Of a stretch of 64,000 bases of DNA, positions 1 to 64,000 are shown in pieces. The translations under genes were made by a program, and so were the position numbers. Source of the DNA: Mogibacterium sp. (lineage in GTDB: Bacteria; Bacillota; Clostridia; Peptostreptococcales; Anaerovoracaceae). The notes under the pieces were generated by a model, which saw only the letters and a list, made by a program, of their open reading frames with translations, was not told where the DNA came from and ran no database searches. Where the stretch lies: contig JAFRJV010000033.1 of the NCBI GenBank assembly GCA_017432075.1, forward strand, positions 20,168 through 84,167. The letters run 5' to 3'. The first letter of the stretch is position 1. Each line of letters opens with the position of its first letter.

Positions 1-1497
1 AGCGGCATATCCGAGCGATACGGAGATCTCTCTGATCTTATCGAACCACTGCCCGTTGTCATCGGAGTGATCGTAAGATTCGAGGTACGCCTTGAGGATC
101 TCATTTGCATCCGCCGCAGCTTCTTCAGGATATTCATCCTCGATCTCAAAGGACTCATCGAAGAAGTAACTGATGAAGTCCATTATCTGCCTTGCATACA
201 CGAGGTCTGCTCTCGGGCGCGCATCATGCCTGCCGAGATCGAGTATCTCCGCAAGATGATCCATGTCTGTAAACATGTAGCCGTACTCAGGTGCAAATTC
301 ATCTGACCACGACTTCAGCCACCCGGCCAGTTCGTGAGCATCGATATGCAGCAATGTGTTTTTGCTGACGTCATTGAGCTTGTTGAGATCGAAAAGAGCT
401 CCGCTGCTCGACATCTTCTCTGTCGTAAACCTGAAATCCTCAGCCGGAGCGTCCGGATTCTCTATGCGCCACTCCTCGTAATTCGAGTTGAGTATCGTGA
501 GCAGGTATTCCCTTACTGCTGCAGGATGGTAACCTTCTCTGCGGTAGAAGTCGAGCGAGAGCTCAGGGTCTTTGCGCTTTGAGAGCTTACGCTTGTTTCC
601 GTCCTCTCCGATCTTCATGAGCTGTGCTGTATGGCAGTAAACCGGAAGATCCCATCCGAGATCTTCGAACAGCTCCACGTGTATCGGAAGTGATGGCAGC
701 CACTCCTCGCCTCTCACGACATGTGTCGTGCGCATCAGATGGTCGTCAACTACATGTGCGAAATGGTATGTAGGGATGCCTGTCTGCTTTATGATGACCA
801 CATCCAGGAAATTATCAGGCACAGAGAGCTCGCCGCGTATCGCGTCATTCACGGTATGTCTTGCGGTCTCTTCTGCTGAGGCGTTAGGAACGCCGCGCGA
901 TTTAAGCCTTATTACAAAAGGTTCGCCCGCCTTTATCTTCGAGATCACTTCAGCTTCTACAGCCTCATCTTTGTCCCAGTCCCTGTATTTGGACCAGCCG
1001 GCATAGATCCCCGGAGCGATCTTTTCGCTCTCCTGCTTTTCTCTGATTTCCGCGATCTCCTCTTCGGTAAGGAAACACGGATAAGCCAGGCCCTCCTCCA
1101 GGAGGCGCTTGGCGTAAGTACGGTATATCTCACCGCGGTGGCTCTGTGTGTAGTCGCCGTAGTTACCTGTGTCTCCCGTCCCGGTCACGCCTTCATCGAA
1201 GCGGATGCCGAAGAAGTCGAGGGAGCCGATGATAGTCTCCACAGCGTTCTCAACATAGCGTTTGTCATCAGTATCCTCTATTCTCAGAAAGAATACTCCG
1301 CCGCTCTGGTGTGCCAGCCTCTCGTCTACGAAGGCTCCGTAGAGATTGCCGAGATGGATGAAGCCTGTAGGACTCGGGCCGAGCCTTGTGACCATTGCTC
1401 CATCAGGAAGGTCCCTCTGAGGATACATTGCTTCGTAATCTTCAGGAGTATACTCCATTGAAGGATAAATAAGTTCGCTTAATTCTTTATAGTTCAT
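1..1497 (-). CDS. gltX: Glutamate--tRNA ligase (3' end outside window)
   Basis: Charges tRNA-Glu (and in many Firmicutes tRNA-Gln) with glutamate in the cytoplasm. The frame is open for 499 codons from the ATG at 1497 to the window edge, so the C-terminus is missing. The class I HIGH-type motif appears as PSPTGFIHLGNL near residue 45, and the KMSKS-type loop as KLSKRKDPE about 290 residues in. The RIEDTDDKR segment near residue 73 is also typical of GltX. The length fits the roughly 550-residue clostridial form. No strong Shine-Dalgarno precedes the start, but the N-terminal alignment to the family supports it. It is separated from the gene to its right by a terminator. Confidence 0.93.
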   Translation of the reverse strand, partial: MNYKELSELIYPSMEYTPEDYEAMYPQRDLPDGAMVTRLGPSPTGFIHLGNLYGAFVDERLAHQSGGVFFLRIEDTDDKRYVENAVETIIGSLDFFGIRFDEGVTGTGDTGNYGDYTQSHRGEIYRTYAKRLLEEGLAYPCFLTEEEIAEIREKQESEKIAPGIYAGWSKYRDWDKDEAVEAEVISKIKAGEPFVIRLKSRGVPNASAEETARHTVNDAIRGELSVPDNFLDVVIIKQTGIPTYHFAHVVDDHLMRTTHVVRGEEWLPSLPIHVELFEDLGWDLPVYCHTAQLMKIGEDGNKRKLSKRKDPELSLDFYRREGYHPAAVREYLLTILNSNYEEWRIENPDAPAEDFRFTTEKMSSSGALFDLNKLNDVSKNTLLHIDAHELAGWLKSWSDEFAPEYGYMFTDMDHLAEILDLGRHDARPRADLVYARQIMDFISYFFDESFEIEDEYPEEAAADANEILKAYLESYDHSDDNGQWFDKIREISVSLGYAA

Positions 1498-1570
1498 GTC
1501 TCAATCTGTTTCCTTAATCAATTTTAGCCTACGCTCTTCATTCTAACATACATGACACCTTCAGTTAACA

Positions 1571-1597
1571 TAAAAAACGGATCCCGAAGGATCCGTT
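1571..1597 (-). terminator. Rho-independent terminator
   Basis: Perfect 9-bp stem AACGGATCC / GGATCCGTT with a four-base TTCG loop and a run of T on the minus strand. It follows the F420-0 ligase-like gene and isolates it from gltX. Confidence 0.9.
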
Positions 1598-1610
1598 ACA
1601 TGGCATGTGT

Positions 1611-2816
1611 CTATTTGCCTGTTGTGTAATTGTCGAAGTAACCCTGGATGTAGACGACCGGGGTGCCCTTGTCTCCCGAACCTGATGTGAGGTCGCAGAG
1701 AGATCCGATCAGATCAGTCAGGCGCCTCGGTGTTGTACCTTCTGACACCATATTGCCCACCAGACTCTCCTGAGGCTTGTCGGCGATAGCTTTGGAGATC
1801 GCCTCTCTGAGCTCCTCGCCGGTCAGGTTTGCAAAGTCGTTGTCTGCGAGGTACTTGAGTTTCAGCTCGTTCGGTGTGCCCTCGAGGCCTGGTGTATAGA
1901 ATGGTGATACTACAGGGTCAGCAAGCTCCCAGATCTTTCCGACAGGATCCTTGAAAGCTCCGTCTCCGTAGATCATTACCTCTACGCACTTGCCTGTCTT
2001 CTCGAGCATCTTTGTCTGGATGGTATCAACGATGTTCTGAGCTTCTCTCGGGAAAAGCTTTACTGTATTCTCTGTCGCTTTGTTGGAGCCGAGCAGACCG
2101 TAGTCCTCATTGTATCCACTGCCGTTAACAGGTGCGTTCAGGATCTCATCAAGTCCGTACACATTGGCTCCCTTTGCCTTGAGTATCCTCTTGGTGCGGG
2201 CGCGCGTGTGTATATCGCAGTTGATGACATTCTCTGTATAGTTGAGGATCTCCTCTGCGTGGTTCGCGAAGATGATCTCAGCCTCAGCGCCTGCTTCTCT
2301 TATCAGGTCGCCGTAATATGATACGTAATCAACACCCGTAAACTGATGCTTGTTCTCTCCGAAAAGCTCTCTGTACTTTTCTTCAGTGAGAACATCGCTG
2401 TACGGATTGATTCCGGACTCATCTATCTGATCCATGGTGAGAAGCGCATTGCCTACCTCGTCAGAAGGATAGCTGAGCATGAGAACGACCTTCTCCGATC
2501 CCATAGCGATTCCTCTGAGGCAGATGGCAAATCTGTTTCTCGAAAGTATAGGCCAGATAACGCCGACAGTCTTGCCGCCGAGCTTTGCTTTGACGTCTGC
2601 TGCGATGTCTTCAACGCCTGCGTAATTGCCCTGGCATCTTGCCACGACTGATTCTGTGATGCAGACCACATCTCTGTCCCTTACGTCGAATCCGTCATCG
2701 GAAGCCGCTGCTTCGAGCACGCTGTCAACGACCATCTGCGCCAGGTCATCTCCCTCACGGAATATCGGGCATCTTATGCCGCGTGAAACTGTACCTACTC
2801 TTCTTTCTGTACTCAT
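1611..2816 (-). CDS. Coenzyme F420-0:L-glutamate ligase family protein
   Basis: About 401 residues of the CofE-like family (PF01996 type), which in F420-making organisms adds glutamate to the F420-0 tail. The N-terminal block GTVSRGIRCPIFREGDD and the stretch ILSRNRFAICLRGIA are the conserved features I recognise. Clostridia commonly carry this long version without an F420 pathway, so the real substrate is unknown. I chose the ATG at 2816 because GGGAAG lies seven bases upstream; a GTG at 2834 in the same frame is less likely. It appears to be transcribed alone, with a terminator downstream and pyk's hairpin upstream. Confidence 0.8.
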   Translation of the reverse strand: MSTERRVGTVSRGIRCPIFREGDDLAQMVVDSVLEAAASDDGFDVRDRDVVCITESVVARCQGNYAGVEDIAADVKAKLGGKTVGVIWPILSRNRFAICLRGIAMGSEKVVLMLSYPSDEVGNALLTMDQIDESGINPYSDVLTEEKYRELFGENKHQFTGVDYVSYYGDLIREAGAEAEIIFANHAEEILNYTENVINCDIHTRARTKRILKAKGANVYGLDEILNAPVNGSGYNEDYGLLGSNKATENTVKLFPREAQNIVDTIQTKMLEKTGKCVEVMIYGDGAFKDPVGKIWELADPVVSPFYTPGLEGTPNELKLKYLADNDFANLTGEELREAISKAIADKPQESLVGNMVSEGTTPRRLTDLIGSLCDLTSGSGDKGTPVVYIQGYFDNYTTGK

Positions 2817-2900
2817 TGTTTCTTCCCTTCTCACCCTTGTGGTATTTATACAAAATTGCTGACCTTATGATTTTATCACCAGCGGTTATTCACTTCAATA

Positions 2901-2929
2901 ATACAGCCGCCCTTTTTAGGCGGCTGTAT
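2901..2929 (-). terminator. Hairpin after pyk, likely terminator
   Basis: Perfect 11-bp inverted repeat ATACAGCCGCC / GGCGGCTGTAT with a seven-base loop, 11 bases past the pyk stop. The T-tract on the minus strand is poor (TATTATTG), so termination strength is uncertain. Confidence 0.65.
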
Positions 2930-2939
2930 CATACTTAAT

Positions 2940-4364
2940 TTATATCTCTATTATTTTCATAGTGTTGGTCTCAGACCTCTGATAGCTGTGTCTTCCTCTG
3001 ACTACACCTGCGATGAACACCATGATGTCTCCTCTTGCAGACATCCCTTTCTCTCTCATGATCTCCAGGCAGTCCTCCATGAGCTCATCAGTGGAATGTG
3101 CCCTGTCAGACAGCATAGGTTTTACTCCCCAGAGCAGGTTCATCTGCCTTACGACCATCGGTTCCGGAGAAAACGCATATATGTCGGAATCAGGTCTGCA
3201 CTTCGATACCTGTATTACTGTCGATCCCGATGAAGTAGGAGCCAGAATAGCTCGTGCCTTAAGCTCCTTTGCAGCGGTCACGGCAGCCATGCACGTTGTG
3301 CTTGATATGGAAGCCTTATCCGTATCCTTAAGGATATGATGATTTACCGCAAACTGCTCCGTATACTCAGTTATTGAGGCCATCATCTTAAGCGCCTCGA
3401 CCGGGTACTCTCCGCTTGCAGTCTCGCCTGAAAGCATAACAGCATCAGAACCGTCATATACAGCATTTGCGACGTCCGTTACCTCAGCTCTGGTAGGGCG
3501 CGGATTGCGCATCATTGAATCGAGCATCTGTGTAGCCGTAATGACTATCTTGCCCTTTTCATTACATCTGGCGATCATTTCGCGCTGCAGCTGCGGGATC
3601 ATCCTGGCTTCCACCTCGACTCCGAGGTCTCCTCTTGCAACCATGACGCCGTCTGCTGCATCTATGATCTCCTCAAGATTGTCAATTCCTTCTCCGGACT
3701 CGATCTTAGCTATGATCTTGATGCGTGAACCGTATTCTTCCGCAAGCTTGCGTATCTTGTTGATCGTGCCTGCATTTCTTACGAAAGAAGCAGCGATGAA
3801 ATCATACTCATTTTCAAGGCCGAATTTGATGTCTTCGTAGTCTTTCTCAGTAAGATCAGGCAATCCTACCTTTATGCCCGGCAGATTTACACCCTTTCTT
3901 TCGGAAACAACACCGCCGTTGATTATGCGGCATTTCAGCACTCCTCCTGCGACAGATTCAACTTTGAGCTCAATAGCTCCGTCATCTATCAGTACTGTAT
4001 CTCCCGGGGAAAGGTCATCCGCAATGCCTGCATAAGTAACATAAAGATGTTCGGCATTGCCCTCTGCAGCCGGGTCCTCAGCATATGAAATAGCAACTTC
4101 GCCGCCCTTTAACAGCTTTACACTTTTGTGCTCTTCAAGCAGTCCGGTGCGGATCTCCGGTCCTTTGGTATCGAGAAGCATGGCTATAGGTCTGCCTGCT
4201 TCCTTTGCAGCTTTTCTGACTCGCGTCAGCATTTCGAGATGGCTCTCGTGAGTTCCATGCGAAAAGTTGAATCTGGCAACATCCATTTCTTTCGCAAGTT
4301 CAGCGAGGATCTTCTCATCGGACTCCCTAGGGCCCATGGTACATACGATCTTAGTCTTTCTCAT
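2940..4364 (-). CDS. pyk: Pyruvate kinase
   Basis: 474 residues, the normal length for a bacterial pyruvate kinase without the extra C-terminal PEP-utiliser domain found in some Bacillus enzymes. It transfers phosphate from phosphoenolpyruvate to ADP in the last step of glycolysis. Visible family motifs are the N-terminal KTKIVCTMGP, the RFNFSHGTHE block, DTKGPEIRTG, the catalytic IAKIES region and MVARGDLGVE, followed by the PTRAEVTDVANAV segment. The start at 4364 gives the canonical N-terminus. It is flanked by hairpins on both sides and is probably monocistronic. Confidence 0.97.
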   Translation of the reverse strand: MRKTKIVCTMGPRESDEKILAELAKEMDVARFNFSHGTHESHLEMLTRVRKAAKEAGRPIAMLLDTKGPEIRTGLLEEHKSVKLLKGGEVAISYAEDPAAEGNAEHLYVTYAGIADDLSPGDTVLIDDGAIELKVESVAGGVLKCRIINGGVVSERKGVNLPGIKVGLPDLTEKDYEDIKFGLENEYDFIAASFVRNAGTINKIRKLAEEYGSRIKIIAKIESGEGIDNLEEIIDAADGVMVARGDLGVEVEARMIPQLQREMIARCNEKGKIVITATQMLDSMMRNPRPTRAEVTDVANAVYDGSDAVMLSGETASGEYPVEALKMMASITEYTEQFAVNHHILKDTDKASISSTTCMAAVTAAKELKARAILAPTSSGSTVIQVSKCRPDSDIYAFSPEPMVVRQMNLLWGVKPMLSDRAHSTDELMEDCLEIMREKGMSARGDIMVFIAGVVRGRHSYQRSETNTMKIIEI

Positions 4365-4417
4365 AACTGAATCCCCTTATGTTGTCGCAATCAATCTTAC
4401 CGAGATTATTATACCAT

Positions 4418-4463
4418 AAAAAAAGGCCGGCACATCCATGGAGGTATGTCCATTTCCGTGCCG
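4418..4463 (-). terminator. Terminator of the nagB-glmM-LbH operon
   Basis: Interrupted stem CGGCAC/GTGCCG plus ATGG/CCAT, followed on the minus strand by seven T residues. It lies just after the LbH gene and ahead of pyk. Confidence 0.8.
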
Positions 4464-4478
4464 TCCGCATATTATTTT

Positions 4479-5138
4479 TTATCTTTTTTCAATTACATCT
4501 CCGCTATTTTTGCAGATGCTGTTTTCAGGAATAACGCCTCTTACGCATGTCGTCGGATAGATGTTTGAATTACGTCCGATGACAGTACCCGGATTGAGCA
4601 CCGCATTGCAGCCAACTTCGACATGATCGCCGAGCATAGCGCCGAACTTCTTGATGCCTGTCTCGATCTGCTCAGTACCGTTATGCACTACGACCAGCTT
4701 CTTGTCAGCCTTCACATTAGATGTAATGGAACCGGCTCCCATATGGCTGTAATGTCCGAGTATCGAGTCGCCTACATAGTTGTAATGCGGAGTCTGTACA
4801 TTATCGAACAGGATAACGTTCTTCAGCTCAACAGAATTGCCTACCACGCACTTGCGGCCGACAAGTGCCGAACCTCTTACAAATGCACAGTGCCTTACCT
4901 CCGTCTCAGGTCCGATGATGCACGGAGCACCAAGATAGGCACTTGGGAACACCTTTGCCGTCTTGTGGACCCAGACGTTTTCGCTGACCTCTTCATATTC
5001 TTCCGGATCGAGGGTCGGACCGAGCTCAAGGATGAAGTCCTTGATGCCCTTCAGTGCTTCCCATGGATATGTGAACTGAGAAAGATAATCCTTAGCCAGA
5101 GTATGATCAAGATCATACAGATCATTTATCGTATACAT
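4479..5138 (-). CDS. Left-handed beta-helix (hexapeptide) transferase, GlmU-C-like
   Basis: 219 residues with repeated hexapeptide-type turns from about residue 60 to 200 (for example IIGPETEVRHCAF, VGDSILGHYSHMGAGS, LGDHVEVGCNAV), the hallmark of the LbH fold. Proteins of this length and pattern are usually annotated as the acyltransferase-like half of GlmU or as sugar nucleotidyltransferase-like. The nucleotidyltransferase (Rossmann-like) domain of full GlmU is absent. It lies 9 bases downstream of glmM, so acetylation of glucosamine-1-phosphate in the UDP-GlcNAc route is a reasonable but unproven guess. The exact substrate cannot be read from sequence. Confidence 0.75.
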   Translation of the reverse strand: MYTINDLYDLDHTLAKDYLSQFTYPWEALKGIKDFILELGPTLDPEEYEEVSENVWVHKTAKVFPSAYLGAPCIIGPETEVRHCAFVRGSALVGRKCVVGNSVELKNVILFDNVQTPHYNYVGDSILGHYSHMGAGSITSNVKADKKLVVVHNGTEQIETGIKKFGAMLGDHVEVGCNAVLNPGTVIGRNSNIYPTTCVRGVIPENSICKNSGDVIEKR

Positions 5139-5147
5139 TTATGCCTC

Positions 5148-6497
5148 CTAGTCTACGAGATGTCCCTTTTCACGGATCACGTCGATGATCTGATCAACGT
5201 ACTTCTCGCACTCTTCTTCGGACGGTGCTTCTGCCATTACGCGCACTACAGGCTCTGTGCCTGATTCACGCAGCAGCGTACGGCCCTTGTCACCGAGCGC
5301 CTTCTTTGCAGCCTGATCAGCAGCCAGTACGTCAGGATCGTTCATGCACTCTTCTTTGCTTTTTACTCTGACGTTCTTCAGCACCTGCGGATAGAACACT
5401 ACAGGAGCTGCGAGTTCGCTCATCTTCTTCTTTCTTGCAAGCATTGCCTCCATCAGCTTGAGCGATGTGAGGATGCCGTCGCCCGTTGTGGCGTACTTGG
5501 TAAAGATGATGTGTCCGCTCTGCTCTCCGCCGATACGGTGGCCGTTCTGAACCATGTTCTCATAGACATATTTGTCGCCGACCTTGGTCTGTTCATAATC
5601 GATGCCGGCTTTATCGAGAGCCTTATAAAGGCCGAAGTTTGACATTACAGTCGTAACGACCTTGTTATTTAGGAGCTTGCCTCTGTCTTTCATATAAGTT
5701 CCGTATATGTAAAGGATATGGTCTCCGGTCACAACATTGCCCTTCTCATCTACGCAGAGGCATCTGTCGGCATCACCGTCATAAGCGAATCCGACGTCGA
5801 GGCCCTTGTCCACTACGAACTTCTGCAGGTGCTCGATATGTGTTGATCCGCAGTTGGTGTTGATATTGTAACCGTCAGGTTCATCATTAATTACATAAGT
5901 CTTTGCGCCGAGAGCGTCAAATACACCCTTCGCGATAGACCATGCTGCACCATTGGCAACATCGAGGCCGACCTTGACATCCTTGAAGCTAAATTTGGAC
6001 ATCGAGATAAGGTATCCGATATAGCGGTTACGTCCGGATACGTAGTCAACTGTACGTCCGATCTCATCACGCTCTGCCATCGGAACTTCCATCTCGCCGT
6101 CGAGATATGCCTCTATCTTGAGCAGAGTCTCCTCATCCATCTTCTCGCCGTTGTTGTTGACGATCTTGATGCCGTTGTCATAGTACGGATTGTGAGAAGC
6201 CGAGATCATGATGCCGCAGTCGAAGTCATCGACTCTTGCGATATATGATACAGAAGGTGTAGTCGTTACGTGCATGATGTAAGCGTCAGCTCCCGAAGCC
6301 ATGAGGCCGGTGCAGAGTGCATACTCAAACATGTAGCTGGATCTTCTGGTGTCCTTTCCGATGACCACCTTTGCCTTACGGTCAAGTCTCTTGCCGTAAT
6401 ACCAGCCGAGATAGCGGCCGATCTTGATAGCATGGTCAAACGTCAGATTCTTGTTAGCCTCACCGCGGAAGCCGTCTGTTCCGAAATATTTTCCCAT
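5148..6497 (-). CDS. glmM: Phosphoglucosamine mutase
   Basis: 449 residues, normal length. It interconverts glucosamine-6-phosphate and glucosamine-1-phosphate for peptidoglycan precursor synthesis. The N-terminus MGKYFGTDGFRGEAN is the family signature; the phosphoserine loop is MISASHNPYYDNG, the metal loop is AYDGDADRCLCVD, and RESGTEPVVRVMAE is the C-terminal phosphate-binding loop. The in-frame extension upstream to 6563 is rejected because AAGGAG lies ideally before the ATG at 6497. That ATG overlaps the nagB stop by one base (TAATG), which points to translational coupling. GlmM usually sits directly after cdaA-cdaR in Firmicutes, but here a toxin-antitoxin pair and nagB intervene. Confidence 0.97.
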   Translation of the reverse strand: MGKYFGTDGFRGEANKNLTFDHAIKIGRYLGWYYGKRLDRKAKVVIGKDTRRSSYMFEYALCTGLMASGADAYIMHVTTTPSVSYIARVDDFDCGIMISASHNPYYDNGIKIVNNNGEKMDEETLLKIEAYLDGEMEVPMAERDEIGRTVDYVSGRNRYIGYLISMSKFSFKDVKVGLDVANGAAWSIAKGVFDALGAKTYVINDEPDGYNINTNCGSTHIEHLQKFVVDKGLDVGFAYDGDADRCLCVDEKGNVVTGDHILYIYGTYMKDRGKLLNNKVVTTVMSNFGLYKALDKAGIDYEQTKVGDKYVYENMVQNGHRIGGEQSGHIIFTKYATTGDGILTSLKLMEAMLARKKKMSELAAPVVFYPQVLKNVRVKSKEECMNDPDVLAADQAAKKALGDKGRTLLRESGTEPVVRVMAEAPSEEECEKYVDQIIDVIREKGHLVD

Positions 6498-7288
6498 TAC
6501 AGTCTCTCCTTTTTCTCGATATCGAGGAAATACTTGTATGTATCTACCATAAGCTCTCCGCATGCTTCTTCATCGCAGGCGATGATCGCACCATTGTGCA
6601 GCTGGAGTGCCGAGCATGTCCACTTCTGGCTGACTCCGCCCTCAACTACAGCTGCCATAGCTCTTGCCTTGTTGTGGCCGCTGATGAGAACGAGGACCTC
6701 TTTCGCATCTGTGACTGTGCCGATTCCTACGGACAGAGCCTGAGCAGGTACTGCTTCAGGATCATTTCCGAAGAATCTCGAGTTGACTATTCTTGTATCA
6801 GTTGTGAGGTCTCTGACTCCTGTGCGCGATGTGAGCGAGGTGAAAGGCTCGTTGAAAGCAAGGTGTCCGTCTACTCCGATGCCGCCCATAAAGAGGTCGA
6901 TGCCGCCGTAAGAAGCGATCTTCTCTTCGTATCTTGCGCACTCACCTTCAGGATCATCTGTCATTCCGTTGAGGATGTTGATGTTTGCAGGATTCATGTC
7001 TACAAGGTGATCGAAGAAATTGTCATGCATGAAATACCAGTAGCTTTGGTCGTGCTCATGAGGAAGTCCGAGATACTCGTCCATGTTGAATGTGACAACG
7101 TTTTTGAACGAAACCTCGCCGGCCTTGTTTTTCGCGATAAGGTTCTTATATACGCCGATCGGGGACGATCCCGTTGGGAGTCCGAGTACGAACGGTCTGT
7201 CTTCTTTGTGGTTGTTGATCTTTTCTGCAATATAATCTGCAGCCCACTTGCTCATCTTCTCATAATCGTCCTGGATGACTACTCTCAT
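6497..7288 (-). CDS. nagB: Glucosamine-6-phosphate deaminase
   Basis: 263 residues, full length. It converts glucosamine-6-phosphate to fructose-6-phosphate and ammonia. Recognisable blocks are LGLPTGSSPIGVYKNL, FNMDEYLGL (catalytic Asp region), GGIGVDGHLAFNEP and SLTSRTGVRDL. The gene is first in a three-gene run, overlapping glmM by one base. A catabolic enzyme fused translationally to a biosynthetic one is unusual. It may feed GlcNAc breakdown products into either pathway, or run in reverse as a GlmS substitute. No glmS is in the window. No glmS-ribozyme-like sequence precedes it. Confidence 0.95.
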   Translation of the reverse strand: MRVVIQDDYEKMSKWAADYIAEKINNHKEDRPFVLGLPTGSSPIGVYKNLIAKNKAGEVSFKNVVTFNMDEYLGLPHEHDQSYWYFMHDNFFDHLVDMNPANINILNGMTDDPEGECARYEEKIASYGGIDLFMGGIGVDGHLAFNEPFTSLTSRTGVRDLTTDTRIVNSRFFGNDPEAVPAQALSVGIGTVTDAKEVLVLISGHNKARAMAAVVEGGVSQKWTCSALQLHNGAIIACDEEACGELMVDTYKYFLDIEKKERL

Positions 7289-7474
7289 TATTTATTCTCC
7301 TTTCGAACAATACTCTCTTTATTTCGGTAACGCCATTGCAGCTGTTACAATCCGGAAAACATTTTAGCATCCTTATCACCCTCAGTAAATGCTGCCGGCA
7401 CAATTACTTTGAATTTATACTCCCAGAGGAGTATATTATAAATAAAGCGTAAGGAAACACTATATGAGGTGGTT
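7289..7474. other. Divergent intergenic region nagB / toxin
   Basis: About 190 bases between the divergent nagB and DUF3990 starts. It must hold both promoters. The right part is AT-rich, with TATATTATAAATAAAG around 7431-7446. I see no convincing inverted repeat or riboswitch. Confidence 0.5.
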
Positions 7475-8140
7475 ATGGACAGAAAGATCTACCACGGAGG
7501 CAAAAGAATAGTAAGGACACCATCATTCGGAACAGGACGGCCGTATAATGATTTCGGTCTGGGATTTTACTGTACGGAAAGCCCTCAGTACGCAGCCGAA
7601 TGGGCTGTCGGACCGGGAAGGAACGGCTTCGTTTCGACTTACTCCATAGATAACGATGGCCTTCGCATCATCAACCTGTGCAGTTCACAGTACAATCCGC
7701 TCCACTGGATCTTCCTTCTCTTCAACTACCGCGAATTCGATCTGTCATCAGATACCGCGTACCGTGCTAGAGAATACATAAACAAATATTTTCCCGTTGA
7801 CCATCAGGCATGTGACTGCATCATAGGATACCGCGCAGACAACAGATGCTTTATGTTTGCACAGGACTTCCTTGACGCAAAGCTCTCATACATGAGTTTC
7901 AGGGATGCCATATCCAGAGACGATTCCAACAGGCAGTTCGTTCTGAAGAGCAACAGAGTCTTTGACAGGATCATCTTTACAGGATATGAACCGGCTTTGT
8001 GTGAAGATTCCTTCCCCGTCAAGAGAAGCCGCGAGATAAGAGCCATGAAAGCCATACGGCCATCTGTCGGAAGCAACGATTTCTTCATCACCGACCTGAT
8101 CGAGGAGGAGGTCCGTCCATATGACACACGCCTACGATAA
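7475..8140 (+). CDS. DUF3990-type ADP-ribosyltransferase-fold toxin
   Basis: 221 residues from the ATG at 7475 (GAGG five bases upstream; an in-frame GTG at 7469 is the alternative). The N-terminus carries the DUF3990 pattern: KIYHGG near residue 5, then FGLGFYCTE and AAEWA by residue 45. In ART-fold enzymes these hold the NAD-binding His and Tyr. Family members sit in toxin-antitoxin pairs. Here the next gene starts 20 bases before this one ends and encodes an HTH protein, which fits. The target of modification is unknown, and the catalytic Glu cannot be assigned with confidence. The pair lies on the opposite strand from all surrounding genes. Confidence 0.8.
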   Translation: MDRKIYHGGKRIVRTPSFGTGRPYNDFGLGFYCTESPQYAAEWAVGPGRNGFVSTYSIDNDGLRIINLCSSQYNPLHWIFLLFNYREFDLSSDTAYRAREYINKYFPVDHQACDCIIGYRADNRCFMFAQDFLDAKLSYMSFRDAISRDDSNRQFVLKSNRVFDRIIFTGYEPALCEDSFPVKRSREIRAMKAIRPSVGSNDFFITDLIEEEVRPYDTRLR

Positions 8141-8837
8141 GATCTGCCTTGACAGAGCCGCGGACACACTGGGCCGCATGCTCGATTATTCGGTATACAG
8201 CCTTCGTTATGACATCAGTACGATGATCGACCTGTTCATTGCATCCGGCGTCGCCTCCCTGTTCGAGTGCGGAGATATCAGGACAATAGCAGGAATGTCA
8301 GGAGCTGAGCTGGCATATGAGGTGCTCGAAAAAAGCGGTATCGCATTTGATAGGACACAAGCGCGTTACACCAAGAGTCTGAGTCCTGAATACTGGTGCG
8401 GCTATACGCTGGCTCATATTCAGTGGGAGATCGGTCTGTCATTCGATCAGATCATCAGATCTTTCTCGCTTTCTGCTTTTATATCCGGATATGGGAAAGA
8501 AAAGCTGTCTTTCCTTGACAGTCTGCTTCTTGACATAACTGAAGAATCCCGGGCTGCAGATATAAAAGAATTCAGCATGCAGTTCTCGGCAAAAGCAGCA
8601 GCGGCAATCATTTCATCATCCGGCATCGGCAGGTCCGGCAAGGCAGAAGAGACCCAACTCAAAAAAATGCGCATAAAAAACGGCCTCAGCCAGAGTGGCC
8701 TGGCTAAGGCCAGCGGTGTTCCTCTCAGAACGATCCAGCAGTATGAACAGCGTCAGAAGGATCTGGCAAAAGCCCGCGCAGAGTATCTTATAGCACTCTC
8801 CCGCGTATTGGGCTGCGACCCTTCACGGCTCGTCTAG
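8121..8837 (+). CDS. Antitoxin with C-terminal XRE-type helix-turn-helix
   Basis: 238 residues. The C-terminal 60 residues are a clear Cro/CI helix-turn-helix (MRIKNGLSQSGLAKASGVPL then RTIQQYEQRQKDLAKA), of the type found in antitoxins partnering DUF3990 proteins. The N-terminal part resembles DUF3791-like antitoxin sequence, and the middle (EYWCGYTLAHIQWEIG) is typical of the same group. GGAGGAGG lies upstream of the start. The frame overlaps the toxin by 20 bases, so translation is coupled. The HTH probably autoregulates the pair. The stop overlaps the convergent cdaR stop by two bases, so there is no terminator room between them. Confidence 0.82.
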   Translation: MTHAYDKICLDRAADTLGRMLDYSVYSLRYDISTMIDLFIASGVASLFECGDIRTIAGMSGAELAYEVLEKSGIAFDRTQARYTKSLSPEYWCGYTLAHIQWEIGLSFDQIIRSFSLSAFISGYGKEKLSFLDSLLLDITEESRAADIKEFSMQFSAKAAAAIISSSGIGRSGKAEETQLKKMRIKNGLSQSGLAKASGVPLRTIQQYEQRQKDLAKARAEYLIALSRVLGCDPSRLV

Positions 8838-9793
8838 CCATTATCGCTTTCCTTCTCCTCTTCCTCTTCCTTCTCAACAACTTTCAGTGTCAGAAGCAGC
8901 TCATCCTGTCCGTCAGCAATGTATACGCCTTCAGGAAGCTCCAGCTCGATCGGTATCTCACTGTCTTCGTAATAATTTGCTATATTGATCTCATTTGCCG
9001 TTATGCCTGTAAAGGCATCTATCGTGCTCTTTCTGCCCTGTATGACTACAGTCTCAGGAACTGTATATGTCCTTTCATAGGAGTCATCCGTTCCGTCCTT
9101 AACAGGTACTACCAGTCTTACCTCCTTGGTATAACCCGCAGCCGCCCTGAATGATACGGTCTCCGGATACACAACAACATTGATGACTTTGTTGCCTTCT
9201 TTGTCAAGTGCCGCGATCTCAAGCGTCATGGCTTTGAACTGCTCATCAAGATCTTCCGGATTAATGACAGCGGCTACCCTGTCTATATTGGCAAGCTCTT
9301 CTTCAGTAGCAATCACCGTTGCCAGTTCTACAGACTTGTTTTCGACAAGAGGCACGGCGTCCTCATCATGATCCCCCGCATATTCAACACTTATCGGGAT
9401 CTCCTGGCTCGTAGCGCTGTCTATATTCACGGTGACACTTTTTACGGAAGAATCTATGACCTGTGTGCCTTCAGGTCCGGTCACACGGAGTGCAACAGTG
9501 TTCTCACCGGTAGAGAGCCCGCTCACATCAGCAGTAACTGATATATCTTCAGATGTAATGTTTGAAGTGTCGATCCTTCTCTGCTGGAGAGTCACCTCGA
9601 CATTCTTATAATTGGCTTCTGCGACCGCATAGCCTCTGTTTGCAAGAGTGTCAAGCCCGGTATATGTGATAGGTACACCCGAATACCTCGCATTGGTCAT
9701 CGGATCGTAGTTATATACAACAAAGAACCAGGCTCCGATCGAGACGAGCAGAGCAAGTACTATATTGAACATCTTACGCCCGTTTTCAGTCAT
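8834..9793 (-). CDS. cdaR: YbbR-domain regulator of diadenylate cyclase (CdaR)
   Basis: 319 residues: a short cytoplasmic start, one membrane anchor at about residues 9-27 (IVLALLVSIGAWFFVVYNYD), then extracytoplasmic YbbR-like repeats to about residue 300 and an acidic tail. CdaR binds and modulates the membrane c-di-AMP synthase CdaA. The start lies 8 bases inside the end of cdaA, so the two are coupled. The 3' end collides with the antitoxin gene on the other strand. The usual third partner, glmM, is displaced to 6497. Confidence 0.93.
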   Translation of the reverse strand: MTENGRKMFNIVLALLVSIGAWFFVVYNYDPMTNARYSGVPITYTGLDTLANRGYAVAEANYKNVEVTLQQRRIDTSNITSEDISVTADVSGLSTGENTVALRVTGPEGTQVIDSSVKSVTVNIDSATSQEIPISVEYAGDHDEDAVPLVENKSVELATVIATEEELANIDRVAAVINPEDLDEQFKAMTLEIAALDKEGNKVINVVVYPETVSFRAAAGYTKEVRLVVPVKDGTDDSYERTYTVPETVVIQGRKSTIDAFTGITANEINIANYYEDSEIPIELELPEGVYIADGQDELLLTLKVVEKEEEEEKESDNG

Positions 9794-10625
9794 GTCGCCT
9801 GCCTCCTTTCAGTATTTTGAACTTTGAAAGCAGATCGCGCTCATCAGAAGATGGCAGATATATATCAAGCAGCATCTTCTCCAGTGTCTTAAGATCGAGG
9901 AAACGCTTGAATTCGCCATTCTGTGCGACTGAAATGGCTCCGGTCTCTTCGGAGACCACTATGACGAAAGCATCTGACACTTCGCTGAGTCCGAGCGCCG
10001 CTCTGTGTCTGGTACCGAGGTTCTTGCCTATGTTCTGTCTTTCAGTAAGCGGCAGAACGCAGCTCGCTGCATGTACTCTGTCCCCCCTGATGATCACAGC
10101 GCCGTCGTGCAGAGGTGAACCTTCATAGAACAGGTTGCCCAGAAGTCTGACTGATATCTCCGCATCAACGATCACTCCCGATTCGCTTATATCACTGAGC
10201 ATGGTTTCGCGCTCGATCGCCATCAGGGCTCCGGTCTGTGTGGAGGAGAAGTCGTCTACCGCATCCACGATCTTATGGACCGTTGCATATATCTCCTCTT
10301 TACCTATATCTCTGAACTGTCTGCTGAGAACGCCTCTGCGTCCGATCTGTTCAAGCCCCCTTCTGATCTCAGGCTGAAACAATATAACAACCGCAATGAG
10401 GCCTACAGTGATGAGTCTGGTAAGCAGCCAGTTCAGCAGACTGAGATTGAGTATCTCTGAAATAAGGAAAAAGCCGACAATCAAAAGGACTCCCCTGAAC
10501 AGCTGCTGTGCTCTGGTCTCTCTGATAAAGCCGAGCAGCTCGTACAGCAGGTATGAAACGATAACGATGTCGATGACATCCGTTACCTTTATGCTCATTA
10601 GGATTCCCATTAGATTATCAAGCAT
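9786..10625 (-). CDS. cdaA: Diadenylate cyclase
   Basis: 279 residues. Three hydrophobic helices occupy about residues 12-85, and the DAC domain follows. Catalytic motifs are visible: PLHDGAVII with the DGA at 174-176, and GTRHRAALG with RHR at 206-208. It makes cyclic di-AMP from two ATP, a second messenger that controls potassium uptake, osmolyte transport and cell-wall homeostasis in Firmicutes. It is coupled to cdaR downstream and lies 32 bases after the LCP gene, so the three may form one transcript. Confidence 0.97.
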   Translation of the reverse strand: MLDNLMGILMSIKVTDVIDIVIVSYLLYELLGFIRETRAQQLFRGVLLIVGFFLISEILNLSLLNWLLTRLITVGLIAVVILFQPEIRRGLEQIGRRGVLSRQFRDIGKEEIYATVHKIVDAVDDFSSTQTGALMAIERETMLSDISESGVIVDAEISVRLLGNLFYEGSPLHDGAVIIRGDRVHAASCVLPLTERQNIGKNLGTRHRAALGLSEVSDAFVIVVSEETGAISVAQNGEFKRFLDLKTLEKMLLDIYLPSSDERDLLSKFKILKGGRRHD

Positions 10626-10657
10626 TTCTTACCTTTCCGTTTGCTTTGTCTGTATTT

Positions 10658-12211
10658 CTATTCTCCTGATACCACAGTTACGACACCATCCTCGTCAGTC
10701 TGAAGGTCCTGTCCTCCAAGTACGGCATTCATGAGTGTCTTTGCATTCTCTATGCTTTCCGGATCCTGTGTCATAACGTAAGCGTACTCTCCGCCTGAAG
10801 AGTATGTAGGAAGCATGCCATCTCCGCCCACGATGGAGTTTTTAAATATCTTCCATGACGGATCCTTTGCCAGCTGGAACTTGACCAGCTTTCTGATCTC
10901 GCGCGAGCTGAAACTCATCTCAAAGTAGTTGCGCAGGCTCGAAAGCACCTTGTTGTAGCTGAGGATCATGGTGCGGCTGCTCGTCGCTTTTTTGATCAGC
11001 GCTTCAAATACCAGCTGCTGGTTCTTGATCCTCTGGTGGTCTCCTGTCGGGAAGGCCTTACGCTCTCTGGCAAAAGCGAGCGCCTGCTTACCATTCATGT
11101 GGTTGACGCCTTTCTTGACAGTCCATTCTTTCAGTTTGACCGGAGTGAATTCGTATTCTGATTCGACATCAACTCCGCCTATGGCATCTATGAATCTTTC
11201 TACCGTGGTGAAATTGACCTTCACATAGTAGTTGACATCTGTATCGAACAGCTGCTCTTCAGCGTCGATGGTTGTCTGCACTCCGTAGAATCCGGTGTGC
11301 GTGAGCTTGTCCATCGCATTATCGAATTCAGCCATATAGATCTCATAGTCACGCGGTATGGAAGTCATCAGTATCTGATGAGTCTTCGGATTCACCGTAA
11401 CGACCATGTTTACATCGCTTCTGCCCTCAGCATCGATGGTTCCGTCAACGTCTATGCCTGTGATGATGAAGTTGAACGGATGCTTGGTAACGTCAGATAC
11501 AGCGCTGGTATTTTTGACGGAACTGCCACTTAGGAACGAAAGCGTTCCGAGCGCGTAGGCAGTACCCACCCCGTAAAACACAATGAGCAGCATCGCAGCA
11601 AATGTAGCAAGCAGCTTGCCCCAATTTTTGCTCTTTCTGCTCCGGGTCTGAACGTAGATAACCAGACTCAGAAGGATCAGAACTGCAAACATTGCCGCAC
11701 TCATGCCAAACGGCAGTACATTCATGAATATCATGGATGCCGCGAATATGCCGAATGCAATGGTATAAACCGTGGTAAGGCCTTTATGGAAGCCGTTCAC
11801 CTTTCTGCGTCCGGAGCTTTTTTTATTATTCCTGTTTTTATTTTTCGTGTAATTGCTGCGGTACCTGTCGTACGCCTCTTGCGATGCCTGTTTAATGGCT
11901 TCGATCTCCTTGATATTGCGGTGAGGACGCTCATCCACCTCTTCTACAGGTGCATTGTCAGGCATACGTGAGAAAGCATGTTCTCTGTCATACTGAGCAA
12001 AAATGTCGCTGTCTTCGTCGATCCACTTGTGGTTGCTCACCGGCTCGGGCACATCAAAAGCGGGGGCACTGCTGCCCTTGCTTTTTCTCCTGAGCTCCTC
12101 ATAGAGCTTCCTTTCATTATCTATGTCGTCGATCTTACTGCTTTTCTCCGGGACCTCGCGGTCAAAGTGGAAATCCAGAAGATCGTCGAGGTCCCAGTCG
12201 TTGTTTGCCAT
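10658..12211 (-). CDS. LytR-CpsA-Psr (LCP) family cell-wall glycopolymer transferase
   Basis: 517 residues. An acidic and basic cytoplasmic N-terminus of about 140 residues is followed by three predicted membrane helices (about 145-230), then the extracellular LCP domain. LCP hallmarks are FNFIITGID, EGRSDVNMVVTVNP, MTSIPRDYEIYM, and the Arg-rich ALAFARERKAFPTGDHQRI. Such enzymes attach teichoic acids or capsule to peptidoglycan. The N-terminal cytoplasmic part is longer than in most LCPs. It sits just upstream of cdaA and downstream of hpf, all minus strand. Confidence 0.92.
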   Translation of the reverse strand: MANNDWDLDDLLDFHFDREVPEKSSKIDDIDNERKLYEELRRKSKGSSAPAFDVPEPVSNHKWIDEDSDIFAQYDREHAFSRMPDNAPVEEVDERPHRNIKEIEAIKQASQEAYDRYRSNYTKNKNRNNKKSSGRRKVNGFHKGLTTVYTIAFGIFAASMIFMNVLPFGMSAAMFAVLILLSLVIYVQTRSRKSKNWGKLLATFAAMLLIVFYGVGTAYALGTLSFLSGSSVKNTSAVSDVTKHPFNFIITGIDVDGTIDAEGRSDVNMVVTVNPKTHQILMTSIPRDYEIYMAEFDNAMDKLTHTGFYGVQTTIDAEEQLFDTDVNYYVKVNFTTVERFIDAIGGVDVESEYEFTPVKLKEWTVKKGVNHMNGKQALAFARERKAFPTGDHQRIKNQQLVFEALIKKATSSRTMILSYNKVLSSLRNYFEMSFSSREIRKLVKFQLAKDPSWKIFKNSIVGGDGMLPTYSSGGEYAYVMTQDPESIENAKTLMNAVLGGQDLQTDEDGVVTVVSGE

Positions 12212-12223
12212 TCTGTATTATTC

Positions 12224-12757
12224 CTATCTTTTCGTTTCGATCAGTCCGTACGCATTGCCTTTACGCTTGTATACTACGCTGACATCATTTGTATCCATAT
12301 CAAGGAATACGAAGAAGTCGTGTCCGAGCATCTCCATCTGGAGAATCGCCTCTTCTGCCACCATAGGAGTGAGCTCTACCTGCTTTCTCCTTACGATGAC
12401 CATCTCTTCCTCGAAGTCCTCTTCCTCAGGCTCCGGAACGAATTCGAGCTTGAGCGCCTTGTTTTCTTTGTATCTCGACTCAAGTTTTCCCTTGAGCTTG
12501 CTCATCTGGTATTCAAGTTTATCCGTAACCAGGTCGACTGCATCGTAAATGCTGTCGTTTGCCATCTCGGCTCTGAGCACGGCCTGTTTGGCGTTGATAG
12601 TTGCCTCGAACTTCGGTGTTTCCCTGAGCTTAGAAACTACAATATTTGCAGTTGTGTCTTCGTCAAAGTACTTGCCGATCTTGTTAAGCTTCTTTTCGAT
12701 GTAGTTGCTGAGCTTCTCGCTCATTGGATAGTTTTTCGATGAAATGTTTATCTTCAT
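12224..12757 (-). CDS. hpf: Ribosome hibernation promoting factor, long form
   Basis: 177 residues. Residues 1-95 are the S30AE/YfiA domain (MKINISSKNYPMSEKLSNYI at the start), a charged linker follows, and the C-terminal 55 residues form the dimerisation domain of long HPF (VRRKQVELTPMVAEEAILQM, GHDFFVFLD, VVYKRKGNAYGLIE). It links 70S ribosomes into inactive 100S dimers. GAGGAT precedes the start. The gene's alternative name is raiA, which matters because a large structured RNA lies one small gene upstream. Confidence 0.95.
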   Translation of the reverse strand: MKINISSKNYPMSEKLSNYIEKKLNKIGKYFDEDTTANIVVSKLRETPKFEATINAKQAVLRAEMANDSIYDAVDLVTDKLEYQMSKLKGKLESRYKENKALKLEFVPEPEEEDFEEEMVIVRRKQVELTPMVAEEAILQMEMLGHDFFVFLDMDTNDVSVVYKRKGNAYGLIETKR

Positions 12758-12811
12758 AACACTTATCCTCCTGATGTCATAGTTTCCTAACTTATTTTAC
12801 CACAAGATAAG

Positions 12812-12847
12812 CAAAAAATGTGTGCTCCTTCTGTGAAGAAGCACACA
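12812..12847 (-). terminator. Terminator between small gene and hpf
   Basis: Stem TGTGTGCT / AGCACACA around a loop of about 12 bases, followed on the minus strand by six T residues. It would end transcripts coming from the structured RNA and the 80-residue gene before hpf, unless there is read-through. Confidence 0.85.
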
Positions 12848-12873
12848 ATATATAGAAATATTTAGATTGGTTT

Positions 12874-13116
12874 TTACCAGAGCTTATCGATAGCGTCAGC
12901 GATCTTCTTGCCAGGGACAGCGTCGAGATTTTTCCTGAACTGTCTCTTGACCTCGCCCATAGGGTTGATATAATCCCTGGCTTTTCCTTCTGCTATGCGT
13001 GCGAGGAGCACCTTCTCTGCCTCCTCACTGATAGTTCCGTCATCTGAGATTCCGGCAAGGATAAGCTCGAGCTCTTCCATTGGGATATCCATTGTAGGAT
13101 CTTGCATTATACTCAT
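12874..13116 (-). CDS. Unknown small acidic protein, 80 residues
   Basis: I do not recognise this family. A very strong ribosome site (AAGGGGGAG) stands eight bases before the ATG at 13116, and codon use matches neighbouring genes, so it is likely real. The product has no membrane segment or cysteines. It is mostly helical-looking, with the acidic segment MEELELILAGISDDGTISEE and a basic end (FRKNLDAVPGKKIADAIDKLW region). It lies between a structured RNA and the hpf terminator and may be cotranscribed with that RNA. Confidence 0.7.
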   Translation of the reverse strand: MSIMQDPTMDIPMEELELILAGISDDGTISEEAEKVLLARIAEGKARDYINPMGEVKRQFRKNLDAVPGKKIADAIDKLW

Positions 13117-13141
13117 TATGTTCTCCCCCTTGAATATTGTT

Positions 13142-13357
13142 GATGATTAACCCGCAGCCACTCGACCTGGTCTTTGACCCCACACCTGCCTTTACCCGCT
13201 TTGCGGAGGACTTACTTCTAAGATACGCCATGATCACAGCTGCATCCTGCATGCTGCTTACGTGGGTCCCTTTGCCCGTATCTGGCCTGGACTTTCAACC
13301 ACGAACATGGCTGCGGACTTATCATAAGGGGTACCGCGGTGCGGTGGATCCCTTATA
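13142..13357 (-). ncRNA. Structured RNA, candidate raiA-motif RNA
   Basis: About 215 bases without a credible ORF but dense in pairing. On the minus strand a 5' hairpin (13324-13355, AAGGG/CCCTT with inner ACCGC/GCGGT) is followed by a long-range perfect 9-bp closing stem CCGCAGCCA (13308-13316) / TGGCTGCGG (13152-13160). Inside are GTGG..GTCC / GGGACCCAC, small hairpins CCGC-AAA-GCGG and GGTC-AAA-GACC, and AGATACG / CGTATCT, which would make a pseudoknot. Size and a position one gene upstream of hpf (=raiA) match the raiA-motif RNA known from Firmicutes. I cannot run the covariance model, so the class name is inference. The structured nature is directly visible. Confidence 0.65.
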
Positions 13358-13402
13358 ATAACTATTCATTTCTTCGCGGATGCAGATATTCCGCCAGAGT
13401 AT

Positions 13403-13603
13403 TTATTTCTTCATGCTGGCCTTTACTTCCTGTTCCAGCATCTTTTCAAGTCTGTCTTTTGCCTTCGGATCATATGCGAACGCATTGTCATCTCCTGCAA
13501 GAAATGCTTCAAGGTTCGGAAGACGGACACCAGCCTTGTAGTTCATCTTGAACAGCTCGACATTGAGCGCTTTTACAACATCGCGCATTTCATTATTTGT
13601 CAT
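13403..13603 (-). CDS. Unknown small protein, 66 residues
   Basis: The frame is open further upstream, but the start must be the ATG at 13603, preceded by a perfect AAGGAGG six bases away; the upstream part overlaps hypA in another frame. The product (N-terminus MTNNEMRDVVKALNVELFKM) is small, without cysteines or membrane helix, and has a Lys-rich end. I do not recognise the family. It sits 28 bases after hypA and 46 bases before the structured RNA, so it probably ends the hypA transcript. Confidence 0.7.
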   Translation of the reverse strand: MTNNEMRDVVKALNVELFKMNYKAGVRLPNLEAFLAGDDNAFAYDPKAKDRLEKMLEQEVKASMKK

Positions 13604-13631
13604 TATTGCCTCCTTAATAAACAGGTAACGA

Positions 13632-14042
13632 TCACTGAGGTCTGTATTCGCCCGATGCTTCGATATCCCCGCTTTTCTGCGGTTCGTCCATGTCAGAATC
13701 ATAGACCTCAACTGACTTGATCCGCATCTCGTTGCCGCGGAGCAGCCATGTATGACCACTCCCGCAGTGAGGGCATGTCTTACCGTACGTAACTGTGCTG
13801 TAAGTGATTTTACAGTCATCACACCATGTAACAGCCGGGATCTCTTCGCAATAAAGTTTCGATCCCTCGAACATCGGGAATTTTTTTGAATACCAGTTCC
13901 AGTAGTCGTACAGATATGATGTAACGATTCCTGATACTTCACCGAATTCAAGCGTCACGGATTTGATCTTGCTGACGTTGTTTGCCTCAGCGATCTTGCT
14001 TACCTCTTTAACAGTGTAGTTTATAAGTCCTAGTTCGTGCAT
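13632..14042 (-). CDS. hypA: HypA-type nickel metallochaperone
   Basis: 136 residues. The mature nickel site starts with Met-His-Glu (MHELGLINY), and the structural zinc site is CxxC twice: Cys74/Cys77 (TWCDDC) and Cys90/Cys93 (TCPHC). HypA delivers nickel to [NiFe]-hydrogenase or urease. No hydrogenase or other hyp gene is in the window. The only immediate partner is the large Fe-S/flavin oxidoreductase 17 bases upstream. The C-terminus is about 20 residues longer than usual and rich in acidic residues. The gene may act on a hydrogenase encoded elsewhere. Confidence 0.9.
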   Translation of the reverse strand: MHELGLINYTVKEVSKIAEANNVSKIKSVTLEFGEVSGIVTSYLYDYWNWYSKKFPMFEGSKLYCEEIPAVTWCDDCKITYSTVTYGKTCPHCGSGHTWLLRGNEMRIKSVEVYDSDMDEPQKSGDIEASGEYRPQ

Positions 14043-14059
14043 TAATACCTAATCGTCCT

Positions 14060-16852
14060 TTATCTGCCTGCAACCTTTTTCTTAATAATGCCTGCTACGC
14101 GGGACGGCATGTACTTGCCGATGCCCACGAACTTCTGCTCTGCAGGGATCATGTTGGAGTACTTGTCCCCGTCCGGCAGACGGAACAGATGGATAGCGTC
14201 GAACTTGCACTGTACGGTGCACATTCCGCAGCCGATGCACTTGTTGGTGTCGACTACGCTGCGTCCGCACTTGAGGCATCTCTCTGCTTCCTTCTTGATC
14301 TGCTCTTCACTGAACTGCTTGATCTCGTAATCCATCGTCAGCTTCTTGCTCTCGTCGATCTCTCTGATCTGGCGTGGAGGCTTACGGAAGTCAGCTGCAG
14401 GAATAACGACATCATCCTTGTTGAGCATCTCGAAGTGGCGTGTATTTCTGTGGATCATCAGGTGCTGTCCCTTATTGACGAATCTGTGCAGTGATACCGC
14501 ACCTTCACGTCCCATTGCAAGGGCGTCAACAACGAACTTCTGTCCGCTTACGCTGTCACCGCCTGCGAAGATGTCAGGCTCTGCTGTCTGCAGTGTGACA
14601 GGGTCTGCGATGATCATTCCTCTTGGGCTGAGCTCTACCTTTGTTCCTTCGAACAGCTTGCCGTAGTCAGGCTTCTGACCGATGCTGAACAGGACAGTGG
14701 AGCATGCCTGCTCTGTTGTCTGAGCATCATCGAATGTAGGAGCAAATCTGCCCTCTGCGTTCTTGACCGACAGGCACTTTCTGAACTTGATGCCTGCGAC
14801 CTTGCCGCCCTTTGTGACGACTTCTGTCTGTCCCCAGCCATCGTGGATGTGGATGCCTTCGTTCTTGAGGAATTCCTGATCCTCTGCGCCCATAGGCATC
14901 TCATCATAGGACTCGAGGCAGTACAGATGTACGCTCTTTGCGCCCTGACGGATGGCTGTACGCGCTACGTCAGCTCCGATGTTTCCGCCGCCGATGACTA
15001 CTACGTCACCGGAGAGCTTCTTGGCCTTGCCGAGTGTTACGCTCTTTACATAGTCAACACCGCCGATAACTCCTTCTGCGTCATCGCCAGGGATTCCCAG
15101 CTTGCCGCAGCTCTGGAGTCCTGTTCCGACGAAGAATCCTTTGAATCCTTCTTCTCTGAGCGACTGGAACGTAACGTCCTTACCTACTTCGACTCCGCAT
15201 CTGATCTCAACACCCATCTCCTTGAGGATATCGATTTCAGCGTTAACGACCTTCTTGTCGAGTCTGAAGTTAGGGATTCCGAGTGTCATCATTCCGCCAG
15301 GCATCTCCTGCTTCTCAAATACAACAGGCTTGTAGCCCTCTATAGCCAGGAAATATGCGCAGCTGAGTCCTGCAGGGCCGGATCCTACGATACCGATCTT
15401 CTGTTCGAACGGCTCTCTTGTGGTGGATACCATTGGCGGGATGTACTTGTGTTCATCCTCGAGGTCCTTTGCAGCGATGAATGCCTTGATATCATCGATA
15501 GCAAGAGCTTCATCAACTGTGCCTCTTGTGCACTCGAGCTCGCAGTACTTATGGCAGATAGCGCCGCAAACTGCAGGGAACGGGTTATCTCTCTTGATAA
15601 GCTCAAGAGCATCTCTGTATTCGCCTCTGCTGGCCATATCGATATAGCCCTGAATAGCAATGTGGAGCGGGCACGCGGACTTGCAAGGTGCTGTACCTGT
15701 AGGCCATGTCTGGATGACACCGTTCTCGTTCTTGTAATTCCAGTTCCACTTATCTTCAGGCCATATATTGTTGGTCGGGAGTTCCTGCTTAGGATATTCG
15801 ATCTCACCGTGCTTTGTGCAGAGCTTCTGTCCGAGTCTGACAGCGCCTGCAGGGCATACCTCTACGCACTTGCCGCATGCCACGCACTTCTCCGGATCTA
15901 CCTCTGAGCGGTAAGGCGATGCAGACAGGTTAGGTGTGTTGAAGAGCTGCGATGTACGGAGAGCATTGCAGACACCTACAGCGCAGTTGCAGATAGCAAA
16001 GATCTTGTTTTCGCCGTCGATGTTTGTTACCTGGTGTACATATCCCTTCTCTTCAGCCTTCTCAAGTACTTCGAGAGCTTCTTCATAAGTGATGTCGTAG
16101 CCCATACCGGTCTCTCTGCAGTAGTCTGCGAAGTCGCCGAGGCCCATGCACCAGTACTGCATGATGTCTCCGGAACCCTCGCCTCTCTCAGTCTGCTGTT
16201 TACGGCAGGAGCAGATTCCGAGGCCGATCTGGCCTTCATATTTCTTGAGCCAATACGAGATGTGCTCTATGTCGAGTGACTCGCACTCTGCAGGGATAGC
16301 CTTCTCTACAGGGATTACGTGCATTCCGATTCCGGATCCGCCAGGAGCTACCATCTGAGTGATGCCTGCCAGCGGCAGATATGTCATTCTCTCGAAGAAG
16401 TCTGCGACCGCAGGAGTCTCGCACATGATCTGATCTCTCATTACCATGATCTCTGCGGAGCCCGGTACATACTGGTCGAGTACATATCTTCTCTCATGCT
16501 GAGGATTCTTTCCGTCCTCGTTCTCGTTGTTCCATTCAACGAGACCGTACTGACCAAGAGCTTCGATTACAGTCTTCAGATGATCATCATCATAGCCCGT
16601 AAGCTCTTTCATCTTTGCCCAGGTTTTCGGCTTACGCTTGCCCATCAAAAGAGCAGTGTCAAGACATTCCTCTGCGATGTCCTTGCCGTATCTCCTGACG
16701 ACATACTGATAACCGCAGTCCATTCCCCAGTATTCAGGAGAATCGATTGAAGGTTTCTCAAGTCCGAGGAGGACCTCTTTACGGTCAGTAATGATCTTTA
16801 TCAGTTTAAAGATCTTCTCGTCGTGGCTCAGCTGTTTAGCCTTTTTTGCCAT
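14060..16852 (-). CDS. Large Fe-S / FAD NAD(P)-binding oxidoreductase, GltD-like
   Basis: 930 residues in four parts. Residues 1-130 look like a winged-helix-type region (KMKELTGYDDDHLKTVIEAL). Residues 205-300 hold clustered cysteines (GICSC, QYWCMG, AICNCAVGVC). A ferredoxin motif (CVACGKCVEVCPAG) starts near 323. From about 390 the protein is GltD-like: CKSACPLHIAIQGY and the VCGAICHKYCELEC Fe-S segment, then the FAD loop GIVGSGPAGLSCAY near 490 and an NAD(P) loop VVIGGGNIGADVART. A final ferredoxin pair (CLKCGR, CIGCGMCTVQC) ends it. It probably moves electrons between NAD(P)H and ferredoxin-like partners; the substrate is unknown. hypA follows at 17 bases and a TetR gene precedes it. Confidence 0.85.
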   Translation of the reverse strand: MAKKAKQLSHDEKIFKLIKIITDRKEVLLGLEKPSIDSPEYWGMDCGYQYVVRRYGKDIAEECLDTALLMGKRKPKTWAKMKELTGYDDDHLKTVIEALGQYGLVEWNNENEDGKNPQHERRYVLDQYVPGSAEIMVMRDQIMCETPAVADFFERMTYLPLAGITQMVAPGGSGIGMHVIPVEKAIPAECESLDIEHISYWLKKYEGQIGLGICSCRKQQTERGEGSGDIMQYWCMGLGDFADYCRETGMGYDITYEEALEVLEKAEEKGYVHQVTNIDGENKIFAICNCAVGVCNALRTSQLFNTPNLSASPYRSEVDPEKCVACGKCVEVCPAGAVRLGQKLCTKHGEIEYPKQELPTNNIWPEDKWNWNYKNENGVIQTWPTGTAPCKSACPLHIAIQGYIDMASRGEYRDALELIKRDNPFPAVCGAICHKYCELECTRGTVDEALAIDDIKAFIAAKDLEDEHKYIPPMVSTTREPFEQKIGIVGSGPAGLSCAYFLAIEGYKPVVFEKQEMPGGMMTLGIPNFRLDKKVVNAEIDILKEMGVEIRCGVEVGKDVTFQSLREEGFKGFFVGTGLQSCGKLGIPGDDAEGVIGGVDYVKSVTLGKAKKLSGDVVVIGGGNIGADVARTAIRQGAKSVHLYCLESYDEMPMGAEDQEFLKNEGIHIHDGWGQTEVVTKGGKVAGIKFRKCLSVKNAEGRFAPTFDDAQTTEQACSTVLFSIGQKPDYGKLFEGTKVELSPRGMIIADPVTLQTAEPDIFAGGDSVSGQKFVVDALAMGREGAVSLHRFVNKGQHLMIHRNTRHFEMLNKDDVVIPAADFRKPPRQIREIDESKKLTMDYEIKQFSEEQIKKEAERCLKCGRSVVDTNKCIGCGMCTVQCKFDAIHLFRLPDGDKYSNMIPAEQKFVGIGKYMPSRVAGIIKKKVAGR

Positions 16853-16950
16853 ACTTTTCCCTCTCTTTCTCTTACAATATCTTTTCTAATTATCTATAAA
16901 ATGCCTCGTATAAAGGCTTCTTATCTGAGTCCAGCAAAGCATGAACACAT

Positions 16951-17529
16951 CTACTTCACGATGATCCCGTTTATCAGGATATCAGCGACCTGAGACAGAG
17001 CTTCTCTGTACGGGATATGGTTCTTTACCAGCACGTCCTTCTGGAAAAACTGTTCAACAGTCGCCTGGAACATGGTCTTGAGGATAGGCAATGATACCGG
17101 TCTGATCGAACCTTCCTTGATGCCCCTCTCAAGCAGCAGTGCAACTCCTTCCCAGTAGTTTTCACGGCAGAACTTCCAGTGTCTGTACACCGAAGGATAC
17201 TTTTCCTTGAGAACATAGAGCTGAGACAGGTCGTTCTGCGTATAGCGTTCAGGCACGCGGCCTATTATCGCCGTAAGCTGCTCAGGAATAGTCAGATTCT
17301 CATCATTGAGTATCATTTCCTCTTCGATCAGCGCGTCGTCAAAGAAGCGGTCGATCGTCTGGGTCATTATGGATCGTTTGTCTTCAAACACAGTGTAGAT
17401 GGTCTTTTTGCTCATGCCCAATGCGTGAGCAAGATCATCCATGGTGAATTTAATGCCCTTCTTGTCAAACTGTCTTGCTGCTTCGTCCAGGATACGGACA
17501 CGCAGCTCCTGTGATGTATCTGTTTTCAT
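16951..17529 (-). CDS. TetR/AcrR family transcriptional regulator
   Basis: 192 residues. The N-terminal 50 residues are a TetR helix-turn-helix (ILDEAARQFDKKGIKFTMDD then LAHALGMSKKTIYTVFEDK). The C-terminal ligand domain is not assignable. GAGGGG stands eight bases before the ATG. It lies 98 bases upstream of the 930-residue oxidoreductase in the same direction, so it probably regulates that gene, hypA and itself. Ligand unknown. Confidence 0.92.
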   Translation of the reverse strand: MKTDTSQELRVRILDEAARQFDKKGIKFTMDDLAHALGMSKKTIYTVFEDKRSIMTQTIDRFFDDALIEEEMILNDENLTIPEQLTAIIGRVPERYTQNDLSQLYVLKEKYPSVYRHWKFCRENYWEGVALLLERGIKEGSIRPVSLPILKTMFQATVEQFFQKDVLVKNHIPYREALSQVADILINGIIVK

Positions 17530-17556
17530 AACTTTAGCCCCTCATAGTTGGGATTC

Positions 17557-17669
17557 GGAAACTTTTGGGTTTATTTCCGTTTCCCATTCATAGTGATTTT
17601 ACCATTGAAACAAATGAGCCGCAATAAAAAGGCTCTCATTTTATGTGCTTTTCTATGTATTTTTGTCAA
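17557..17669 (-). promoter_or_regulatory. Possible tetR promoter and operator
   Basis: On the minus strand a perfect -35 box TTGACA (17664-17669) stands 17 bases before a weak -10, ACATAA (17641-17646). Further downstream, GGAAAC (17557-17562) and GTTTCC (17579-17584) form an inverted repeat with a 16-base spacer in the tetR leader, a plausible autoregulatory site. Both are suggestions from pattern only. Confidence 0.4.
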
Positions 17670-17705
17670 CCCCCGGGGAGGGTCCTCTGACAGCCGGTTC
17701 CGGAA

Positions 17706-18656
17706 CTATTCCTTGCTGACTTCAAGGCCGAACTCAGCAGGCAGGAATCTCGGACATACATTCTCATCTGTGACTATCACAGAGTTTGCCAGACGTGTTC
17801 CGATCGCACACGAGTCTCCGAGACTCTTTCCATACGTAAGGCCGATCACCACGCCCGCAAAGAACGCGTCGCCGGCTCCCGTGGTATCCCTGACCTCGGT
17901 TTTAGGTGCCGGGCAATGTCCCGACTCACCGTCCAGTGAAGCATATACCGCTCCTGCTCCGCCCATCGTCACGACCATCGCGGGGATCTGTGCCTGTGAT
18001 ATCTTGTTGAACAGGATCCCACTCATCTCGTCGGTATTCTTGCCCTCATATTCTTCCGAGAACAGAAGCCCTGCTTCTTCAAGGTTGCATACGAGGCAGT
18101 CGATATGTTTCAGGAGATCCCTGCGCTCCATCGCGATCGACATGTTGGAGACCGGCGCATATAGTTTTTTGCCGTGCTTCAACGCCAATGCGATCACCTT
18201 CTTAAGAACAGGCACTTCCACATCGAATTCCACGGCGATACTGTCGGCATATCTGAATATCTCATCGCCTTTATCATCCAGAATATCTGCGATACGCGAA
18301 AGATCCGGACGCTTGGATATGGACGCGACCACATCACCGCCGTTGTCAAATACGGCCAGCCATGTACCCAGTCCTCCTTCGCTGCGCTTGATGTATTCAG
18401 TATTTACTTTGTGTTTTGCAAGCTTGTCTTCTACATCATTGCTTATGCCCTTTGGCTCAAGCACTGTGACGAATGTAGGTCTGAGCTCAACGTTTGCTAT
18501 GTCTTCGACTATATTGCGCGCGACTCCGCCGTGTACTTCGACCACCTTGCCGGAATTTCTTCCGCCCGGGATGTACTGAGCGTAAGGATATCCCTTGACA
18601 TCCACAAACGCAGCGCCTATCACGACTATTCCGTTATCTTTCTTCTTTTTTGCCAT
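17706..18656 (-). CDS. PfkB family carbohydrate/nucleoside kinase
   Basis: 316 residues. The PfkB signature DTTGAGDAFFAGVVIG near residue 250 provides the catalytic Asp and anion hole. An N-terminal substrate loop (VVEVHGGVARNIVEDIANV) resembles ribokinase and pseudouridine kinase. The substrate cannot be fixed; pseudouridine or a sugar is likely. The start is set at 18656 because GGAGG lies seven bases upstream of MAKKKKDN; the longer frame to 18728 is rejected since it crosses the thiT terminator hairpin. It follows thiT but behind a terminator, so the two need not be co-regulated. Confidence 0.87.
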   Translation of the reverse strand: MAKKKKDNGIVVIGAAFVDVKGYPYAQYIPGGRNSGKVVEVHGGVARNIVEDIANVELRPTFVTVLEPKGISNDVEDKLAKHKVNTEYIKRSEGGLGTWLAVFDNGGDVVASISKRPDLSRIADILDDKGDEIFRYADSIAVEFDVEVPVLKKVIALALKHGKKLYAPVSNMSIAMERRDLLKHIDCLVCNLEEAGLLFSEEYEGKNTDEMSGILFNKISQAQIPAMVVTMGGAGAVYASLDGESGHCPAPKTEVRDTTGAGDAFFAGVVIGLTYGKSLGDSCAIGTRLANSVIVTDENVCPRFLPAEFGLEVSKE

Positions 18657-18707
18657 TGCAGGACCTCCGCTTTCTGCTTCGATTTTACACCAATTACAGG
18701 CAATTAA

Positions 18708-18737
18708 AAAGGTGTCAGGATTTCCCATGACACCTTC
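18708..18737 (-). terminator. Terminator of thiT
   Basis: Perfect 9-bp stem AAGGTGTCA / TGACACCTT with a 10-base loop, followed by TTTAAT on the minus strand, just after the thiT stop and before pfkB. Confidence 0.85.
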
Positions 18738-18747
18738 TGGCAGAATG

Positions 18748-19296
18748 TTAATTTGAAAGCTGCATCTTGAGATTCTCGAACATCTTTTTTACAGCAGGGA
18801 TGTTGATGACGATTATCGTCATCACTCCTTCTACGGCAAGATAAGTGATGTTGTACCACAGAGACCAGGTAAGAGCGTTGAAGTTCTCAGGCGCATATTC
18901 TGCAAAGAATATAACTCCGCTGAGCACCGCGCAGATGTATCTGCTGGCTACTCCGAGCAGGTATCCTTTTGTAAGGCCGTTCCTTTTGTTTCTCACAAGT
19001 CCCGAAAGGCCCATGACCGCAAAGGCGATGATATAATCGAGTATCATCTGTACCGGATGTATCACGTATCCGCCGAAAATAAGGTTAAGCAGTCCGGTGA
19101 CAGCTCCTCCCAGCAGGCCCCATCTTGTTCCGAGAAGGTATCCCAGAGCTATGATAGGCAGCGTTCCGAAAAGCGTTACCGATCCGCCCTGAGGCATCGA
19201 GAACAGCTTGATCTGATCAAGTATCATGGCCAGGGCTACCAGAAGCGCTGTCGTTGTAAGCTTTACCGTATAATTTCTTCCCTTGTTCTTTTCCAT
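18748..19296 (-). CDS. thiT: ECF-type thiamine transporter substrate-binding subunit
   Basis: 182 residues and almost wholly hydrophobic, with about six membrane helices. The pattern LALAMILDQIKLFSMPQGG-type segment near residue 18-38, LLGTRWGLLGGAVTGLL and the aromatic-rich C-terminal half (TWSLWYNITYL) match ThiT (YuaJ family). It works with the shared EcfAA'T module, not present here, to import thiamine. The TPP riboswitch in its leader independently confirms the substrate class. AAGGAGG precedes the start, inside a hairpin. Confidence 0.94.
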   Translation of the reverse strand: MEKNKGRNYTVKLTTTALLVALAMILDQIKLFSMPQGGSVTLFGTLPIIALGYLLGTRWGLLGGAVTGLLNLIFGGYVIHPVQMILDYIIAFAVMGLSGLVRNKRNGLTKGYLLGVASRYICAVLSGVIFFAEYAPENFNALTWSLWYNITYLAVEGVMTIIVINIPAVKKMFENLKMQLSN

Positions 19297-19303
19297 AAAA
19301 AAC

Positions 19304-19326
19304 CTCCTTAATGGTCAATTAAGGAG
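19304..19326 (-). promoter_or_regulatory. Expression-platform hairpin over the thiT ribosome site
   Basis: On the minus strand CTCCTTAAT (19318-19326) and ATTAAGGAG (19304-19312) form a perfect 9-bp stem with a five-base loop. The 3' arm is the Shine-Dalgarno itself, and six T residues follow at once. The hairpin can therefore block ribosome entry and may also act as a terminator. Confidence 0.75.
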
Positions 19327-19363
19327 AGCGCTGACAGCAATGCCAACAACAGGCAATGCAAGT

Positions 19364-19454
19364 AATAGTTACCTCCCTACGCCGGCATTATCCGGATCAG
19401 GTGTAAGGGTCATCCCTTTCGGGACCTCTCAGCAATCGCTCCCCCGGTGTTATT
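19364..19454 (-). ncRNA. TPP riboswitch (THI element)
   Basis: On the minus strand the conserved blocks appear in order: CCGGGGGAGC, GCTGAGAGG, a variable P3 hairpin (TCCC-GAAA-GGGA), ACCCTTACACCTGATC, CCGGATAATGCCGG and CGTAGGGAGG. These are the pyrimidine- and pyrophosphate-binding cores of the TPP aptamer. It controls thiT downstream, turning it off when thiamine pyrophosphate is plentiful. Confidence 0.97.
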
Positions 19455-19561
19455 GTGATTATTATAGGCCTGAATTCTTTCATTTTCAATACATTCCACC
19501 GGTTGTTGCGAATATGATACAATTATTTTGCAAAGCAGTGATCGTATGGAAAGAGGTCATC

Positions 19562-20272
19562 ATGAGACTCGATAAGTATCTGTCCGACATGGGTGCCGGC
19601 ACAAGAAGTGAACTGAAAAAGGAGATCCGCAGGAGCGGGGCCATTGTCGACGGAAAAGTCGTCAAGGATCCCGGCTGCACTGTCAGCCCGTCTTCACATG
19701 TTGTATTTCGCGGTGCAGCTGTTGAATATGAGGAGTTCGTATACTACATGCTCAACAAACCGTCCGGGATCATCAGCGCGAGCGAGGATGACCGGGAGCC
19801 TACTGTAGTCGATCTCATTGACGAACCGAAGCGAAGGGATCTGTTCCCTGTAGGACGCCTGGACCGGGATACAGAAGGACTTCTTCTCATAACAAATGAC
19901 GGCGCTCTCTCGCACCGCCTTCTGTCACCTAAGCAGCATGTCGATAAAGTTTATTTTGTCAAAGTGTCGGGTATCCTTAACGAAAGCGATGTCGGGCTGT
20001 TCAGAGACGGTCTCATTCTTACCGATGGGCTAGAATGCCTGCCGGCGGATCTGAAAATATTATCAGTTTCCGACGAGGATTATATATCTGAAGCCGAAAT
20101 CACTGTCCGGGAAGGAAAGTTCCACCAGGTAAAGCGCATGTTCAGCTCCATAGGAGCTGAAGTGATTTTTCTCAAGCGGCTCTCGATGGGTCCCCTGGTT
20201 CTTGATCCGGAGCTGGCTCCGGGAGAATACCGGCGACTCACAGCTGATGAACTTGCTTCTCTCGGACTGTAA
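19562..20272 (+). CDS. rsuA: 16S rRNA pseudouridine synthase, RsuA family
   Basis: 236 residues. An N-terminal S4-like RNA-binding domain (MRLDKYLSDMGAGTRSELKK) is followed by the synthase domain. The catalytic motif is PVGRLDRDTEGLLLITND, with the Asp in GRLDRDT; further family blocks are YYMLNKPSG and EGKFHQVKRMF. RsuA makes pseudouridine 516 in 16S rRNA. The start at 19562 is preceded by AGAGG; the longer upstream frame crosses the thiT leader and is rejected. It stands alone and convergent with comFC. Confidence 0.94.
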   Translation: MRLDKYLSDMGAGTRSELKKEIRRSGAIVDGKVVKDPGCTVSPSSHVVFRGAAVEYEEFVYYMLNKPSGIISASEDDREPTVVDLIDEPKRRDLFPVGRLDRDTEGLLLITNDGALSHRLLSPKQHVDKVYFVKVSGILNESDVGLFRDGLILTDGLECLPADLKILSVSDEDYISEAEITVREGKFHQVKRMFSSIGAEVIFLKRLSMGPLVLDPELAPGEYRRLTADELASLGL

Positions 20273-20276
20273 AAAA

Positions 20277-21065
20277 CTATATTATCATGTCCCCGGCTGC
20301 TGCAAATGCAAGAAAGTCGACCACCGATGCGCCTTGATCTTTAAGCAGCGAAGCTATCTCATCTATTGTTGAGCCAGTAGTGAATATGTCATCTATCAGC
20401 AGGATCCTCGAACCTTCTATCTGTGGACACCTGCTGTTTCTTATGCTGAATGCACCGCGGATGTTAGCCCGCCTCTCTTCCGGTCCAAGGCCTTTCATCG
20501 GAAGTGTTCCCCGCGTCCTAATAAGCATCCCCGGGTCAAAGCGGAGACCTGCTCTTTTCGCTAAATTCCGCCCCATCAGCTCAGCGTGATTGAACCCCCT
20601 CTTTTTCAGCTTGTCTGCATGTAAAGGAACGGGTGTCACGATGTCGTACATCGCCGCCAGTTCCTCTGCCTCGTATTCAGAAAGCATGCGGTCGAAAAGG
20701 ATCTCTCCCAGCGTATCGCCTATGTCCGAACGTCCTCCATACTTAAGTGCGAATATGACCGCCTGTGCACATGCCCCGTAAGCGGCACAGACATGTCCCC
20801 TGTCAAAGCTGTGTTCCTGTCCTGCAGCCTCTCTCTGTGAGCAGCCGAAGCACATTTCTCCCGGGTCGGTATCCGCGAGAGGCCGGCCGCACTTGCTGCA
20901 GCTCCTGCCGGTGTTCCAGTTCATCGATCTCATGCAGTCATTGCATAGTCTGTATGTACGGCTGTCATCTGTTATCTTTCCGCAGCATATGCAATAAAGA
21001 CCCGGCGGGTACACCAGGTCAAGCATTTCATTTCCTATCCTTCTGAGCCATGATTCCCTTGACAT
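20277..21065 (-). CDS. comFC: ComF family phosphoribosyltransferase-like protein
   Basis: 262 residues. The N-terminal zinc-ribbon cysteines (CICCGK, CNDCM, CSKCGRPL, CFGC) are followed by a PRT-like domain with the PRPP loop ILLIDDIFTTGSTIDE. ComFC homologues take part in DNA uptake or recombination in competent bacteria; the biochemical activity is not settled. The ATG at 21065 has GGAGG eight bases upstream and lies one base beyond the recD2 stop, so they are coupled. An in-frame longer start inside recD2 is rejected. Confidence 0.92.
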   Translation of the reverse strand: MSRESWLRRIGNEMLDLVYPPGLYCICCGKITDDSRTYRLCNDCMRSMNWNTGRSCSKCGRPLADTDPGEMCFGCSQREAAGQEHSFDRGHVCAAYGACAQAVIFALKYGGRSDIGDTLGEILFDRMLSEYEAEELAAMYDIVTPVPLHADKLKKRGFNHAELMGRNLAKRAGLRFDPGMLIRTRGTLPMKGLGPEERRANIRGAFSIRNSRCPQIEGSRILLIDDIFTTGSTIDEIASLLKDQGASVVDFLAFAAAGDMII

Positions 21066-21066
21066 G

Positions 21067-23304
21067 TCAGAGCCTCCGTCCGAACGGATCCGCGTCAAGG
21101 GCGAGCAGCCGCCATTTGAGGCCGGTATATCTGCCGTCTGCCCGGTTATTGTCTATCATGGAACGCACACGCGCCGGATCACCAACGATGATAACGAGTT
21201 TTTTGCCTCTCGTTACCGCCGTGTAGAGCAGATTCCTTGTCATCAGCATTGGCGGGAAATTCAGCACAGGGATCACGACAGCCGGGAATTCCGATCCCTG
21301 ACTCTTGTGCACCGTGATAGCGTACGCGAGGTCTATCTCCTCGAGCATGTCGCCTGCGTATTCTATGACACGGTCATCCATCCTGACCGTCATCATCTTA
21401 TCTTCAGTGTCGATTTCCTCAACGGTTCCCATGTCACCGTTGAACACGCCCTCACCTTCGGTCGACAGATAATCCATGCGCCATTCGGCACCGTAATTGT
21501 TCCTCAGCTGCATCACCTTGTCGCCTTCACGGAACGTGATACTTCCTATCTTCAGTTCAGCCTTGTCTTCAGCAGGCGGATTGATCACCTCCTGAAGCAT
21601 CGCGTTAAGGCTCGGCGCACCCAGCATGCCGCGCTTGGTAGGAGTCAGTATCTGTATGTCGTCCGCTGAATGCACAAAATCGAAACCGGCTTCGATGCGT
21701 CCGCCCACCAGTTCTCTTATGGTGTCGCTTACTGACGTCTCACTGACCTTGCTTATTATGTAAAAATCGTTTCCGCTCTGCTGTTCAGGGTACTCTCCGT
21801 TGTTTATAAGGTGCGAATTGGTCACTATCCCGCTGCCCTCGGCCTGTCTGAATATCTCCCTCAGCCTTATTACAGGAATGCACTCGCTGGCTATCATGTC
21901 GCGAAGAACATTTCCCGCACCTACAGGAGGCAGCTGATCCGCATCTCCTGTAAATATGATGCGCGTTCCCTCTTTAACGGCATTCAGAAGCCCGTCCATC
22001 AGCATCAGATCTATCATCGACGCTTCATCAACGATGATCACGTCCTCTTCAAGAGGATTCTCCTCATTTCTGCCGAAGTTCAGGATGTCTTCCTCCTCGG
22101 ACCACACGAATTCCAGCATGCGGTGTATGGTCATTGCAGATTTGCCCGAAGCTTCCTCCATGCGCTTTGCAGCTCTGCCGGTTGGCGCCGCAAGTGCCAC
22201 TGAAAAGCCCGCGGAGTCAAACAGCTTCACGAGAGTATTTATTATAGTAGTCTTTCCCGTACCCGGTCCGCCGGTGATTATTGTTATGTTGTTGGTGAGG
22301 CATTCCAGGATCGCACGCTTCTGCTCTACGGAAAGTTCGATTCCTTCTCCGAACGGATCATCAGATGCCATCCTTACGGCGTCAAGGAAATTTTCAGCCT
22401 GCAGAGGTATAGGTTTCAGAGCGGCATTTCTGATCTTCATAAGCTCATGCGCCACCCTCTGTTCAGCATGATAATAGCCATAAAGGTATATCACTGCTGT
22501 ATCATTGACGCTGTCCTCTTCAAGCTCCCCCGCAAACACCATGTCTCTCAGCGATTCCCTGACATCATCCATCATCACGTCAAGAAATTCCGCCGTCTTT
22601 TCTACAAGATAGCTCTCAGGCATCAAAGTGCTTCCGCTGGCTGCCCACGATCTGAGCACATAACGGATCCCGCTCTCGATCCTGACGCTGCTTTCCGGCT
22701 CCACGCCAAGCTTTGCCGCAATGGCATCCGCTCTGTGGAAATTTATTCCTCGTATGTCCTCCGCAAGTATGTATGGATTCTCGCTGACTATCCTTACTGA
22801 GTCCTTGCCGTAGATCTTGTATACTCTTACGGCTTCATTCATTTCTATCCCGAGCTCTCTGAGTTCGATCGATGTATTGGCGAATTCCCGTGATTCGCCG
22901 AATGATTCGGTGATCTTTGCAAGTGTTTTTGCTCCTATTCCGCTCACCATCAGGAGTTTTTCAGGAGTCTCCTCGATCACGTTCAGAGTTTCGTCCCCGA
23001 ACACATCTACTATCTGCGCAGCGGTTTTAGGCCCAATACCGCGGATGTTTCCGGCTGACAGGAACTCGAGTATCGCATCGGCTCCCTCAGGCATCATTTC
23101 CTCATACGAAGATACGCTGAACTGCTCCCCATATTTCGGGTGAATGGTGAACCTTCCCTCAAGTCTGTATTTCGCTCCGCTTTTTGGCTCAGCAAAAGAA
23201 CCGGCTATACGGATCGCGCCTGCTTCTGTGTCGAAGACCGCTACGGTATAGCCGTTCTCAGGATTGTTGAATATTATCTTTCCGAGTTTGCCTTCCTGCT
23301 GCAT
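21067..23304 (-). CDS. recD2: RecD2-type SF1B DNA helicase
   Basis: 745 residues, typical for RecD2. The N-terminal OB-like and helix-hairpin-helix region (NIRGIGPKTAAQIVDVFGDE, VSGIGAKTL) comes first. The helicase core follows, with Walker A GGPGTGKTTIINTL near residue 345, motif II VDEASMID, DADQLPPVGAGN, and the C-terminal AITVHKSQGSEF motif. It unwinds DNA 5' to 3' and acts in repair and fork stability where RecBCD is absent. It lies between yhaM (3-base gap) and comFC (1-base gap). Confidence 0.97.
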   Translation of the reverse strand: MQQEGKLGKIIFNNPENGYTVAVFDTEAGAIRIAGSFAEPKSGAKYRLEGRFTIHPKYGEQFSVSSYEEMMPEGADAILEFLSAGNIRGIGPKTAAQIVDVFGDETLNVIEETPEKLLMVSGIGAKTLAKITESFGESREFANTSIELRELGIEMNEAVRVYKIYGKDSVRIVSENPYILAEDIRGINFHRADAIAAKLGVEPESSVRIESGIRYVLRSWAASGSTLMPESYLVEKTAEFLDVMMDDVRESLRDMVFAGELEEDSVNDTAVIYLYGYYHAEQRVAHELMKIRNAALKPIPLQAENFLDAVRMASDDPFGEGIELSVEQKRAILECLTNNITIITGGPGTGKTTIINTLVKLFDSAGFSVALAAPTGRAAKRMEEASGKSAMTIHRMLEFVWSEEEDILNFGRNEENPLEEDVIIVDEASMIDLMLMDGLLNAVKEGTRIIFTGDADQLPPVGAGNVLRDMIASECIPVIRLREIFRQAEGSGIVTNSHLINNGEYPEQQSGNDFYIISKVSETSVSDTIRELVGGRIEAGFDFVHSADDIQILTPTKRGMLGAPSLNAMLQEVINPPAEDKAELKIGSITFREGDKVMQLRNNYGAEWRMDYLSTEGEGVFNGDMGTVEEIDTEDKMMTVRMDDRVIEYAGDMLEEIDLAYAITVHKSQGSEFPAVVIPVLNFPPMLMTRNLLYTAVTRGKKLVIIVGDPARVRSMIDNNRADGRYTGLKWRLLALDADPFGRRL

Positions 23305-23307
23305 TTA

Positions 23308-24273
23308 TCAGAATGTGCGTTTGTAAAGTTTTCTGTTGTCGAGCGTGAACACTCTCTCGCTGAATCCGCCGGGTTCCACATTGTCCAGAGCATCTTCCAT
23401 GTCGAACATCTTGGCATCCGTCATGTCGAGATAGTGTAGCATCTCGGCTTCAGGGAAAAGCGGCTTCTTAGGGCTGCCGAACTCAGGCTCATAGTGATGT
23501 GTCAGAGACATGTGCTGCATGAGCAGACACTTTTCGTGATCTATACCGAGTTCCTTGCAGCGCTCTCCTATCGCTTCAACACCCATTACAAGGTGTCCGA
23601 GCATCTTGCCTTCGAGAGTGTACTCCGGAACGACCCCGTTCTCATCGGAAGCAAGCTCGTTGAGCTTTTCTATGTCATGAAGCGCGACACCGGCAAGAAG
23701 CAGATCCTTGTTCAGATATGTATATACCTCGCAGGCGCGTTCGCCCATCATCATCATTCTCTTCACGTGGTACAGCAACCCTGCATATTCAGCGTGATGG
23801 TTGCTCATGGCCGCCGGAAAATACATGATGCGATCCTTATCTCCCTCGTAGAAGCTGAGACAGAGGCGTTTTAGGTCCTCATCTTTGAATGCTTTGATCC
23901 TGCCGACAATATAATCATACATGTCTTCAGGTTTCTCCGGAGCGGCTTTGAAGAGATCTGCCCTCTCATATGTGCCCTCTCTGGCTTCTCCCTTTATCGC
24001 ATCAAGGATGAGCTGGTTCTGACCTCTGTAGTCGCGGCATCTTCCGGCCACGCTTATGACCATGCCGGACTGGATCTTTGCATAAGCAGTCACTTCATCC
24101 GGTGTCAGATTCCACTTTACGGACTGTATGTCTCCTGTAGCATCGGCAAGACTCATGTAAAGATGTCTCTTACCGTTGTTGCCGTCACGTATATCGGCGG
24201 TCTTGACAAGATATCTGTCCTCTATACGATGCCCTTCATCGGGCTTAAGATCTTTGATGTAATATGGTTTCAT
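23308..24273 (-). CDS. yhaM: 3'-5' exoribonuclease YhaM
   Basis: 321 residues from the ATG at 24273. An N-terminal OB-fold (MKPYYIKDLKPDEGHRIEDR onward, to about 115) is followed by an HD phosphohydrolase domain with its His pair (NHHAEYAGLLYHV, LHDIEKLNEL, HHYEPEFGS). YhaM degrades RNA and ssDNA 3' to 5' in Firmicutes and influences plasmid and mRNA turnover. First gene of the yhaM-recD2-comFC operon. The Shine-Dalgarno is distant (GGAG 12 bases upstream), and the frame extends upstream without a better start. Confidence 0.94.
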   Translation of the reverse strand: MKPYYIKDLKPDEGHRIEDRYLVKTADIRDGNNGKRHLYMSLADATGDIQSVKWNLTPDEVTAYAKIQSGMVISVAGRCRDYRGQNQLILDAIKGEAREGTYERADLFKAAPEKPEDMYDYIVGRIKAFKDEDLKRLCLSFYEGDKDRIMYFPAAMSNHHAEYAGLLYHVKRMMMMGERACEVYTYLNKDLLLAGVALHDIEKLNELASDENGVVPEYTLEGKMLGHLVMGVEAIGERCKELGIDHEKCLLMQHMSLTHHYEPEFGSPKKPLFPEAEMLHYLDMTDAKMFDMEDALDNVEPGGFSERVFTLDNRKLYKRTF

Positions 24274-24401
24274 TCGATCATTTGTCTCCGTTCGATTATT
24301 TGTTATAGTATAACACAAGGCCATGCTATGGTATAATATTTCAAATACTACAAACTGCTTTAAACGGCTCTGCCGTCAGGTTGGAAGCAAAGGAGAATGA
24401 T

Positions 24402-25160
24402 ATGGGATTTGATGCTGAAAAAGCTGTCGAAGCTACAGTCAAATGGATAAGGGACTGGTTTGAGACCAACGGACCGGGATGCAATGCCATAGTCGGGATC
24501 AGCGGAGGAAAGGACAGCTCCATAGCTGCAGCTCTTTGCTGTGAAGCTCTCGGTAAGGACCGAGTCGTCGGCGTGCTTATGCCTAACGGTGAGCAGGTAG
24601 ACATTGATATGGCCAAGCTTCTGGTCGATCACCTTGGCATAGAACATTATATTATCAACATCAAGAGCGCGTTTGACGGACTTACAGAGCAGATCGGACT
24701 TGCCGGAATAGAGATAAGCAGGGACTCCATAATCAATCTGCCTCCGCGTCTTCGCATGTCGACACTCTATGCAGTCGGCCAGAGCAAAAACGGAAGAGTC
24801 GTGAATACCTGCAATCTTTCTGAAGACTGGGTCGGTTATTCGACAAGATACGGTGATTCCGTAGGTGATTTCAGCCCTATGTCCTGCTTCACTACAGCTG
24901 AGATCAGAGCCATGGGAAGAGTGCTGGGCCTTCCGTCAGCGCTTATAGAAAAAGTTCCTAGTGACGGACTCTCCGGAATGTCAGATGAGGATAAGCTGGG
25001 CTTCACCTATGCAGTTCTCGACCGCTACATCCGTACGGGAGAGATAGATGATCCTGCAACCAAAGAGCGCATCGATTCGCTGCATAAAAAGAACCTCTTC
25101 AAGCTGAGGTTCATGGACTGCTTCAAGTATGACGGCGTTGAGGTAAAGGCTGAATATTAA
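24402..25160 (+). CDS. nadE: NH3-dependent NAD+ synthase
   Basis: 252 residues. The ATP-pyrophosphatase loop is GISGGKDSSIAAAL (SGGKDSS at 34-40), and NTCNLSEDWVGYSTRYGDS is the adenylation and deamido-NAD-binding block. It amidates nicotinate adenine dinucleotide using ammonia; there is no glutaminase domain, so it is the NH3-dependent type. AAGGAG precedes the ATG at 24402, and an in-frame TTG at 24381 is rejected. A TATAAT box with extended -10 TGG stands at 24332. A strong terminator follows the stop. Confidence 0.95.
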   Translation: MGFDAEKAVEATVKWIRDWFETNGPGCNAIVGISGGKDSSIAAALCCEALGKDRVVGVLMPNGEQVDIDMAKLLVDHLGIEHYIINIKSAFDGLTEQIGLAGIEISRDSIINLPPRLRMSTLYAVGQSKNGRVVNTCNLSEDWVGYSTRYGDSVGDFSPMSCFTTAEIRAMGRVLGLPSALIEKVPSDGLSGMSDEDKLGFTYAVLDRYIRTGEIDDPATKERIDSLHKKNLFKLRFMDCFKYDGVEVKAEY

Positions 25161-25169
25161 AAGCATTGA

Positions 25170-25196
25170 AAATGCCCCTTCGAGGGGCATTTTTTA
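25170..25196 (+). terminator. Bidirectional terminator nadE / yerC
   Basis: Perfect stem AAATGCCCC / GGGGCATTT with loop TTCGA and a T-run on the plus strand. It serves nadE and, from the other side, the yerC-like gene. Confidence 0.92.
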
Positions 25197-25484
25197 TTAT
25201 TCTTTCATGCGGTCGATCACCGTTTTGTATCCGCCTTCTCCGTACGTAAGGCATTTGTTGACACGGCTTATCGTCGCGGAGCTGGCTCCGGTCTCTCTGC
25301 TGATCTCGCTGAAGACCGCGCCGCTGTCAAGCATGCGGGCTACTTCAAATCTCGCGGAAAGATCGATCACTTCCTTTATGGTCGCCACATCATCGAAAAA
25401 TCTGCGGCACTCCTCCTCATCCTTGAGTGTCAGGACTGCCTTGTAAAACTGCTGCATGTTTTTCTTTTCTTTATCCGTGATCAT
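25197..25484 (-). CDS. yerC: YerC/YecD family TrpR-related protein
   Basis: 95 residues with the TrpR-like DNA-binding fold: FYKAVLTLKDEEECRRFFDD, DLSARFEVARMLDSG and the helix-turn-helix FSEISRETGASSATISRVNK. Function in Firmicutes is unknown; the ligand pocket of TrpR is not conserved in the family. The ATG at 25484 has GGAAGG about ten bases upstream. It is divergent from the TIGR01906 membrane protein, and a palindrome in the shared control region is a candidate operator. Confidence 0.88.
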   Translation of the reverse strand: MITDKEKKNMQQFYKAVLTLKDEEECRRFFDDVATIKEVIDLSARFEVARMLDSGAVFSEISRETGASSATISRVNKCLTYGEGGYKTVIDRMKE

Positions 25485-25564
25485 GATATTCTGCCTTCCC
25501 CATGCTGCCATTCAGCCGCATCTTTCTTCCGAGCTGTTGATATGCATGTAGTATACACCTTTCG

Positions 25565-25584
25565 CACTTTAAAGTGTTAAAGTG
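25565..25584. promoter_or_regulatory. Palindromic operator candidate
   Basis: Perfect 12-bp palindrome CACTTTAAAGTG, followed after one base by another TTAAAGTG half-site. It lies between the divergent yerC-like and TIGR01906 genes, just upstream of the latter's putative promoter. The binding protein is unknown; YerC itself is an obvious suspect. Confidence 0.45.
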
Positions 25585-25596
25585 AGCTGTTTTAGT

Positions 25597-25627
25597 TTGT
25601 ACTTTTTGAGCGACAGCGTGGTAATAT
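25597..25627 (+). promoter_or_regulatory. Promoter of TIGR01906 gene, possibly leaderless
   Basis: TTGTAC (25597-25602) and TAATAT (25622-25627) with a 19-base spacer. The -10 box ends eight bases before the ATG at 25635, and no Shine-Dalgarno is present, so the transcript would begin at or near the start codon. Confidence 0.45.
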
Positions 25628-25634
25628 ATACAAC

Positions 25635-26372
25635 ATGAAGAGTATTTACAGATCCACAACTACGCATAAAGCAGCAGCTTTCATCTGCGGGCTCTGCCTG
25701 CTGCTGATCCTGCTGATCACTTCGCTCCAGGCAGTCTGTTACTGGATACCCGACTGGTGGAGAAACGAGTACGCAAAATACGATACCCCATCCAATGTCA
25801 GAGGTGAAATGTCACTCGATGATGCAGTTCATGTCACGGAAGACATGCTCGAGTACTGCATCGGCAGGCTCGATACACTCGATGATACCGAAGCGACTAT
25901 AGACGGAGTGACCGCACCGTTCTTTACCGACCGCGAGAAGGCTCACCTCGCAGACTGCAGGGAACTGTTCCACAAGGGGATACAGGCCCGTGTCATCGCA
26001 TGCCTTATGCTGGCTGCTTTCGTCATATTTATTTACGTGCACAACGGAAAGCAAAAGACCTCAGTCCTTCTTGCCAAAGGATATCTGAGATCTCTGGGTT
26101 TCATTGTTGTTCTTGCAGCAGTTATTGCCGTGCTGTGTGTCATTGACTTCACACAGGTATTCACCGTGTTTCATCACATATTCTTTGATAACGATCTCTG
26201 GATCCTCTACCCGGATAAGGACAACCTTATCAATATCATGCAGGAGGATGTCTTCTCGGATGCCGCGATGTGGATCGCGGGGATATGGCTCGCAGCATCT
26301 GCTCTTATCGCTGCTGTAAGCGTTATCGTTATCAGGAAGGACCGTTACTCAGTGAAAAGTGCTGTCGAGTAG
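25635..26372 (+). CDS. TIGR01906 family integral membrane protein
   Basis: 245 residues with four hydrophobic segments: about 13-35, 115-135, 150-170 and 208-232. A large extracytoplasmic loop follows the first helix ([20 protein letters not shown]). Family members carry a similar DxxAxxH-type segment and a [13 protein letters not shown] region. The function of the family is unknown. No ribosome site is visible before the ATG. The last 28 bases overlap the 3' end of cysK on the other strand. Confidence 0.85.
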
Positions 26373-27277
26373 TATCTGTCTCCGCTGTCAGGCAGCAGAG
26401 CTACTATGGTCTTGCCTTTGTTCTCAGGCTTCTTCGCATACTCGATCGCTGCATGGAGAGCAGCTCCCGAGGATATGCCTACGGAGATGCCTTCTTTTTT
26501 TGCGAGCAGCTTGGCCGCATTGAACGCGTCCTGTCCGTCTGCCTTGAATATTTCGTCGTAAACTGCGGTATTGAGAACCTCAGGCACAAAACCGGCTCCG
26601 ATGCCCTGGATCTTATGAGCTCCCGCCCTGCCTTCAGAGAGTACCGGAGAGTCAGCCGGCTCGAGGGCTACGATTTTCACTTCAGGTTTCTGTTCCTTAA
26701 GGAACTCACCTGTGCCGGTAAGTGTACCGCCTGTACCGACTCCCGCGATGAAGATATCTACAGCACCATCAGTATCATTCCATATCTCCGGTCCTGTCGT
26801 CGCTTTGTGTACAGCCGGATTTGCCGGGTTAACGAACTGACCCGGAATGAATCCTCCGTCTATCTCCTTTGCAAGTTCTTCAGCCTTTGCGATAGCACCC
26901 TTCATCCCCTTGGCACCTTCAGTAAGAACGATCTCGGCACCGTATGCCTTAAGGATGTTTCTTCTCTCAACACTCATGGTCTCAGGCATGGTCAGTATCG
27001 CCCTGTATCCCTTGGCAGCAGCTATTGACGCGAGTCCTATACCGGTGTTGCCTGAAGTTGGCTCGATGATGACTGAACCCTCCTTGAGCAGTCCCTTTTC
27101 CTCTGCATCTTCTATCATCGCCTTGGCGATCCTGTCCTTTACGCTTCCTGCAGGATTGAAGTACTCGAGCTTTACGAGAACTGTAGCTTCGAGTCCGAGT
27201 TCCTTTTCTATATTGATAACTTCTACCAGCGGTGTATTTCCGATAAGTCCAAGTGTTCCTTTGTAAATATTAGCCAT
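26345..27277 (-). CDS. cysK: Cysteine synthase A (O-acetylserine sulfhydrylase)
   Basis: 310 residues. The PLP lysine lies in [18 protein letters not shown], and further blocks are [14 protein letters not shown], the phosphate loop [12 protein letters not shown] and [14 protein letters not shown]. It makes cysteine from O-acetylserine and sulfide. The start at 27277 has GAGGA upstream. It is preceded by a leader of about 325 bases that encodes a small Cys-rich peptide and alternative hairpins, so expression is probably set by cysteine supply. Its 3' end overlaps the convergent TIGR01906 gene. Confidence 0.97.
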
Positions 27278-27376
27278 TTTTATATCCTCACTTTCCCTGT
27301 GCTGTTTTTGAATCAAGTCTGTTACATGTTGAAATTCGCGTTATTGCTTTTAGATCATTCCCTTTTCCCTCAGCTG

Positions 27377-27506
27377 CAAACAAAATGCCCGGGGCTTTGT
27401 ATGCTCCCGGGCGTGTCTCTCTTTTTTTAAGGGATCAGAGTCAGATGTGTAACGAGGTACGTGTCATCCTAAGACAAGACCCCGGTCATACATCGAGCCC
27501 GGGAGC
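27377..27506 (-). promoter_or_regulatory. Attenuator: alternative antiterminator / terminator hairpins
   Basis: On the minus strand, segment 3 is GCCCGGGAGC (27403-27412). It pairs perfectly over 10 bp with segment 2, GCTCCCGGGC (27497-27506), inside the leader-peptide gene. It can instead pair over 7 bp with segment 4, CCCGGGC (27387-27393), which is followed by ATTTTGTTTG. Segments 2 and 4 are near copies (AAAGC-T/C-CCCGGGC). The first pairing prevents the second, which is the classical attenuator design. Confidence 0.75.
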
Positions 27507-27570
27507 TTTGCATCAGACAACAACACATCCAGTGTCTTTTATTCAGTTGAGAGGAATAACCTTTTCTCAT
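27469..27570 (-). CDS. Cysteine-rich leader peptide of cysK, 33 residues
   Basis: Short reading frame with ATG at 27570, AAAGGACAGGACG just upstream as ribosome site, and stop TAG at 27469. Residues 14-20 read WMCCCLM: three consecutive TGT cysteine codons at 27517-27525, with a fourth Cys at residue 27. It lies about 33 bases into the predicted transcript and overlaps the antiterminator segment. I infer that ribosome stalling at the Cys codons under cysteine shortage favours the antiterminator. The peptide itself probably has no other role. Confidence 0.75.
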   Translation of the reverse strand: MRKGYSSQLNKRHWMCCCLMQSSRARCMTGVLS

Positions 27571-27609
27571 CGTCCTGTCCTTTTTCAAAAGTGTTTTTTG
27601 ATTGACGAC

Positions 27610-27638
27610 ATTGTAGCTCCAAAAACCTACTAAGTCAA
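27610..27638 (-). promoter_or_regulatory. cysK leader promoter
   Basis: On the minus strand TTGACT (27633-27638), a 17-base spacer, then TACAAT (27610-27615): a near-consensus vegetative promoter. ACCTA / TAGGT arms flank the -35 box and could be a repressor site. Confidence 0.85.
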
Positions 27639-27665
27639 TAGGTATTTGAATATTGCTATTGTATC

Positions 27666-28742
27666 TTATTTCATACCGAAAGCAGCATGGTCGCCACGGG
27701 CGACAACAGTCTCGTATCCGACGGAGGAAATACGCATAGCCATGCAGCGGATGCATTCAGCAGCTTCATCACCTGTGCAGATCTTGTTGTCATAAAGCAG
27801 GTACTTTCCCCTTACATCCGAAGGTGAAAGGTTCGGCATGACTACGTTCGCTCCGGCAAGTATGCCCTTCTCCCGTCCACGCGGATCGATCGTCCCGAGT
27901 GCGGTCGTAGCCGGAAGCAGCACATCAGGCAGAAGCAGTCGTATGATGGACAGCAGCCTTATGGTCATATCCACCGTTCCCGCCTCGCGGTCAGCAAAAC
28001 AGGTATCGTGATGAGGGATGAACGGCCCTATACCCACCATCTCCGGCTTGAATTCCTGAAGGAATCTGAGGTCTTTCACCAGATGCTCCGTCGTCTGGTA
28101 CGGCGAGCCCACCATCATTCCGCAGCCTACCTGATACCCGATCTCCTTAAGATCTCTCAGGCACTGCATCCTGTGTTCGAATGACATCTCTGCCGGATGA
28201 AGCATCTCATAATGCTCCTTGTCAGCAGTCTCGTGCCTCAGCAGATAGCGGTCGGCGCCGGCGTCAAAAAACTTCTGATAGCTCTCCTTTTCAAACTCTC
28301 CCAGCGAAAGCGTGACCGCGCAGTCAGGATGTCTTTCCTTTAAGGCGCTGACGATGGAGACTATGAGTTCATCTGTATAATACGGGTCCTCTCCTCCCTG
28401 CAGCACAAAAGTGCGGAATCCCAGATCGTAGCCCGCGTCGCTGCATGCCAGGATCTGCTCTTCGGTGAGGCGGTAGCGTTCTGCGTTGGCATTGCCGCTT
28501 CGTATGCCGCAATACAAGCAATTATTTTTACAGATGTTTGAAATCTCGATAAGCCCGCGCAGGTAAACACTTTTGCCGTAGTACTTTTCGCGGACAGCTC
28601 TTGCCTTTCCGGCCAGATACTCGCTGAATCCCGGATAATCGCAGAGCAGTACCTTAGCAAACTCCTCATCTGTAAGGTCTCTTTCGGCTTCAAGCTTATC
28701 TGCCAGTTCGAATTCCAATGGTCTTTCAATTCTGATTTCCAT
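27666..28742 (-). CDS. hydE: [FeFe]-hydrogenase H-cluster radical SAM maturase HydE
   Basis: 358 residues of the radical SAM superfamily. The cluster motif is CKNNCLYC (Cys71, 75, 78) preceded by LRGLIEISNI. The SAM-binding GGEDPYYTDE, HETADKEHYEMLHP and MMVGSPYQTTEHL segments match HydE rather than BioB. HydE helps build the dithiolate-containing diiron subcluster of [FeFe]-hydrogenase, together with HydF and HydG, which are not in the window. GGAG precedes the start. It stands alone, with a terminator upstream and the cysK promoter region just beyond its stop. Confidence 0.95.
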   Translation of the reverse strand: MEIRIERPLEFELADKLEAERDLTDEEFAKVLLCDYPGFSEYLAGKARAVREKYYGKSVYLRGLIEISNICKNNCLYCGIRSGNANAERYRLTEEQILACSDAGYDLGFRTFVLQGGEDPYYTDELIVSIVSALKERHPDCAVTLSLGEFEKESYQKFFDAGADRYLLRHETADKEHYEMLHPAEMSFEHRMQCLRDLKEIGYQVGCGMMVGSPYQTTEHLVKDLRFLQEFKPEMVGIGPFIPHHDTCFADREAGTVDMTIRLLSIIRLLLPDVLLPATTALGTIDPRGREKGILAGANVVMPNLSPSDVRGKYLLYDNKICTGDEAAECIRCMAMRISSVGYETVVARGDHAAFGMK

Positions 28743-28834
28743 TTTCAGGATCTCCTGTTCTAATAATCCTCTGTTGTTGCAAAGAATATCATAAACACAG
28801 CGTATAATCCACGTGCGCGGCTATCACATAAAAC

Positions 28835-28856
28835 AAAAAAGCTGCCCTGAAGCAGC
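28835..28856 (-). terminator. Terminator ahead of hydE
   Basis: Stem GCTGC / GCAGC with a six-base loop, followed on the minus strand by six T residues. It ends transcripts coming from the dehydratase operon before hydE. Confidence 0.8.
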
Positions 28857-29082
28857 AATTTTGTGTGTAGATATAGATATTGTGTAAGAGGGATGAAAGT
28901 ATTATGGTTAGTTAGTTGTATTTAACTCTTCCTTTCATGCACATAATAGCACCCTCATTTCCTATTGTCAAGGTAGGAATTAATTTTTTTCAAAAAATTT
29001 TCCCCGAAAGAAGCAGCCCGCAGACAGATTCTCTGCAGGCTGTTTTTTGTCTCCAATACGAGTCCCGGACGGGTACCCTTCT
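28857..29082. other. Intergenic stretch with one strong hairpin
   Basis: A/T-rich between 28860 and 29005 with no credible ORF. At 29014-29042 lies the interrupted stem CAGCC-GCAGA / TCTGC-GGCTG, whose T-run (six) is on the plus strand although no plus-strand gene ends there. On the minus strand its tail is CTTCTTTC. It may act as a weak terminator for the small membrane protein gene. Confidence 0.5.
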
Positions 29083-29253
29083 CTACAGATGCTGGTTCCT
29101 TGGGATCCTGTCGTACCACTTGAGAAGGAGCGGCTCGATCATCGAGGTCAGCTTCATGTCGAGGTTGAAGAAGTAGACCGTGAATGTGACTACGAAGAAT
29201 GCAAGTCCTCCGGTCATAAGATAAAGTAAAGCTTTTGCTAATTTCTTTTTCAT
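29083..29253 (-). CDS. Small single-pass membrane protein, 56 residues
   Basis: Short frame with a perfect ribosome site (AGGAGG, eight bases before the ATG at 29253), 19 bases after the dehydratase-like gene. The product begins MKKKLAKALLYLMTGG, has one hydrophobic helix at about residues 8-29 (including LAFFVVTFTVYFFN), and ends in a charged segment (KWYDRIPRNQHL). I know no family for it. The Lys-rich start and helix suggest an inner-membrane protein with its C-terminus outside. Position and ribosome site imply that it is made with the dehydratase subunits. Confidence 0.75.
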   Translation of the reverse strand: MKKKLAKALLYLMTGGLAFFVVTFTVYFFNLDMKLTSMIEPLLLKWYDRIPRNQHL

Positions 29254-29272
29254 TATTTATTCCTCCTGTGTT

Positions 29273-30871
29273 CTACCATGCATTCTCGTCATCAAGTATC
29301 TCGAGTGAAGGATCAAGCGGCTCTTCCTGCATGACTGTTCTCATGTACTGGTTGACCTGGTCTCTTACACCCTGTCTCGAAATGACACGAGGGTCGAAGA
29401 GCTGATGGTCTACCCAGATCAGCGGAATTCCGCGTTCTCTTGCCTTGTCTTCGAAGAGTCCGTGCATGCCGTCCAGGGCCTTGCATGTGATGTGCTCCCA
29501 GAGGATGATCATGTCTGCGTTGAACTCCTCAACGAATTCGAACAGGTCATCGAGCAGTACTTTGTATCCGCCGTGTGTACGGTTACGCATGATCATCTCT
29601 TCAGTCAGCATGGCCATGTCGTAGTAAGCCTGTTCTCTGTTCTCAGGAGTATCCTCTTCTGCGATCATCTCCGTGTTAATACATGAGAGCATGTCTGTCA
29701 GAGGCACGATGCCCCAGCAGTTGAGCAGCCATACGAGGAAGTCCATGTAGTAATGCGACTGAACACCCCATACGATCGCTCTGTGGCGGTACTCAGGAGC
29801 AGCCATTTTTCTCTTCTTGTATGCCTTCTCGGCCAGCTTCATGAGGCGTCTGTCAGCGACTTCGAATTCAGGCACCTTGCCGCAGATAGCCATGTATGTG
29901 GTCTCTGTGTAGAGAGCAAGGTTTCCGCCGAAGATCTGCGGATAGTCTGTCTTGTTCATGTCGAGCCATTCGTTACGGCACTTGGTCGCAAAGTTGACTC
30001 TCTTGGCACATTCGAAGTAGTAATCCCAGTCCCACTTGTGGCCGGTGTGCTCTTCGATGAACTTGATCGCTCTTCTGACTTCCTCTGCAGCGTATTCCTG
30101 AACGTCCTCTTCCTTGTGGCGGAGAGGTGCAGGGAGCTGGAACACAGGGATGCCGTCCTCTTTCTCGAGTCTCTCGGAAATAACTCCGTTGCCGAGCAGC
30201 GAACCGTCGCATGTGGTGTTGCACTGTACTGCGCAGGCACCGAGGATCGGAGCGTCGTCGTCAATGGATACTCCTGCCTCAGCCTCAGGCATCGGGCAGA
30301 CATCGCCAGGAAGTCCGTACTCCTGAGCTACGTCGATATAGTGCTCCATGGCATGCTGATTAAGAAGCACTGATACGTATGTCGAAGGAGTCTCACGGGA
30401 TGTGCACTTCAGGTTAGGGAAGCCCATCATTACCGCTGTCATCTCGTTCTCGTCAACGAGCACGTTGATCTTCGAGAACTCTTCATCGTTGCCTGTCCTG
30501 CGGTCGCCGCGTGCCAGAGTGTTAAGAAGCTTTGCGACGTCGATGATGATGAGATCCTGCTCTTCGTGGGCCATTCTGAGGTATTCGCCTCTGAGGCCCT
30601 GTGTGAATCTGTCTACCATCATCGGTACTGCCAGATAGTTTGCCATCCAGCGGTATCTGAAGAAGAACTTGATATTGCGCGGAACGGCCACGAACTTACC
30701 GAGGGTGAACATGATGCCCAGCCATCTCGAATAATCATAAAGTGTGTCTCCCAGTCCGCGCCATTCACGGCGTTTTCTGACCTTTCCGTGCGGTATGTAA
30801 AGGTCACCGTATCTTGTATCGCCCTTTATCTTTTCAGGGTTGACCATGGTCTTGAATTTTCTGACTGCCAT
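29273..30871 (-). CDS. 2-hydroxyacyl-CoA dehydratase family subunit (larger)
   Basis: 532 residues from the ATG at 30871 (GGAGGG upstream). It belongs to the HgdB/BcrB-like family: the central cysteines GACAVQCNTTCDGSLLGNG and the later NCWGIVPLTDMLSC fit the Fe-S cluster-binding pattern, and AIVWGVQSHYYMDFLVWLL lies between. An N-terminal part of about 110 residues is extra compared with classical subunits. Such enzymes use an activator (HgdC type) to inject an electron. No activator gene is adjacent. The substrate is unknown. It is coupled to the next subunit, whose stop overlaps a GTG at 30874. Confidence 0.85.
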   Translation of the reverse strand: MAVRKFKTMVNPEKIKGDTRYGDLYIPHGKVRKRREWRGLGDTLYDYSRWLGIMFTLGKFVAVPRNIKFFFRYRWMANYLAVPMMVDRFTQGLRGEYLRMAHEEQDLIIIDVAKLLNTLARGDRRTGNDEEFSKINVLVDENEMTAVMMGFPNLKCTSRETPSTYVSVLLNQHAMEHYIDVAQEYGLPGDVCPMPEAEAGVSIDDDAPILGACAVQCNTTCDGSLLGNGVISERLEKEDGIPVFQLPAPLRHKEEDVQEYAAEEVRRAIKFIEEHTGHKWDWDYYFECAKRVNFATKCRNEWLDMNKTDYPQIFGGNLALYTETTYMAICGKVPEFEVADRRLMKLAEKAYKKRKMAAPEYRHRAIVWGVQSHYYMDFLVWLLNCWGIVPLTDMLSCINTEMIAEEDTPENREQAYYDMAMLTEEMIMRNRTHGGYKVLLDDLFEFVEEFNADMIILWEHITCKALDGMHGLFEDKARERGIPLIWVDHQLFDPRVISRQGVRDQVNQYMRTVMQEEPLDPSLEILDDENAW

Positions 30872-30873
30872 CA

Positions 30874-32067
30874 CTAACCCTCCTTCTGTATCTTCTTGAT
30901 ATCGATGCTCTCAAGGAACGCCTGCACACGGGTGCGCATCTGTCCCGATGTACCGATAGTATACGGTCTGTCAACCGCGAGCACCGGCCAGTTATACCTG
31001 TTTCTGAGGATGTGTGATCCCATCATTCTCTCATAAGCCCAAGGATCGCAGAATTTCATCTGCTGATAGATGATGCCGTCTGCCTTGTACTCCTTTGCAA
31101 GTTCATCTACATACTCACGGCGTCCGTCCATCGTTACTGTGTCCATGTAGCGAGGGCATTCGCCTCTGTACATGTAAGCACTGCAGAGCTGTGTAAGAGC
31201 GTCCTCTTCATCGTTGAGATAGATCGGATCTCTGCCCGGAAGCGATCCGTAGCAGAATCTGTCACAGCAGACAAACGCACCGCTCTCTTCGACCAGTTTG
31301 ATGAAGTCGGTATCATCGACCTCAGAGCCTACGACTTCTACTCTGGCCTTGAACCAAGGCTTAGGATCAGGTTCTCTTGTCTTGAGTTCCTCGAGTGTTT
31401 CCTCGAGTTTGTCAATGATGAGATGCTTTGGAGCTACATAGGATGCCAGGCAGAATACATTGAACTCGTATCCTGTGATGGTAGGGTTGTCGAGCTTGCG
31501 GAAGTCTCCGATAGCTCTGATAAGCTCGCAGATCTTGTTGTGCTCATCGACAGCTTTGCGGATCGCAGCATCGGAAATGTCGATGCCGTAGTTCTCGGCG
31601 AGCGGCTTAAGGATGTGGTTTTTGCACTGCACTACATAGAGATTGAGTCCGTTATAATCGGCTTTCATCGGGATCTCCATGTAGTCAAAGAAGAATCCCT
31701 TCTTGTCCTTGCCCATTGCCTGCAGTACGTCCATGTTTTCGACGCAGCGGTTGAGCATGGTGCATCCGTCAGGTGTGATGACGGCGTCAAGGAAGTTGTA
31801 GCCTCCCTCGAGAGCTCTCTCGAGTATCGCTCTCGAATATTCGCAAAGGAAGCTGGTCAGATAATAGGTGCCTACGTCAATCGATCCCGTGCGTGGCGCA
31901 CGCAGCCTGGCTGAGAAGCAGCCCGGCAGATTGAGCAGAGGCTCAGGCACGTTCTCGCACATATAACCTATGCACTTCATGCCCTCTTTCTGAGCCTGTG
32001 CAACGAGTTCGTTATTTGCCTCCTGCAGCAGGTCTTCGAAATAAATCAGGTGCTTTAAGTCTTTCAC
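30874..32067 (-). CDS. 2-hydroxyacyl-CoA dehydratase family subunit (smaller)
   Basis: 397 residues. The family start CIGYMCENVPEPLLNLPGCF corresponds to the usual GYFCxxxPEEL region. DAVITPDGCTMLNRCVENMD, VCCDRFCYGSLPGRD and QQMKFCDPWAYER supply further cysteines, the last matching the C-terminal cluster ligand of the family. Its role is to form the Fe-S-bearing heterodimer with the downstream 532-residue protein. It is first in the three-gene set, and the start is preceded by GAGAGGGAGAAAAGTG. Substrate unknown, as no CoA-transferase or acyl-CoA dehydrogenase gene is near. Confidence 0.87.
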   Translation of the reverse strand: MKDLKHLIYFEDLLQEANNELVAQAQKEGMKCIGYMCENVPEPLLNLPGCFSARLRAPRTGSIDVGTYYLTSFLCEYSRAILERALEGGYNFLDAVITPDGCTMLNRCVENMDVLQAMGKDKKGFFFDYMEIPMKADYNGLNLYVVQCKNHILKPLAENYGIDISDAAIRKAVDEHNKICELIRAIGDFRKLDNPTITGYEFNVFCLASYVAPKHLIIDKLEETLEELKTREPDPKPWFKARVEVVGSEVDDTDFIKLVEESGAFVCCDRFCYGSLPGRDPIYLNDEEDALTQLCSAYMYRGECPRYMDTVTMDGRREYVDELAKEYKADGIIYQQMKFCDPWAYERMMGSHILRNRYNWPVLAVDRPYTIGTSGQMRTRVQAFLESIDIKKIQKEG

Positions 32068-32282
32068 TTTTCTCCCTCTCTCTATTCTTAAAAAAGGCCT
32101 TTTGGCTTACGGGCATCGAAACACAGATGCCCATATTATTGGAAATATTTTATCACGCGAAACTATTTCGATACAATTAGTTTCATAAATAATGAGCAAC
32201 ATGAACCGCAAAAAAACAGTTCACTTTCGCAATTCTAAAAGCCACTTGCGATACCTTTTCGGAAACGATCTGCTGCAGTCTC

Positions 32283-32311
32283 TTGACGCATACCCCCACA
32301 GGGTATATATT
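32283..32311 (+). promoter_or_regulatory. csoR-copA promoter
   Basis: TTGACG (32283-32288), 17-base spacer, TATATT (32306-32311). The first copper operator fills the spacer exactly, so repressor binding would exclude RNA polymerase. Confidence 0.85.
32290..32306. promoter_or_regulatory. CsoR operator 1
   Basis: Inverted repeat ATACCCCCACAGGGTAT: arms ATACCC and GGGTAT around a C-rich core, the standard CsoR-type site. It lies within the promoter spacer. Confidence 0.85.
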
Positions 32312-32323
32312 ATTGGCAGACAG

Positions 32324-32340
32324 ATACCCCCGCAGGGTAT
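32324..32340. promoter_or_regulatory. CsoR operator 2
   Basis: ATACCCCCGCAGGGTAT, identical to operator 1 except for one central base and 34 bases further downstream. It covers the expected start of transcription. Confidence 0.85.
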
Positions 32341-32371
32341 GATGACAACACATAATGAACGAGGTGTAAAA

Positions 32372-32683
32372 ATGTCAGATTCAAAAGACTGCTGTGCATG
32401 CAGCGAAAAGCATAAGGAACGCAGTCCTGAAGAGTATAAGGATCTTATCAACAGGCTCAGCCGCATCGAGGGACAGGTGCGGGGCATCAAGGCAATGGTA
32501 GAGCGCGGAGCGTACTGCCCTGATATTCTGATCCAGACATCAGCTGTAAATTCAGCGCTTAACAGCTTCAGCAAGGTGCTGCTGTCGAACCACATACGTA
32601 CATGTGTCAGGAACGACATAAGAGAAGGCAACGACGAGGTAGTTGAAGAGCTCGTAGCTACCCTTCAGAAGATGATGAAATAA
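32372..32683 (+). CDS. csoR: CsoR family copper-sensing repressor
   Basis: 103 residues, all helical. The Cu(I) ligand triad is present as Cys49 (GAYCPDIL), His74 and Cys78 (SNHIRTC), together with the family block LSRIEGQVRGIKAMVE. Copper binding releases the protein from DNA. Two matching operators lie in the promoter, so it controls itself and copA. The start is the ATG at 32372 (GAGG eight bases upstream); the frame open further upstream crosses the promoter and is rejected. An extra CCAC at residues 7-10 might also bind metal. Confidence 0.95.
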   Translation: MSDSKDCCACSEKHKERSPEEYKDLINRLSRIEGQVRGIKAMVERGAYCPDILIQTSAVNSALNSFSKVLLSNHIRTCVRNDIREGNDEVVEELVATLQKMMK

Positions 32684-32704
32684 CGGAAGGTTAACGTACA
32701 TAAA

Positions 32705-35287
32705 ATGGAACAGTATATAGTTACCGGAATGAGCTGTGCCGCATGTCAGGCACGGGTCGAAAAGGCTGTGTCCAGAGTCGAGGGTGTGGATTCATGCTCG
32801 GTCAGCCTTCTTACAAATACAATGGGAGTTGACGGAAGCGCTTCTCCTGAAGATATCATTCGCGCCGTTACCGACGCAGGCTATGGAGCCAGGCTAAAGG
32901 CAGACGGCACCGCGGAGAGTTCAGCAGGCAGAAGCTTTGCTGCCGATGAAGCCGCCCTTGAAGACAGAGAGACTCCTGTACTTAAAAAGCGTCTTTTAGC
33001 ATCCGTAGGGTTTTTGCTGGTACTGATGTACTTCTCTATGGGACATATGATGTGGGGATGGCCGCTCCCTGCTTTCTTTGAAGGCAATCACATCGCGATG
33101 GGTCTGGTGCAGATGATCCTCGCCGCGATCGTAATGGTCATAAACCAGAAGTTCTTTATCAGCGGGTTCAAAGGCCTTATCCACGGTGCTCCGAACATGG
33201 ACACACTGGTCGCAATGGGCAGTGCTGCCTCATTCTGCTGGAGCACATATGTGCTCTTTGCAATGACAGGAGCGCAGCTTGCAGGAGACAGCGAAGCGGT
33301 CATGAACTATATGCACGGCTTCTATTTTGAGTCTGCCGCCATGATACTTACGCTTATTACCGTCGGCAAGATGCTTGAAGCCAGATCCAAGGGAAAGACT
33401 ACGGATGCACTTAAAAGTCTCATGAAGCTTGCACCTCAGACAGCGGTAGTTGAGCGCGGCGGGATCGAAACGGAGATCCCGGTATCTCAGGTACGTGTCG
33501 GAGATGTATTCCTGGTAAATCCCGGAGAAAACATACCGGTCGACGGCGTAATAGCAGAGGGCAATTCGGCAGTCAACGAAGCTGCTCTTACAGGAGAATC
33601 CATACCTGTCGACAAGCAGCCCGGTGACAGTGTATCTGCAGCAACGACCAACCAGTCGGGATTTATACGCTGCAAGGCGACAAGAGTCGGAGAAGATACG
33701 ACTCTCGCTCAGATCATACGGATGGTGAGCGATGCCGCTGCAACAAAAGCCCCTATTGCAAAGATAGCTGACCGCGTATCCGGAATTTTCGTACCTGTGG
33801 TCATTGGCATCGCACTCGTGACTCTCATGATCTGGCTGGCAGTCGGAAAGGATGCCGGATTTGCTCTTGCCAGAGCCATATCCGTGCTGGTCATTAGCTG
33901 TCCTTGTGCGCTGGGTCTCGCAACACCGGTTGCCATAATGGTAGGAAGCGGCGTGGGAGCACGAAACGGCATTCTCTTCAAGACTGCAGCAGCACTTGAA
34001 GAGACCGGCCGCATAGAAATCGTTGCACTCGACAAAACTGGAACCATCACGGGCGGGGATCCAAAGGTTACAGATGTATTCACCTGCCGCGGAGTATCTA
34101 AAGATGAGCTTCTGACCGTAGCAGCTGCTGTTGAATCAAGGTCCACCCACCCTCTCGCCAAGGCGGTCTCCGAATACATCGGCGGCACCACCCTCAGGAT
34201 CAGCGATTATACAGAGGTCCCGGGGGGAGGCGTCAAGGCATACACATGGGAAGGCTCAAAGGCAGTGAGCATAGCCGGAGGCAACGCAGGTTTTATGACT
34301 GCTAACGGCGTAGCTGCCGGAGATGTTGATCGCCTTCTGAAAGAGACAGCTGAGTTTTCAAACGCAGGCAAGACATCCGTGCTCTTTGAAAAAGCCGGCC
34401 GGCTTCTTGGCCTTATCGCTCTGGCTGATTCGGTAAGAGACGACAGTATTGAGGCCATCAGACAGTTCAGAGATATGGGCATCAGGACCGTCATGCTGAC
34501 AGGCGACAGAAAAAAGACTGCTGACGCCATCGCGTCAGAGGTCGGGGTTGATGAAGTAGTAGCAGAAGTTTTGCCCGGCGGCAAGGAAGACGTCATTCGG
34601 AATCTTATGACTCAGGGCCGGACTGCTATGATAGGCGATGGGATCAACGACGCGCCGGCTCTCACAAGAGCTAATGTGGGCATAGCAATAGGTGCAGGCA
34701 CGGATGTCGCTCTCGATGCCGCAGATGTAGTACTGGTCAACAGCAGGCTTGCCGATGCGGTCAAAGCCGTAAAACTCGGACGCAAGACTCTGAAAAACAT
34801 CCATGAAAACCTTTTCTGGGCATTCTTTTACAATGCTATATGCATACCGGTGGCAGCCGGAGCTTACATAAAACTGTTTGGCTGGGCTCTGAACCCTATG
34901 CTTGGAGCGGCTGCAATGAGCCTCTCGAGCTTCTGTGTGGTCACAAATGCACTCAGACTGAACCTGTTTGATGCCGGGGACAGAGGAAAAGCCGATAAAT
35001 CTTTAAGTTCATCACAGGCAGATGCTGCTGAAGCTGCGCCTGACAATAATACTATCAATGAAAGCGAGGAAAAACTGATGCAGAAGACAATGAAGATCGA
35101 AGGAATGATGTGCCCTCACTGCGAGGCTGCTGTCAAAAAGGCTCTTGAAGCGCTTGAAGGCGTAGAGGCTGCTGATGTAAGCCATGAAGACGGTACTGCT
35201 GTAGTATCGATGTCGGCCGATGTAGCTGATGCCGCACTTAAGGAAGCCGTCGAAGCCAAGGATTATAAGGTTCTCGGAATAGAATAA
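32705..35287 (+). CDS. copA: Copper-exporting P1B-type ATPase with C-terminal CopZ-like domain
   Basis: 860 residues. An N-terminal heavy-metal domain (GMSCAACQ, residues 8-15) is followed by eight membrane helices, the TGES actuator loop near 296, the transport motif CPC at 399-401 in helix 6, the phosphorylation site DKTGT at 443-447, the HP motif STHPLAKAV near 478, and GDGINDAP near 641. After an acidic-polar linker, residues 792-860 form a second metal-binding domain (GMMCPHCEAAVKKAL) that looks like the chaperone CopZ. The enzyme pumps Cu(I) out of the cell. csoR lies 21 bases upstream. Confidence 0.96.
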   Translation: MEQYIVTGMSCAACQARVEKAVSRVEGVDSCSVSLLTNTMGVDGSASPEDIIRAVTDAGYGARLKADGTAESSAGRSFAADEAALEDRETPVLKKRLLASVGFLLVLMYFSMGHMMWGWPLPAFFEGNHIAMGLVQMILAAIVMVINQKFFISGFKGLIHGAPNMDTLVAMGSAASFCWSTYVLFAMTGAQLAGDSEAVMNYMHGFYFESAAMILTLITVGKMLEARSKGKTTDALKSLMKLAPQTAVVERGGIETEIPVSQVRVGDVFLVNPGENIPVDGVIAEGNSAVNEAALTGESIPVDKQPGDSVSAATTNQSGFIRCKATRVGEDTTLAQIIRMVSDAAATKAPIAKIADRVSGIFVPVVIGIALVTLMIWLAVGKDAGFALARAISVLVISCPCALGLATPVAIMVGSGVGARNGILFKTAAALEETGRIEIVALDKTGTITGGDPKVTDVFTCRGVSKDELLTVAAAVESRSTHPLAKAVSEYIGGTTLRISDYTEVPGGGVKAYTWEGSKAVSIAGGNAGFMTANGVAAGDVDRLLKETAEFSNAGKTSVLFEKAGRLLGLIALADSVRDDSIEAIRQFRDMGIRTVMLTGDRKKTADAIASEVGVDEVVAEVLPGGKEDVIRNLMTQGRTAMIGDGINDAPALTRANVGIAIGAGTDVALDAADVVLVNSRLADAVKAVKLGRKTLKNIHENLFWAFFYNAICIPVAAGAYIKLFGWALNPMLGAAAMSLSSFCVVTNALRLNLFDAGDRGKADKSLSSSQADAAEAAPDNNTINESEEKLMQKTMKIEGMMCPHCEAAVKKALEALEGVEAADVSHEDGTAVVSMSADVADAALKEAVEAKDYKVLGIE
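35078..35287 (+). CDS. copZ: Possible internally started CopZ (nested in copA)
   Basis: Within the linker of copA an in-frame ATG at 35078 has GAGGA seven bases upstream. Translation from it would give a free 69-residue chaperone with the CxxC motif MMCPHC near residue 10. This is the length and layout of stand-alone CopZ. Either copA and copZ fused by loss of a stop, or both a fusion and a free chaperone are made. Only the sequence signal is seen; use of this start is inference. Confidence 0.45.
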   Translation: MQKTMKIEGMMCPHCEAAVKKALEALEGVEAADVSHEDGTAVVSMSADVADAALKEAVEAKDYKVLGIE

Positions 35288-35315
35288 CGGTATCTCAATA
35301 CAGAAGCATTATAAA

Positions 35316-35351
35316 AGGCGCTGCCGTCGTTTATTCGTTACGGCTGCGCCT
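35316..35351 (+). terminator. Terminator of the copper operon
   Basis: Stem AGGCGC-T-GCCGT / ACGGC-T-GCGCCT with a 12-base loop, then CTTTAT. It separates copA from the convergent aldolase-like gene. Confidence 0.75.
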
Positions 35352-35366
35352 CTTTATGTGTAATGA

Positions 35367-36389
35367 TCAGGCCTCAGCAAGCACTGCTATATCCTCTTCG
35401 GTCGTTGACCAGCTTGTAGCCAGTCTCACTATAGTGTGAGTATCGTCGTATATTCCCCAGCGGTCAAATATGACAGTCTTTCCGAGTTTGTTCATCTCCT
35501 CTTCAGTCATGAGTATGAGCTGCTGGTTTGTCGGCGAGTCCATGTAGACTTTCCAGCCTTTCTCCCTGATGATCTCCTTTACACGCTCAGCCATATCTAT
35601 CGCATGGCGGCTGATCTTAAAGTACAGATCATCCGTAAACAGCGTATCAAACTGTATGCCGAGCAGTCTTCCCTTTGCAAGGAGCGCGCCCCTTTTCTTG
35701 ACCGATGTCATGAAATGAGGCGGTCTGTTGTTCTTTGTGAAAACGACAGCTTCACCGCACAGGGCTCCTACTTTTGTTCCTCCTATATAGAACACATCGA
35801 CAAGCCTTGCTATATCTTCCAGCGTGAGATCCGATCCATTGCTCATGAGTCCGTATCCGAGTCTTGCACCGTCAAGGTAAAGCGGCATTTCATATTCATG
35901 GCACAGGGCTGAGAGTTCTTCGAGCTCAGCCTTACTGTATAATGTGCCCGGCTCCGTAGGATGCGAGATATATATCATTCCTGGGAATACCATGTGTTCG
36001 TTGGTCACATCATTGTAAAAATTCTTCAGAAATGCCCTTACCGCGCCGGCTTCAAGCTTGCCGTCCTTTGCAGGCAGCTGAAGTACTTTGTGACCTGTGA
36101 ATTCGATGGCTCCCGATTCGTGTACACTCACGTGCCCGCTGTCAGCCGCTATTACGCCCTCCCAGTCCCTGAGCATGGTTGAGATGACAACAGCATTGGT
36201 CTGTGTGCCTCCTACGAGGAATTCGACTTCCGCATCAGGGCAGCCGCAGGCAGCTTTGATCTTTTCCTTTGCAGCCGCAGTGTAATGATCCATGCCATAG
36301 CCCGGAAGAGATTCCATATTTGTCTCCGCCAGCCTCTTCAGTATTTCCGGATGTGCGCCCGCAATATAATCACATTCAAACGAAACCAT
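35367..36389 (-). CDS. ltaE: Low-specificity threonine aldolase / beta-eliminating lyase family
   Basis: 340 residues, fold-type I PLP enzyme. The start FECDYIAGAHPEILKRLAET, the glycine-rich FLVGGTQTNAVVI, YISHPTEPGTLYS, the PLP-binding Asp in LYLDGARLGYGL and the lysine in YIGGTKVGALCGEAV fit the threonine aldolase group. It would cleave threonine or allo-threonine to glycine and acetaldehyde, but relatives with other beta-hydroxy amino acid substrates exist. The gene is probably monocistronic or co-transcribed with the flavoprotein 15 bases upstream. Confidence 0.85.
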   Translation of the reverse strand: MVSFECDYIAGAHPEILKRLAETNMESLPGYGMDHYTAAAKEKIKAACGCPDAEVEFLVGGTQTNAVVISTMLRDWEGVIAADSGHVSVHESGAIEFTGHKVLQLPAKDGKLEAGAVRAFLKNFYNDVTNEHMVFPGMIYISHPTEPGTLYSKAELEELSALCHEYEMPLYLDGARLGYGLMSNGSDLTLEDIARLVDVFYIGGTKVGALCGEAVVFTKNNRPPHFMTSVKKRGALLAKGRLLGIQFDTLFTDDLYFKISRHAIDMAERVKEIIREKGWKVYMDSPTNQQLILMTEEEMNKLGKTVIFDRWGIYDDTHTIVRLATSWSTTEEDIAVLAEA

Positions 36390-36404
36390 GTTATCTCCTT
36401 TTGA

Positions 36405-37589
36405 TCATTCTTTATTATCCTTCAGATCATCTGCCGCTGCTGCTGCAGTGGACCAGCATAGCTGCAGGTTGTATCCGCCTGTTATACCGTCAGCATCGAT
36501 CGATTCGCCTATCGCATAAAGCCCTTCATGGGCCTTGATGCGCATCGTTTTCATATCGATCTCTTCAAGTGATACTCCTCCGGCAGTGACCATGCCGTGC
36601 TCATCCACTCCGCTGACTATGAAATCGTCCTGATTCAGGAATGATGCCAGCACATTGGTCCTCACATCGCCCAGCAAACCTCTCGAGCGTTCACGGAGGA
36701 TGCGCTGCATACGCCTAGGGAGTTCATGAAGCTCCTTGTTATAGCAAAGTCTGATCAGCTCTCCGGGCTCTACGTATTTTGAAATATTGAGTATCACCGG
36801 ACCCGAAAGGCCCTCGTGAGTAAACAGCAGATCGCCCTTCATGCGCGCAGCCTTTCCCTTGCAGGTGTATGCCGCATCACTGCTGAATGCTATCACGGTA
36901 ACATCCGGGACCGAGATCCCCGAAAGCTCGGCATAAGGATAGTTCTCAACATATACAGGTGACAGAGCCGGTCTCGGTTCGTTGATATCGATACCGATGT
37001 CCTCAAGTATTTCCAGCATGGATCCGTCAGATCCGGTCTCCGGATAAGTTATCCCGCCGGAAGCTATAACGACTTTTTTCGCCCGCAGCTCATATCCGTT
37101 TATCAGAGTTATCTCCCACGAGCCGTCCTTTCTCAGGCCGCTCACCCTGGCATCCGTCTCTATCTGCCATCCGTTCAGAGAAGCTTCTCCGAGCAGAACA
37201 TCCAGTACATCACGTGCTTTCATCGATGCCGGAAAAATGCGTCCCTCATTGTCGATCCCATTGGATCCATATGATGGTTCAACAGGATCACCATTTTCAT
37301 CTGCAAGCTCTACTCCATGCTCCGTAAGCCATCTTGCCAGATCCAGATTGCTGTGTCTGTAAAGGCAGCGCCTCAGAGCCTGACCCTCGTTGCCATATGC
37401 ATATACGAAATCCTTGACGGATCCTCCATGCGTTATATTACAGTGTCCGCCGCCGCTCATGAGCAGCTTGCTTCCGATGCAAGACGAGCCCTCGAGGATG
37501 ATACCCCGAGAGCCCTCCATATCCAGATTTGCTGCCAGCATCAGACCCGAAGCGCCGGCTCCGATTATTGCTATATCATAAATCATCAT
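36405..37589 (-). CDS. HI0933/BaiN family NAD(P)/FAD-dependent oxidoreductase
   Basis: 394 residues. FAD-binding start YDIAIIGAGASGLMLAANL, the family-specific SKLLMSGGGHCNITH, the NADPH-like loop KKVVIASGGITYPETGSDG, and the C-terminal TAGGVSLEEIDMKTM followed by GLYAIGESIDADGITGGYN. The family includes the bile-acid flavoprotein BaiN, but most members have no known substrate. The ribosome site is weak (AGGA about 17 bases upstream), and the gene follows the PTS EIIC by 17 bases. Function here is unknown. Confidence 0.88.
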   Translation of the reverse strand: MMIYDIAIIGAGASGLMLAANLDMEGSRGIILEGSSCIGSKLLMSGGGHCNITHGGSVKDFVYAYGNEGQALRRCLYRHSNLDLARWLTEHGVELADENGDPVEPSYGSNGIDNEGRIFPASMKARDVLDVLLGEASLNGWQIETDARVSGLRKDGSWEITLINGYELRAKKVVIASGGITYPETGSDGSMLEILEDIGIDINEPRPALSPVYVENYPYAELSGISVPDVTVIAFSSDAAYTCKGKAARMKGDLLFTHEGLSGPVILNISKYVEPGELIRLCYNKELHELPRRMQRILRERSRGLLGDVRTNVLASFLNQDDFIVSGVDEHGMVTAGGVSLEEIDMKTMRIKAHEGLYAIGESIDADGITGGYNLQLCWSTAAAAADDLKDNKE

Positions 37590-37606
37590 GATCGTTGTTT
37601 ATTTTC

Positions 37607-38701
37607 CTAAATAGTGAGATCGCCGTCTTTAACCCATCCAAGCTTGCGGCATCCCATGTTGATCAGCGGAGCAAGCACTGCAGGAAGCACGAAGCAGACG
37701 AGTATCAGTCCGAGCCAGTCCATGCCTGTGATCGCTGCCTTGGCTCCCGATGCGACATCATTGACCCATCCCGAGTATACGCCTATCTGTCCGACGAATC
37801 CGCATGTCCCCATGCCGCTCGATACAGGAGCTCCGTTCATCTGAAGCTTGAACACGCATGTCGCGATCGGTCCGGTAATTGCCGAGGCAAGTGTAGGTGC
37901 TATCCAGATGCGCGGATTCTTTACGATATTTCCCATCTGAAGCATCGATGTACCGATACCCTGGCTGATGAGACCGCCCCACTTGTTTTCAGGGAATGAC
38001 ATTACCGCGAAGCCTACCATCTGTGCGCAGCAGCCTGCTACTGCAGCTCCTCCCGCAAGACCTACCAGTCCGAGGGCTGCGCAGATCGCCGCAGATGATA
38101 TAGGCAGAGTCAGAGCCATTCCTACGATAACCGATACGAGTATTCCCATCATGAACGGTCTGAGCTCGGTCGCCCACATTATAAGGTTTCCTACCTTCAT
38201 TGCAGCAGCACCGAGTCCCGGTGCCCACCATGCAGCAAGCGCAATGCCTACGCCTATGGTAACAAGCGGAACCACGAGTATGTCTATTTTCGTCTCACCT
38301 GCAACGGCCTTGCCGAATTCAGCTGCGATGATGGCGACAATGAGTACGGCAAGTGGTCCGCCCGCCCCTCCGAGAGCATTGGTCGCAAAGCCGACAGTCG
38401 CAAGCGAGAACAGCACCAGATTAGGACACTTCAGCGCGTATCCGATGGCGATCGCCATTGCAGGGCCCGTCATCGCAACAGCAAGCCCTCCTACTGTGTA
38501 GTCAGCTCCGCCTATGGTGCAGACCGGATTTGTCAGAAATCCGATGTTGAACTGCGTACCTAACGTATTGATAATTGTACCGATGAGCAGCGAGCAGAAA
38601 AGGCCCTGCGCCATCGCAGAAAGTGCATCGATACCGTAACGCTTGGCGCTTATCTCAATATTCTTGCGCTCAAGGAATGCTTTAACGGAACCCTTTGTCA
38701 T
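37607..38701 (-). CDS. PTS sugar transporter subunit IIC, orphan type
   Basis: 364 residues from the ATG at 38701, chosen because GGGAG stands six bases upstream; an ATG at 38713 is in frame. It is very hydrophobic with about ten membrane helices, rich in Gly and Ala, and has the EIIC_2-type segments GIDALSAMAQGLFCSLLIGT and SSGMGTCGFVGQIGVYSG. No EIIA or EIIB gene is adjacent, as is common for this stand-alone family. Sugar specificity and even PTS dependence are uncertain. Confidence 0.85.
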   Translation of the reverse strand: MTKGSVKAFLERKNIEISAKRYGIDALSAMAQGLFCSLLIGTIINTLGTQFNIGFLTNPVCTIGGADYTVGGLAVAMTGPAMAIAIGYALKCPNLVLFSLATVGFATNALGGAGGPLAVLIVAIIAAEFGKAVAGETKIDILVVPLVTIGVGIALAAWWAPGLGAAAMKVGNLIMWATELRPFMMGILVSVIVGMALTLPISSAAICAALGLVGLAGGAAVAGCCAQMVGFAVMSFPENKWGGLISQGIGTSMLQMGNIVKNPRIWIAPTLASAITGPIATCVFKLQMNGAPVSSGMGTCGFVGQIGVYSGWVNDVASGAKAAITGMDWLGLILVCFVLPAVLAPLINMGCRKLGWVKDGDLTI

Positions 38702-38714
38702 TTTTTCTCCCATC

Positions 38715-38730
38715 TTATATAATTATATAA
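38715..38730. promoter_or_regulatory. 16-bp AT palindrome upstream of EIIC
   Basis: TTATATAATTATATAA is a perfect palindrome. It lies just before the EIIC ribosome site in the control region shared with the divergent mltG gene. It could be a -10 region or a repressor site. Confidence 0.4.
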
Positions 38731-38851
38731 ATAGTTTAAGTAGTTAAACGGCGTTGCCGCAGAGATGAAACCTTTCTGTCTGTGCCGCCGCATACTTAGT
38801 GTATTATATCACAACGAAACGATTTAATAAATGAACGAAAGGGGTTGGCTA

Positions 38852-40015
38852 ATGAGTCGTGTAGAACGTGCAGAAGCCAGAGATGAAAGAGCTGCCAGGC
38901 AGGCTGCCGCAGAAATGCAGCAGGCTAAGGCTCAGAAAACCGTAAAGAAAAAGAAGAAAGGCGGCTGCGGATGCCTGGTGCTGCTGATACTCGTGCTGGC
39001 GATCCTCGTCGGAGCCGGTGGCTATTATACACTCGGCCTCAGACCAGTGGATCCGGGCAGCGAAGAGAAGATCACAGTTGAGATCCCAAACGGAAGCGGA
39101 GCTTCGGCAATAGTCGAGATACTCGATGAAGCCGGACTGGTAAAGAACAAATTCTGTGCCAAGGTAAACAGCAGGATAGGCGGTTATAACGATCTTCAGG
39201 CAAACACTTACATTTTAAGTCCGTCAATGTCATTCAATGAGATCATGACCATCATCAACGAAGGGACCTTTGAGTATATCTCGAAGGAATCGGTCGAAGT
39301 AAAGGACGGCGCAAGACTTCAGCAGGTCGCAGAAGCGATAGCAGAGCAGCTGCCGTATACAGCTGATGAGATCCTTGCAAAGTGGTCCGATAAGGAATAT
39401 CTTAACCATCTGATCGACAAATACTGGTTCCTGACCGATGACATCCTTGATAAAGACATAATGTATCCTCTCGAAGGGTATCTGTATGCAGACACATACT
39501 TTGTAACGACTGACAATTCCGACATAGAGGGATTCACCGAGATGTGTCTTGACAGGATGGATGAAGTTCTGACCGAGCGCAAGGATGCAATCGAGGCTTC
39601 AGGATTCTCGGTGCATGAGCTTCTGACGCTGACTTCCATAGTCACAAAGGAAGCGACTGCTGACGACCAGGCCGGAGTTGCCGGTGTATTCATGAACAGA
39701 CTCGACAACGGTATGTCACTGGGATCTGACGTAACAGTATGCTACATCTTCCAGGAGGACCGAGTCGATCTCAAGGTCAGCCAGCTTGAAAGCACCAATC
39801 CGTACAATACGCGTAAGTTTGCCGGTCTCCCTCCTGGGCCTATCTGCCAGGTCGTAAGCGACGCGATCGATGCAACACTCAACTATGAGAAACACGACTA
39901 TCTGTTCTTCATCGCCGACGAGGATGGAATAGTCCGTTACAGCAAGGATCAGGCCGGACATGAAAGCAATATCGATGAGCACGGTCTTGTAAAGGACGAA
40001 GACGAAGAAGGTTAA
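38852..40015 (+). CDS. mltG: Endolytic transglycosylase MltG
   Basis: 387 residues: a basic, Gln- and Lys-rich cytoplasmic start, a single membrane anchor after KKKKGGCGC (about residues 42-60), then a LysM-like region and the YceG catalytic domain. The catalytic Glu is in SIVTKEATADD, followed by VAGVFMNRL and GLPPGPI. It cuts nascent peptidoglycan glycan strands and helps set their length. AAAGGGG lies nine bases before the ATG at 38852. It stands alone between divergent EIIC and a strong terminator. Confidence 0.95.
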   Translation: MSRVERAEARDERAARQAAAEMQQAKAQKTVKKKKKGGCGCLVLLILVLAILVGAGGYYTLGLRPVDPGSEEKITVEIPNGSGASAIVEILDEAGLVKNKFCAKVNSRIGGYNDLQANTYILSPSMSFNEIMTIINEGTFEYISKESVEVKDGARLQQVAEAIAEQLPYTADEILAKWSDKEYLNHLIDKYWFLTDDILDKDIMYPLEGYLYADTYFVTTDNSDIEGFTEMCLDRMDEVLTERKDAIEASGFSVHELLTLTSIVTKEATADDQAGVAGVFMNRLDNGMSLGSDVTVCYIFQEDRVDLKVSQLESTNPYNTRKFAGLPPGPICQVVSDAIDATLNYEKHDYLFFIADEDGIVRYSKDQAGHESNIDEHGLVKDEDEEG

Positions 40016-40043
40016 CCAAAGCCTCTCAAATGAAGCAACAAAA

Positions 40044-40075
40044 AACCTCCGCGGATCACCGCGGAGGTTTCTTTA
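40044..40075 (+). terminator. Bidirectional terminator mltG / Nudix
   Basis: Perfect 11-bp stem AACCTCCGCGG / CCGCGGAGGTT with a four-base loop and T-rich tail on the plus strand. The minus-strand Nudix gene also ends here. Confidence 0.92.
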
Positions 40076-40567
40076 TTTTCTTATAACCGTGCAGCTTTCG
40101 CCTGCATACTGCAGCCGCATGTTTATTTCTTTTGTTCCTCTCAGCAGCTCCGTAAGGAATGCTCTGTCCCCTTCCCAGGCCGGAAGATCCAGCATCTTAT
40201 CATGCGGCACCCAGACAAGCTCTCCTTCTCTGCATTCCGGCGGATCATAACTGCCGGTCTCCTCAAATATACGGGCAGCCTCTTCATCATCCGGCACAAA
40301 GTCAGAAGAAGAATACAGATACATGTCCTCATCCTCGTATTCGTCCGATCTGAACTCTATCACACCGTGGAACACCCATGTTCTCAACCGGAGGCCTGTT
40401 TCTTCAAGGACTTCGCGGACTACGCACTCATCAGGGGTCTCGCCTTCCTCGACCTTTCCGCCGGGACTGATCCATTTACCCTCGTTCATGTCCCCGGGTT
40501 TGCGGTCACGGAAAAGCATCAGCCAGCTGCCGTTATTCTTTATGTAGCATATAGTTGATTTTTTCAT
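40073..40567 (-). CDS. Nudix hydrolase, MutT-like
   Basis: 164 residues from the ATG at 40567; 40576 is an alternative, and neither has a clear ribosome site. The Nudix box is present: GGKVEEGETPDECVVREVLE then ETGL, with the catalytic REVLEET. The N-terminus MKKSTICYIKNNGSWLML is that of the clostridial 8-oxo-dGTP diphosphatase group, so nucleotide-pool cleaning is likely. It follows the K+ channel gene after a hairpin that encloses the channel's stop codon. Confidence 0.9.
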   Translation of the reverse strand: MKKSTICYIKNNGSWLMLFRDRKPGDMNEGKWISPGGKVEEGETPDECVVREVLEETGLRLRTWVFHGVIEFRSDEYEDEDMYLYSSSDFVPDDEEAARIFEETGSYDPPECREGELVWVPHDKMLDLPAWEGDRAFLTELLRGTKEINMRLQYAGESCTVIRK

Positions 40568-40584
40568 TGATCTCATAATGATGT

Positions 40585-40606
40585 GAGCCGCCTAGAAAAG
40601 CGGCTC
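40585..40606 (-). other. Hairpin enclosing the K+ channel stop codon
   Basis: Perfect 7-bp stem GAGCCGC / GCGGCTC, whose loop contains the TAG of the channel gene. No T-tract follows on the minus strand, so it is more likely an RNA-stability or coupling element than a terminator. Confidence 0.55.
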
Positions 40607-41803
40607 CTTCATGTATTTTCTTAAGTTTTCCTTGGTGTAGATGAGCACCTTGTCGCCTTCAATCAGGACCAGATCCCCTTCCGGTTTTATCGTTCTGCCG
40701 TCCCTTTCGACAAGGACGATGAATGTCTGCCGGGAAATATCCAGATCCTTGATTTTTTGATTGTTCCACGGATGATTTCTGCCAAGGATGACTTCCTTTA
40801 CGTCTTCAAGCATGCCCTCTGTTGCGGATTCCGCACAGATTATCAACTTGTCGCCCAGTAGTATTTCTATGTCTCCTCTTGGAACAAGGGTATCGCCGTC
40901 TCTGATGATCAGCGCGATTATCGAACCGCTCGGCATGGCTACTTCACTGATGGTCTTGCCTATCCATGCATCGCCCGGATCTATAGATGCCTTGATGAAA
41001 CGGACGTCTTTTTCCTGCTCTATATCCGCAAGACGGGTCGCCAGCTGATACTCTTCAACGAATCCTGCGGAGATGATGCCCGTAGGGATCGCAACGAGTC
41101 CGACACCCAGGAATGTGATTATTATTCCGAGGAACTGCCCCATAGGAGTTATCGGATAAATGTCGCCGTAGCCTACCGTGAGCAGAGTCGATGTCGCCCA
41201 CCATACACCCGAGAATGCGTTTTTAAATACATCAGGCTGCGTTTCATGCTCGACGCTGTACATACACAAGCTCGATGCCAGGATCAGGAGAATGATGACA
41301 AATACCGACGCCAGAAGCTGTGTCTTCTTTTTCGAAAGTACATTTCCGATCAGCGACAGCGAATCGGAGTATGCATTGATCCTGAAAAGCCTGAAGATCC
41401 TGACCACTCTCAGCATGCGGAACACTGCGGCTCCTGCCGGGAAGAATGTCGGCATGTAGTGCGGCAGGAATGACAGCAGATCTATGATGCCGTATCCCGA
41501 AGTCACATACCTTCCCATTGCCTTGCCGGCAGAGTATCCCTTGTACTGCTGCTGTGCGGTGATAAGCCTGAGAACATAATCTATCGCAAAGAAGATAACC
41601 GTGATCTCGTCAACATAATCAAATAAAAGGCCATACTTTGCCTCCAGGTTGTCAAAAGTCGAGGCAAAGGCACAGGCGAGATTGGCAATCAGTGCCAGAG
41701 TGCTGAATATATCATAGAACTGGTTCAGCCTGCTGTCAGTCACTCCGGTCGAGACCATTGCAAACAGCTTTTTTTGAGTTTTTTCCCAGCTGCTGTCTTT
41801 CAT
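40592..41803 (-). CDS. Voltage-gated-type K+ channel with two RCK-C/TrkA-C domains
   Basis: 403 residues. A six-helix ion-transport module holds an S4-like segment (FRMLRVVRIFRLFR, about 128-141) and the selectivity filter TVGYGD at 209-214. Two cytoplasmic TrkA-C domains follow from about 265 (EVAMPSGSIIALIIRDGDTL and QTFIVLVERDGRTIKPEGD). It would conduct potassium across the membrane. TrkA-C domains are known c-di-AMP receptors in several K+ transporters, and cdaA is also in this window, but binding here is only an inference. The gene abuts the cyclophilin gene directly. Confidence 0.93.
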   Translation of the reverse strand: MKDSSWEKTQKKLFAMVSTGVTDSRLNQFYDIFSTLALIANLACAFASTFDNLEAKYGLLFDYVDEITVIFFAIDYVLRLITAQQQYKGYSAGKAMGRYVTSGYGIIDLLSFLPHYMPTFFPAGAAVFRMLRVVRIFRLFRINAYSDSLSLIGNVLSKKKTQLLASVFVIILLILASSLCMYSVEHETQPDVFKNAFSGVWWATSTLLTVGYGDIYPITPMGQFLGIIITFLGVGLVAIPTGIISAGFVEEYQLATRLADIEQEKDVRFIKASIDPGDAWIGKTISEVAMPSGSIIALIIRDGDTLVPRGDIEILLGDKLIICAESATEGMLEDVKEVILGRNHPWNNQKIKDLDISRQTFIVLVERDGRTIKPEGDLVLIEGDKVLIYTKENLRKYMKEPLF

Positions 41804-42283
41804 TTATCCTTCTACGCGTATGCTTTTGATCTTCTGAGGGAGAAGCGGCTTGTCTCTGAAGTCGGTTCTCGTGTTTACGATCTTGTCTGCAGTTGCCATT
41901 CCTTCAGTCACCTTGCCGAATGCCGCATACTGGCCGTCGAGATGAGGTGATGTGGTTGTCATGATGAAAAACTGTGATCCTGCGGAATCAGGGTCCATAG
42001 CTCTTGCCATCGAAAGAACTCCCCTCTCATGCTTGAGGTCGTTCCTGAATCCGTTGGCCGTAAACTCGCCCTTTATGGTATATCCCGGACCTCCCATGCC
42101 GTTTCCGTTCGGGCATCCGCCCTGGATCATGAATCCAGGAATGACTCTGTGGAAAATGAGTCCGTCATAGAATTTTTCATTTGCAAGTTTTTCGAAATTA
42201 GCAACAGTTTCCGGAGCGATGTCTTCATAAAGCTCGCCCTTCATAACGCCGCCGTCTTCCATTTCAATAACGAATGTCTTCAT
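41804..42283 (-). CDS. ppiB: Cyclophilin-type peptidyl-prolyl isomerase
   Basis: 159 residues, the compact bacterial cyclophilin. Motifs: VANFEKLANEKFYDGLIFHR, VIPGFMIQGGCPNGNGMGGP, RGVLSMARAMDPDSAGSQFF and HLDGQYAAFGKV. It has no signal peptide and acts in cytoplasmic protein folding. GGAGGA precedes the ATG. The K+ channel gene starts at the base after its stop. Confidence 0.96.
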   Translation of the reverse strand: MKTFVIEMEDGGVMKGELYEDIAPETVANFEKLANEKFYDGLIFHRVIPGFMIQGGCPNGNGMGGPGYTIKGEFTANGFRNDLKHERGVLSMARAMDPDSAGSQFFIMTTTSPHLDGQYAAFGKVTEGMATADKIVNTRTDFRDKPLLPQKIKSIRVEG

Positions 42284-42420
42284 AGTGTATTATCCTCCAT
42301 TTACTCCGGCGCAAGGTCTTTGAATCTGCCTGCATTCCTATTCGTTCTCAATTATACATTTTTCAGTCAGCTTCGTCTATTTCGATGTGCTGTCATACAC
42401 AAACTGCAGATATATATAAT

Positions 42421-42560
42421 GCCGAAGCGAGCGTTGCGAAGGAGACGCCAGGAATGCCCGAGGGAGACCGCAGATGAGCGGCCGGAACGTGTCTCGAAAG
42501 CGAAGCGTCAGAGCCGTTCCCCGCGAAGCAAGGTCGAACGAGATGGCATTCCCGGTGACG
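42421..42560. ncRNA. Structured, GC-rich intergenic element of unknown class
   Basis: A 307-base gap between ppiB and the FtsX gene holds a block unlike its surroundings, with many GCGAAGC-like words. GGAATGCC (42451) pairs with GGCATTCC (42545) in a 10-bp stem with one mismatch when flanks are included. Inside are the hairpin CCGC-AGATGA-GCGG (42468-42481) and the stem GGAACG / CGTTCC (42484, 42515). A plus-strand ORF runs through, but its Arg-rich product looks random. The strand is uncertain. It may be an RNA gene or a dispersed repeat; I recognise no family. Confidence 0.4.
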
Positions 42561-42590
42561 GAGCACAGCAAGCAGAGGTATTACATATTT

Positions 42591-45500
42591 CTATTCTACT
42601 GATTTAAGCGACTCCGTCATGGATACGTCGCGAAGCCTTTTCTGCATTGCGAGATTAACTAAGAACGCAAACACGAATGTAAGCGCTACGGCTACCGGTA
42701 TGTCGTACGGGCCGTGCCGCGGCTCGAAATAGATCATACTCAATACGATGTTGTCTATAACGAATTTGAGAAGCCAGTCCCCCATCGGAATGCCGACGAT
42801 GGCCGCAACTGCTGTGAGGAACAGGTTCTCGCGGAAAACGTACTGCGAGACCTCAAGCTGGTAGAACCCCAGCACCTTGATGGTTGCTATCTCGCGCATG
42901 CGTTCTGTGATATTTATGTTCGTAAGATTGTAGAGCACTATGAACGCGAGCAGTGCTGCCGACAGAATGACCACATAAACTATCGCGTTCAGGCTCTTCA
43001 TCATCTTGCTGACGTTCTCCCTGACGTCGATATTGGTCTGTACCGCAGCTGTGTTCTCGTAGCCTGCTGCATCTGCAGACGCGCTTCTTATGATATCTTC
43101 TTCCGTGCCGTCTTCAAAATTGATGAATGCCGCTTTTATATCCGGCTCCTTGCCGAAGCCCTCCCTGTATGTCTCAGGGGTCATATATAAACTATCATAG
43201 ACATAATTGTCAGCAACGCCGACTATCTCTACTTCCATCTCGCGGTAACCATTGCGCAGCTTTATTTTATCGCCGACTCCGACACCGTAATCGTGGTTTG
43301 TCTTTTTTACTATTACGATTTCTCCCTGTCCGGGATACTCGATATGCTGATTTCCTGTATGCAGATCTATGAAGTCATCAAATCCTTCAGCATCAGTAGC
43401 GACACAGGTGATATCGGTAGTCTTGTCACCTATTACCGCCGTCACCTCTCCGCGGTGAAGGAACCTGATGTTATTTTCTGGAATGTCGTTGTCGTCCCGG
43501 ATCTCTTCCAGGAAGTCCTTCTGCCTGTCATCTGTCATATTCTTGCTGAATATGACCGTAATGTCATACAAGGATATCTCATCGAACTGATAATCCGCTA
43601 CCTTGGAGATGGTCGCCCTGATGCCTATTCCCGCGATCAGCAGCGCCGTGCATCCGCTTACGCCGATGACCATCATAAGGAATCTCTTCTTGTCTCTGAA
43701 GATGTTGCGGATCGACACTTTGTAAAGGAAGCTTATTCGGTTCCACAACGGCTTTATCCTCTCAAGCAGGATGCGCTTGCCGGCAGGCGGTGTCTTTGGC
43801 CTTATGAGTTCTGCCGGCGGCACCTTGAAGTCCGCCGCGATAGACACCCATGTCGCTCCCATGGAGCACAGCAATGCGACCGCCAGGCATAAGAGTCCTA
43901 GCTTGTAGTTGATTATGTAATCGACGGTGTCGCTGAAATCATACATCATCGTATATGCATCCCAGATGACAGCAGGGAACACCTTGCATCCTACGAAGAA
44001 TCCAAGCAGGGTCCCGAGGAATGCTGCGCTGCCCGAATAGAACATGTACTTGCCGACTATCTGGGCGTTGCTGTAACCGAGAGCCTTAAGCACTCCGATC
44101 TGCGTGCGCTGCTCGTCTACCATTCTTGTCATGGTGGTCATGCACACCAAGGCTGCTATAAGGAAGAAGAAAAGCGGGAATATCTTTGCGATATTGCTGA
44201 CTATGCTGGAGTTGCTGTCAAATGAAGAGTAGCCCATGTTCTCCTTGCGTGAAAGCGCATAGGCGTTGCCTATCTCCATGTCATCGATCTTCTCCTGGGC
44301 TTCGTCAAGCTTGTCTTTCGCGTCATCGAGCTTTTTCTTTGCTTTTTCGAATTCGCTGTCGGCCTTCCTTTCTTCTCTCGCCAGCTTCTTTTTATTGCTT
44401 TCTAATTCCTTCTCACTCTTGCTGAGCTTTTTAAGACCGGAATCTGCCTGAGATATACCCGACTTTGCCTTCTTTATTCCGTCCTCGATCTGTTTTTTGC
44501 CTGCCTGAGCTTCCTTCAGGCTCGCATCGATAGTTGCGATACCTGCGTTGATCTGTTTTACCTGTGCGTCTATTCCTGCGATCTGCTGCTCTACACCGGC
44601 GAGCTGTGTGCTGTATTCTGCGATCTGCGCGTTATACTTATCCGCATTGTCCGGATCGCCCTGTGCGGCCTGCTGAAGATCGTTTATTGCCTTCTCCAGA
44701 TCAGCCTTTGCCTTCACGGCTTTCTCCATGCCGGCGTTTGCCTGCGCAAGCCCGGCTTCAGCCTTTTCCCTTTCACTGTTTAGTGTGGCTATGCCGCCAT
44801 TCACTTCATCGAGTTTCGCTTCGAGATCGCCAAGTGCTGATGACGCTTTCTTCTTACCTGCTTTGGCTTTTTTGCGGTTAGCGCTGATCAGCTTCTCGCC
44901 CTTTTTTATCTTGGCTTTTGCATCGGCGATCTCCTTCTCGGCATCCTTTTTCTCCTGTTCGTACTCGGCAAGGTTATCTTCATACTCCTGCTTCTTTTCG
45001 TCCAGCTCTTCCTGAGCATCTTTTCTGGCTGACTCACGGCGGCCGTCAGTCACTGCCTCAGCCAGAGCCTTCATGTTATCTTCCTGCGCCTTGATCTTAT
45101 CTTCATGCTCATCGGTCAGCGATTCTTCGTCACCGCTGAGCTTAACATAAAGGTTTGTGTAATAGTCCACATCAAAAGCATCCTTCTCAAGGAAGAAGAA
45201 GGTATCCAGACTTCCGTTGCCGATGTCCGTAGACCCTCTCTGGTAGTCAAGGTATATCGGAGTATTGACCAGACCGACTATCTCGAAGTCTTTCACCCTG
45301 AAATCCTTAAGCTTGTCCTTGTCATTTTCGTCCGTGATTTCTATATGGTCTCCTATGTGGAATCCTTCGTCAGTGATGCTGTACGCGTCCACCACGCATT
45401 CGTCCGCATTCTGCGGCAGCCTGCCTTCAGTCACATTGAGAGTGTTTAACTTTTCCGGCAGCGAGATAGCCTTAAGTGCTCTTGAATCTCCCTCTCCCGA

Positions 45501-45779
45501 GCGAGCTATCACATCGATCTGTATGGAACCCTCGGCATCACTAACACCGTCCCATGCTTTTGCCAGTTCAACGCTGTCATCATCGGCACCATAAGAAGAC
45601 AATACCTGATAGTCATAGAAGTTATTACTGTCAAGGTAACGGCGCGCAGTACTCACCATGGATTCCTTACAATCCTTCAGACCACTGAAAAACCCCACTC
45701 CAAGAGCTACGATCGCAAAGATCGCAAGATATCTTGCAAGTGAGGTCTTTATCTCTCTGAAGGTCGACTTTTTCAGCAT
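42591..45779 (-). CDS. FtsX-like ABC permease with long coiled-coil insertion
   Basis: 1062 residues. An N-terminal helix (SLARYLAIFAIVALGVGFFSG) leads into an extracytoplasmic region whose residues about 235-510 are Lys/Glu/Ala/Gln-rich heptads, a long coiled coil. Three membrane helices with the FtsX pattern follow (LVCMTTMTRMVDEQRTQIGV then LKALGYSNAQI), then a second FtsX module with four helices ending the protein (REIATIKVLGFYQLEVSQYV). It is coupled to the ATPase gene one base away. Substrate export or cell-envelope remodelling is the likely role. Confidence 0.88.
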   Translation of the reverse strand: MLKKSTFREIKTSLARYLAIFAIVALGVGFFSGLKDCKESMVSTARRYLDSNNFYDYQVLSSYGADDDSVELAKAWDGVSDAEGSIQIDVIARSGEGDSRALKAISLPEKLNTLNVTEGRLPQNADECVVDAYSITDEGFHIGDHIEITDENDKDKLKDFRVKDFEIVGLVNTPIYLDYQRGSTDIGNGSLDTFFFLEKDAFDVDYYTNLYVKLSGDEESLTDEHEDKIKAQEDNMKALAEAVTDGRRESARKDAQEELDEKKQEYEDNLAEYEQEKKDAEKEIADAKAKIKKGEKLISANRKKAKAGKKKASSALGDLEAKLDEVNGGIATLNSEREKAEAGLAQANAGMEKAVKAKADLEKAINDLQQAAQGDPDNADKYNAQIAEYSTQLAGVEQQIAGIDAQVKQINAGIATIDASLKEAQAGKKQIEDGIKKAKSGISQADSGLKKLSKSEKELESNKKKLAREERKADSEFEKAKKKLDDAKDKLDEAQEKIDDMEIGNAYALSRKENMGYSSFDSNSSIVSNIAKIFPLFFFLIAALVCMTTMTRMVDEQRTQIGVLKALGYSNAQIVGKYMFYSGSAAFLGTLLGFFVGCKVFPAVIWDAYTMMYDFSDTVDYIINYKLGLLCLAVALLCSMGATWVSIAADFKVPPAELIRPKTPPAGKRILLERIKPLWNRISFLYKVSIRNIFRDKKRFLMMVIGVSGCTALLIAGIGIRATISKVADYQFDEISLYDITVIFSKNMTDDRQKDFLEEIRDDNDIPENNIRFLHRGEVTAVIGDKTTDITCVATDAEGFDDFIDLHTGNQHIEYPGQGEIVIVKKTNHDYGVGVGDKIKLRNGYREMEVEIVGVADNYVYDSLYMTPETYREGFGKEPDIKAAFINFEDGTEEDIIRSASADAAGYENTAAVQTNIDVRENVSKMMKSLNAIVYVVILSAALLAFIVLYNLTNINITERMREIATIKVLGFYQLEVSQYVFRENLFLTAVAAIVGIPMGDWLLKFVIDNIVLSMIYFEPRHGPYDIPVAVALTFVFAFLVNLAMQKRLRDVSMTESLKSVE

Positions 45780-45780
45780 G

Positions 45781-46494
45781 CTACCACTCTATCTCGGACA
45801 CCGGTACAGGATTCTCATTGATCTTCACATCCTGCACTCTTCCGCTCCTGACGCTTATGACGCGGTCGCCCATCGGAGTGATCGCTTTGTTGTGTGTAAT
45901 GATGATTACCGTAGCGCCCGAATTGTGCGCCTGGTCCTGCAGAAGCTGCAGTATCTGCTTGCCTGTGTTGTAATCGAGAGCGCCCGTAGGCTCGTCACAT
46001 AGAAGCAGTTTAGGATTTTTGGCGAGAGCTCTTGCTATCGCTACCCTCTGCTGCTCACCTCCTGAAAGCTGTCCCGGGAAGTTATACATCCTCTCTCCCA
46101 ACCCTACCGCTTTCAGTGTCTCGGCAGGATCAAGGGGCTCCTTGCAGATCTGTGTCGCCAGCGATACGTTTTCAAGGGCAGTAAGATTCTGCACCAGATT
46201 GTAGAACTGAAACACGAAGCCGATATCGTATCTGCGGTATTTTGTAAGTTCCTTCGTGCTGAGACTGCTGATGTCTTTTCCGTCGAGCAGCACTTTTCCG
46301 CTCGTCAGGGTATCCATTCCGCCGAGTATGTTGAGAAGTGTGGTTTTACCGGCACCTGATTCACCAACTACTATGGCAAGCTCGCCTTTCGCAACACTGA
46401 AAGTAGCATCAGCCAGAGCTTCTATATCCACTTCGCCCACGTGGTAAACCTTGCGCACGTGATCGAACACTACATAATCGTTCCTGTCGTTCAT
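45781..46494 (-). CDS. ABC transporter ATPase, LolD/MacB type
   Basis: 237 residues. Walker [20 protein letters not shown]-loop [18 protein letters not shown], signature [19 protein letters not shown], Walker [19 protein letters not shown] and the H-loop IIITHN are intact. Sequence class is that of FtsX-type permease partners. It powers the permease directly downstream (one-base gap). It lies 12 bases after the DUF445 gene and belongs to the operon that starts at 50266. Confidence 0.95.
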
Positions 46495-46506
46495 TCCAGA
46501 TCTCCG

Positions 46507-47403
46507 TTAAATGAATATATTGATGCTGCCTATCACAAGACCGATGAGAGCACCGAGGTCCACTATCAGCTTGAGCTCGGTCTTCATCACGGTCAGCACT
46601 CCCTTTTCAAGTTCTTCGACTGCCATGGAGTTGATCTTGTCCTCGACAACTATTGCGACATCTATTCTGCGCAGCGCAGAGTTGACCGCATTCACCACAG
46701 ACTCACGGTATGCTGCGGTTATTTTATTCCTTACATACTCAGGGTCATAACCCGCGAGCTCCAGCACATACAGAGGAGTCCTGTCACCAAGATCATGTAT
46801 TCTGGACGTCGTGATCCCGCTGACCATTTCCGGGCCTTTTGCATCGATGAACTCTTCCATTTTGTCGCTGACTGCCTTCATTACCCGGTCTATCATATTG
46901 TCAGTGACCACCATGGACAGAAACCTTGAGTTAAGAACATGCTCCAATAGCATCGCCTTGCCCTCTTTATGTATGGTCCCCGGGATATCCATCCTTTTGA
47001 TGGCATCGGTTATCTTGAAAGACAGGAGCTCGGAAAAATCGTTCTCCAGCTTATCATACTTTTCAGCACTGCCTGTCAGGATCGCTCCGGTCTCTCTGAT
47101 GTCGGAATCCAGAATGCTCATCACCTTATCGATGAGGGGTTTCTCCACCTCTTCCGTCAGTAAACGTCCCGATATATCCTCCCGCGTAAAGAGTTCGTCC
47201 TGCACTATCTTGCCTGCAGTTTTTGCGAGCCTCGCTTTCCCCTTCGGTATCGCCCCCGGTGTCAGCGGAAGCTGATGCCCGAAAAGGTATACCGGCTTGT
47301 GCGGATAGAACAGCATCTTCACTGCTATCAGATTCGTAAAATAGCCTATCACCGCTCCTATAACAGGCGGAAGCAGATAGGATGTGATCAGTTCCCAGTT
47401 CAT
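46507..47403 (-). CDS. DUF445 family membrane protein
   Basis: 298 residues. The N-terminal helix has the family pattern [20 protein letters not shown] followed by [15 protein letters not shown], and a second hydrophobic helix ends the protein ([17 protein letters not shown]). The amphipathic middle is helical and charged. The YheB-like group is known only as poorly characterised membrane proteins. Its first four bases overlap the antiporter stop (ATGA), so translation is coupled. Confidence 0.88.
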
Positions 47404-49700
47404 TTGATATCACCTTCTTCTGATTCTGAACCGGCCTTTCCGACCGAATGTGCAGCAATGCTGCTGAGATTCGTTCCGGTACCGATTATCCAGAGTATGT
47501 CACCTTTTTCTATGAGCATGTTCGAGTCAGGCATATGTGTCGCATATCCGTCACGTTCAAGGCCGAGGATCATGCAGTGATTGCGTGCAGTAATGCGGCT
47601 TCTTCTGATAGGTTTCCCGACATACGGCTCTGTACCCCTCACCTGTATGGCTGCGCACGAAAGCGCGTTGCCGCCGGTATAGTCCTCATCTAGGAACTCT
47701 TTGAGCGTGCGCATATGCACCTGCTGATCTATTCCCAGTGTTTTGTAGAAAGTCTCAAGAGACATTCTGTCCCCTATGACATGCACATGGTCTCCCGCAT
47801 GCAGGACCGTCTTTGCCGGCGGCATCGGCACCTTCTTATCGCCGTGCCTTACCTTGACCACGTAAACAGCATCTTTTCTGCCCCAGTCGAGTTCCTGTAT
47901 CGTTTTCCCTTCATATGCAGCACCTGCCGGAACGTCCCAGCTGAATATGCTGTAGTCCTCGTCGAGCCAGTGCTTCCTCTGCCTTGCTCCGCCGCGCTCT
48001 TCCATAGTCTTCTGGTTAAGATTCGCAAAAAACCTTGTCTCGAGCTGCAGATAGTATGTCGCAATGAATTCCGACCTCGCTATCAGGAAAACGCTCAGCG
48101 GAATGAGAAGTACTATTATCAGATTGTTTATATCGAGAAGTGTCTCCACCGGGATCAGCGCTATAAGCTCCAGTATGACTATTTTCAGAATAATCATTAC
48201 GGCGAGAGGCGGTCTGTTTGCAAGTCTGTCCATCCACAGCTGGGTAAATGCGACATTGCGGTTTCCCATGAAAGGTACAGCAAATACCGCAAGCGCCAGA
48301 TAATTCACGATCATAACTATGATCTTTGCGGCTCTGTCACCTGTAAGCGATGCAAGAGCCGGATACAGCGCCTGACAGCACACGAGAGTCAGTACAAGCA
48401 TTATGCTTCCGTAGATCGCGACCTTCAGGAAGTAGTCCTTGAGAACGGTCTTCCACTCGGATACATGCTCTTCGTCACTGCGGTTTTCAGACGTATAGTT
48501 GCGTATCATTTTTTTGAGCTTCGCCGGGATAGGTTTTGAGATCATCTTTATGATCTTATCCTGATTCCTTATGAGCACAGGCGTGATGATGATGGTCAGT
48601 ATCGATGCGGCCACTATGACCGGATACAGATAGCTGTCCATGACCCCGAGTGAGATGCCCAGGCTCGCGATGATGAACGAAAATTCACCGATAGGCGCCA
48701 GTGAGATGCCGCCCCTTAACGCAGTTTCAGGCTCCTGTCCCGAAAGTATCATTCCGATGGTAGCGAATATCAGCTTGGCGACCACAGCAAGTATCGCAAT
48801 AGGAACTATGGAAGTCCAGCGTGCTGCTATGATGCCAGGGTCTACCATCATTCCTACAGACAGGAAGAATATCGCCCCGAACATATCCTTGATGCCGGCT
48901 GTCACCCTTTCAACTTTATGAACATGGCGGGTACCGGCAAAGAGCGATCCCGCAATGAAAGCACCGAGCTCCATCGAAAAGCCCAGCCAGTGGGCGAGCA
49001 TTCCCATTAAAAAGCAGAATCCCAGGCTGAGAAGAGTGAGCGTCTCATCGCTCATCAGTCCCATCGTTCTGTCAAGAATGGTAGGCAGGAAGAAGATCCC
49101 GAGTATCAGCCAGAGCACCAGATAAGTTATCATCAGGAACATGCGCATCGCCATGCTGCTGCCGTCCGAAGTCTGACTCGCGGATATCGTGGTGAGCACC
49201 ACCATCATGAACACGGCGATGACGTCTTCCATGACAAGCGACCCCATAACAAGGCCTGTATACTTCTCGCCCTCAAGACCCATCTCGCTGAAGCATTTCT
49301 GTATTACAACTGTTGAACTGATAGAGAGCATGGCTCCGAGGAACACGGCATTCATGGTGCTCATACCTGCAAGTATTCCGAAGCCGTATCCTACCAGCAT
49401 CACGCCGCCCATCTTGACCGCGGCCGACACTATGGCCGTGCTTCCGATCTCGGACAGCTTATGAAAGTCGAACTCAAGTCCTATATGGAACAGGATGATG
49501 ACGACACCGATCTCGCTCCATGTTTCTACAGACGATGCGCTCTCTATGTTCATGAACAGCGGAAAATGCGGACCGATTATAAAACCCGCGACAATATATC
49601 CCAGAATCGTAGGGATCCTGAGCTTTTTGAATACTATCGTGACCACCGCAGCGGTAGTCAGCATTATCGCAAGGTCTATTATAAGTTGAGGTACTTCCAC
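47400..49700 (-). CDS. CPA2 cation:proton antiporter with two TrkA-C domains
   Basis: 766 residues from a GTG at 49700. AAGGAAG lies six bases upstream of that codon, while the longer frame would overlap the preceding gene. About twelve membrane helices form a Na+/H+ exchanger module ([48 protein letters not shown]). Membrane helices around 440-560 are extra. Two RCK-C/TrkA-C domains close the protein ([20 protein letters not shown] and [20 protein letters not shown]). Likely K+ or Na+ efflux; TrkA-C may bind c-di-AMP. Confidence 0.92.
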
Positions 49701-49714
49701 TTTTTCTTCCTTCT

Positions 49715-50266
49715 TTAACCGTAATTCAGCGCCTTGCGGATCTTTTTCCATCCGGGCATGAATCTGTCCATGAGTGCATAAAAGTCCGGGCCGTGGTCCG
49801 GTACAACTGTATGCACCAGTTCGTGCAGAATAACATAGTCGAGCTCCGCGTCGCTTCTGGTGGCTAACATAAGGCTGAGGTTGATATGATGCGTATTTGT
49901 ATTGCAGCTTCCCCAGCGTGTGTGCATGTCACGTACTGTCCATCCGTTGCAGTACAGACCGGTCACCTCTTCTATCACAGGAAGTCTGGCTTCGATGCGC
50001 CTTTTAAGATGGGCTCTCATTGCCTCCTTTTCGGCCTTATCCACAGGCTTAGGGTGGGCAAGCGATCTCGCGCGTACGCGCGCCACGTTCTTATCGATCC
50101 AGTCCCTGCGGCTCCGCACGAATCCTATCACTTCCCTGTCAGGCACCAGATAAGGAGCACTGATCACTATGCGTCCGTCAGGCTCCTTGATCCTCATATT
50201 CATCCTTTTGATACGCTTTCTGGTCAGTTCGACCTCAAGCCCGTCAATGTAAATAATTCTGGTCAT
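49715..50266 (-). CDS. YgjP-like zinc metallopeptidase
   Basis: 183 residues. The zinc site is HELVH (148-152) with a further His at 158 in VVPDHGPDF, as in the YgjP/SprT-like group. The conserved RWGSCNTN block precedes it, and the final MPGWKKIRKALN is typical. The peptide substrate is unknown. First gene of the five-gene operon with the antiporter, DUF445, ABC ATPase and FtsX permease; the antiporter start follows its stop by 14 bases. Confidence 0.9.
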   Translation of the reverse strand: MTRIIYIDGLEVELTRKRIKRMNMRIKEPDGRIVISAPYLVPDREVIGFVRSRRDWIDKNVARVRARSLAHPKPVDKAEKEAMRAHLKRRIEARLPVIEEVTGLYCNGWTVRDMHTRWGSCNTNTHHINLSLMLATRSDAELDYVILHELVHTVVPDHGPDFYALMDRFMPGWKKIRKALNYG

Positions 50267-50376
50267 ACATAGTTATTTTACCATAAATCAGACGATACTT
50301 TATGTTGCGCGTTTCAAAATGATATACTGTTTGCAAAAGATCGTGACGGCATTGCCGTAAAGCAAGGAGGTTTATG

Positions 50377-50727
50377 ATGCTGGCAGTATGTTACCCGAGG
50401 TGCAGCACCTGCAGGAAGGCCGTGAAATGGCTGGAAGACAACAATATTGAATATACATACAGGGATATAAAGACAGATAATCCGACAGAAGAGGAACTCA
50501 GGGAGTGGCATGCTATCAGCGGACTTCCTCTGAAGAGGTTCTTCAACACAAGCGGGATGCTGTATAAGGATATGCATCTTAAGGACAGGCTGCCGGATAT
50601 GAGCGAGGATGAGCAGTTCAGACTGCTTGCAAGCGACGGGCTGCTCGTAAAAAGACCTATCGCAGTTTCAGACAGCAAGGTTCTCGTCGGGTTCAGAGAG
50701 GCTGAATGGGAGGCTGCATTCAAGTAG
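50377..50727 (+). CDS. ArsC/Spx-like thioredoxin-fold protein
   Basis: 116 residues. The N-terminal CxxC lies in YPRCSTCRKAVKWLEDNNI, and RLPDMSEDEQFRLLASDG and VKRPIAVSDSKVLVGFRE are ArsC-family blocks. The length is that of Spx and YffB-type proteins. It could be a glutathione-independent arsenate reductase-like enzyme or a stress regulator; the Arg-Pro-Ile of the ArsC C-terminal loop is present (KRPIAV). AGGAGG stands six bases before the ATG at 50377, with another ATG three bases earlier. Confidence 0.88.
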   Translation: MLAVCYPRCSTCRKAVKWLEDNNIEYTYRDIKTDNPTEEELREWHAISGLPLKRFFNTSGMLYKDMHLKDRLPDMSEDEQFRLLASDGLLVKRPIAVSDSKVLVGFREAEWEAAFK

Positions 50728-50780
50728 TTTTTAAGCATACTGAAAGACCGGACATAATGATGGGATATCAAGGCAATAAA

Positions 50781-50810
50781 AGAGACTCGCTTATAGGCGA
50801 GCCTCTTTTT
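50781..50810 (+). terminator. Terminator between ArsC-like gene and agcS
   Basis: Stem AGAG-A-CTCGC / GCGAG-C-CTCT with a six-base loop and a T-run on the plus strand. It serves both convergent genes. Confidence 0.88.
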
Positions 50811-50828
50811 GTCGTTTTTATTTGAGGA

Positions 50829-52256
50829 TTACTTCCAGCAGTCTACCTTGTCATCAGACAGTCCGATGTTGGCAGCCTTGAAGTGAGGAGCCTTGCCCTC
50901 TTTCTTCTGCTTTGTGTAATCATCGAGAGCCTTGACAGCAACTCCGCCGAGGATAGCGATAGTAGGAATGTTGCATACTACCATGAGTCCCTGGAACATA
51001 TCAGCTGTATCCCATACGAGACCTGCGCTTGAGATTGCACCGAGGAATACGAGGATGATAGCGATAACTCTGAAGATCATAACCTCTGTCTTTGTCATGT
51101 CTCTCTTGAGAATGAATGCGAAGCATCCTTCGCAGTATGAGTAGTTACCGATCAGAGTAGTGAACGCGAACAGTGTCATCGATATAGCGATGAATACAGG
51201 TCCGAAGCCGCCGAGTGATGTGTGGAGGCATGTCTGTACATAACCTGCCGCATTGGCTCCGCCGTCCTCAAGCACGTAGTCAGCAGGATTTACTGACATT
51301 GTGGACAGGCACATGAATGCTGTTGCAGAGCAGATCAGCAGTGTGTCGATGAATACGGACAGTGTCTGAACGAGACCCTGCTTTACCGGGTGAACTACGT
51401 CAGCCTTGGCAGCAGCGTTCGGAGCGGAACCCATACCAGCCTCATTGGAGTAGAGACCTCTCTTGAGTCCCCACATGATAACGGATCCTGTGAAACCTCC
51501 GAAGATTGCCTGGAAGTCAAATGCTGTGCTGAAGATCAGTCCGAACATTGCTCCGAAGTTCTTTGCGTTGAGAACGAGAACTACGAGAGAAATAGCAACG
51601 TAGAGAACTCCCATTACAGGTACGAGGAATCCTGTTACGTCTGTCAGTTTCTTTGCTCCTCCGAGGATAGTAGCGGCAAAGAATACAGCCAGAATAACTC
51701 CGATTACCATAGGAGTCGACTTCTCATTGTAGAAGCTGAAAGTTGCAAATGTCGACTGGAGGTTGAATGCAGCGAGCATGTTGTAACCTACGGCATATGT
51801 GAAGATGATCAGTATCGAGAAAATGACACCGAGCCATCTCTGGCCGAGGGCGTTCTGCATGTAGTACGAAGGTCCTCCATAATATGTGCCGTCATCAGCT
51901 TTCTTCTTATAGATCTGTGCAAGTGTGGACTCGATGAATGCGTTTGCGCCGCCGAATATAGCGGTGATCCACATCCAGAAGATGGCTCCAGGTCCACCAA
52001 GAATGATAGCGGTACATACACCGATGATGTTTCCTGTACCTACACGGGAAGCTGTCGAAACCATCAGGGCTCCGAATGACGAAATGCCCTTTTCATCAGC
52101 CGGTTTCTCGCTGACAACTTTGAACATCTCTTTGAACATGCGGATCTGTACACCCTTTGTTCTGATCGTGAAATAGATACCTACAGCGATCAGGAACAGA
52201 GGCACGATGTATGGCTTGTACAGAATGTTGTTCATGAAACCTACAAAAGCACTCAT
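50829..52256 (-). CDS. Sodium:alanine/glycine symporter (AgcS family)
   Basis: 475 residues with ten or more membrane helices. Family blocks: GALMVSTASRVGTGNIIGVC, GGPGAIFWMWITAIFGGANA, GTYYGGPSYYMQNALG, RGLYSNEAGMGSAPNAAA. Imports alanine or glycine with Na+. AGGAG lies before the start. It is probably monocistronic, ending at the terminator shared with the ArsC-like gene. Confidence 0.95.
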   Translation of the reverse strand: MSAFVGFMNNILYKPYIVPLFLIAVGIYFTIRTKGVQIRMFKEMFKVVSEKPADEKGISSFGALMVSTASRVGTGNIIGVCTAIILGGPGAIFWMWITAIFGGANAFIESTLAQIYKKKADDGTYYGGPSYYMQNALGQRWLGVIFSILIIFTYAVGYNMLAAFNLQSTFATFSFYNEKSTPMVIGVILAVFFAATILGGAKKLTDVTGFLVPVMGVLYVAISLVVLVLNAKNFGAMFGLIFSTAFDFQAIFGGFTGSVIMWGLKRGLYSNEAGMGSAPNAAAKADVVHPVKQGLVQTLSVFIDTLLICSATAFMCLSTMSVNPADYVLEDGGANAAGYVQTCLHTSLGGFGPVFIAISMTLFAFTTLIGNYSYCEGCFAFILKRDMTKTEVMIFRVIAIILVFLGAISSAGLVWDTADMFQGLMVVCNIPTIAILGGVAVKALDDYTKQKKEGKAPHFKAANIGLSDDKVDCWK

Positions 52257-52420
52257 ATAATTCTCCTTTTTGATTTACCCTTTAACTTTTAAAATTAGGT
52301 TTATAACAGATAGCCGGCAGCATATGATACCGGCTTTCATTTGGCTTATTTTATCAAAACAGGCTGAGCCTTGTCTATAATGTGAACAAATTGTGATGAA
52401 AAATGTATAATTGTATACAA
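52257..52420. other. Intergenic region agcS / selenoprotein gene
   Basis: AT-rich. It holds the agcS promoter region and, at 52312-52335, the hairpin AGCCGG / CCGGCT with a 12-base loop. On the minus strand the hairpin follows the selenoprotein stop by about 85 bases and could end that transcript, though its T-tract is poor. Confidence 0.45.
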
Positions 52421-52747
52421 TTATGCCGGCGGCTGCCAGATACAGCATACCGCAGCAGGTTTTATGCCGTCGAGTTCAAACTTCTCTATCCACGGATATT
52501 TTTCATATCTGATGGCCGCGTTCTCTTCGAGAAGCACGCCGTGAACCGGCACGTAAACAGCCCCTATCTGCGATTCCTCCCGGATGTAGCCCTCGGCATA
52601 CTCCGATCCGTCTCCGCCGGTAAAACTTACCGACACCTCCGCCTTGGAGGGATCACATCAGGTCCGGGCATCATCGGTCATAAGAACAATGTCTTTGTAA
52701 CCGAGCATTGCCATATATGCTATTGCATTGTCATTCAGCCTTATCAT
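52421..52747 (-). CDS. Small selenoprotein with in-frame UGA (Sec30-Cys31 motif)
   Basis: 108 residues if the TGA at 52658-52660 is read as selenocysteine. Codons 1-29 (MIRLNDNAIAYMAMLGYKDI onward) and 31-108 lie in one frame. The UGA sits in ART-U-CDPS, a Sec-Cys pair, and the C-terminus has another Cys pair (AAVCCIW, 101-102). A hairpin with a GG-containing loop directly follows the UGA. The ATG overlaps the upstream gene's TGA as ATGA, so the start is fixed by coupling. Layout recalls HesB-like or CC/Se-motif small (seleno)proteins of Clostridia; function unknown. Conventional gene finding would call only residues 38-108. Confidence 0.75.
52631..52660 (-). promoter_or_regulatory. SECIS-like stem-loop at the UGA codon
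   Basis: Immediately after the TGA the minus strand folds CCTCC (52646-52650) with GGAGG (52636-52640) around loop AAGGC. After one mismatch a further four pairs (TGAT / GTCG with two wobbles) extend the stem. The loop starts 12 bases after the UGA and contains GG, as bacterial SelB-binding SECIS elements do. Confidence 0.7.
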
Positions 52748-53232
52748 AGTTTCACGAAGTGGAGTTCATTTCCGTGCTTCTTGATGAGCTTTACTACGTC
52801 GCGTGTATTGATAAACACGGTAGCTGTATTGTCGCATGGATGGATGCCCATGAGCCTGTTCTCGAAATCCTTGTCCATGTAAACGACTACATCCTTTTCA
52901 TCATTTGCCAGTACGCCGAAAGGAGTGACTGCTCCGCGTATGAGCCCCATCTTTTCCATAAGGTCTTCCTCGGAGGCGAATGTGAGAGGTCGTGTATCCT
53001 GCGCCTTGCGGAACTCCTTGAGGTTTACTTTCTTGTCTTCAAGGCATGTGATGAGGTAGTACTTGCGCTTCTTGTCATCACGGACGAAAAGGTTTTTGGC
53101 GATCTGTTCAGGATGCGGCAGATTGCACTCGAGCATTTCGTCTATCGTGTAGACCGGCTTGTGTTCGACTATCTCATATTTTATCTTGCTGTCATCAAGG
53201 ATCTTTACTATGTCTTCCTTTGTAAGCGCCAT
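52744..53232 (-). CDS. Prolyl-tRNA deacylase (YbaK/PrdX/ProX family)
   Basis: 162 residues. Family blocks: IVEHKPVYTIDEMLE, HPEQIAKNLFVRDDKKRKYY, the conserved Lys in LITCLEDKKVNLKEF, and IRGAVTPFGVLANDEKDVVV. These hydrolyse Ala (or another wrong amino acid) from tRNA-Pro. In Clostridia the PrdX version lies in the D-proline reductase (selenoenzyme) operon; no prd gene is seen here. Its stop is coupled (ATGA) to the selenoprotein gene. It lies 15 bases after the HerA-like gene. Confidence 0.92.
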   Translation of the reverse strand: MALTKEDIVKILDDSKIKYEIVEHKPVYTIDEMLECNLPHPEQIAKNLFVRDDKKRKYYLITCLEDKKVNLKEFRKAQDTRPLTFASEEDLMEKMGLIRGAVTPFGVLANDEKDVVVYMDKDFENRLMGIHPCDNTATVFINTRDVVKLIKKHGNELHFVKL

Positions 53233-53247
53233 TTTTCTATCCCTTTC

Positions 53248-54954
53248 TTACTTTTTGCCCGTGAGTGTTCCGAGGAGATTTCTGCCGATGGCAGAGCCGA
53301 TGTTGCCTCCGATGGTGCGGCCCTTTTTGCCGAGGACCGCTTCACCTATGGTCTTGCCTATCTCTCTGCCGATGGTACTTCCCGTGGATCTGATGACCTG
53401 CTTTGTGCCTGACTTGCCCAGATAATTATCTGCGATCTCCCCTATAGTTGATCTGCTTTCCTCTTCAGCTTTTGCTGCAGGTTTTACTTTCGGCTGCTGC
53501 ACCGGCTGCTGAGCAGGTTCATAATCTATCATTATGCCTCCATCGTCCGCGGCCTGAGCTGAAGGCTCAGCTGCAGGTATACCGGAAGTGTTGCCGTATA
53601 CCTGCCCGTCAGGCGCGGTATACGATCCGGCGCCCGGCGCCGCGGCCGCACCCGGTACACGTCCCGTGATGACCTCGTATGCAGATACGTTGTCCACCAT
53701 CGTGAGGTACTTATTATTGAGCGGCGAATAATCCACCGCGTTTCTTCTCTCCTCTTCCGTAATAGCTCCCATGCGGCTTTCAGGCGGAAGTATAAATGCA
53801 TACTCAGCCACCGAAGGAGCACCTTTCTCATCGAGCACCGAGACTACCGCCTCGCCCGTTCCGAGGTTCTGCATGAGCGTCTTGGTGTCGAACGCAGGAT
53901 TCTCCCTGAAAGCATCTGCCGCCGCATTCAGCGCCTTCTGCTCAGCCGGAGTATACGCATGCAGTCCGTGCTCGATCTTGTTCCCGAGCTGCGACATCAC
54001 TGCTCCCGGAATATCTCCCGGACTCTGTGTCACGAAGAATATCGAGACACCTTTCGATCTGATCAGCTTTACTACCTGCTCGATCTTCTCAAGCAGGACT
54101 TTCGACGCATTCTTAAAGAGCAGATGGGCCTCGTCGAAGAAGAACACCATTTTCGGTTTCTCCGGGTCTCCCACTTCAGGAAGCACTTCGAAAAGCTCGG
54201 ACAGCAGATACAGCATGAACGCCGAATACAGTCTAGGCTTGTTTATCAGCGTCTCTGCATCCAGGATATTGATGATCCCTCTTCCGTCCGGTGCGGTCAG
54301 GAAGAGATCCCTGATATCTATCGCCGGCTCGCCGAAAAATATGTCTGCTCCTTCAGACTCGAGAGCGACTATAGCCCTTATGATCGCAGAAGCTGACTGC
54401 TGAGGGATAAGACCGTAATCCATCTTGAACTCGCTTGAATGATCTGCACAGTATTGCAGAGTGGCCTTCATATCCTTTGTATCAGTAAGGATCAGTCCGA
54501 GATCATCTGCGATCTTGAAAACGACCTGCATCAGCTCTGTCTGTGTATCATTGAGGTCGAGCACCTGACTTAAGAGCAATGGTCCCATCTCCGACACAGT
54601 AGTGCGCAGCGGTGTACCGTTCTGTGCATATATGTCGAATATCGATACCGGGAATCCCCGGTAGCTGAATGTATCCCTTATCTCAAAGCGGTCCAGTCTC
54701 TTCTGCATGCCTTCACTGTCAGTACCCGGCACCGCTATGCCTGCCATGTCTCCCTTTACATCTGACATGAACACAGGCACGCCTATCTGTGAAAAGCTCT
54801 CGGCAAGGACCTTTAGTGTAACGGACTTTCCCGTACCCGTCGCACCGCAGATAAATCCGTGTCTGTTGGCTTTATCAGGCCTCATGCATATCTTATCGCC
54901 GAGCGTTTCGCCATCGCCCTTTCTGGCGAAATAAATCATTCCGTTGTCTACCAT
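53248..54954 (-). CDS. HerA-like ATPase, DUF853/YjgR family
   Basis: 568 residues. Walker A GATGTGKSVTLKVLAE near 38, Walker B VFFFDEAHLLF near 268, and the ISIFFVTQSPGDIP sensor region match YjgR-type HerA ATPases, DNA-pumping relatives without clear cellular role. The C-terminal 130 residues are low-complexity (Ala, Pro, Gln) and end in a repeated Gly-rich basic segment (GREIGKTIGEAVLGKKGRTI). First gene ahead of the deacylase and the selenoprotein gene; divergent from the M16 peptidase. Confidence 0.92.
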   Translation of the reverse strand: MVDNGMIYFARKGDGETLGDKICMRPDKANRHGFICGATGTGKSVTLKVLAESFSQIGVPVFMSDVKGDMAGIAVPGTDSEGMQKRLDRFEIRDTFSYRGFPVSIFDIYAQNGTPLRTTVSEMGPLLLSQVLDLNDTQTELMQVVFKIADDLGLILTDTKDMKATLQYCADHSSEFKMDYGLIPQQSASAIIRAIVALESEGADIFFGEPAIDIRDLFLTAPDGRGIINILDAETLINKPRLYSAFMLYLLSELFEVLPEVGDPEKPKMVFFFDEAHLLFKNASKVLLEKIEQVVKLIRSKGVSIFFVTQSPGDIPGAVMSQLGNKIEHGLHAYTPAEQKALNAAADAFRENPAFDTKTLMQNLGTGEAVVSVLDEKGAPSVAEYAFILPPESRMGAITEEERRNAVDYSPLNNKYLTMVDNVSAYEVITGRVPGAAAAPGAGSYTAPDGQVYGNTSGIPAAEPSAQAADDGGIMIDYEPAQQPVQQPKVKPAAKAEEESRSTIGEIADNYLGKSGTKQVIRSTGSTIGREIGKTIGEAVLGKKGRTIGGNIGSAIGRNLLGTLTGKK

Positions 54955-55122
54955 TTCTGCCTCCTTTGAACGAGGTTCTTTCAGTAATTGTAAACATTAT
55001 TATATCATGGCATATCGTGGCATGCACTTTAATTGCACCCGATATTGGTATATCATTATAGGGTATTTTCGGCCCTGAAGAGGGTCAATGATCATAAAAT
55101 CAATACTACCGGAGTATAACAA

Positions 55123-58023
55123 ATGACATTAAATGACAAATTGCACGGTTTCACCGTGACCAGTATCCGTGATATCAAGGAGATCGGAGGCAGGCTCGTT
55201 GAGATGGAGCACGACGTCACAGGTGCCAGACTGGTCTGGGCGGATAACGGCGATGAGAACAAGCTCTTCTCAGTCGGTTTCAAGACCCTCCCGGAGGACA
55301 GCACAGGCGTGTTCCACATACTTGAACACTCAGTTCTCTGCGGTTCGGAAAAATATCCTGTCAAGGAGCCGTTCGTTGAGCTTCTGAAGACCTCCATGAA
55401 CACATTCCTCAATGCGATGACCTTCCCTGACAAAACAGTTTACCCGGTCTCGAGCCGCATAGAGCAGGACTACCTGAACCTGATGGGGGTCTACCTCGAC
55501 AGTGTCTTCAATCCCAATGTCCTGAAAGATCCCAACATCTTCTATCAGGAGGGATGGCATATCGATACTGAAGGCGACGAGCCTGTATACAAGGGTGTCG
55601 TGTTCAATGAGATGAAAGGAGCAATGTCGGAAGTGGATTCAGTCGCTGATGAAACGATGACCGGCATGTTGTTCCCTGACAGCTGTTACGGCTTCAATTC
55701 GGGAGGAGATCCAAAGAACATTCCGGATCTGACATACGATGCATTTATCAAGCAGTACAAGAGGTATTATCACCCTTCAAATTCATATTTCTACCTCGAT
55801 GGTGATATCCCTCTCGATGCAACCCTGGCAAAGATCGAGGAGTACCTATCCGGATTCGACCGTCTCGAAAGCGTACCTCAGCTCGTTGCTCAGGATCCGG
55901 TGAAGTCTGAGAAAGCTGTTGCTTTTGCTGCAAGCGGTGAAGACGACAAGCCGCTCATCTGCTTCGGAAAGATCATCGGCAACTGGAAGGACAGAGACAA
56001 AATGCTCGCTCTCAGCATAATCATGGAGCAGATCGCAGACTCCAACGAGTCGCCTCTTAAGCGTGCGGTCCTTTCCTCCGGACTTGCTGAGGATATGGAG
56101 ATCTACGTTTCAGACGGAATAGCTCAGCCATACCTTATGATGCTGTTCCGCGGGATCAGGGATGGCGATAACGCAAAACCTGATGCATCATCACTTGAAA
56201 GCATCGCAGAACGTCTTATGACCATCGTAGAGGAAACCGTTAATAAGATAACTGCGGATGGCTTTTCAAAGAGAGACCTTGAAGCATCGGTCAATCAGAC
56301 TGATTTCAGGTTCAGGCAGTATCCTGAACCTCAGGCTCTCTACAGGATGATCTCCGCATACTCGTCGTGGCTCTACGGAGGCGACCCTTCCATGTATCTC
56401 ACCACAGATGCTTCGATCGCTTCCGTGCGTTCCATGATCGAAAACGGAGAAATGGAGGATATCGCAAGAGAGGTACTGGCTGACACATCCATGCTCTCCA
56501 GGCTCATCCTCATACCTGACAGCAGTTTTGCCGAAAAGGAAGCTGCCCGGGAAGCTGCCCGCGTCAAGGCTGAAGTCGATGCGCTGGATGGTCCGGGCAG
56601 AGAAAACCTTGAGGAACTCAACAGGAAGCTGGTCGAATGGCAGCAGAGCGAAGACAGCGAGGAAGCGCTTGCAACCATACCTCAGCTCAACATCGCGGAT
56701 ATCGACCCGATGCCTCAGCTGATCCCTACCGAGATAAAAGATGTTTGTGGAGCAAAGATCATGTTCCATCAGGTGCCGTCGAACGGCATCGTGCATATCA
56801 ATGCATACTTCCCTATAACACAGCTGGCTCTGAACGAGCTTCCGGCAGCTGCGCTTATCACGGAGTTTTTCAGGGATCTCCCTACAGATAAATATGATGT
56901 ATTCTCTCTCCAGAATGAGATCCGCATGTATATAGGCGGTATCTCGTTCGGGCTCGACATACTCGCAAAAGACAATGACTATGAAAACTGCACGCCTTGC
57001 ATCAGAGTCAGAGCTTCAGTCCTCGAGGATAAGCTTTCAAATGCCGAAGAACTCATCACAGGCATACTGACAGGAACAAAGTTTGACGACAAGCAGATGA
57101 TGCGCGAACTGATCACCCAGATCGATGAGGATTCCAAGAGGACAGCAATGGCAAACGGCCACCGTCTCGGTCTCTTCGAAGCCAGATCGCACTGGTCGGC
57201 CAGGGATGCAGCTGCTGAAGCCGTCAACGGTCTCAGTTTTATGCATTACATGCATGGTATGAGCTCTGCTTCGGATGATGAACTTGACGAGTTCACATCG
57301 TTCGCAGAGAAAGTAATCGAAAAGAGCATCTGCAGGCAGAACGCCATAATCGGCGTGACTGCAGACAGCTGCCCTGACCTTTCAGGATTCATGGAGCTGC
57401 TTCCGGACGGTGAAGCGATGCCGGAGACAGTCTGCTATGAGTCGTCACTGCCGCGCCGTATGGGCATCGAGATACCGGCTGCAGTATCGTTCGCCGTTAC
57501 CTCATATGACCTGAAGCGTGACGGCCACACAATGAGCGGAAACTACCAGGTGGCCGCAAACATCATATCGCTCTCCCATCTATGGAACAGCATCAGAGTA
57601 CAGGGCGGAGCATACGGAGCTTCAATGTCTGCAGGCAGAACAGGCAGTCTTTTCTGTCACACGTACAGAGATCCGAGCCCCGGCCGCTCACTTGATGTAT
57701 TCAAGACGATACCGGACTTTCTTACCGGATTCGCGGCTGATGATAATCTGGATATAGACGGTTTCATAATATCGACTATCGCTTCTACGGAACCTCTGCT
57801 CTCACCTGCAGCAAAAGGCAGGTCCGCAGATGACTTCTGCCTGTCCGGCTTTACCGATGAGGACAGGATCAGGATCCGCAGAGAAATCCTCAATACAAAA
57901 GCCGGCGATCTTGCCGGCCTGAGCGATGTTCTTAAGGATATGGCAGAAAACGGAACTGTCTGTGTTGTAGGGCCAAAGGCAGCGCTTGAAGCCTGTGAGG
58001 ATCTGGAAATATACGCATTATAA
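55123..58023 (+). CDS. M16C family zinc metallopeptidase (insulinase/PreP-like)
   Basis: 966 residues, the length of presequence-protease-type M16C enzymes. The inverted zinc motif HILEH lies at residues 65-69, with the distal Glu in NEMKGAMSEV about 85 residues on. Further PreP-like blocks are TFLNAMTFPDKTVYPVSS and YHPSNSYFYLDGDI. It degrades unstructured peptides in the cytoplasm, as no signal peptide is visible. GGAG lies eight bases before the ATG. A strong terminator follows. Confidence 0.95.
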   Translation: MTLNDKLHGFTVTSIRDIKEIGGRLVEMEHDVTGARLVWADNGDENKLFSVGFKTLPEDSTGVFHILEHSVLCGSEKYPVKEPFVELLKTSMNTFLNAMTFPDKTVYPVSSRIEQDYLNLMGVYLDSVFNPNVLKDPNIFYQEGWHIDTEGDEPVYKGVVFNEMKGAMSEVDSVADETMTGMLFPDSCYGFNSGGDPKNIPDLTYDAFIKQYKRYYHPSNSYFYLDGDIPLDATLAKIEEYLSGFDRLESVPQLVAQDPVKSEKAVAFAASGEDDKPLICFGKIIGNWKDRDKMLALSIIMEQIADSNESPLKRAVLSSGLAEDMEIYVSDGIAQPYLMMLFRGIRDGDNAKPDASSLESIAERLMTIVEETVNKITADGFSKRDLEASVNQTDFRFRQYPEPQALYRMISAYSSWLYGGDPSMYLTTDASIASVRSMIENGEMEDIAREVLADTSMLSRLILIPDSSFAEKEAAREAARVKAEVDALDGPGRENLEELNRKLVEWQQSEDSEEALATIPQLNIADIDPMPQLIPTEIKDVCGAKIMFHQVPSNGIVHINAYFPITQLALNELPAAALITEFFRDLPTDKYDVFSLQNEIRMYIGGISFGLDILAKDNDYENCTPCIRVRASVLEDKLSNAEELITGILTGTKFDDKQMMRELITQIDEDSKRTAMANGHRLGLFEARSHWSARDAAAEAVNGLSFMHYMHGMSSASDDELDEFTSFAEKVIEKSICRQNAIIGVTADSCPDLSGFMELLPDGEAMPETVCYESSLPRRMGIEIPAAVSFAVTSYDLKRDGHTMSGNYQVAANIISLSHLWNSIRVQGGAYGASMSAGRTGSLFCHTYRDPSPGRSLDVFKTIPDFLTGFAADDNLDIDGFIISTIASTEPLLSPAAKGRSADDFCLSGFTDEDRIRIRREILNTKAGDLAGLSDVLKDMAENGTVCVVGPKAALEACEDLEIYAL

Positions 58024-58046
58024 AAAAGGGCTCCGGCCCTTTTTTT
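58023..58046 (+). terminator. Terminator of the M16 gene
   Basis: Stem AAAAAGGGC / GCCCTTTTT with a four-base loop and T-run, directly after the stop. It also abuts the end of the convergent DUF3343 gene. Confidence 0.9.
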
Positions 58047-58295
58047 CTACAGATTATCTGCTTTGTATATCTGAGTGTATGTGCCGTCTTCGTTGCAGAT
58101 GACCATCTGTTCCATCTCATCGTGAGCAGGGTCAAAAAGCGGCTCCGGTGCCCTGTACTTTACACAGGTACCGCAGCTGCTGCTGAGACTTCTTGGCACG
58201 GGCATGGTGCGTGCCTCAAGCCCCCTGGACTTGCAGAGACGCTCAAACCTTATCGAGCCGAAATGCATAAAAAAAGTAGCGATATAAGTTTTCAT
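58047..58295 (-). CDS. DUF3343 protein, putative Se/S carrier
   Basis: 82 residues. The pattern MKTYIATFFMHFGSIRFERL, then a PVPRSLSSSCGTC motif, is DUF3343, whose members lie next to YedE/YedF and are thought to carry selenium or sulfur on the Cys. Here Cys41 and Cys44 form a CxxC. It is the last of the yedE-yedF-DUF3343 group but is separated from yedF by a strong hairpin. A TATAAT with extended TGC just upstream of the start may give it its own promoter. Confidence 0.82.
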   Translation of the reverse strand: MKTYIATFFMHFGSIRFERLCKSRGLEARTMPVPRSLSSSCGTCVKYRAPEPLFDPAHDEMEQMVICNEDGTYTQIYKADNL

Positions 58296-58343
58296 ACATA
58301 CATTCCATCTTAAGAATCTTAACTACAGGGACAATTATAGCAT

Positions 58344-58369
58344 AAAGCGGGGGATCGCTCCCCCGCTTT
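58344..58369 (-). terminator. Hairpin between yedF and DUF3343
   Basis: Perfect 11-bp stem AAAGCGGGGGA / TCCCCCGCTTT with a four-base loop. The T-rich tail on the minus strand (TTTATGCTATAATT) contains a possible -10 box for DUF3343. Confidence 0.75.
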
Positions 58370-58380
58370 ATAATGCGTTT

Positions 58381-58581
58381 TTATCTGGAGATCTTGAGCA
58401 GATACTCTCCGCCCATGTCTTCAACCTCAACATTGTAACCCTGGCTCCTGGCAAAACGTGTAACGTTTTCGAGTGGGGCCTGAGCGTCTACCATGACTTC
58501 ATAGTAGTCATCCTTGCTCTTCATTGCCTTCTGAGTCATGATCACAGGCATCGGGCAGGACAGTCCTCTTGCATCTACCAT
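58381..58581 (-). CDS. yedF: TusA/SirA-like sulfur (selenium) carrier, YedF type
   Basis: 66 residues, TusA fold. The active Cys lies in VDARGLSCPMPVIMTQKAM, with the conserved CPxP. TusA relatives shuttle persulfide sulfur. The shorter partner of YedE is the selenium-metabolism YedF; full YedF proteins have a second, DsrE-like domain that is missing here. It follows yedE by 19 bases and so shares its transcript. Confidence 0.87.
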   Translation of the reverse strand: MVDARGLSCPMPVIMTQKAMKSKDDYYEVMVDAQAPLENVTRFARSQGYNVEVEDMGGEYLLKISR

Positions 58582-58600
58582 ATTGTACCTCCCGTCTTTG

Positions 58601-59683
58601 TTACGCCGCTTCCTTTGCAGGTGCTTTCTCTTTAACGTACGTATTGACTACGCCGATAAGAGCAACAACAACGATGCCGATGATAACAGCGATCTTTCCT
58701 GCAGGTGTAGGACCTTCGCCGCTGGAAGCAAGTCCGAAGTTGTGGCAGAATGCAGCGCCTACCATGAGGCCGAGAACTGTAACTGCGCTGTCAGCATTTC
58801 CTTCTCCGGACATAACGAGCTGTCTGAGCGGGCATCCGCCGAGGAGCACGCAGGCAAATCCGACAAGGAGCATGCCGAGGCAGTTCCAGAGTCCGTCAGT
58901 ATGTGCGATCGGCTGTTCAGTAAATCCGAGTTTGAATCCGCCGAGTGCAAGATTAGTAACCAGTGCAGCAACAAGAATAGCGATGAAACCCCAAAGAAGT
59001 CTTGTCTCTTTGAAGAGAACGAGGTCTCTCATTCCGCCGACCATGCACAGTCTTGTTCTCTGAGCAAGAACACCTACAACGAGTCCTGCAGCGAGTGACA
59101 GAATGACTGCTGCGTGCATCGATCCAGGTCCTTCTTCCGAGAAAGCGATGAATGCAGGTCTTGCGATAAGGAGAACAAAGATCACTACCTCAAGGATAGG
59201 CATCCAGTAACCCTCACCTGCAGTCAGGCTGTAAGTCCTCTTGAGCGAGTATCCGTTCTTGAGGAAGAAGATACCGCAGAAGATTCCGATCACGAATCCT
59301 ACGAGACCGAGGAGAGCATTCAGATCTCCGCCTGCAAGTCTCAGGATCATTCTGAACGGGCAGCCGAGGAACATGAGACATCCTACCATTGCGAAGAATC
59401 CGAGAACGAATCTTGTCATAGGAGCACTTCCGCCCTTTGAGCCGAATTCCTTCTTTGCGAATGCCGCAACGAATGCGCCGATCACGATTCCGATGATCTC
59501 AGGTCTGATATACTGTACCGGAGGTGCCTTGTGAAGTCCGAGGCCGCCGGCTGTGTCACGTAGGAAGCATGCAATGCAGAATCCCATGTTCTTTGGGTTT
59601 CCGAGGAAAGCAAGTCCTGCTGCGATGACACCTATCACGAGACCCGCGATGATGATCATCAACTTGTCATTTTTCTTTTCCAT
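58601..59683 (-). CDS. yedE: YedE family putative selenium transporter
   Basis: 360 residues from the ATG at 59683 (GGAGG eight bases upstream; the frame extends further, but without a ribosome site). About ten membrane helices in two YeeE/YedE (sulf_transp) repeats, each with conserved Cys and Gly: GFCIACFLRDTAGGL, LGCPFRMILRLAGG, TRLCMVGGMRDLVLF and LGGCPLRQLVMSGEG. The family co-occurs with selenophosphate synthase and YedF and is believed to take up selenium compounds. It heads the trio that would feed the selenoprotein gene at 52.7 kb. Confidence 0.93.
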   Translation of the reverse strand: MEKKNDKLMIIIAGLVIGVIAAGLAFLGNPKNMGFCIACFLRDTAGGLGLHKAPPVQYIRPEIIGIVIGAFVAAFAKKEFGSKGGSAPMTRFVLGFFAMVGCLMFLGCPFRMILRLAGGDLNALLGLVGFVIGIFCGIFFLKNGYSLKRTYSLTAGEGYWMPILEVVIFVLLIARPAFIAFSEEGPGSMHAAVILSLAAGLVVGVLAQRTRLCMVGGMRDLVLFKETRLLWGFIAILVAALVTNLALGGFKLGFTEQPIAHTDGLWNCLGMLLVGFACVLLGGCPLRQLVMSGEGNADSAVTVLGLMVGAAFCHNFGLASSGEGPTPAGKIAVIIGIVVVALIGVVNTYVKEKAPAKEAA

Positions 59684-59729
59684 ATCGATCCTCCATATAA
59701 TCCATATTAGAAAAATCCCAAAAAATACC

Positions 59730-59754
59730 ATATGAGGTGTAAAACACCTCATAT
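59730..59754. promoter_or_regulatory. Perfect inverted repeat in the yedE leader
   Basis: ATATGAGGTGT / ACACCTCATAT, 11 bp each, with a three-base spacer, 47 bases upstream of the yedE start. On the minus strand it is followed by GGTATTTTTTGGGATTTTT, so it can fold as a terminator-like hairpin or serve as a repressor site. Confidence 0.6.
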
Positions 59755-59869
59755 CAGTTTATCGCCGCATTTAATTATTAACCAATTGTCTTAATTGATT
59801 ACCGTTTTTGGCAGTATAGTTTTTCTCAATAATTGTTAACAGTTTTTGCAAGCAGCCCCTGTATAATAC

Positions 59870-60613
59870 TCAATGCTTTGGCTTATATCCCCTTGTAGTT
59901 TCAGACGCAGCGTTTTTCCGCTTTCCTGCCTGCTTGTTATCGTAAGAAAATTCAAGGGCAGGATCTGTCTTTACTCTTCCGCCTCCGGATAGAACAGCTG
60001 CAAACAGGAACAGCAGTGTCGCGCTGAGCAGTATGCCTCCGATGATATCTGTGAACCAGTGCACTCCGCACCACAGTCTTCCGCCGACAGTTACCAGAGT
60101 AGTCAGGAAGCACAGAACTCTTACGAAAGCTCCGAAAAGGTTGCCGAAATACTTGTCGGAAACCATCATCACAGCGATCATGACTGTCATTATCAGCATA
60201 GTGTGAGATGACGGGAACGATGCTTCAGGCGCTGTCTCGCCCGGCATGATGATCGGCCGGTAATTTATTATGAATTTTTCAAAGAATACATAGCATCCTA
60301 TCACGGCTATGAACAGCCCGCCGAGTGCCCAGATCTCCCTGTCGACTTTCAGCAGGCTCCTGCGCTTTATCAGCTGAACGAATCCTGCGAGTGCGAACAT
60401 TCCGCATACTGCTATGGCTCCGTATCCAATATAATCCGTTATCTCATACCAAAGCATGTTGACACCGGTAAGATTGTGTACCAACTGGTTTAGATGTGAA
60501 AAACCGACCTCAGTCCCTGCAGGTCCTATCGCTGCAACATCATATATCCTGAGCAGCACTATAAGTCCCGCAAACAATGCTCCCGTAATGACAGCTCCTA
60601 CGACTTTTTTCAT
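59870..60613 (-). CDS. PAP2 family membrane phosphatase
   Basis: 247 residues with about six membrane helices. The three phosphatase motifs are KFIINYRPIIMPG, SFPSSHTMLI and GGRLWCGVHWFTDIIGG. It would dephosphorylate undecaprenyl pyrophosphate or a lipid phosphate. The tail after about residue 215 is basic and cytoplasmic. It lies 27 bases after the mscS-type gene in the same direction. Confidence 0.92.
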   Translation of the reverse strand: MKKVVGAVITGALFAGLIVLLRIYDVAAIGPAGTEVGFSHLNQLVHNLTGVNMLWYEITDYIGYGAIAVCGMFALAGFVQLIKRRSLLKVDREIWALGGLFIAVIGCYVFFEKFIINYRPIIMPGETAPEASFPSSHTMLIMTVMIAVMMVSDKYFGNLFGAFVRVLCFLTTLVTVGGRLWCGVHWFTDIIGGILLSATLLFLFAAVLSGGGRVKTDPALEFSYDNKQAGKRKNAASETTRGYKPKH

Positions 60614-60640
60614 TTGAACGCCTTATTCCTTTCCAAGGTA

Positions 60641-61459
60641 TTATTTGCTTACGCTGATTGGTGTTGACGGTCTTGCGATGCCTGCCTTGTTGAGCGCGGC
60701 AGGTATCTCCTTCATGAGCACGCCAAACTCATTCCAGTAATCTGAAGTCCTGGTCCAGACTCTTACGGTGTATGTAAGGCCGCCCGGTACACCTGCAGTT
60801 ATCAGCACCTGCGGAGCCGGATTGTCGAGTGCCCATTCCGACTTTTCGACGACATCAGACAATATCTTAAGGACCTTATCTGAGTCCTCAGAGCCCGCGA
60901 TATCGAAGTTGAGGTCTACCCTTCTCAGTTCCTCTACTGTTGCGTTGCAGATCGTGGAATTCATCAGATTGCCGTTAGGAATGGATATCCTGCGGTTATC
61001 GAGCGTCGTAAGAACGGTATACACAAGAGATATGCTCCTTACTACTCCCTCTTCTCCTCCTGCAACGATGTAATCGCCCACACTGAACGGACGGAATATG
61101 AGGAGCATGATGCCTCCTGCTATGTTGCTGAGCGCTCCCTGCAGCGCAAGACCTATGGCTACTCCCACAGAGGCGATCGCCGCGATCACCGAGGACATCG
61201 GAACACCGAGAAGTGCGATTATCGATACAGCGAGCACCACATAAAGAGCGGCCTTCACAAACGTCGTGATGTATCCGGCTGCTGTTGTATCTATGGACTT
61301 CATGGATTTCATTTTCCCGAGAGCCTTGATCAGCTTCCTGATAATAAAGCTGCCCACGATATAGATGACTATCGCCAGGACGATCTTCAATCCTATGTCC
61401 ATTGCGCCGTCGCTGATCTTATCAACGAGTTTTTGCAGATTATTGATACTTGCTTCCAT
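60641..61459 (-). CDS. Small-conductance mechanosensitive channel, MscS family
   Basis: 272 residues. Three membrane helices lie in the first 125 residues. The pore helix TM3 has the Gly/Ala pattern SVGVAIGLALQGALSNIAGG, followed by RPFSVGDYIVAGGEEGVV and the beta domain with ISIPNGNLMNSTICN. It opens under membrane tension to release solutes. GGGAG precedes the start. It is probably in an operon with PAP2. Confidence 0.94.
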   Translation of the reverse strand: MEASINNLQKLVDKISDGAMDIGLKIVLAIVIYIVGSFIIRKLIKALGKMKSMKSIDTTAAGYITTFVKAALYVVLAVSIIALLGVPMSSVIAAIASVGVAIGLALQGALSNIAGGIMLLIFRPFSVGDYIVAGGEEGVVRSISLVYTVLTTLDNRRISIPNGNLMNSTICNATVEELRRVDLNFDIAGSEDSDKVLKILSDVVEKSEWALDNPAPQVLITAGVPGGLTYTVRVWTRTSDYWNEFGVLMKEIPAALNKAGIARPSTPISVSK

Positions 61460-61567
61460 TTTTCTCCCTTTCTCTTAATACAATTGTCCCTTAACTGTTA
61501 TATAATATCACTCCGCGCATGCCGTGTCCATTGAGCCGGATGCCTCAGCTTAACGCATCTGCATGAA

Positions 61568-61597
61568 TTGCCATATACCTGCCTGCAATGGTACAAT
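61568..61597 (+). promoter_or_regulatory. tagD promoter
   Basis: TTGCCA (61568-61573), 18-base spacer, TACAAT (61592-61597). About 40 bases separate it from the start codon. Confidence 0.6.
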
Positions 61598-61639
61598 ACA
61601 TGCACAGAGCGAAATGATCGCAAACGAACGGAGAGTATA

Positions 61640-62095
61640 ATGAAAAGAGTAATCACATACGGAACATACGACCTGCTGCATTACGGTCACATCAACCTGC
61701 TTAAAAGAGCCAAGGCTCTCGGCGACTATCTTATAGTTGCGATCTCAACTGATGAATTCAACTGGAATTCCAAGCAGAAGAAATGCTACTTCTCATATGA
61801 GCAGCGCAAGGCCCTCGTCGAAGCTGTCAGATACGTCGATCTCGTGATCCCGGAAGAAAGCTGGGAACAGAAGAAAAGCGATATGCACGAATATCACATC
61901 GACACGTTCGTTATAGGTGACGACTGGAAAGGCAAGTTCGACTTCCTCAGGGAAGAAGGCGTTGAAGTAGTTTACCTGCCGCGCACACCTGAGATCAGCA
62001 GCAGTCAGATAAAGAAGGATCTCTACGATGCAAATGCTGTAGACGGAGAGTCCAAGACAAAACATGATGAGATAGATACAAATCCTCAGAAATAG
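61640..62095 (+). CDS. tagD: Glycerol-3-phosphate cytidylyltransferase-like
   Basis: 151 residues. The nucleotidyltransferase motif HYGHINLLKRAK lies near residue 14, and the C-terminal RTPEISSSQIKKDL corresponds to the RTxGIST motif. It makes CDP-glycerol for teichoic-acid-type polymers, or another CDP-polyol; two residues of the second motif differ from classical TagD. CGGAGAG precedes the ATG at 61640. A tail of about 20 residues is charged. No other wall-polymer gene is adjacent. Confidence 0.88.
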   Translation: MKRVITYGTYDLLHYGHINLLKRAKALGDYLIVAISTDEFNWNSKQKKCYFSYEQRKALVEAVRYVDLVIPEESWEQKKSDMHEYHIDTFVIGDDWKGKFDFLREEGVEVVYLPRTPEISSSQIKKDLYDANAVDGESKTKHDEIDTNPQK

Positions 62096-62107
62096 AGCAA
62101 AACAAAT

Positions 62108-62137
62108 CCGCCGGCGTTAATTTGCCGGCGGTTCTTT
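62108..62137 (+). terminator. Terminator of tagD
   Basis: Perfect 8-bp stem CCGCCGGC / GCCGGCGG, eight-base loop, then TTCTTTT on the plus strand. Confidence 0.88.
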
Positions 62138-62153
62138 TATTTTCTAATTCTTC

Positions 62154-62933
62154 CTAAAAGGAAATGATCTCCTGATTCAGATCGTCTACTGTGATGTTTA
62201 CATTGTGGTAGCGCTCTCTCTTCTCCGTGATCTTTCCGAAGTTGATAGCTTCCTGCGGGCAGTACTGCACACATGCGCAGCACGAGATGCACTTATCGCT
62301 GAATACGACTGCATCGCCGACATACCTGATGTTACCCATCGGGCAGACTTTGGCGCATGTTCCGCACTTTACGCATTTGTCATTGGCTTTGAGTGTGAAT
62401 CCCTTTTTGCGGGCGATCTGCGGCCAGAGAGCATGCTCGGCTGAATTTGCGTAAGCCTTAGGAACACCCCTCTTGGTCTTCATGCCGTTCTTTATGTCAT
62501 TAGCGAACTTTGCAGCAAAGTGTTCTGATCTTGCCTGAGCCTCAACAGCACCCATCTTAGGTATCATGAGATCATGCGGGAAGAGCCATATGCATGTGCA
62601 CTGATGTGTTACTGCAGCCCAGTAGTCGAGCGGAATGATCTCGTTCAGCTTTCTGAGGCCTTCACCCTTGTAAGACGCACTCTGATTGATCGCAAACGTG
62701 TATGCATCAGGACTGACCTTGATATCATGCAGGTATCTTTCAACATGTCCCGGGAGTCCGCCGCCGTAGCAAGGGAATATGAAGCCTACTCTCTTCGCCT
62801 CTCTGACGTCTGTAACAACAGGATACTTGCGCATCATAATGATGTCTGTATCACCAAGACTCTTTGCGATGTTTTTTGCCATGTCGAGGCAGTTGCCCGT
62901 GCCCGAATAGCAGAAAATTACGTTTTCTTTCAT
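62154..62933 (-). CDS. EFR1 family flavodoxin-ferredoxin fusion
   Basis: 259 residues. The N-terminal 170 residues are flavodoxin-like (FCYSGTGNCLDMAKNIA is the FMN-phosphate loop; FPCYGGGLPGHVERYL is the second loop). Two [4Fe-4S] motifs follow near 188 (CVKCGTCAKVCPMGN) and 215 (CISCCACVQYCPQEAI). It shuttles low-potential electrons; partner unknown. AAAGGAG lies eight bases before the start. It stands alone, convergent with tagD. Confidence 0.92.
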   Translation of the reverse strand: MKENVIFCYSGTGNCLDMAKNIAKSLGDTDIIMMRKYPVVTDVREAKRVGFIFPCYGGGLPGHVERYLHDIKVSPDAYTFAINQSASYKGEGLRKLNEIIPLDYWAAVTHQCTCIWLFPHDLMIPKMGAVEAQARSEHFAAKFANDIKNGMKTKRGVPKAYANSAEHALWPQIARKKGFTLKANDKCVKCGTCAKVCPMGNIRYVGDAVVFSDKCISCCACVQYCPQEAINFGKITEKRERYHNVNITVDDLNQEIISF

Positions 62934-63075
62934 CTCTTTTCTCCTTTATTGCAGCGGCTCATTGCCGGTACTTCATAAACTATGATCTACAACATAATTA
63001 TACAACATATAAGATTGGTAAAAAAGATTTTTGGAAACCAAAGGTGCGTCATTAGTTTCGGATTGTGACACAGAG

Positions 63076-63104
63076 TTTACAAACAGTTTGCCTCCGATTA
63101 TACT
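63076..63104 (+). promoter_or_regulatory. Promoter of the 63149 gene
   Basis: TTTACA (63076-63081), 17-base spacer, TATACT (63099-63104). The gene starts 45 bases downstream of the -10 box. Confidence 0.75.
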
Positions 63105-63148
63105 TTGACTGTAATCAGACTTAAGTCATATTCATCGGAGAATCAATA

Positions 63149-63862
63149 ATGGCAAAGAATAAATCCAGAAGCAGCGCTTCCGCTAAGGCAAAACCTAATA
63201 ACGCGCCATATAACGGCGAAATGAAAAATGCCGGTTCTTCCGGGAGTTCCGGGAAGTCTCAGGCAAAGCCTAAAGAAGTGCTTTATCAGGTAAAGACCAA
63301 GCGGGACAGCGGAGTCCTCAAGGCATACATAACATTTACTTACAGGATGATGCATCCCGGTGTGTCTGCACGCCTTGTGCTTTACGGACTGATCGTTGCT
63401 CTTCCGGGCATCTTCTTTTTCAGGGACCTGTACTGGAAGATTTTCTTCACCTGTATCGGTGTTCTTATGATACTGCTCGGACTGTTCCGTCAGTATATAT
63501 CTCTCTGGCTTACAAAGAGGAACGATCCTGATTATAAAAGCGGCGCCGAGTTCACGTATAACTTCACCGTCAATGATGCTGACTTTCTGAAAAACGGAGA
63601 TCGCTTTTCAGGTATCGGCAAGTACAAGGACATCACAGGTTTCTATCATGATGATTCGTATCTGTACATGGGAATGAAAAACAAGGAGATCATCGTCATT
63701 CCAAAGGATGCGTTCACCATAGGTGATTCCGATTCGTTCGAAGAGTTCATTTATAAGAAAAGCAAAAAGACATGCCACTGGCTGCCTGACAACTTCCGCG
63801 ATGCAATGAAGCAAAGGCGGGCACAGCGTGCGGTATCATCCGGTGACATGATCAAAAAATAA
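63149..63862 (+). CDS. Uncharacterised membrane protein with YcxB-like C-terminal domain
   Basis: 237 residues. A Ser/Lys/Asn-rich disordered start of about 40 residues is followed by two adjacent membrane helices (about 77-95 and 98-118). A soluble domain of about 100 residues resembles YcxB (FTYNFTVNDADFLKNGD, GFYHDDSYLYMGM, IIVIPKDAFTIGDSDSFEEF). The function of that domain is unknown. GGAG precedes the ATG. It is transcribed alone from the promoter at 63076 and ends at the terminator at 63914. Confidence 0.75.
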   Translation: MAKNKSRSSASAKAKPNNAPYNGEMKNAGSSGSSGKSQAKPKEVLYQVKTKRDSGVLKAYITFTYRMMHPGVSARLVLYGLIVALPGIFFFRDLYWKIFFTCIGVLMILLGLFRQYISLWLTKRNDPDYKSGAEFTYNFTVNDADFLKNGDRFSGIGKYKDITGFYHDDSYLYMGMKNKEIIVIPKDAFTIGDSDSFEEFIYKKSKKTCHWLPDNFRDAMKQRRAQRAVSSGDMIKK

Positions 63863-63913
63863 AAACACATCCCCGCGTCAAACGCCAATGTCATTAAGTT
63901 AAGATGACCAACA

Positions 63914-63953
63914 AATACTCTCGCATCATAAAACGATGCGGGGGTATTTTTTT
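63914..63953 (+). terminator. Terminator after the 63149 gene
   Basis: A stem of about 14 bp (AATAC..CGCATC / GATGCG..GTATT) with a seven-base loop and seven T residues on the plus strand. It probably serves the convergent gene as well. Confidence 0.88.
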
Positions 63954-63961
63954 CGCACTAA

Positions 63962-64000
63962 TTACTCGCCTTCAAATCCGCCCCCATATAACCCATCCTC
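63962..64000 (-). CDS. 3' end of a further minus-strand gene (partial)
   Basis: The minus strand reads 12 sense codons (EDGLYGGGFEGE) from the window edge to a TAA at 63962, just before a bidirectional-looking terminator. The Gly/Glu-rich C-terminus cannot be assigned. Short, so uncertain. Confidence 0.35.
   Translation of the reverse strand, partial: EDGLYGGGFEGE

Follow-up and report, generated by a model that had tools for sequence, protein, structure and literature searches.

The window analysed here, a stretch of 64,000 nucleotides from Mogibacterium sp., carries on its reverse strand a short gene whose frame runs from ATG 52747 to TAA 52421 and is interrupted only by TGA 52660-52658. 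Translation with this TGA as selenocysteine (Sec, U) gives 108 residues in which U30 is followed by C31. The frame had been described as such in an initial annotation, which also reported the ATGA overlap of its start with the stop of the ybaK-like gene and pointed to yedE, YedF-like and DUF3343 genes at 58-59.7 kb. The letters of the sequence agree on the first two points, and profile matches identify all three genes (Table 1). The YedF-like protein (58381-58581, reverse strand) is a TusA domain alone, 66 residues long against the 194 positions of TIGR03527; its gene ends with TAA, which rules it out as a second gene with a hidden UGA.

Table 1. Features of the locus and its selenium-related context, in positions of the window
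Feature	Position	Strand	Evidence
Predicted selenoprotein gene	52421..52747	-	108 codons, Sec at codon 30, TAA end; in-frame TGA in 39 genomes; U-C in 40/40 aligned loci
In-frame UGA, predicted to be read as selenocysteine (U30)	52658..52660	-	Invariant across locus sets; profile alignment places it on the UC/CC pair in CC/Se members
Proposed SECIS hairpin	52616..52634	-	8 bp, loop GUU at 52626-52624, 31 nt after UGA; covariation, RNAalifold, recoding control
Upstream small hairpin	52636..52650	-	At least 4/5 pairs in one of two registers, 40/40 loci; loop 12 nt from UGA
ybaK-like aminoacyl-tRNA editing domain protein	52744..53232	-	Pfam tRNA_edit 99.8 bits; stop overlaps selenoprotein start as ATGA
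Se/S carrier-like (DUF3343) protein (context)	58047..58295	-	Pfam Se_S_carrier 48.9 bits, cut-off 25
Short YedF-like TusA domain protein (context)	58381..58581	-	Pfam TusA 65.2 bits; TIGR03527 58.6 bits, below cut-off 110
YedE family putative selenium transporter (context)	58601..59752	-	TIGR04112 526.9 bits, cut-off 200

A search of 148 relatives recovered the gene in 39 genomes, 38 of the 47 in its genus plus a single one from a different genus of the family. All 39 matches contain the in-frame TGA (that of G031 has an additional TAA and that of G035 is split in two). Two search patterns, both placed outside the Sec site, were run against the genome_contigs collection (84,980 species) and gave 39 loci that overlap with the set from the 148 relatives. 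They come mostly from metagenome bins labelled Mogibacterium or Clostridiales, many with titles naming goat, sheep or horse gut. Together with the window gene they make up 40 aligned loci; codon 30 is TGA, followed by a Cys codon, in all 40 rows of alignment A4, and TAA or TAG in none. One relative's copy (L094/L054) has the UGA together with a TAA that ends the frame after codon 83, a sign of decay or of an assembly error; alignments A1 and A3 each omit this broken locus and A4 retains it. Homologues with Cys in place of Sec, suggested initially as a check, were sought among the 148 relatives, in the genome_contigs collection and in 391 genomes of the class, and no close one was detected. The profile search of the 391 genomes returned the gene's own genome, G078 and one weak match to a CC/Se Cys-Cys protein (E 0.006). 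Between the window gene and eight close loci chosen among the 39, synonymous codon differences exceed non-synonymous ones on both sides of the UGA in 8/8 comparisons, and therefore the two sides appear to form one protein under selection.

These observations bear on other readings of the codon. With UGA as a true stop, the locus would encode a 29-residue peptide and then a separate 71-residue protein starting from GTG 52636, and a 71-residue ORF with this start does exist. The start codon, however, is not kept across the 40 loci (GTG in 24, ATG or TTG in 4, and ATA, GTA, CTG or GTT in 12). Moreover, the UGA codon is never replaced by another stop, and the parts flanking it align together, as a single protein, to CC/Se members with Cys at that place. 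We regard a true stop as very improbable. Two further readings have a negligible probability: a pseudogene or sequencing error, favoured by the prevalence of metagenome bins and the further TAA of L094, is opposed by the same in-frame TGA in 39 genomes and the two-sided synonymous excess, and a changed genetic code with UGA as tryptophan or glycine, under which the frame would presumably be open, by the use of TGA as terminal stop in 22/40 of these genes, by the presence of Sec decoding genes and by the sister family, whose members have Cys or Sec aligned with the UGA.

The genome bin, which is 83% complete, codes for the decoding machinery: a tRNA-Sec (selC) at C52:55214-55307, adjacent selA and selB, and selD, all above curated cut-offs. 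The four sel genes that had been left for confirmation are thus present and, along with UGA conservation, bear out the proposal that a Sec-decoding genome here encodes a 108-residue selenoprotein containing a Sec-Cys pair. The selD of the same genome (L126, G000:C52:40844-41782) itself contains an in-frame TGA. Among the 89 genomes of family f1, the gene and selB (above cut-off) occur together in 38, the gene only in 1, selB only in 14 and neither in 36; the corresponding counts for the 47 genomes of the genus are 37, 1, 5 and 4 (p=4.7e-12 and p=0.003, respectively, by Fisher's test, which ignores kinship). In G013, the only genome with the gene and no selB, the tRNA-Sec match lies at the end of a contig, and selB may for this reason have been lost in an assembly gap.

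A stem-loop, CCTCC-AAGGC-GGAGG, was initially assigned as the SECIS element of the gene. It does exist, at 52650-52636, but its loop begins 12 nt after the UGA, and the SECIS spacing attributed to it does not hold. The published bacterial SECIS model has a loop of 3-9 nt with a G among the first two bases, a stem of 4-16 bp, a distance of 16-37 nt from the UGA and a minimum free energy of -7.5 kcal/mol or lower (PMC13188914). The neighbouring hairpin 52634-52616 falls within this model, with a stem of 8-9 pairs, a GUU loop placed 31 nt after the UGA and -9.7 kcal/mol. At this fixed place the G rule holds in 40/40 loci and the energy criterion in 32/40, the isolated copies of the other 8/40 being weaker than -7.5 kcal/mol; in 5/40 loci the last pair is open in the minimum-energy fold, which makes the loop 5 nt long.

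In alignment A4 (40 rows, 39 distinct), 98.7% of the cells of this second hairpin are paired, two-sided changes occur in 17 cells versus 5.0 in shuffles, and none of 500 shuffles attains its covariation score. Two other measures lie within the shuffles: double-change pairs (3; 89/500) and further pair types (9; 471/500). When the partner columns are displaced by 1 to 3, at most 54.5% of the cells stay paired and at most 6 show double changes. RNAalifold, unprompted, gives the helix of 52634-52616 and no other. Among the double changes are GTA..TTT to GTG..TTC and TCG..ACC to TCA..ACT, each affecting third codon positions. When the window copy is recoded at random with synonymous codons, a stem of at least 8 pairs appears at the hairpin place in 0.6% of the recoded sequences; 1.4% of them have, at any position that the spacing rule permits, a stem of 9 whose loop contains a G. 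A stem of at least 7 at this place is expected under recoding with a mean probability of 2.8% across the 40 loci and is observed in 39/40.

That the upstream hairpin 52650-52636 is itself the SECIS appears improbable to us. Its pairing is maintained in all 40 loci, with at least 4/5 pairs in one of two registers, and the share of codons with a synonymous difference falls from about 40% to 12.5% across codons 31-46, the stretch that spans both hairpins. However, its spacing of 12 nt lies outside the range of 16-37 nt, the loop of the window copy begins with two A, and its covariation is not above shuffles in either register. It was rejected as the SECIS on these grounds. Since the suppression of synonymous changes covers both hairpins, it may serve as a spacer, helper or accessory helix. 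Rfam gave nothing over 50000-61000 at E up to 5.

The window protein has no Pfam or NCBIfam match at E up to 1. With the limit relaxed to E 10, the 38 members of A1 hit six NCBIfam families with one weak match each, the CC/Se family being best (0.062) and NrdH next (0.065). They also hit nine Pfam families, DUF7674 in 9/38 members and the other eight in one or two members with E 0.014 or worse; PF01521 is not among the nine. The selenocysteine domain is without a convincing Pfam or NCBIfam match. Profile-profile comparison with a shuffle control yields a strong match to NF041239, the "CC/Se motif family (seleno)protein", in which the vicinal UC/CC pair lines up. Judged on these profiles, the proteins form a distant sister subfamily of NF041239; it is a new one, and only Sec, never Cys, was seen at the first place of the pair. 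No paper on it was found in the open-licence literature, judged by titles and abstract openings.

The predicted fold of the selenoprotein is that of IscA/HesB; the C terminus of the structure model has low pLDDT. The CC/Se cousins score 44.8 against a HesB-like profile, and 60 shuffles reach 17.7 at most. On the HesB-like side there are 13 loci, one of them above the TIGR01911 cut-off. Pfam Fe-S_biosyn is matched in 15/28 CC/Se cousins at E up to 1 (best 1.3e-5). The subfamily itself scores 13.8 against TIGR01911, with 5/60 shuffles as high. HesB-like matches (L142-L154) were recorded in 11/118 genomes and lie mostly below the TIGR01911 cut-off, with 1/118 above. Sequence searches of the PDB gave one weak phage match with A1 (E 0.19), and with the CC/Se alignment A2 mostly Q-beta capsid chains plus one weak Fe-S biosynthesis protein (E 1.4). 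The best Q-beta match of the A2 profile is a fusion (E 6.7e-6) and perhaps reflects a chance beta pattern. The relation to CC/Se and IscA/HesB proteins was overlooked in the earlier reading, as were the long forms, which are extended at the C terminus. The 40 loci divide into 23 short forms (<130 aa, including the broken L094) and 17 long forms of at least 200 aa, which carry this extension. A short form also occurs in Mogibacterium kristiansenii, a cultured species (locus L088).

Taken together, UGA conservation, two-sided purifying selection, a hairpin maintained by selection at the RNA level, the presence of decoding genes and profile homology make it highly probable that 52747-52421 is a UGA-decoding selenoprotein gene with this family placement. 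A standard gene finder would end such a gene, present in most genomes of its genus (38/47), at codon 29 or begin it late. A homology-based selenoprotein finder that needs Cys homologues may miss Sec-only families, as the authors of one such tool state of their own program (PMC12013277).

The CC/Se relatives show a further variation at the same place. Among weak matches to the CC/Se model are some with two TGA codons, and TGATGA lies in frame at nine loci (L133-L141) in 8/391 genomes of the class. These codons are predicted to encode a Sec-Sec pair at the CC place. A profile built from the nine loci recovered the same nine and no others in the 391 genomes, and their NCBIfam scores lie near the CC/Se cut-off (3/9 above). 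In 8/9, a stem of at least 5 pairs with two loop G is found at a fixed place about 20 nt after the second UGA. This stem is part of the minimum-energy fold in 6/9; in L136 and L138 other pairings are favoured, and the hairpin of L133 is a different one. Two Sec in succession would be unusual. The catalogue of selenoprotein families lists one Sec for the CC/Se family (PMC13188914). No paper on adjacent Sec-Sec pairs in bacteria was found in the open-licence literature by titles and abstract openings. The term "Sec-Sec" occurs in papers on algae and sea squirt.

Gene order points to no particular function. The initial annotation linked the selenoprotein to a prolyl-tRNA deacylase; the ybaK-like gene does lie directly upstream in the window, but the link is weak, this order being present in only 14/40 loci (13/39 fetched loci plus the window). 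One clade combines ybaK with nearby insulinase-like and alanine-symporter-like genes, names that come from reading the ORFs and not from a domain scan. In 12 loci (L078 and 11 others), long forms are followed by three shared gene clusters, c1, c4 and c6, which are metN-, metI- and metQ-like according to a Pfam scan of L078. The remaining contexts are mixed, with no steady neighbour across loci, and no Fe-S genes were found among the 19 distinct neighbour proteins scanned.

A mechanism can be sketched from these elements. The ribosome would reach UGA codon 30 while SelB with Sec-tRNA would bind the hairpin 31 nt downstream, and selenocysteine would be inserted at codon 30. Sec30 and Cys31 would then lie side by side at the position of the active pair of the CC/Se family, and an IscA-like frame would present them as a carrier. 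In general, Sec-Cys pairs are able to close into a selenenylsulfide or to bind a soft metal. The pair might accordingly work as a selenol-thiol redox site or as a soft-metal/chalcogen-binding site, a role that we put forward as tentative, short of an even chance. In one clade, a second Cys pair at the C terminus (C101, C102) could assist it; U30, C101 and C102 are the candidate Cys-type ligands of the window protein. A bolder proposal, which we hold with less confidence, is that an A-type-carrier-like lineage fixed Sec as ligand or carrier atom and joined it to a further domain in the long forms, its cousins having reached two adjacent Sec. This would define an IscA-fold branch built around selenium chemistry, devoted to the handling of metals or chalcogens and not to Fe-S assembly.

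IscA/HesB proteins have three conserved Cys ligands, and IscA has a C-terminal CxC. The selenoprotein could be a strict A-type carrier in which Sec30 and the Cys pair at the C terminus hold iron or an Fe-S cluster between them for transfer to a recipient, as the predicted IscA fold, the Fe-S_biosyn matches of the CC/Se cousins and a C-terminal Cys pair in 16/40 loci, recalling that CxC, would suggest. By pattern, however, the pair is absent from 24/40 loci (L069 retains one Cys), the neighbourhoods scanned are devoid of Fe-S genes and the C terminus is precisely the part modelled with low confidence. Such a strict carrier is unlikely in our opinion, and the redox or soft-metal site remains our preferred function for the Sec-Cys pair. 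The link to the IscA/HesB fold also brings a testable idea of the role of the CC/Se family, so far unexplained.

Among known systems, the HesB-like selenoprotein of Methanococcus maripaludis has a function that is likewise not clear (PMC11097638). DUF7674 (Pfam PF24722) resembles the extra C-terminal part of the long forms: its nine matches in A1 have a best E of 1.7e-7, and one long form checked against it scores 31.8 bits for a cut-off of 27. However, only 1/5 rescanned long forms reaches E 0.01 or better, and the window gene is without that extension. NF041239 (Moor_selen_rel) resembles the subfamily in the length of the common domain and in its C-terminal half, and has a UC or CC pair in the same place. 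It differs in that 0/38 members reach its curated cut-off, with the single weak match at E 0.062, and in that the subfamily has Sec only, within a T/S-U-C motif, and the extra C-terminal part in 17/40 loci. HesB-like TIGR01911 and IscA/SufA (PF01521) are alike in predicted fold, and the subfamily has no direct sequence match to PF01521 and no clear one to TIGR01911; the motif listed for HesB-like proteins is UxGP (PMC13188914), whereas the subfamily carries U-C-x-x.
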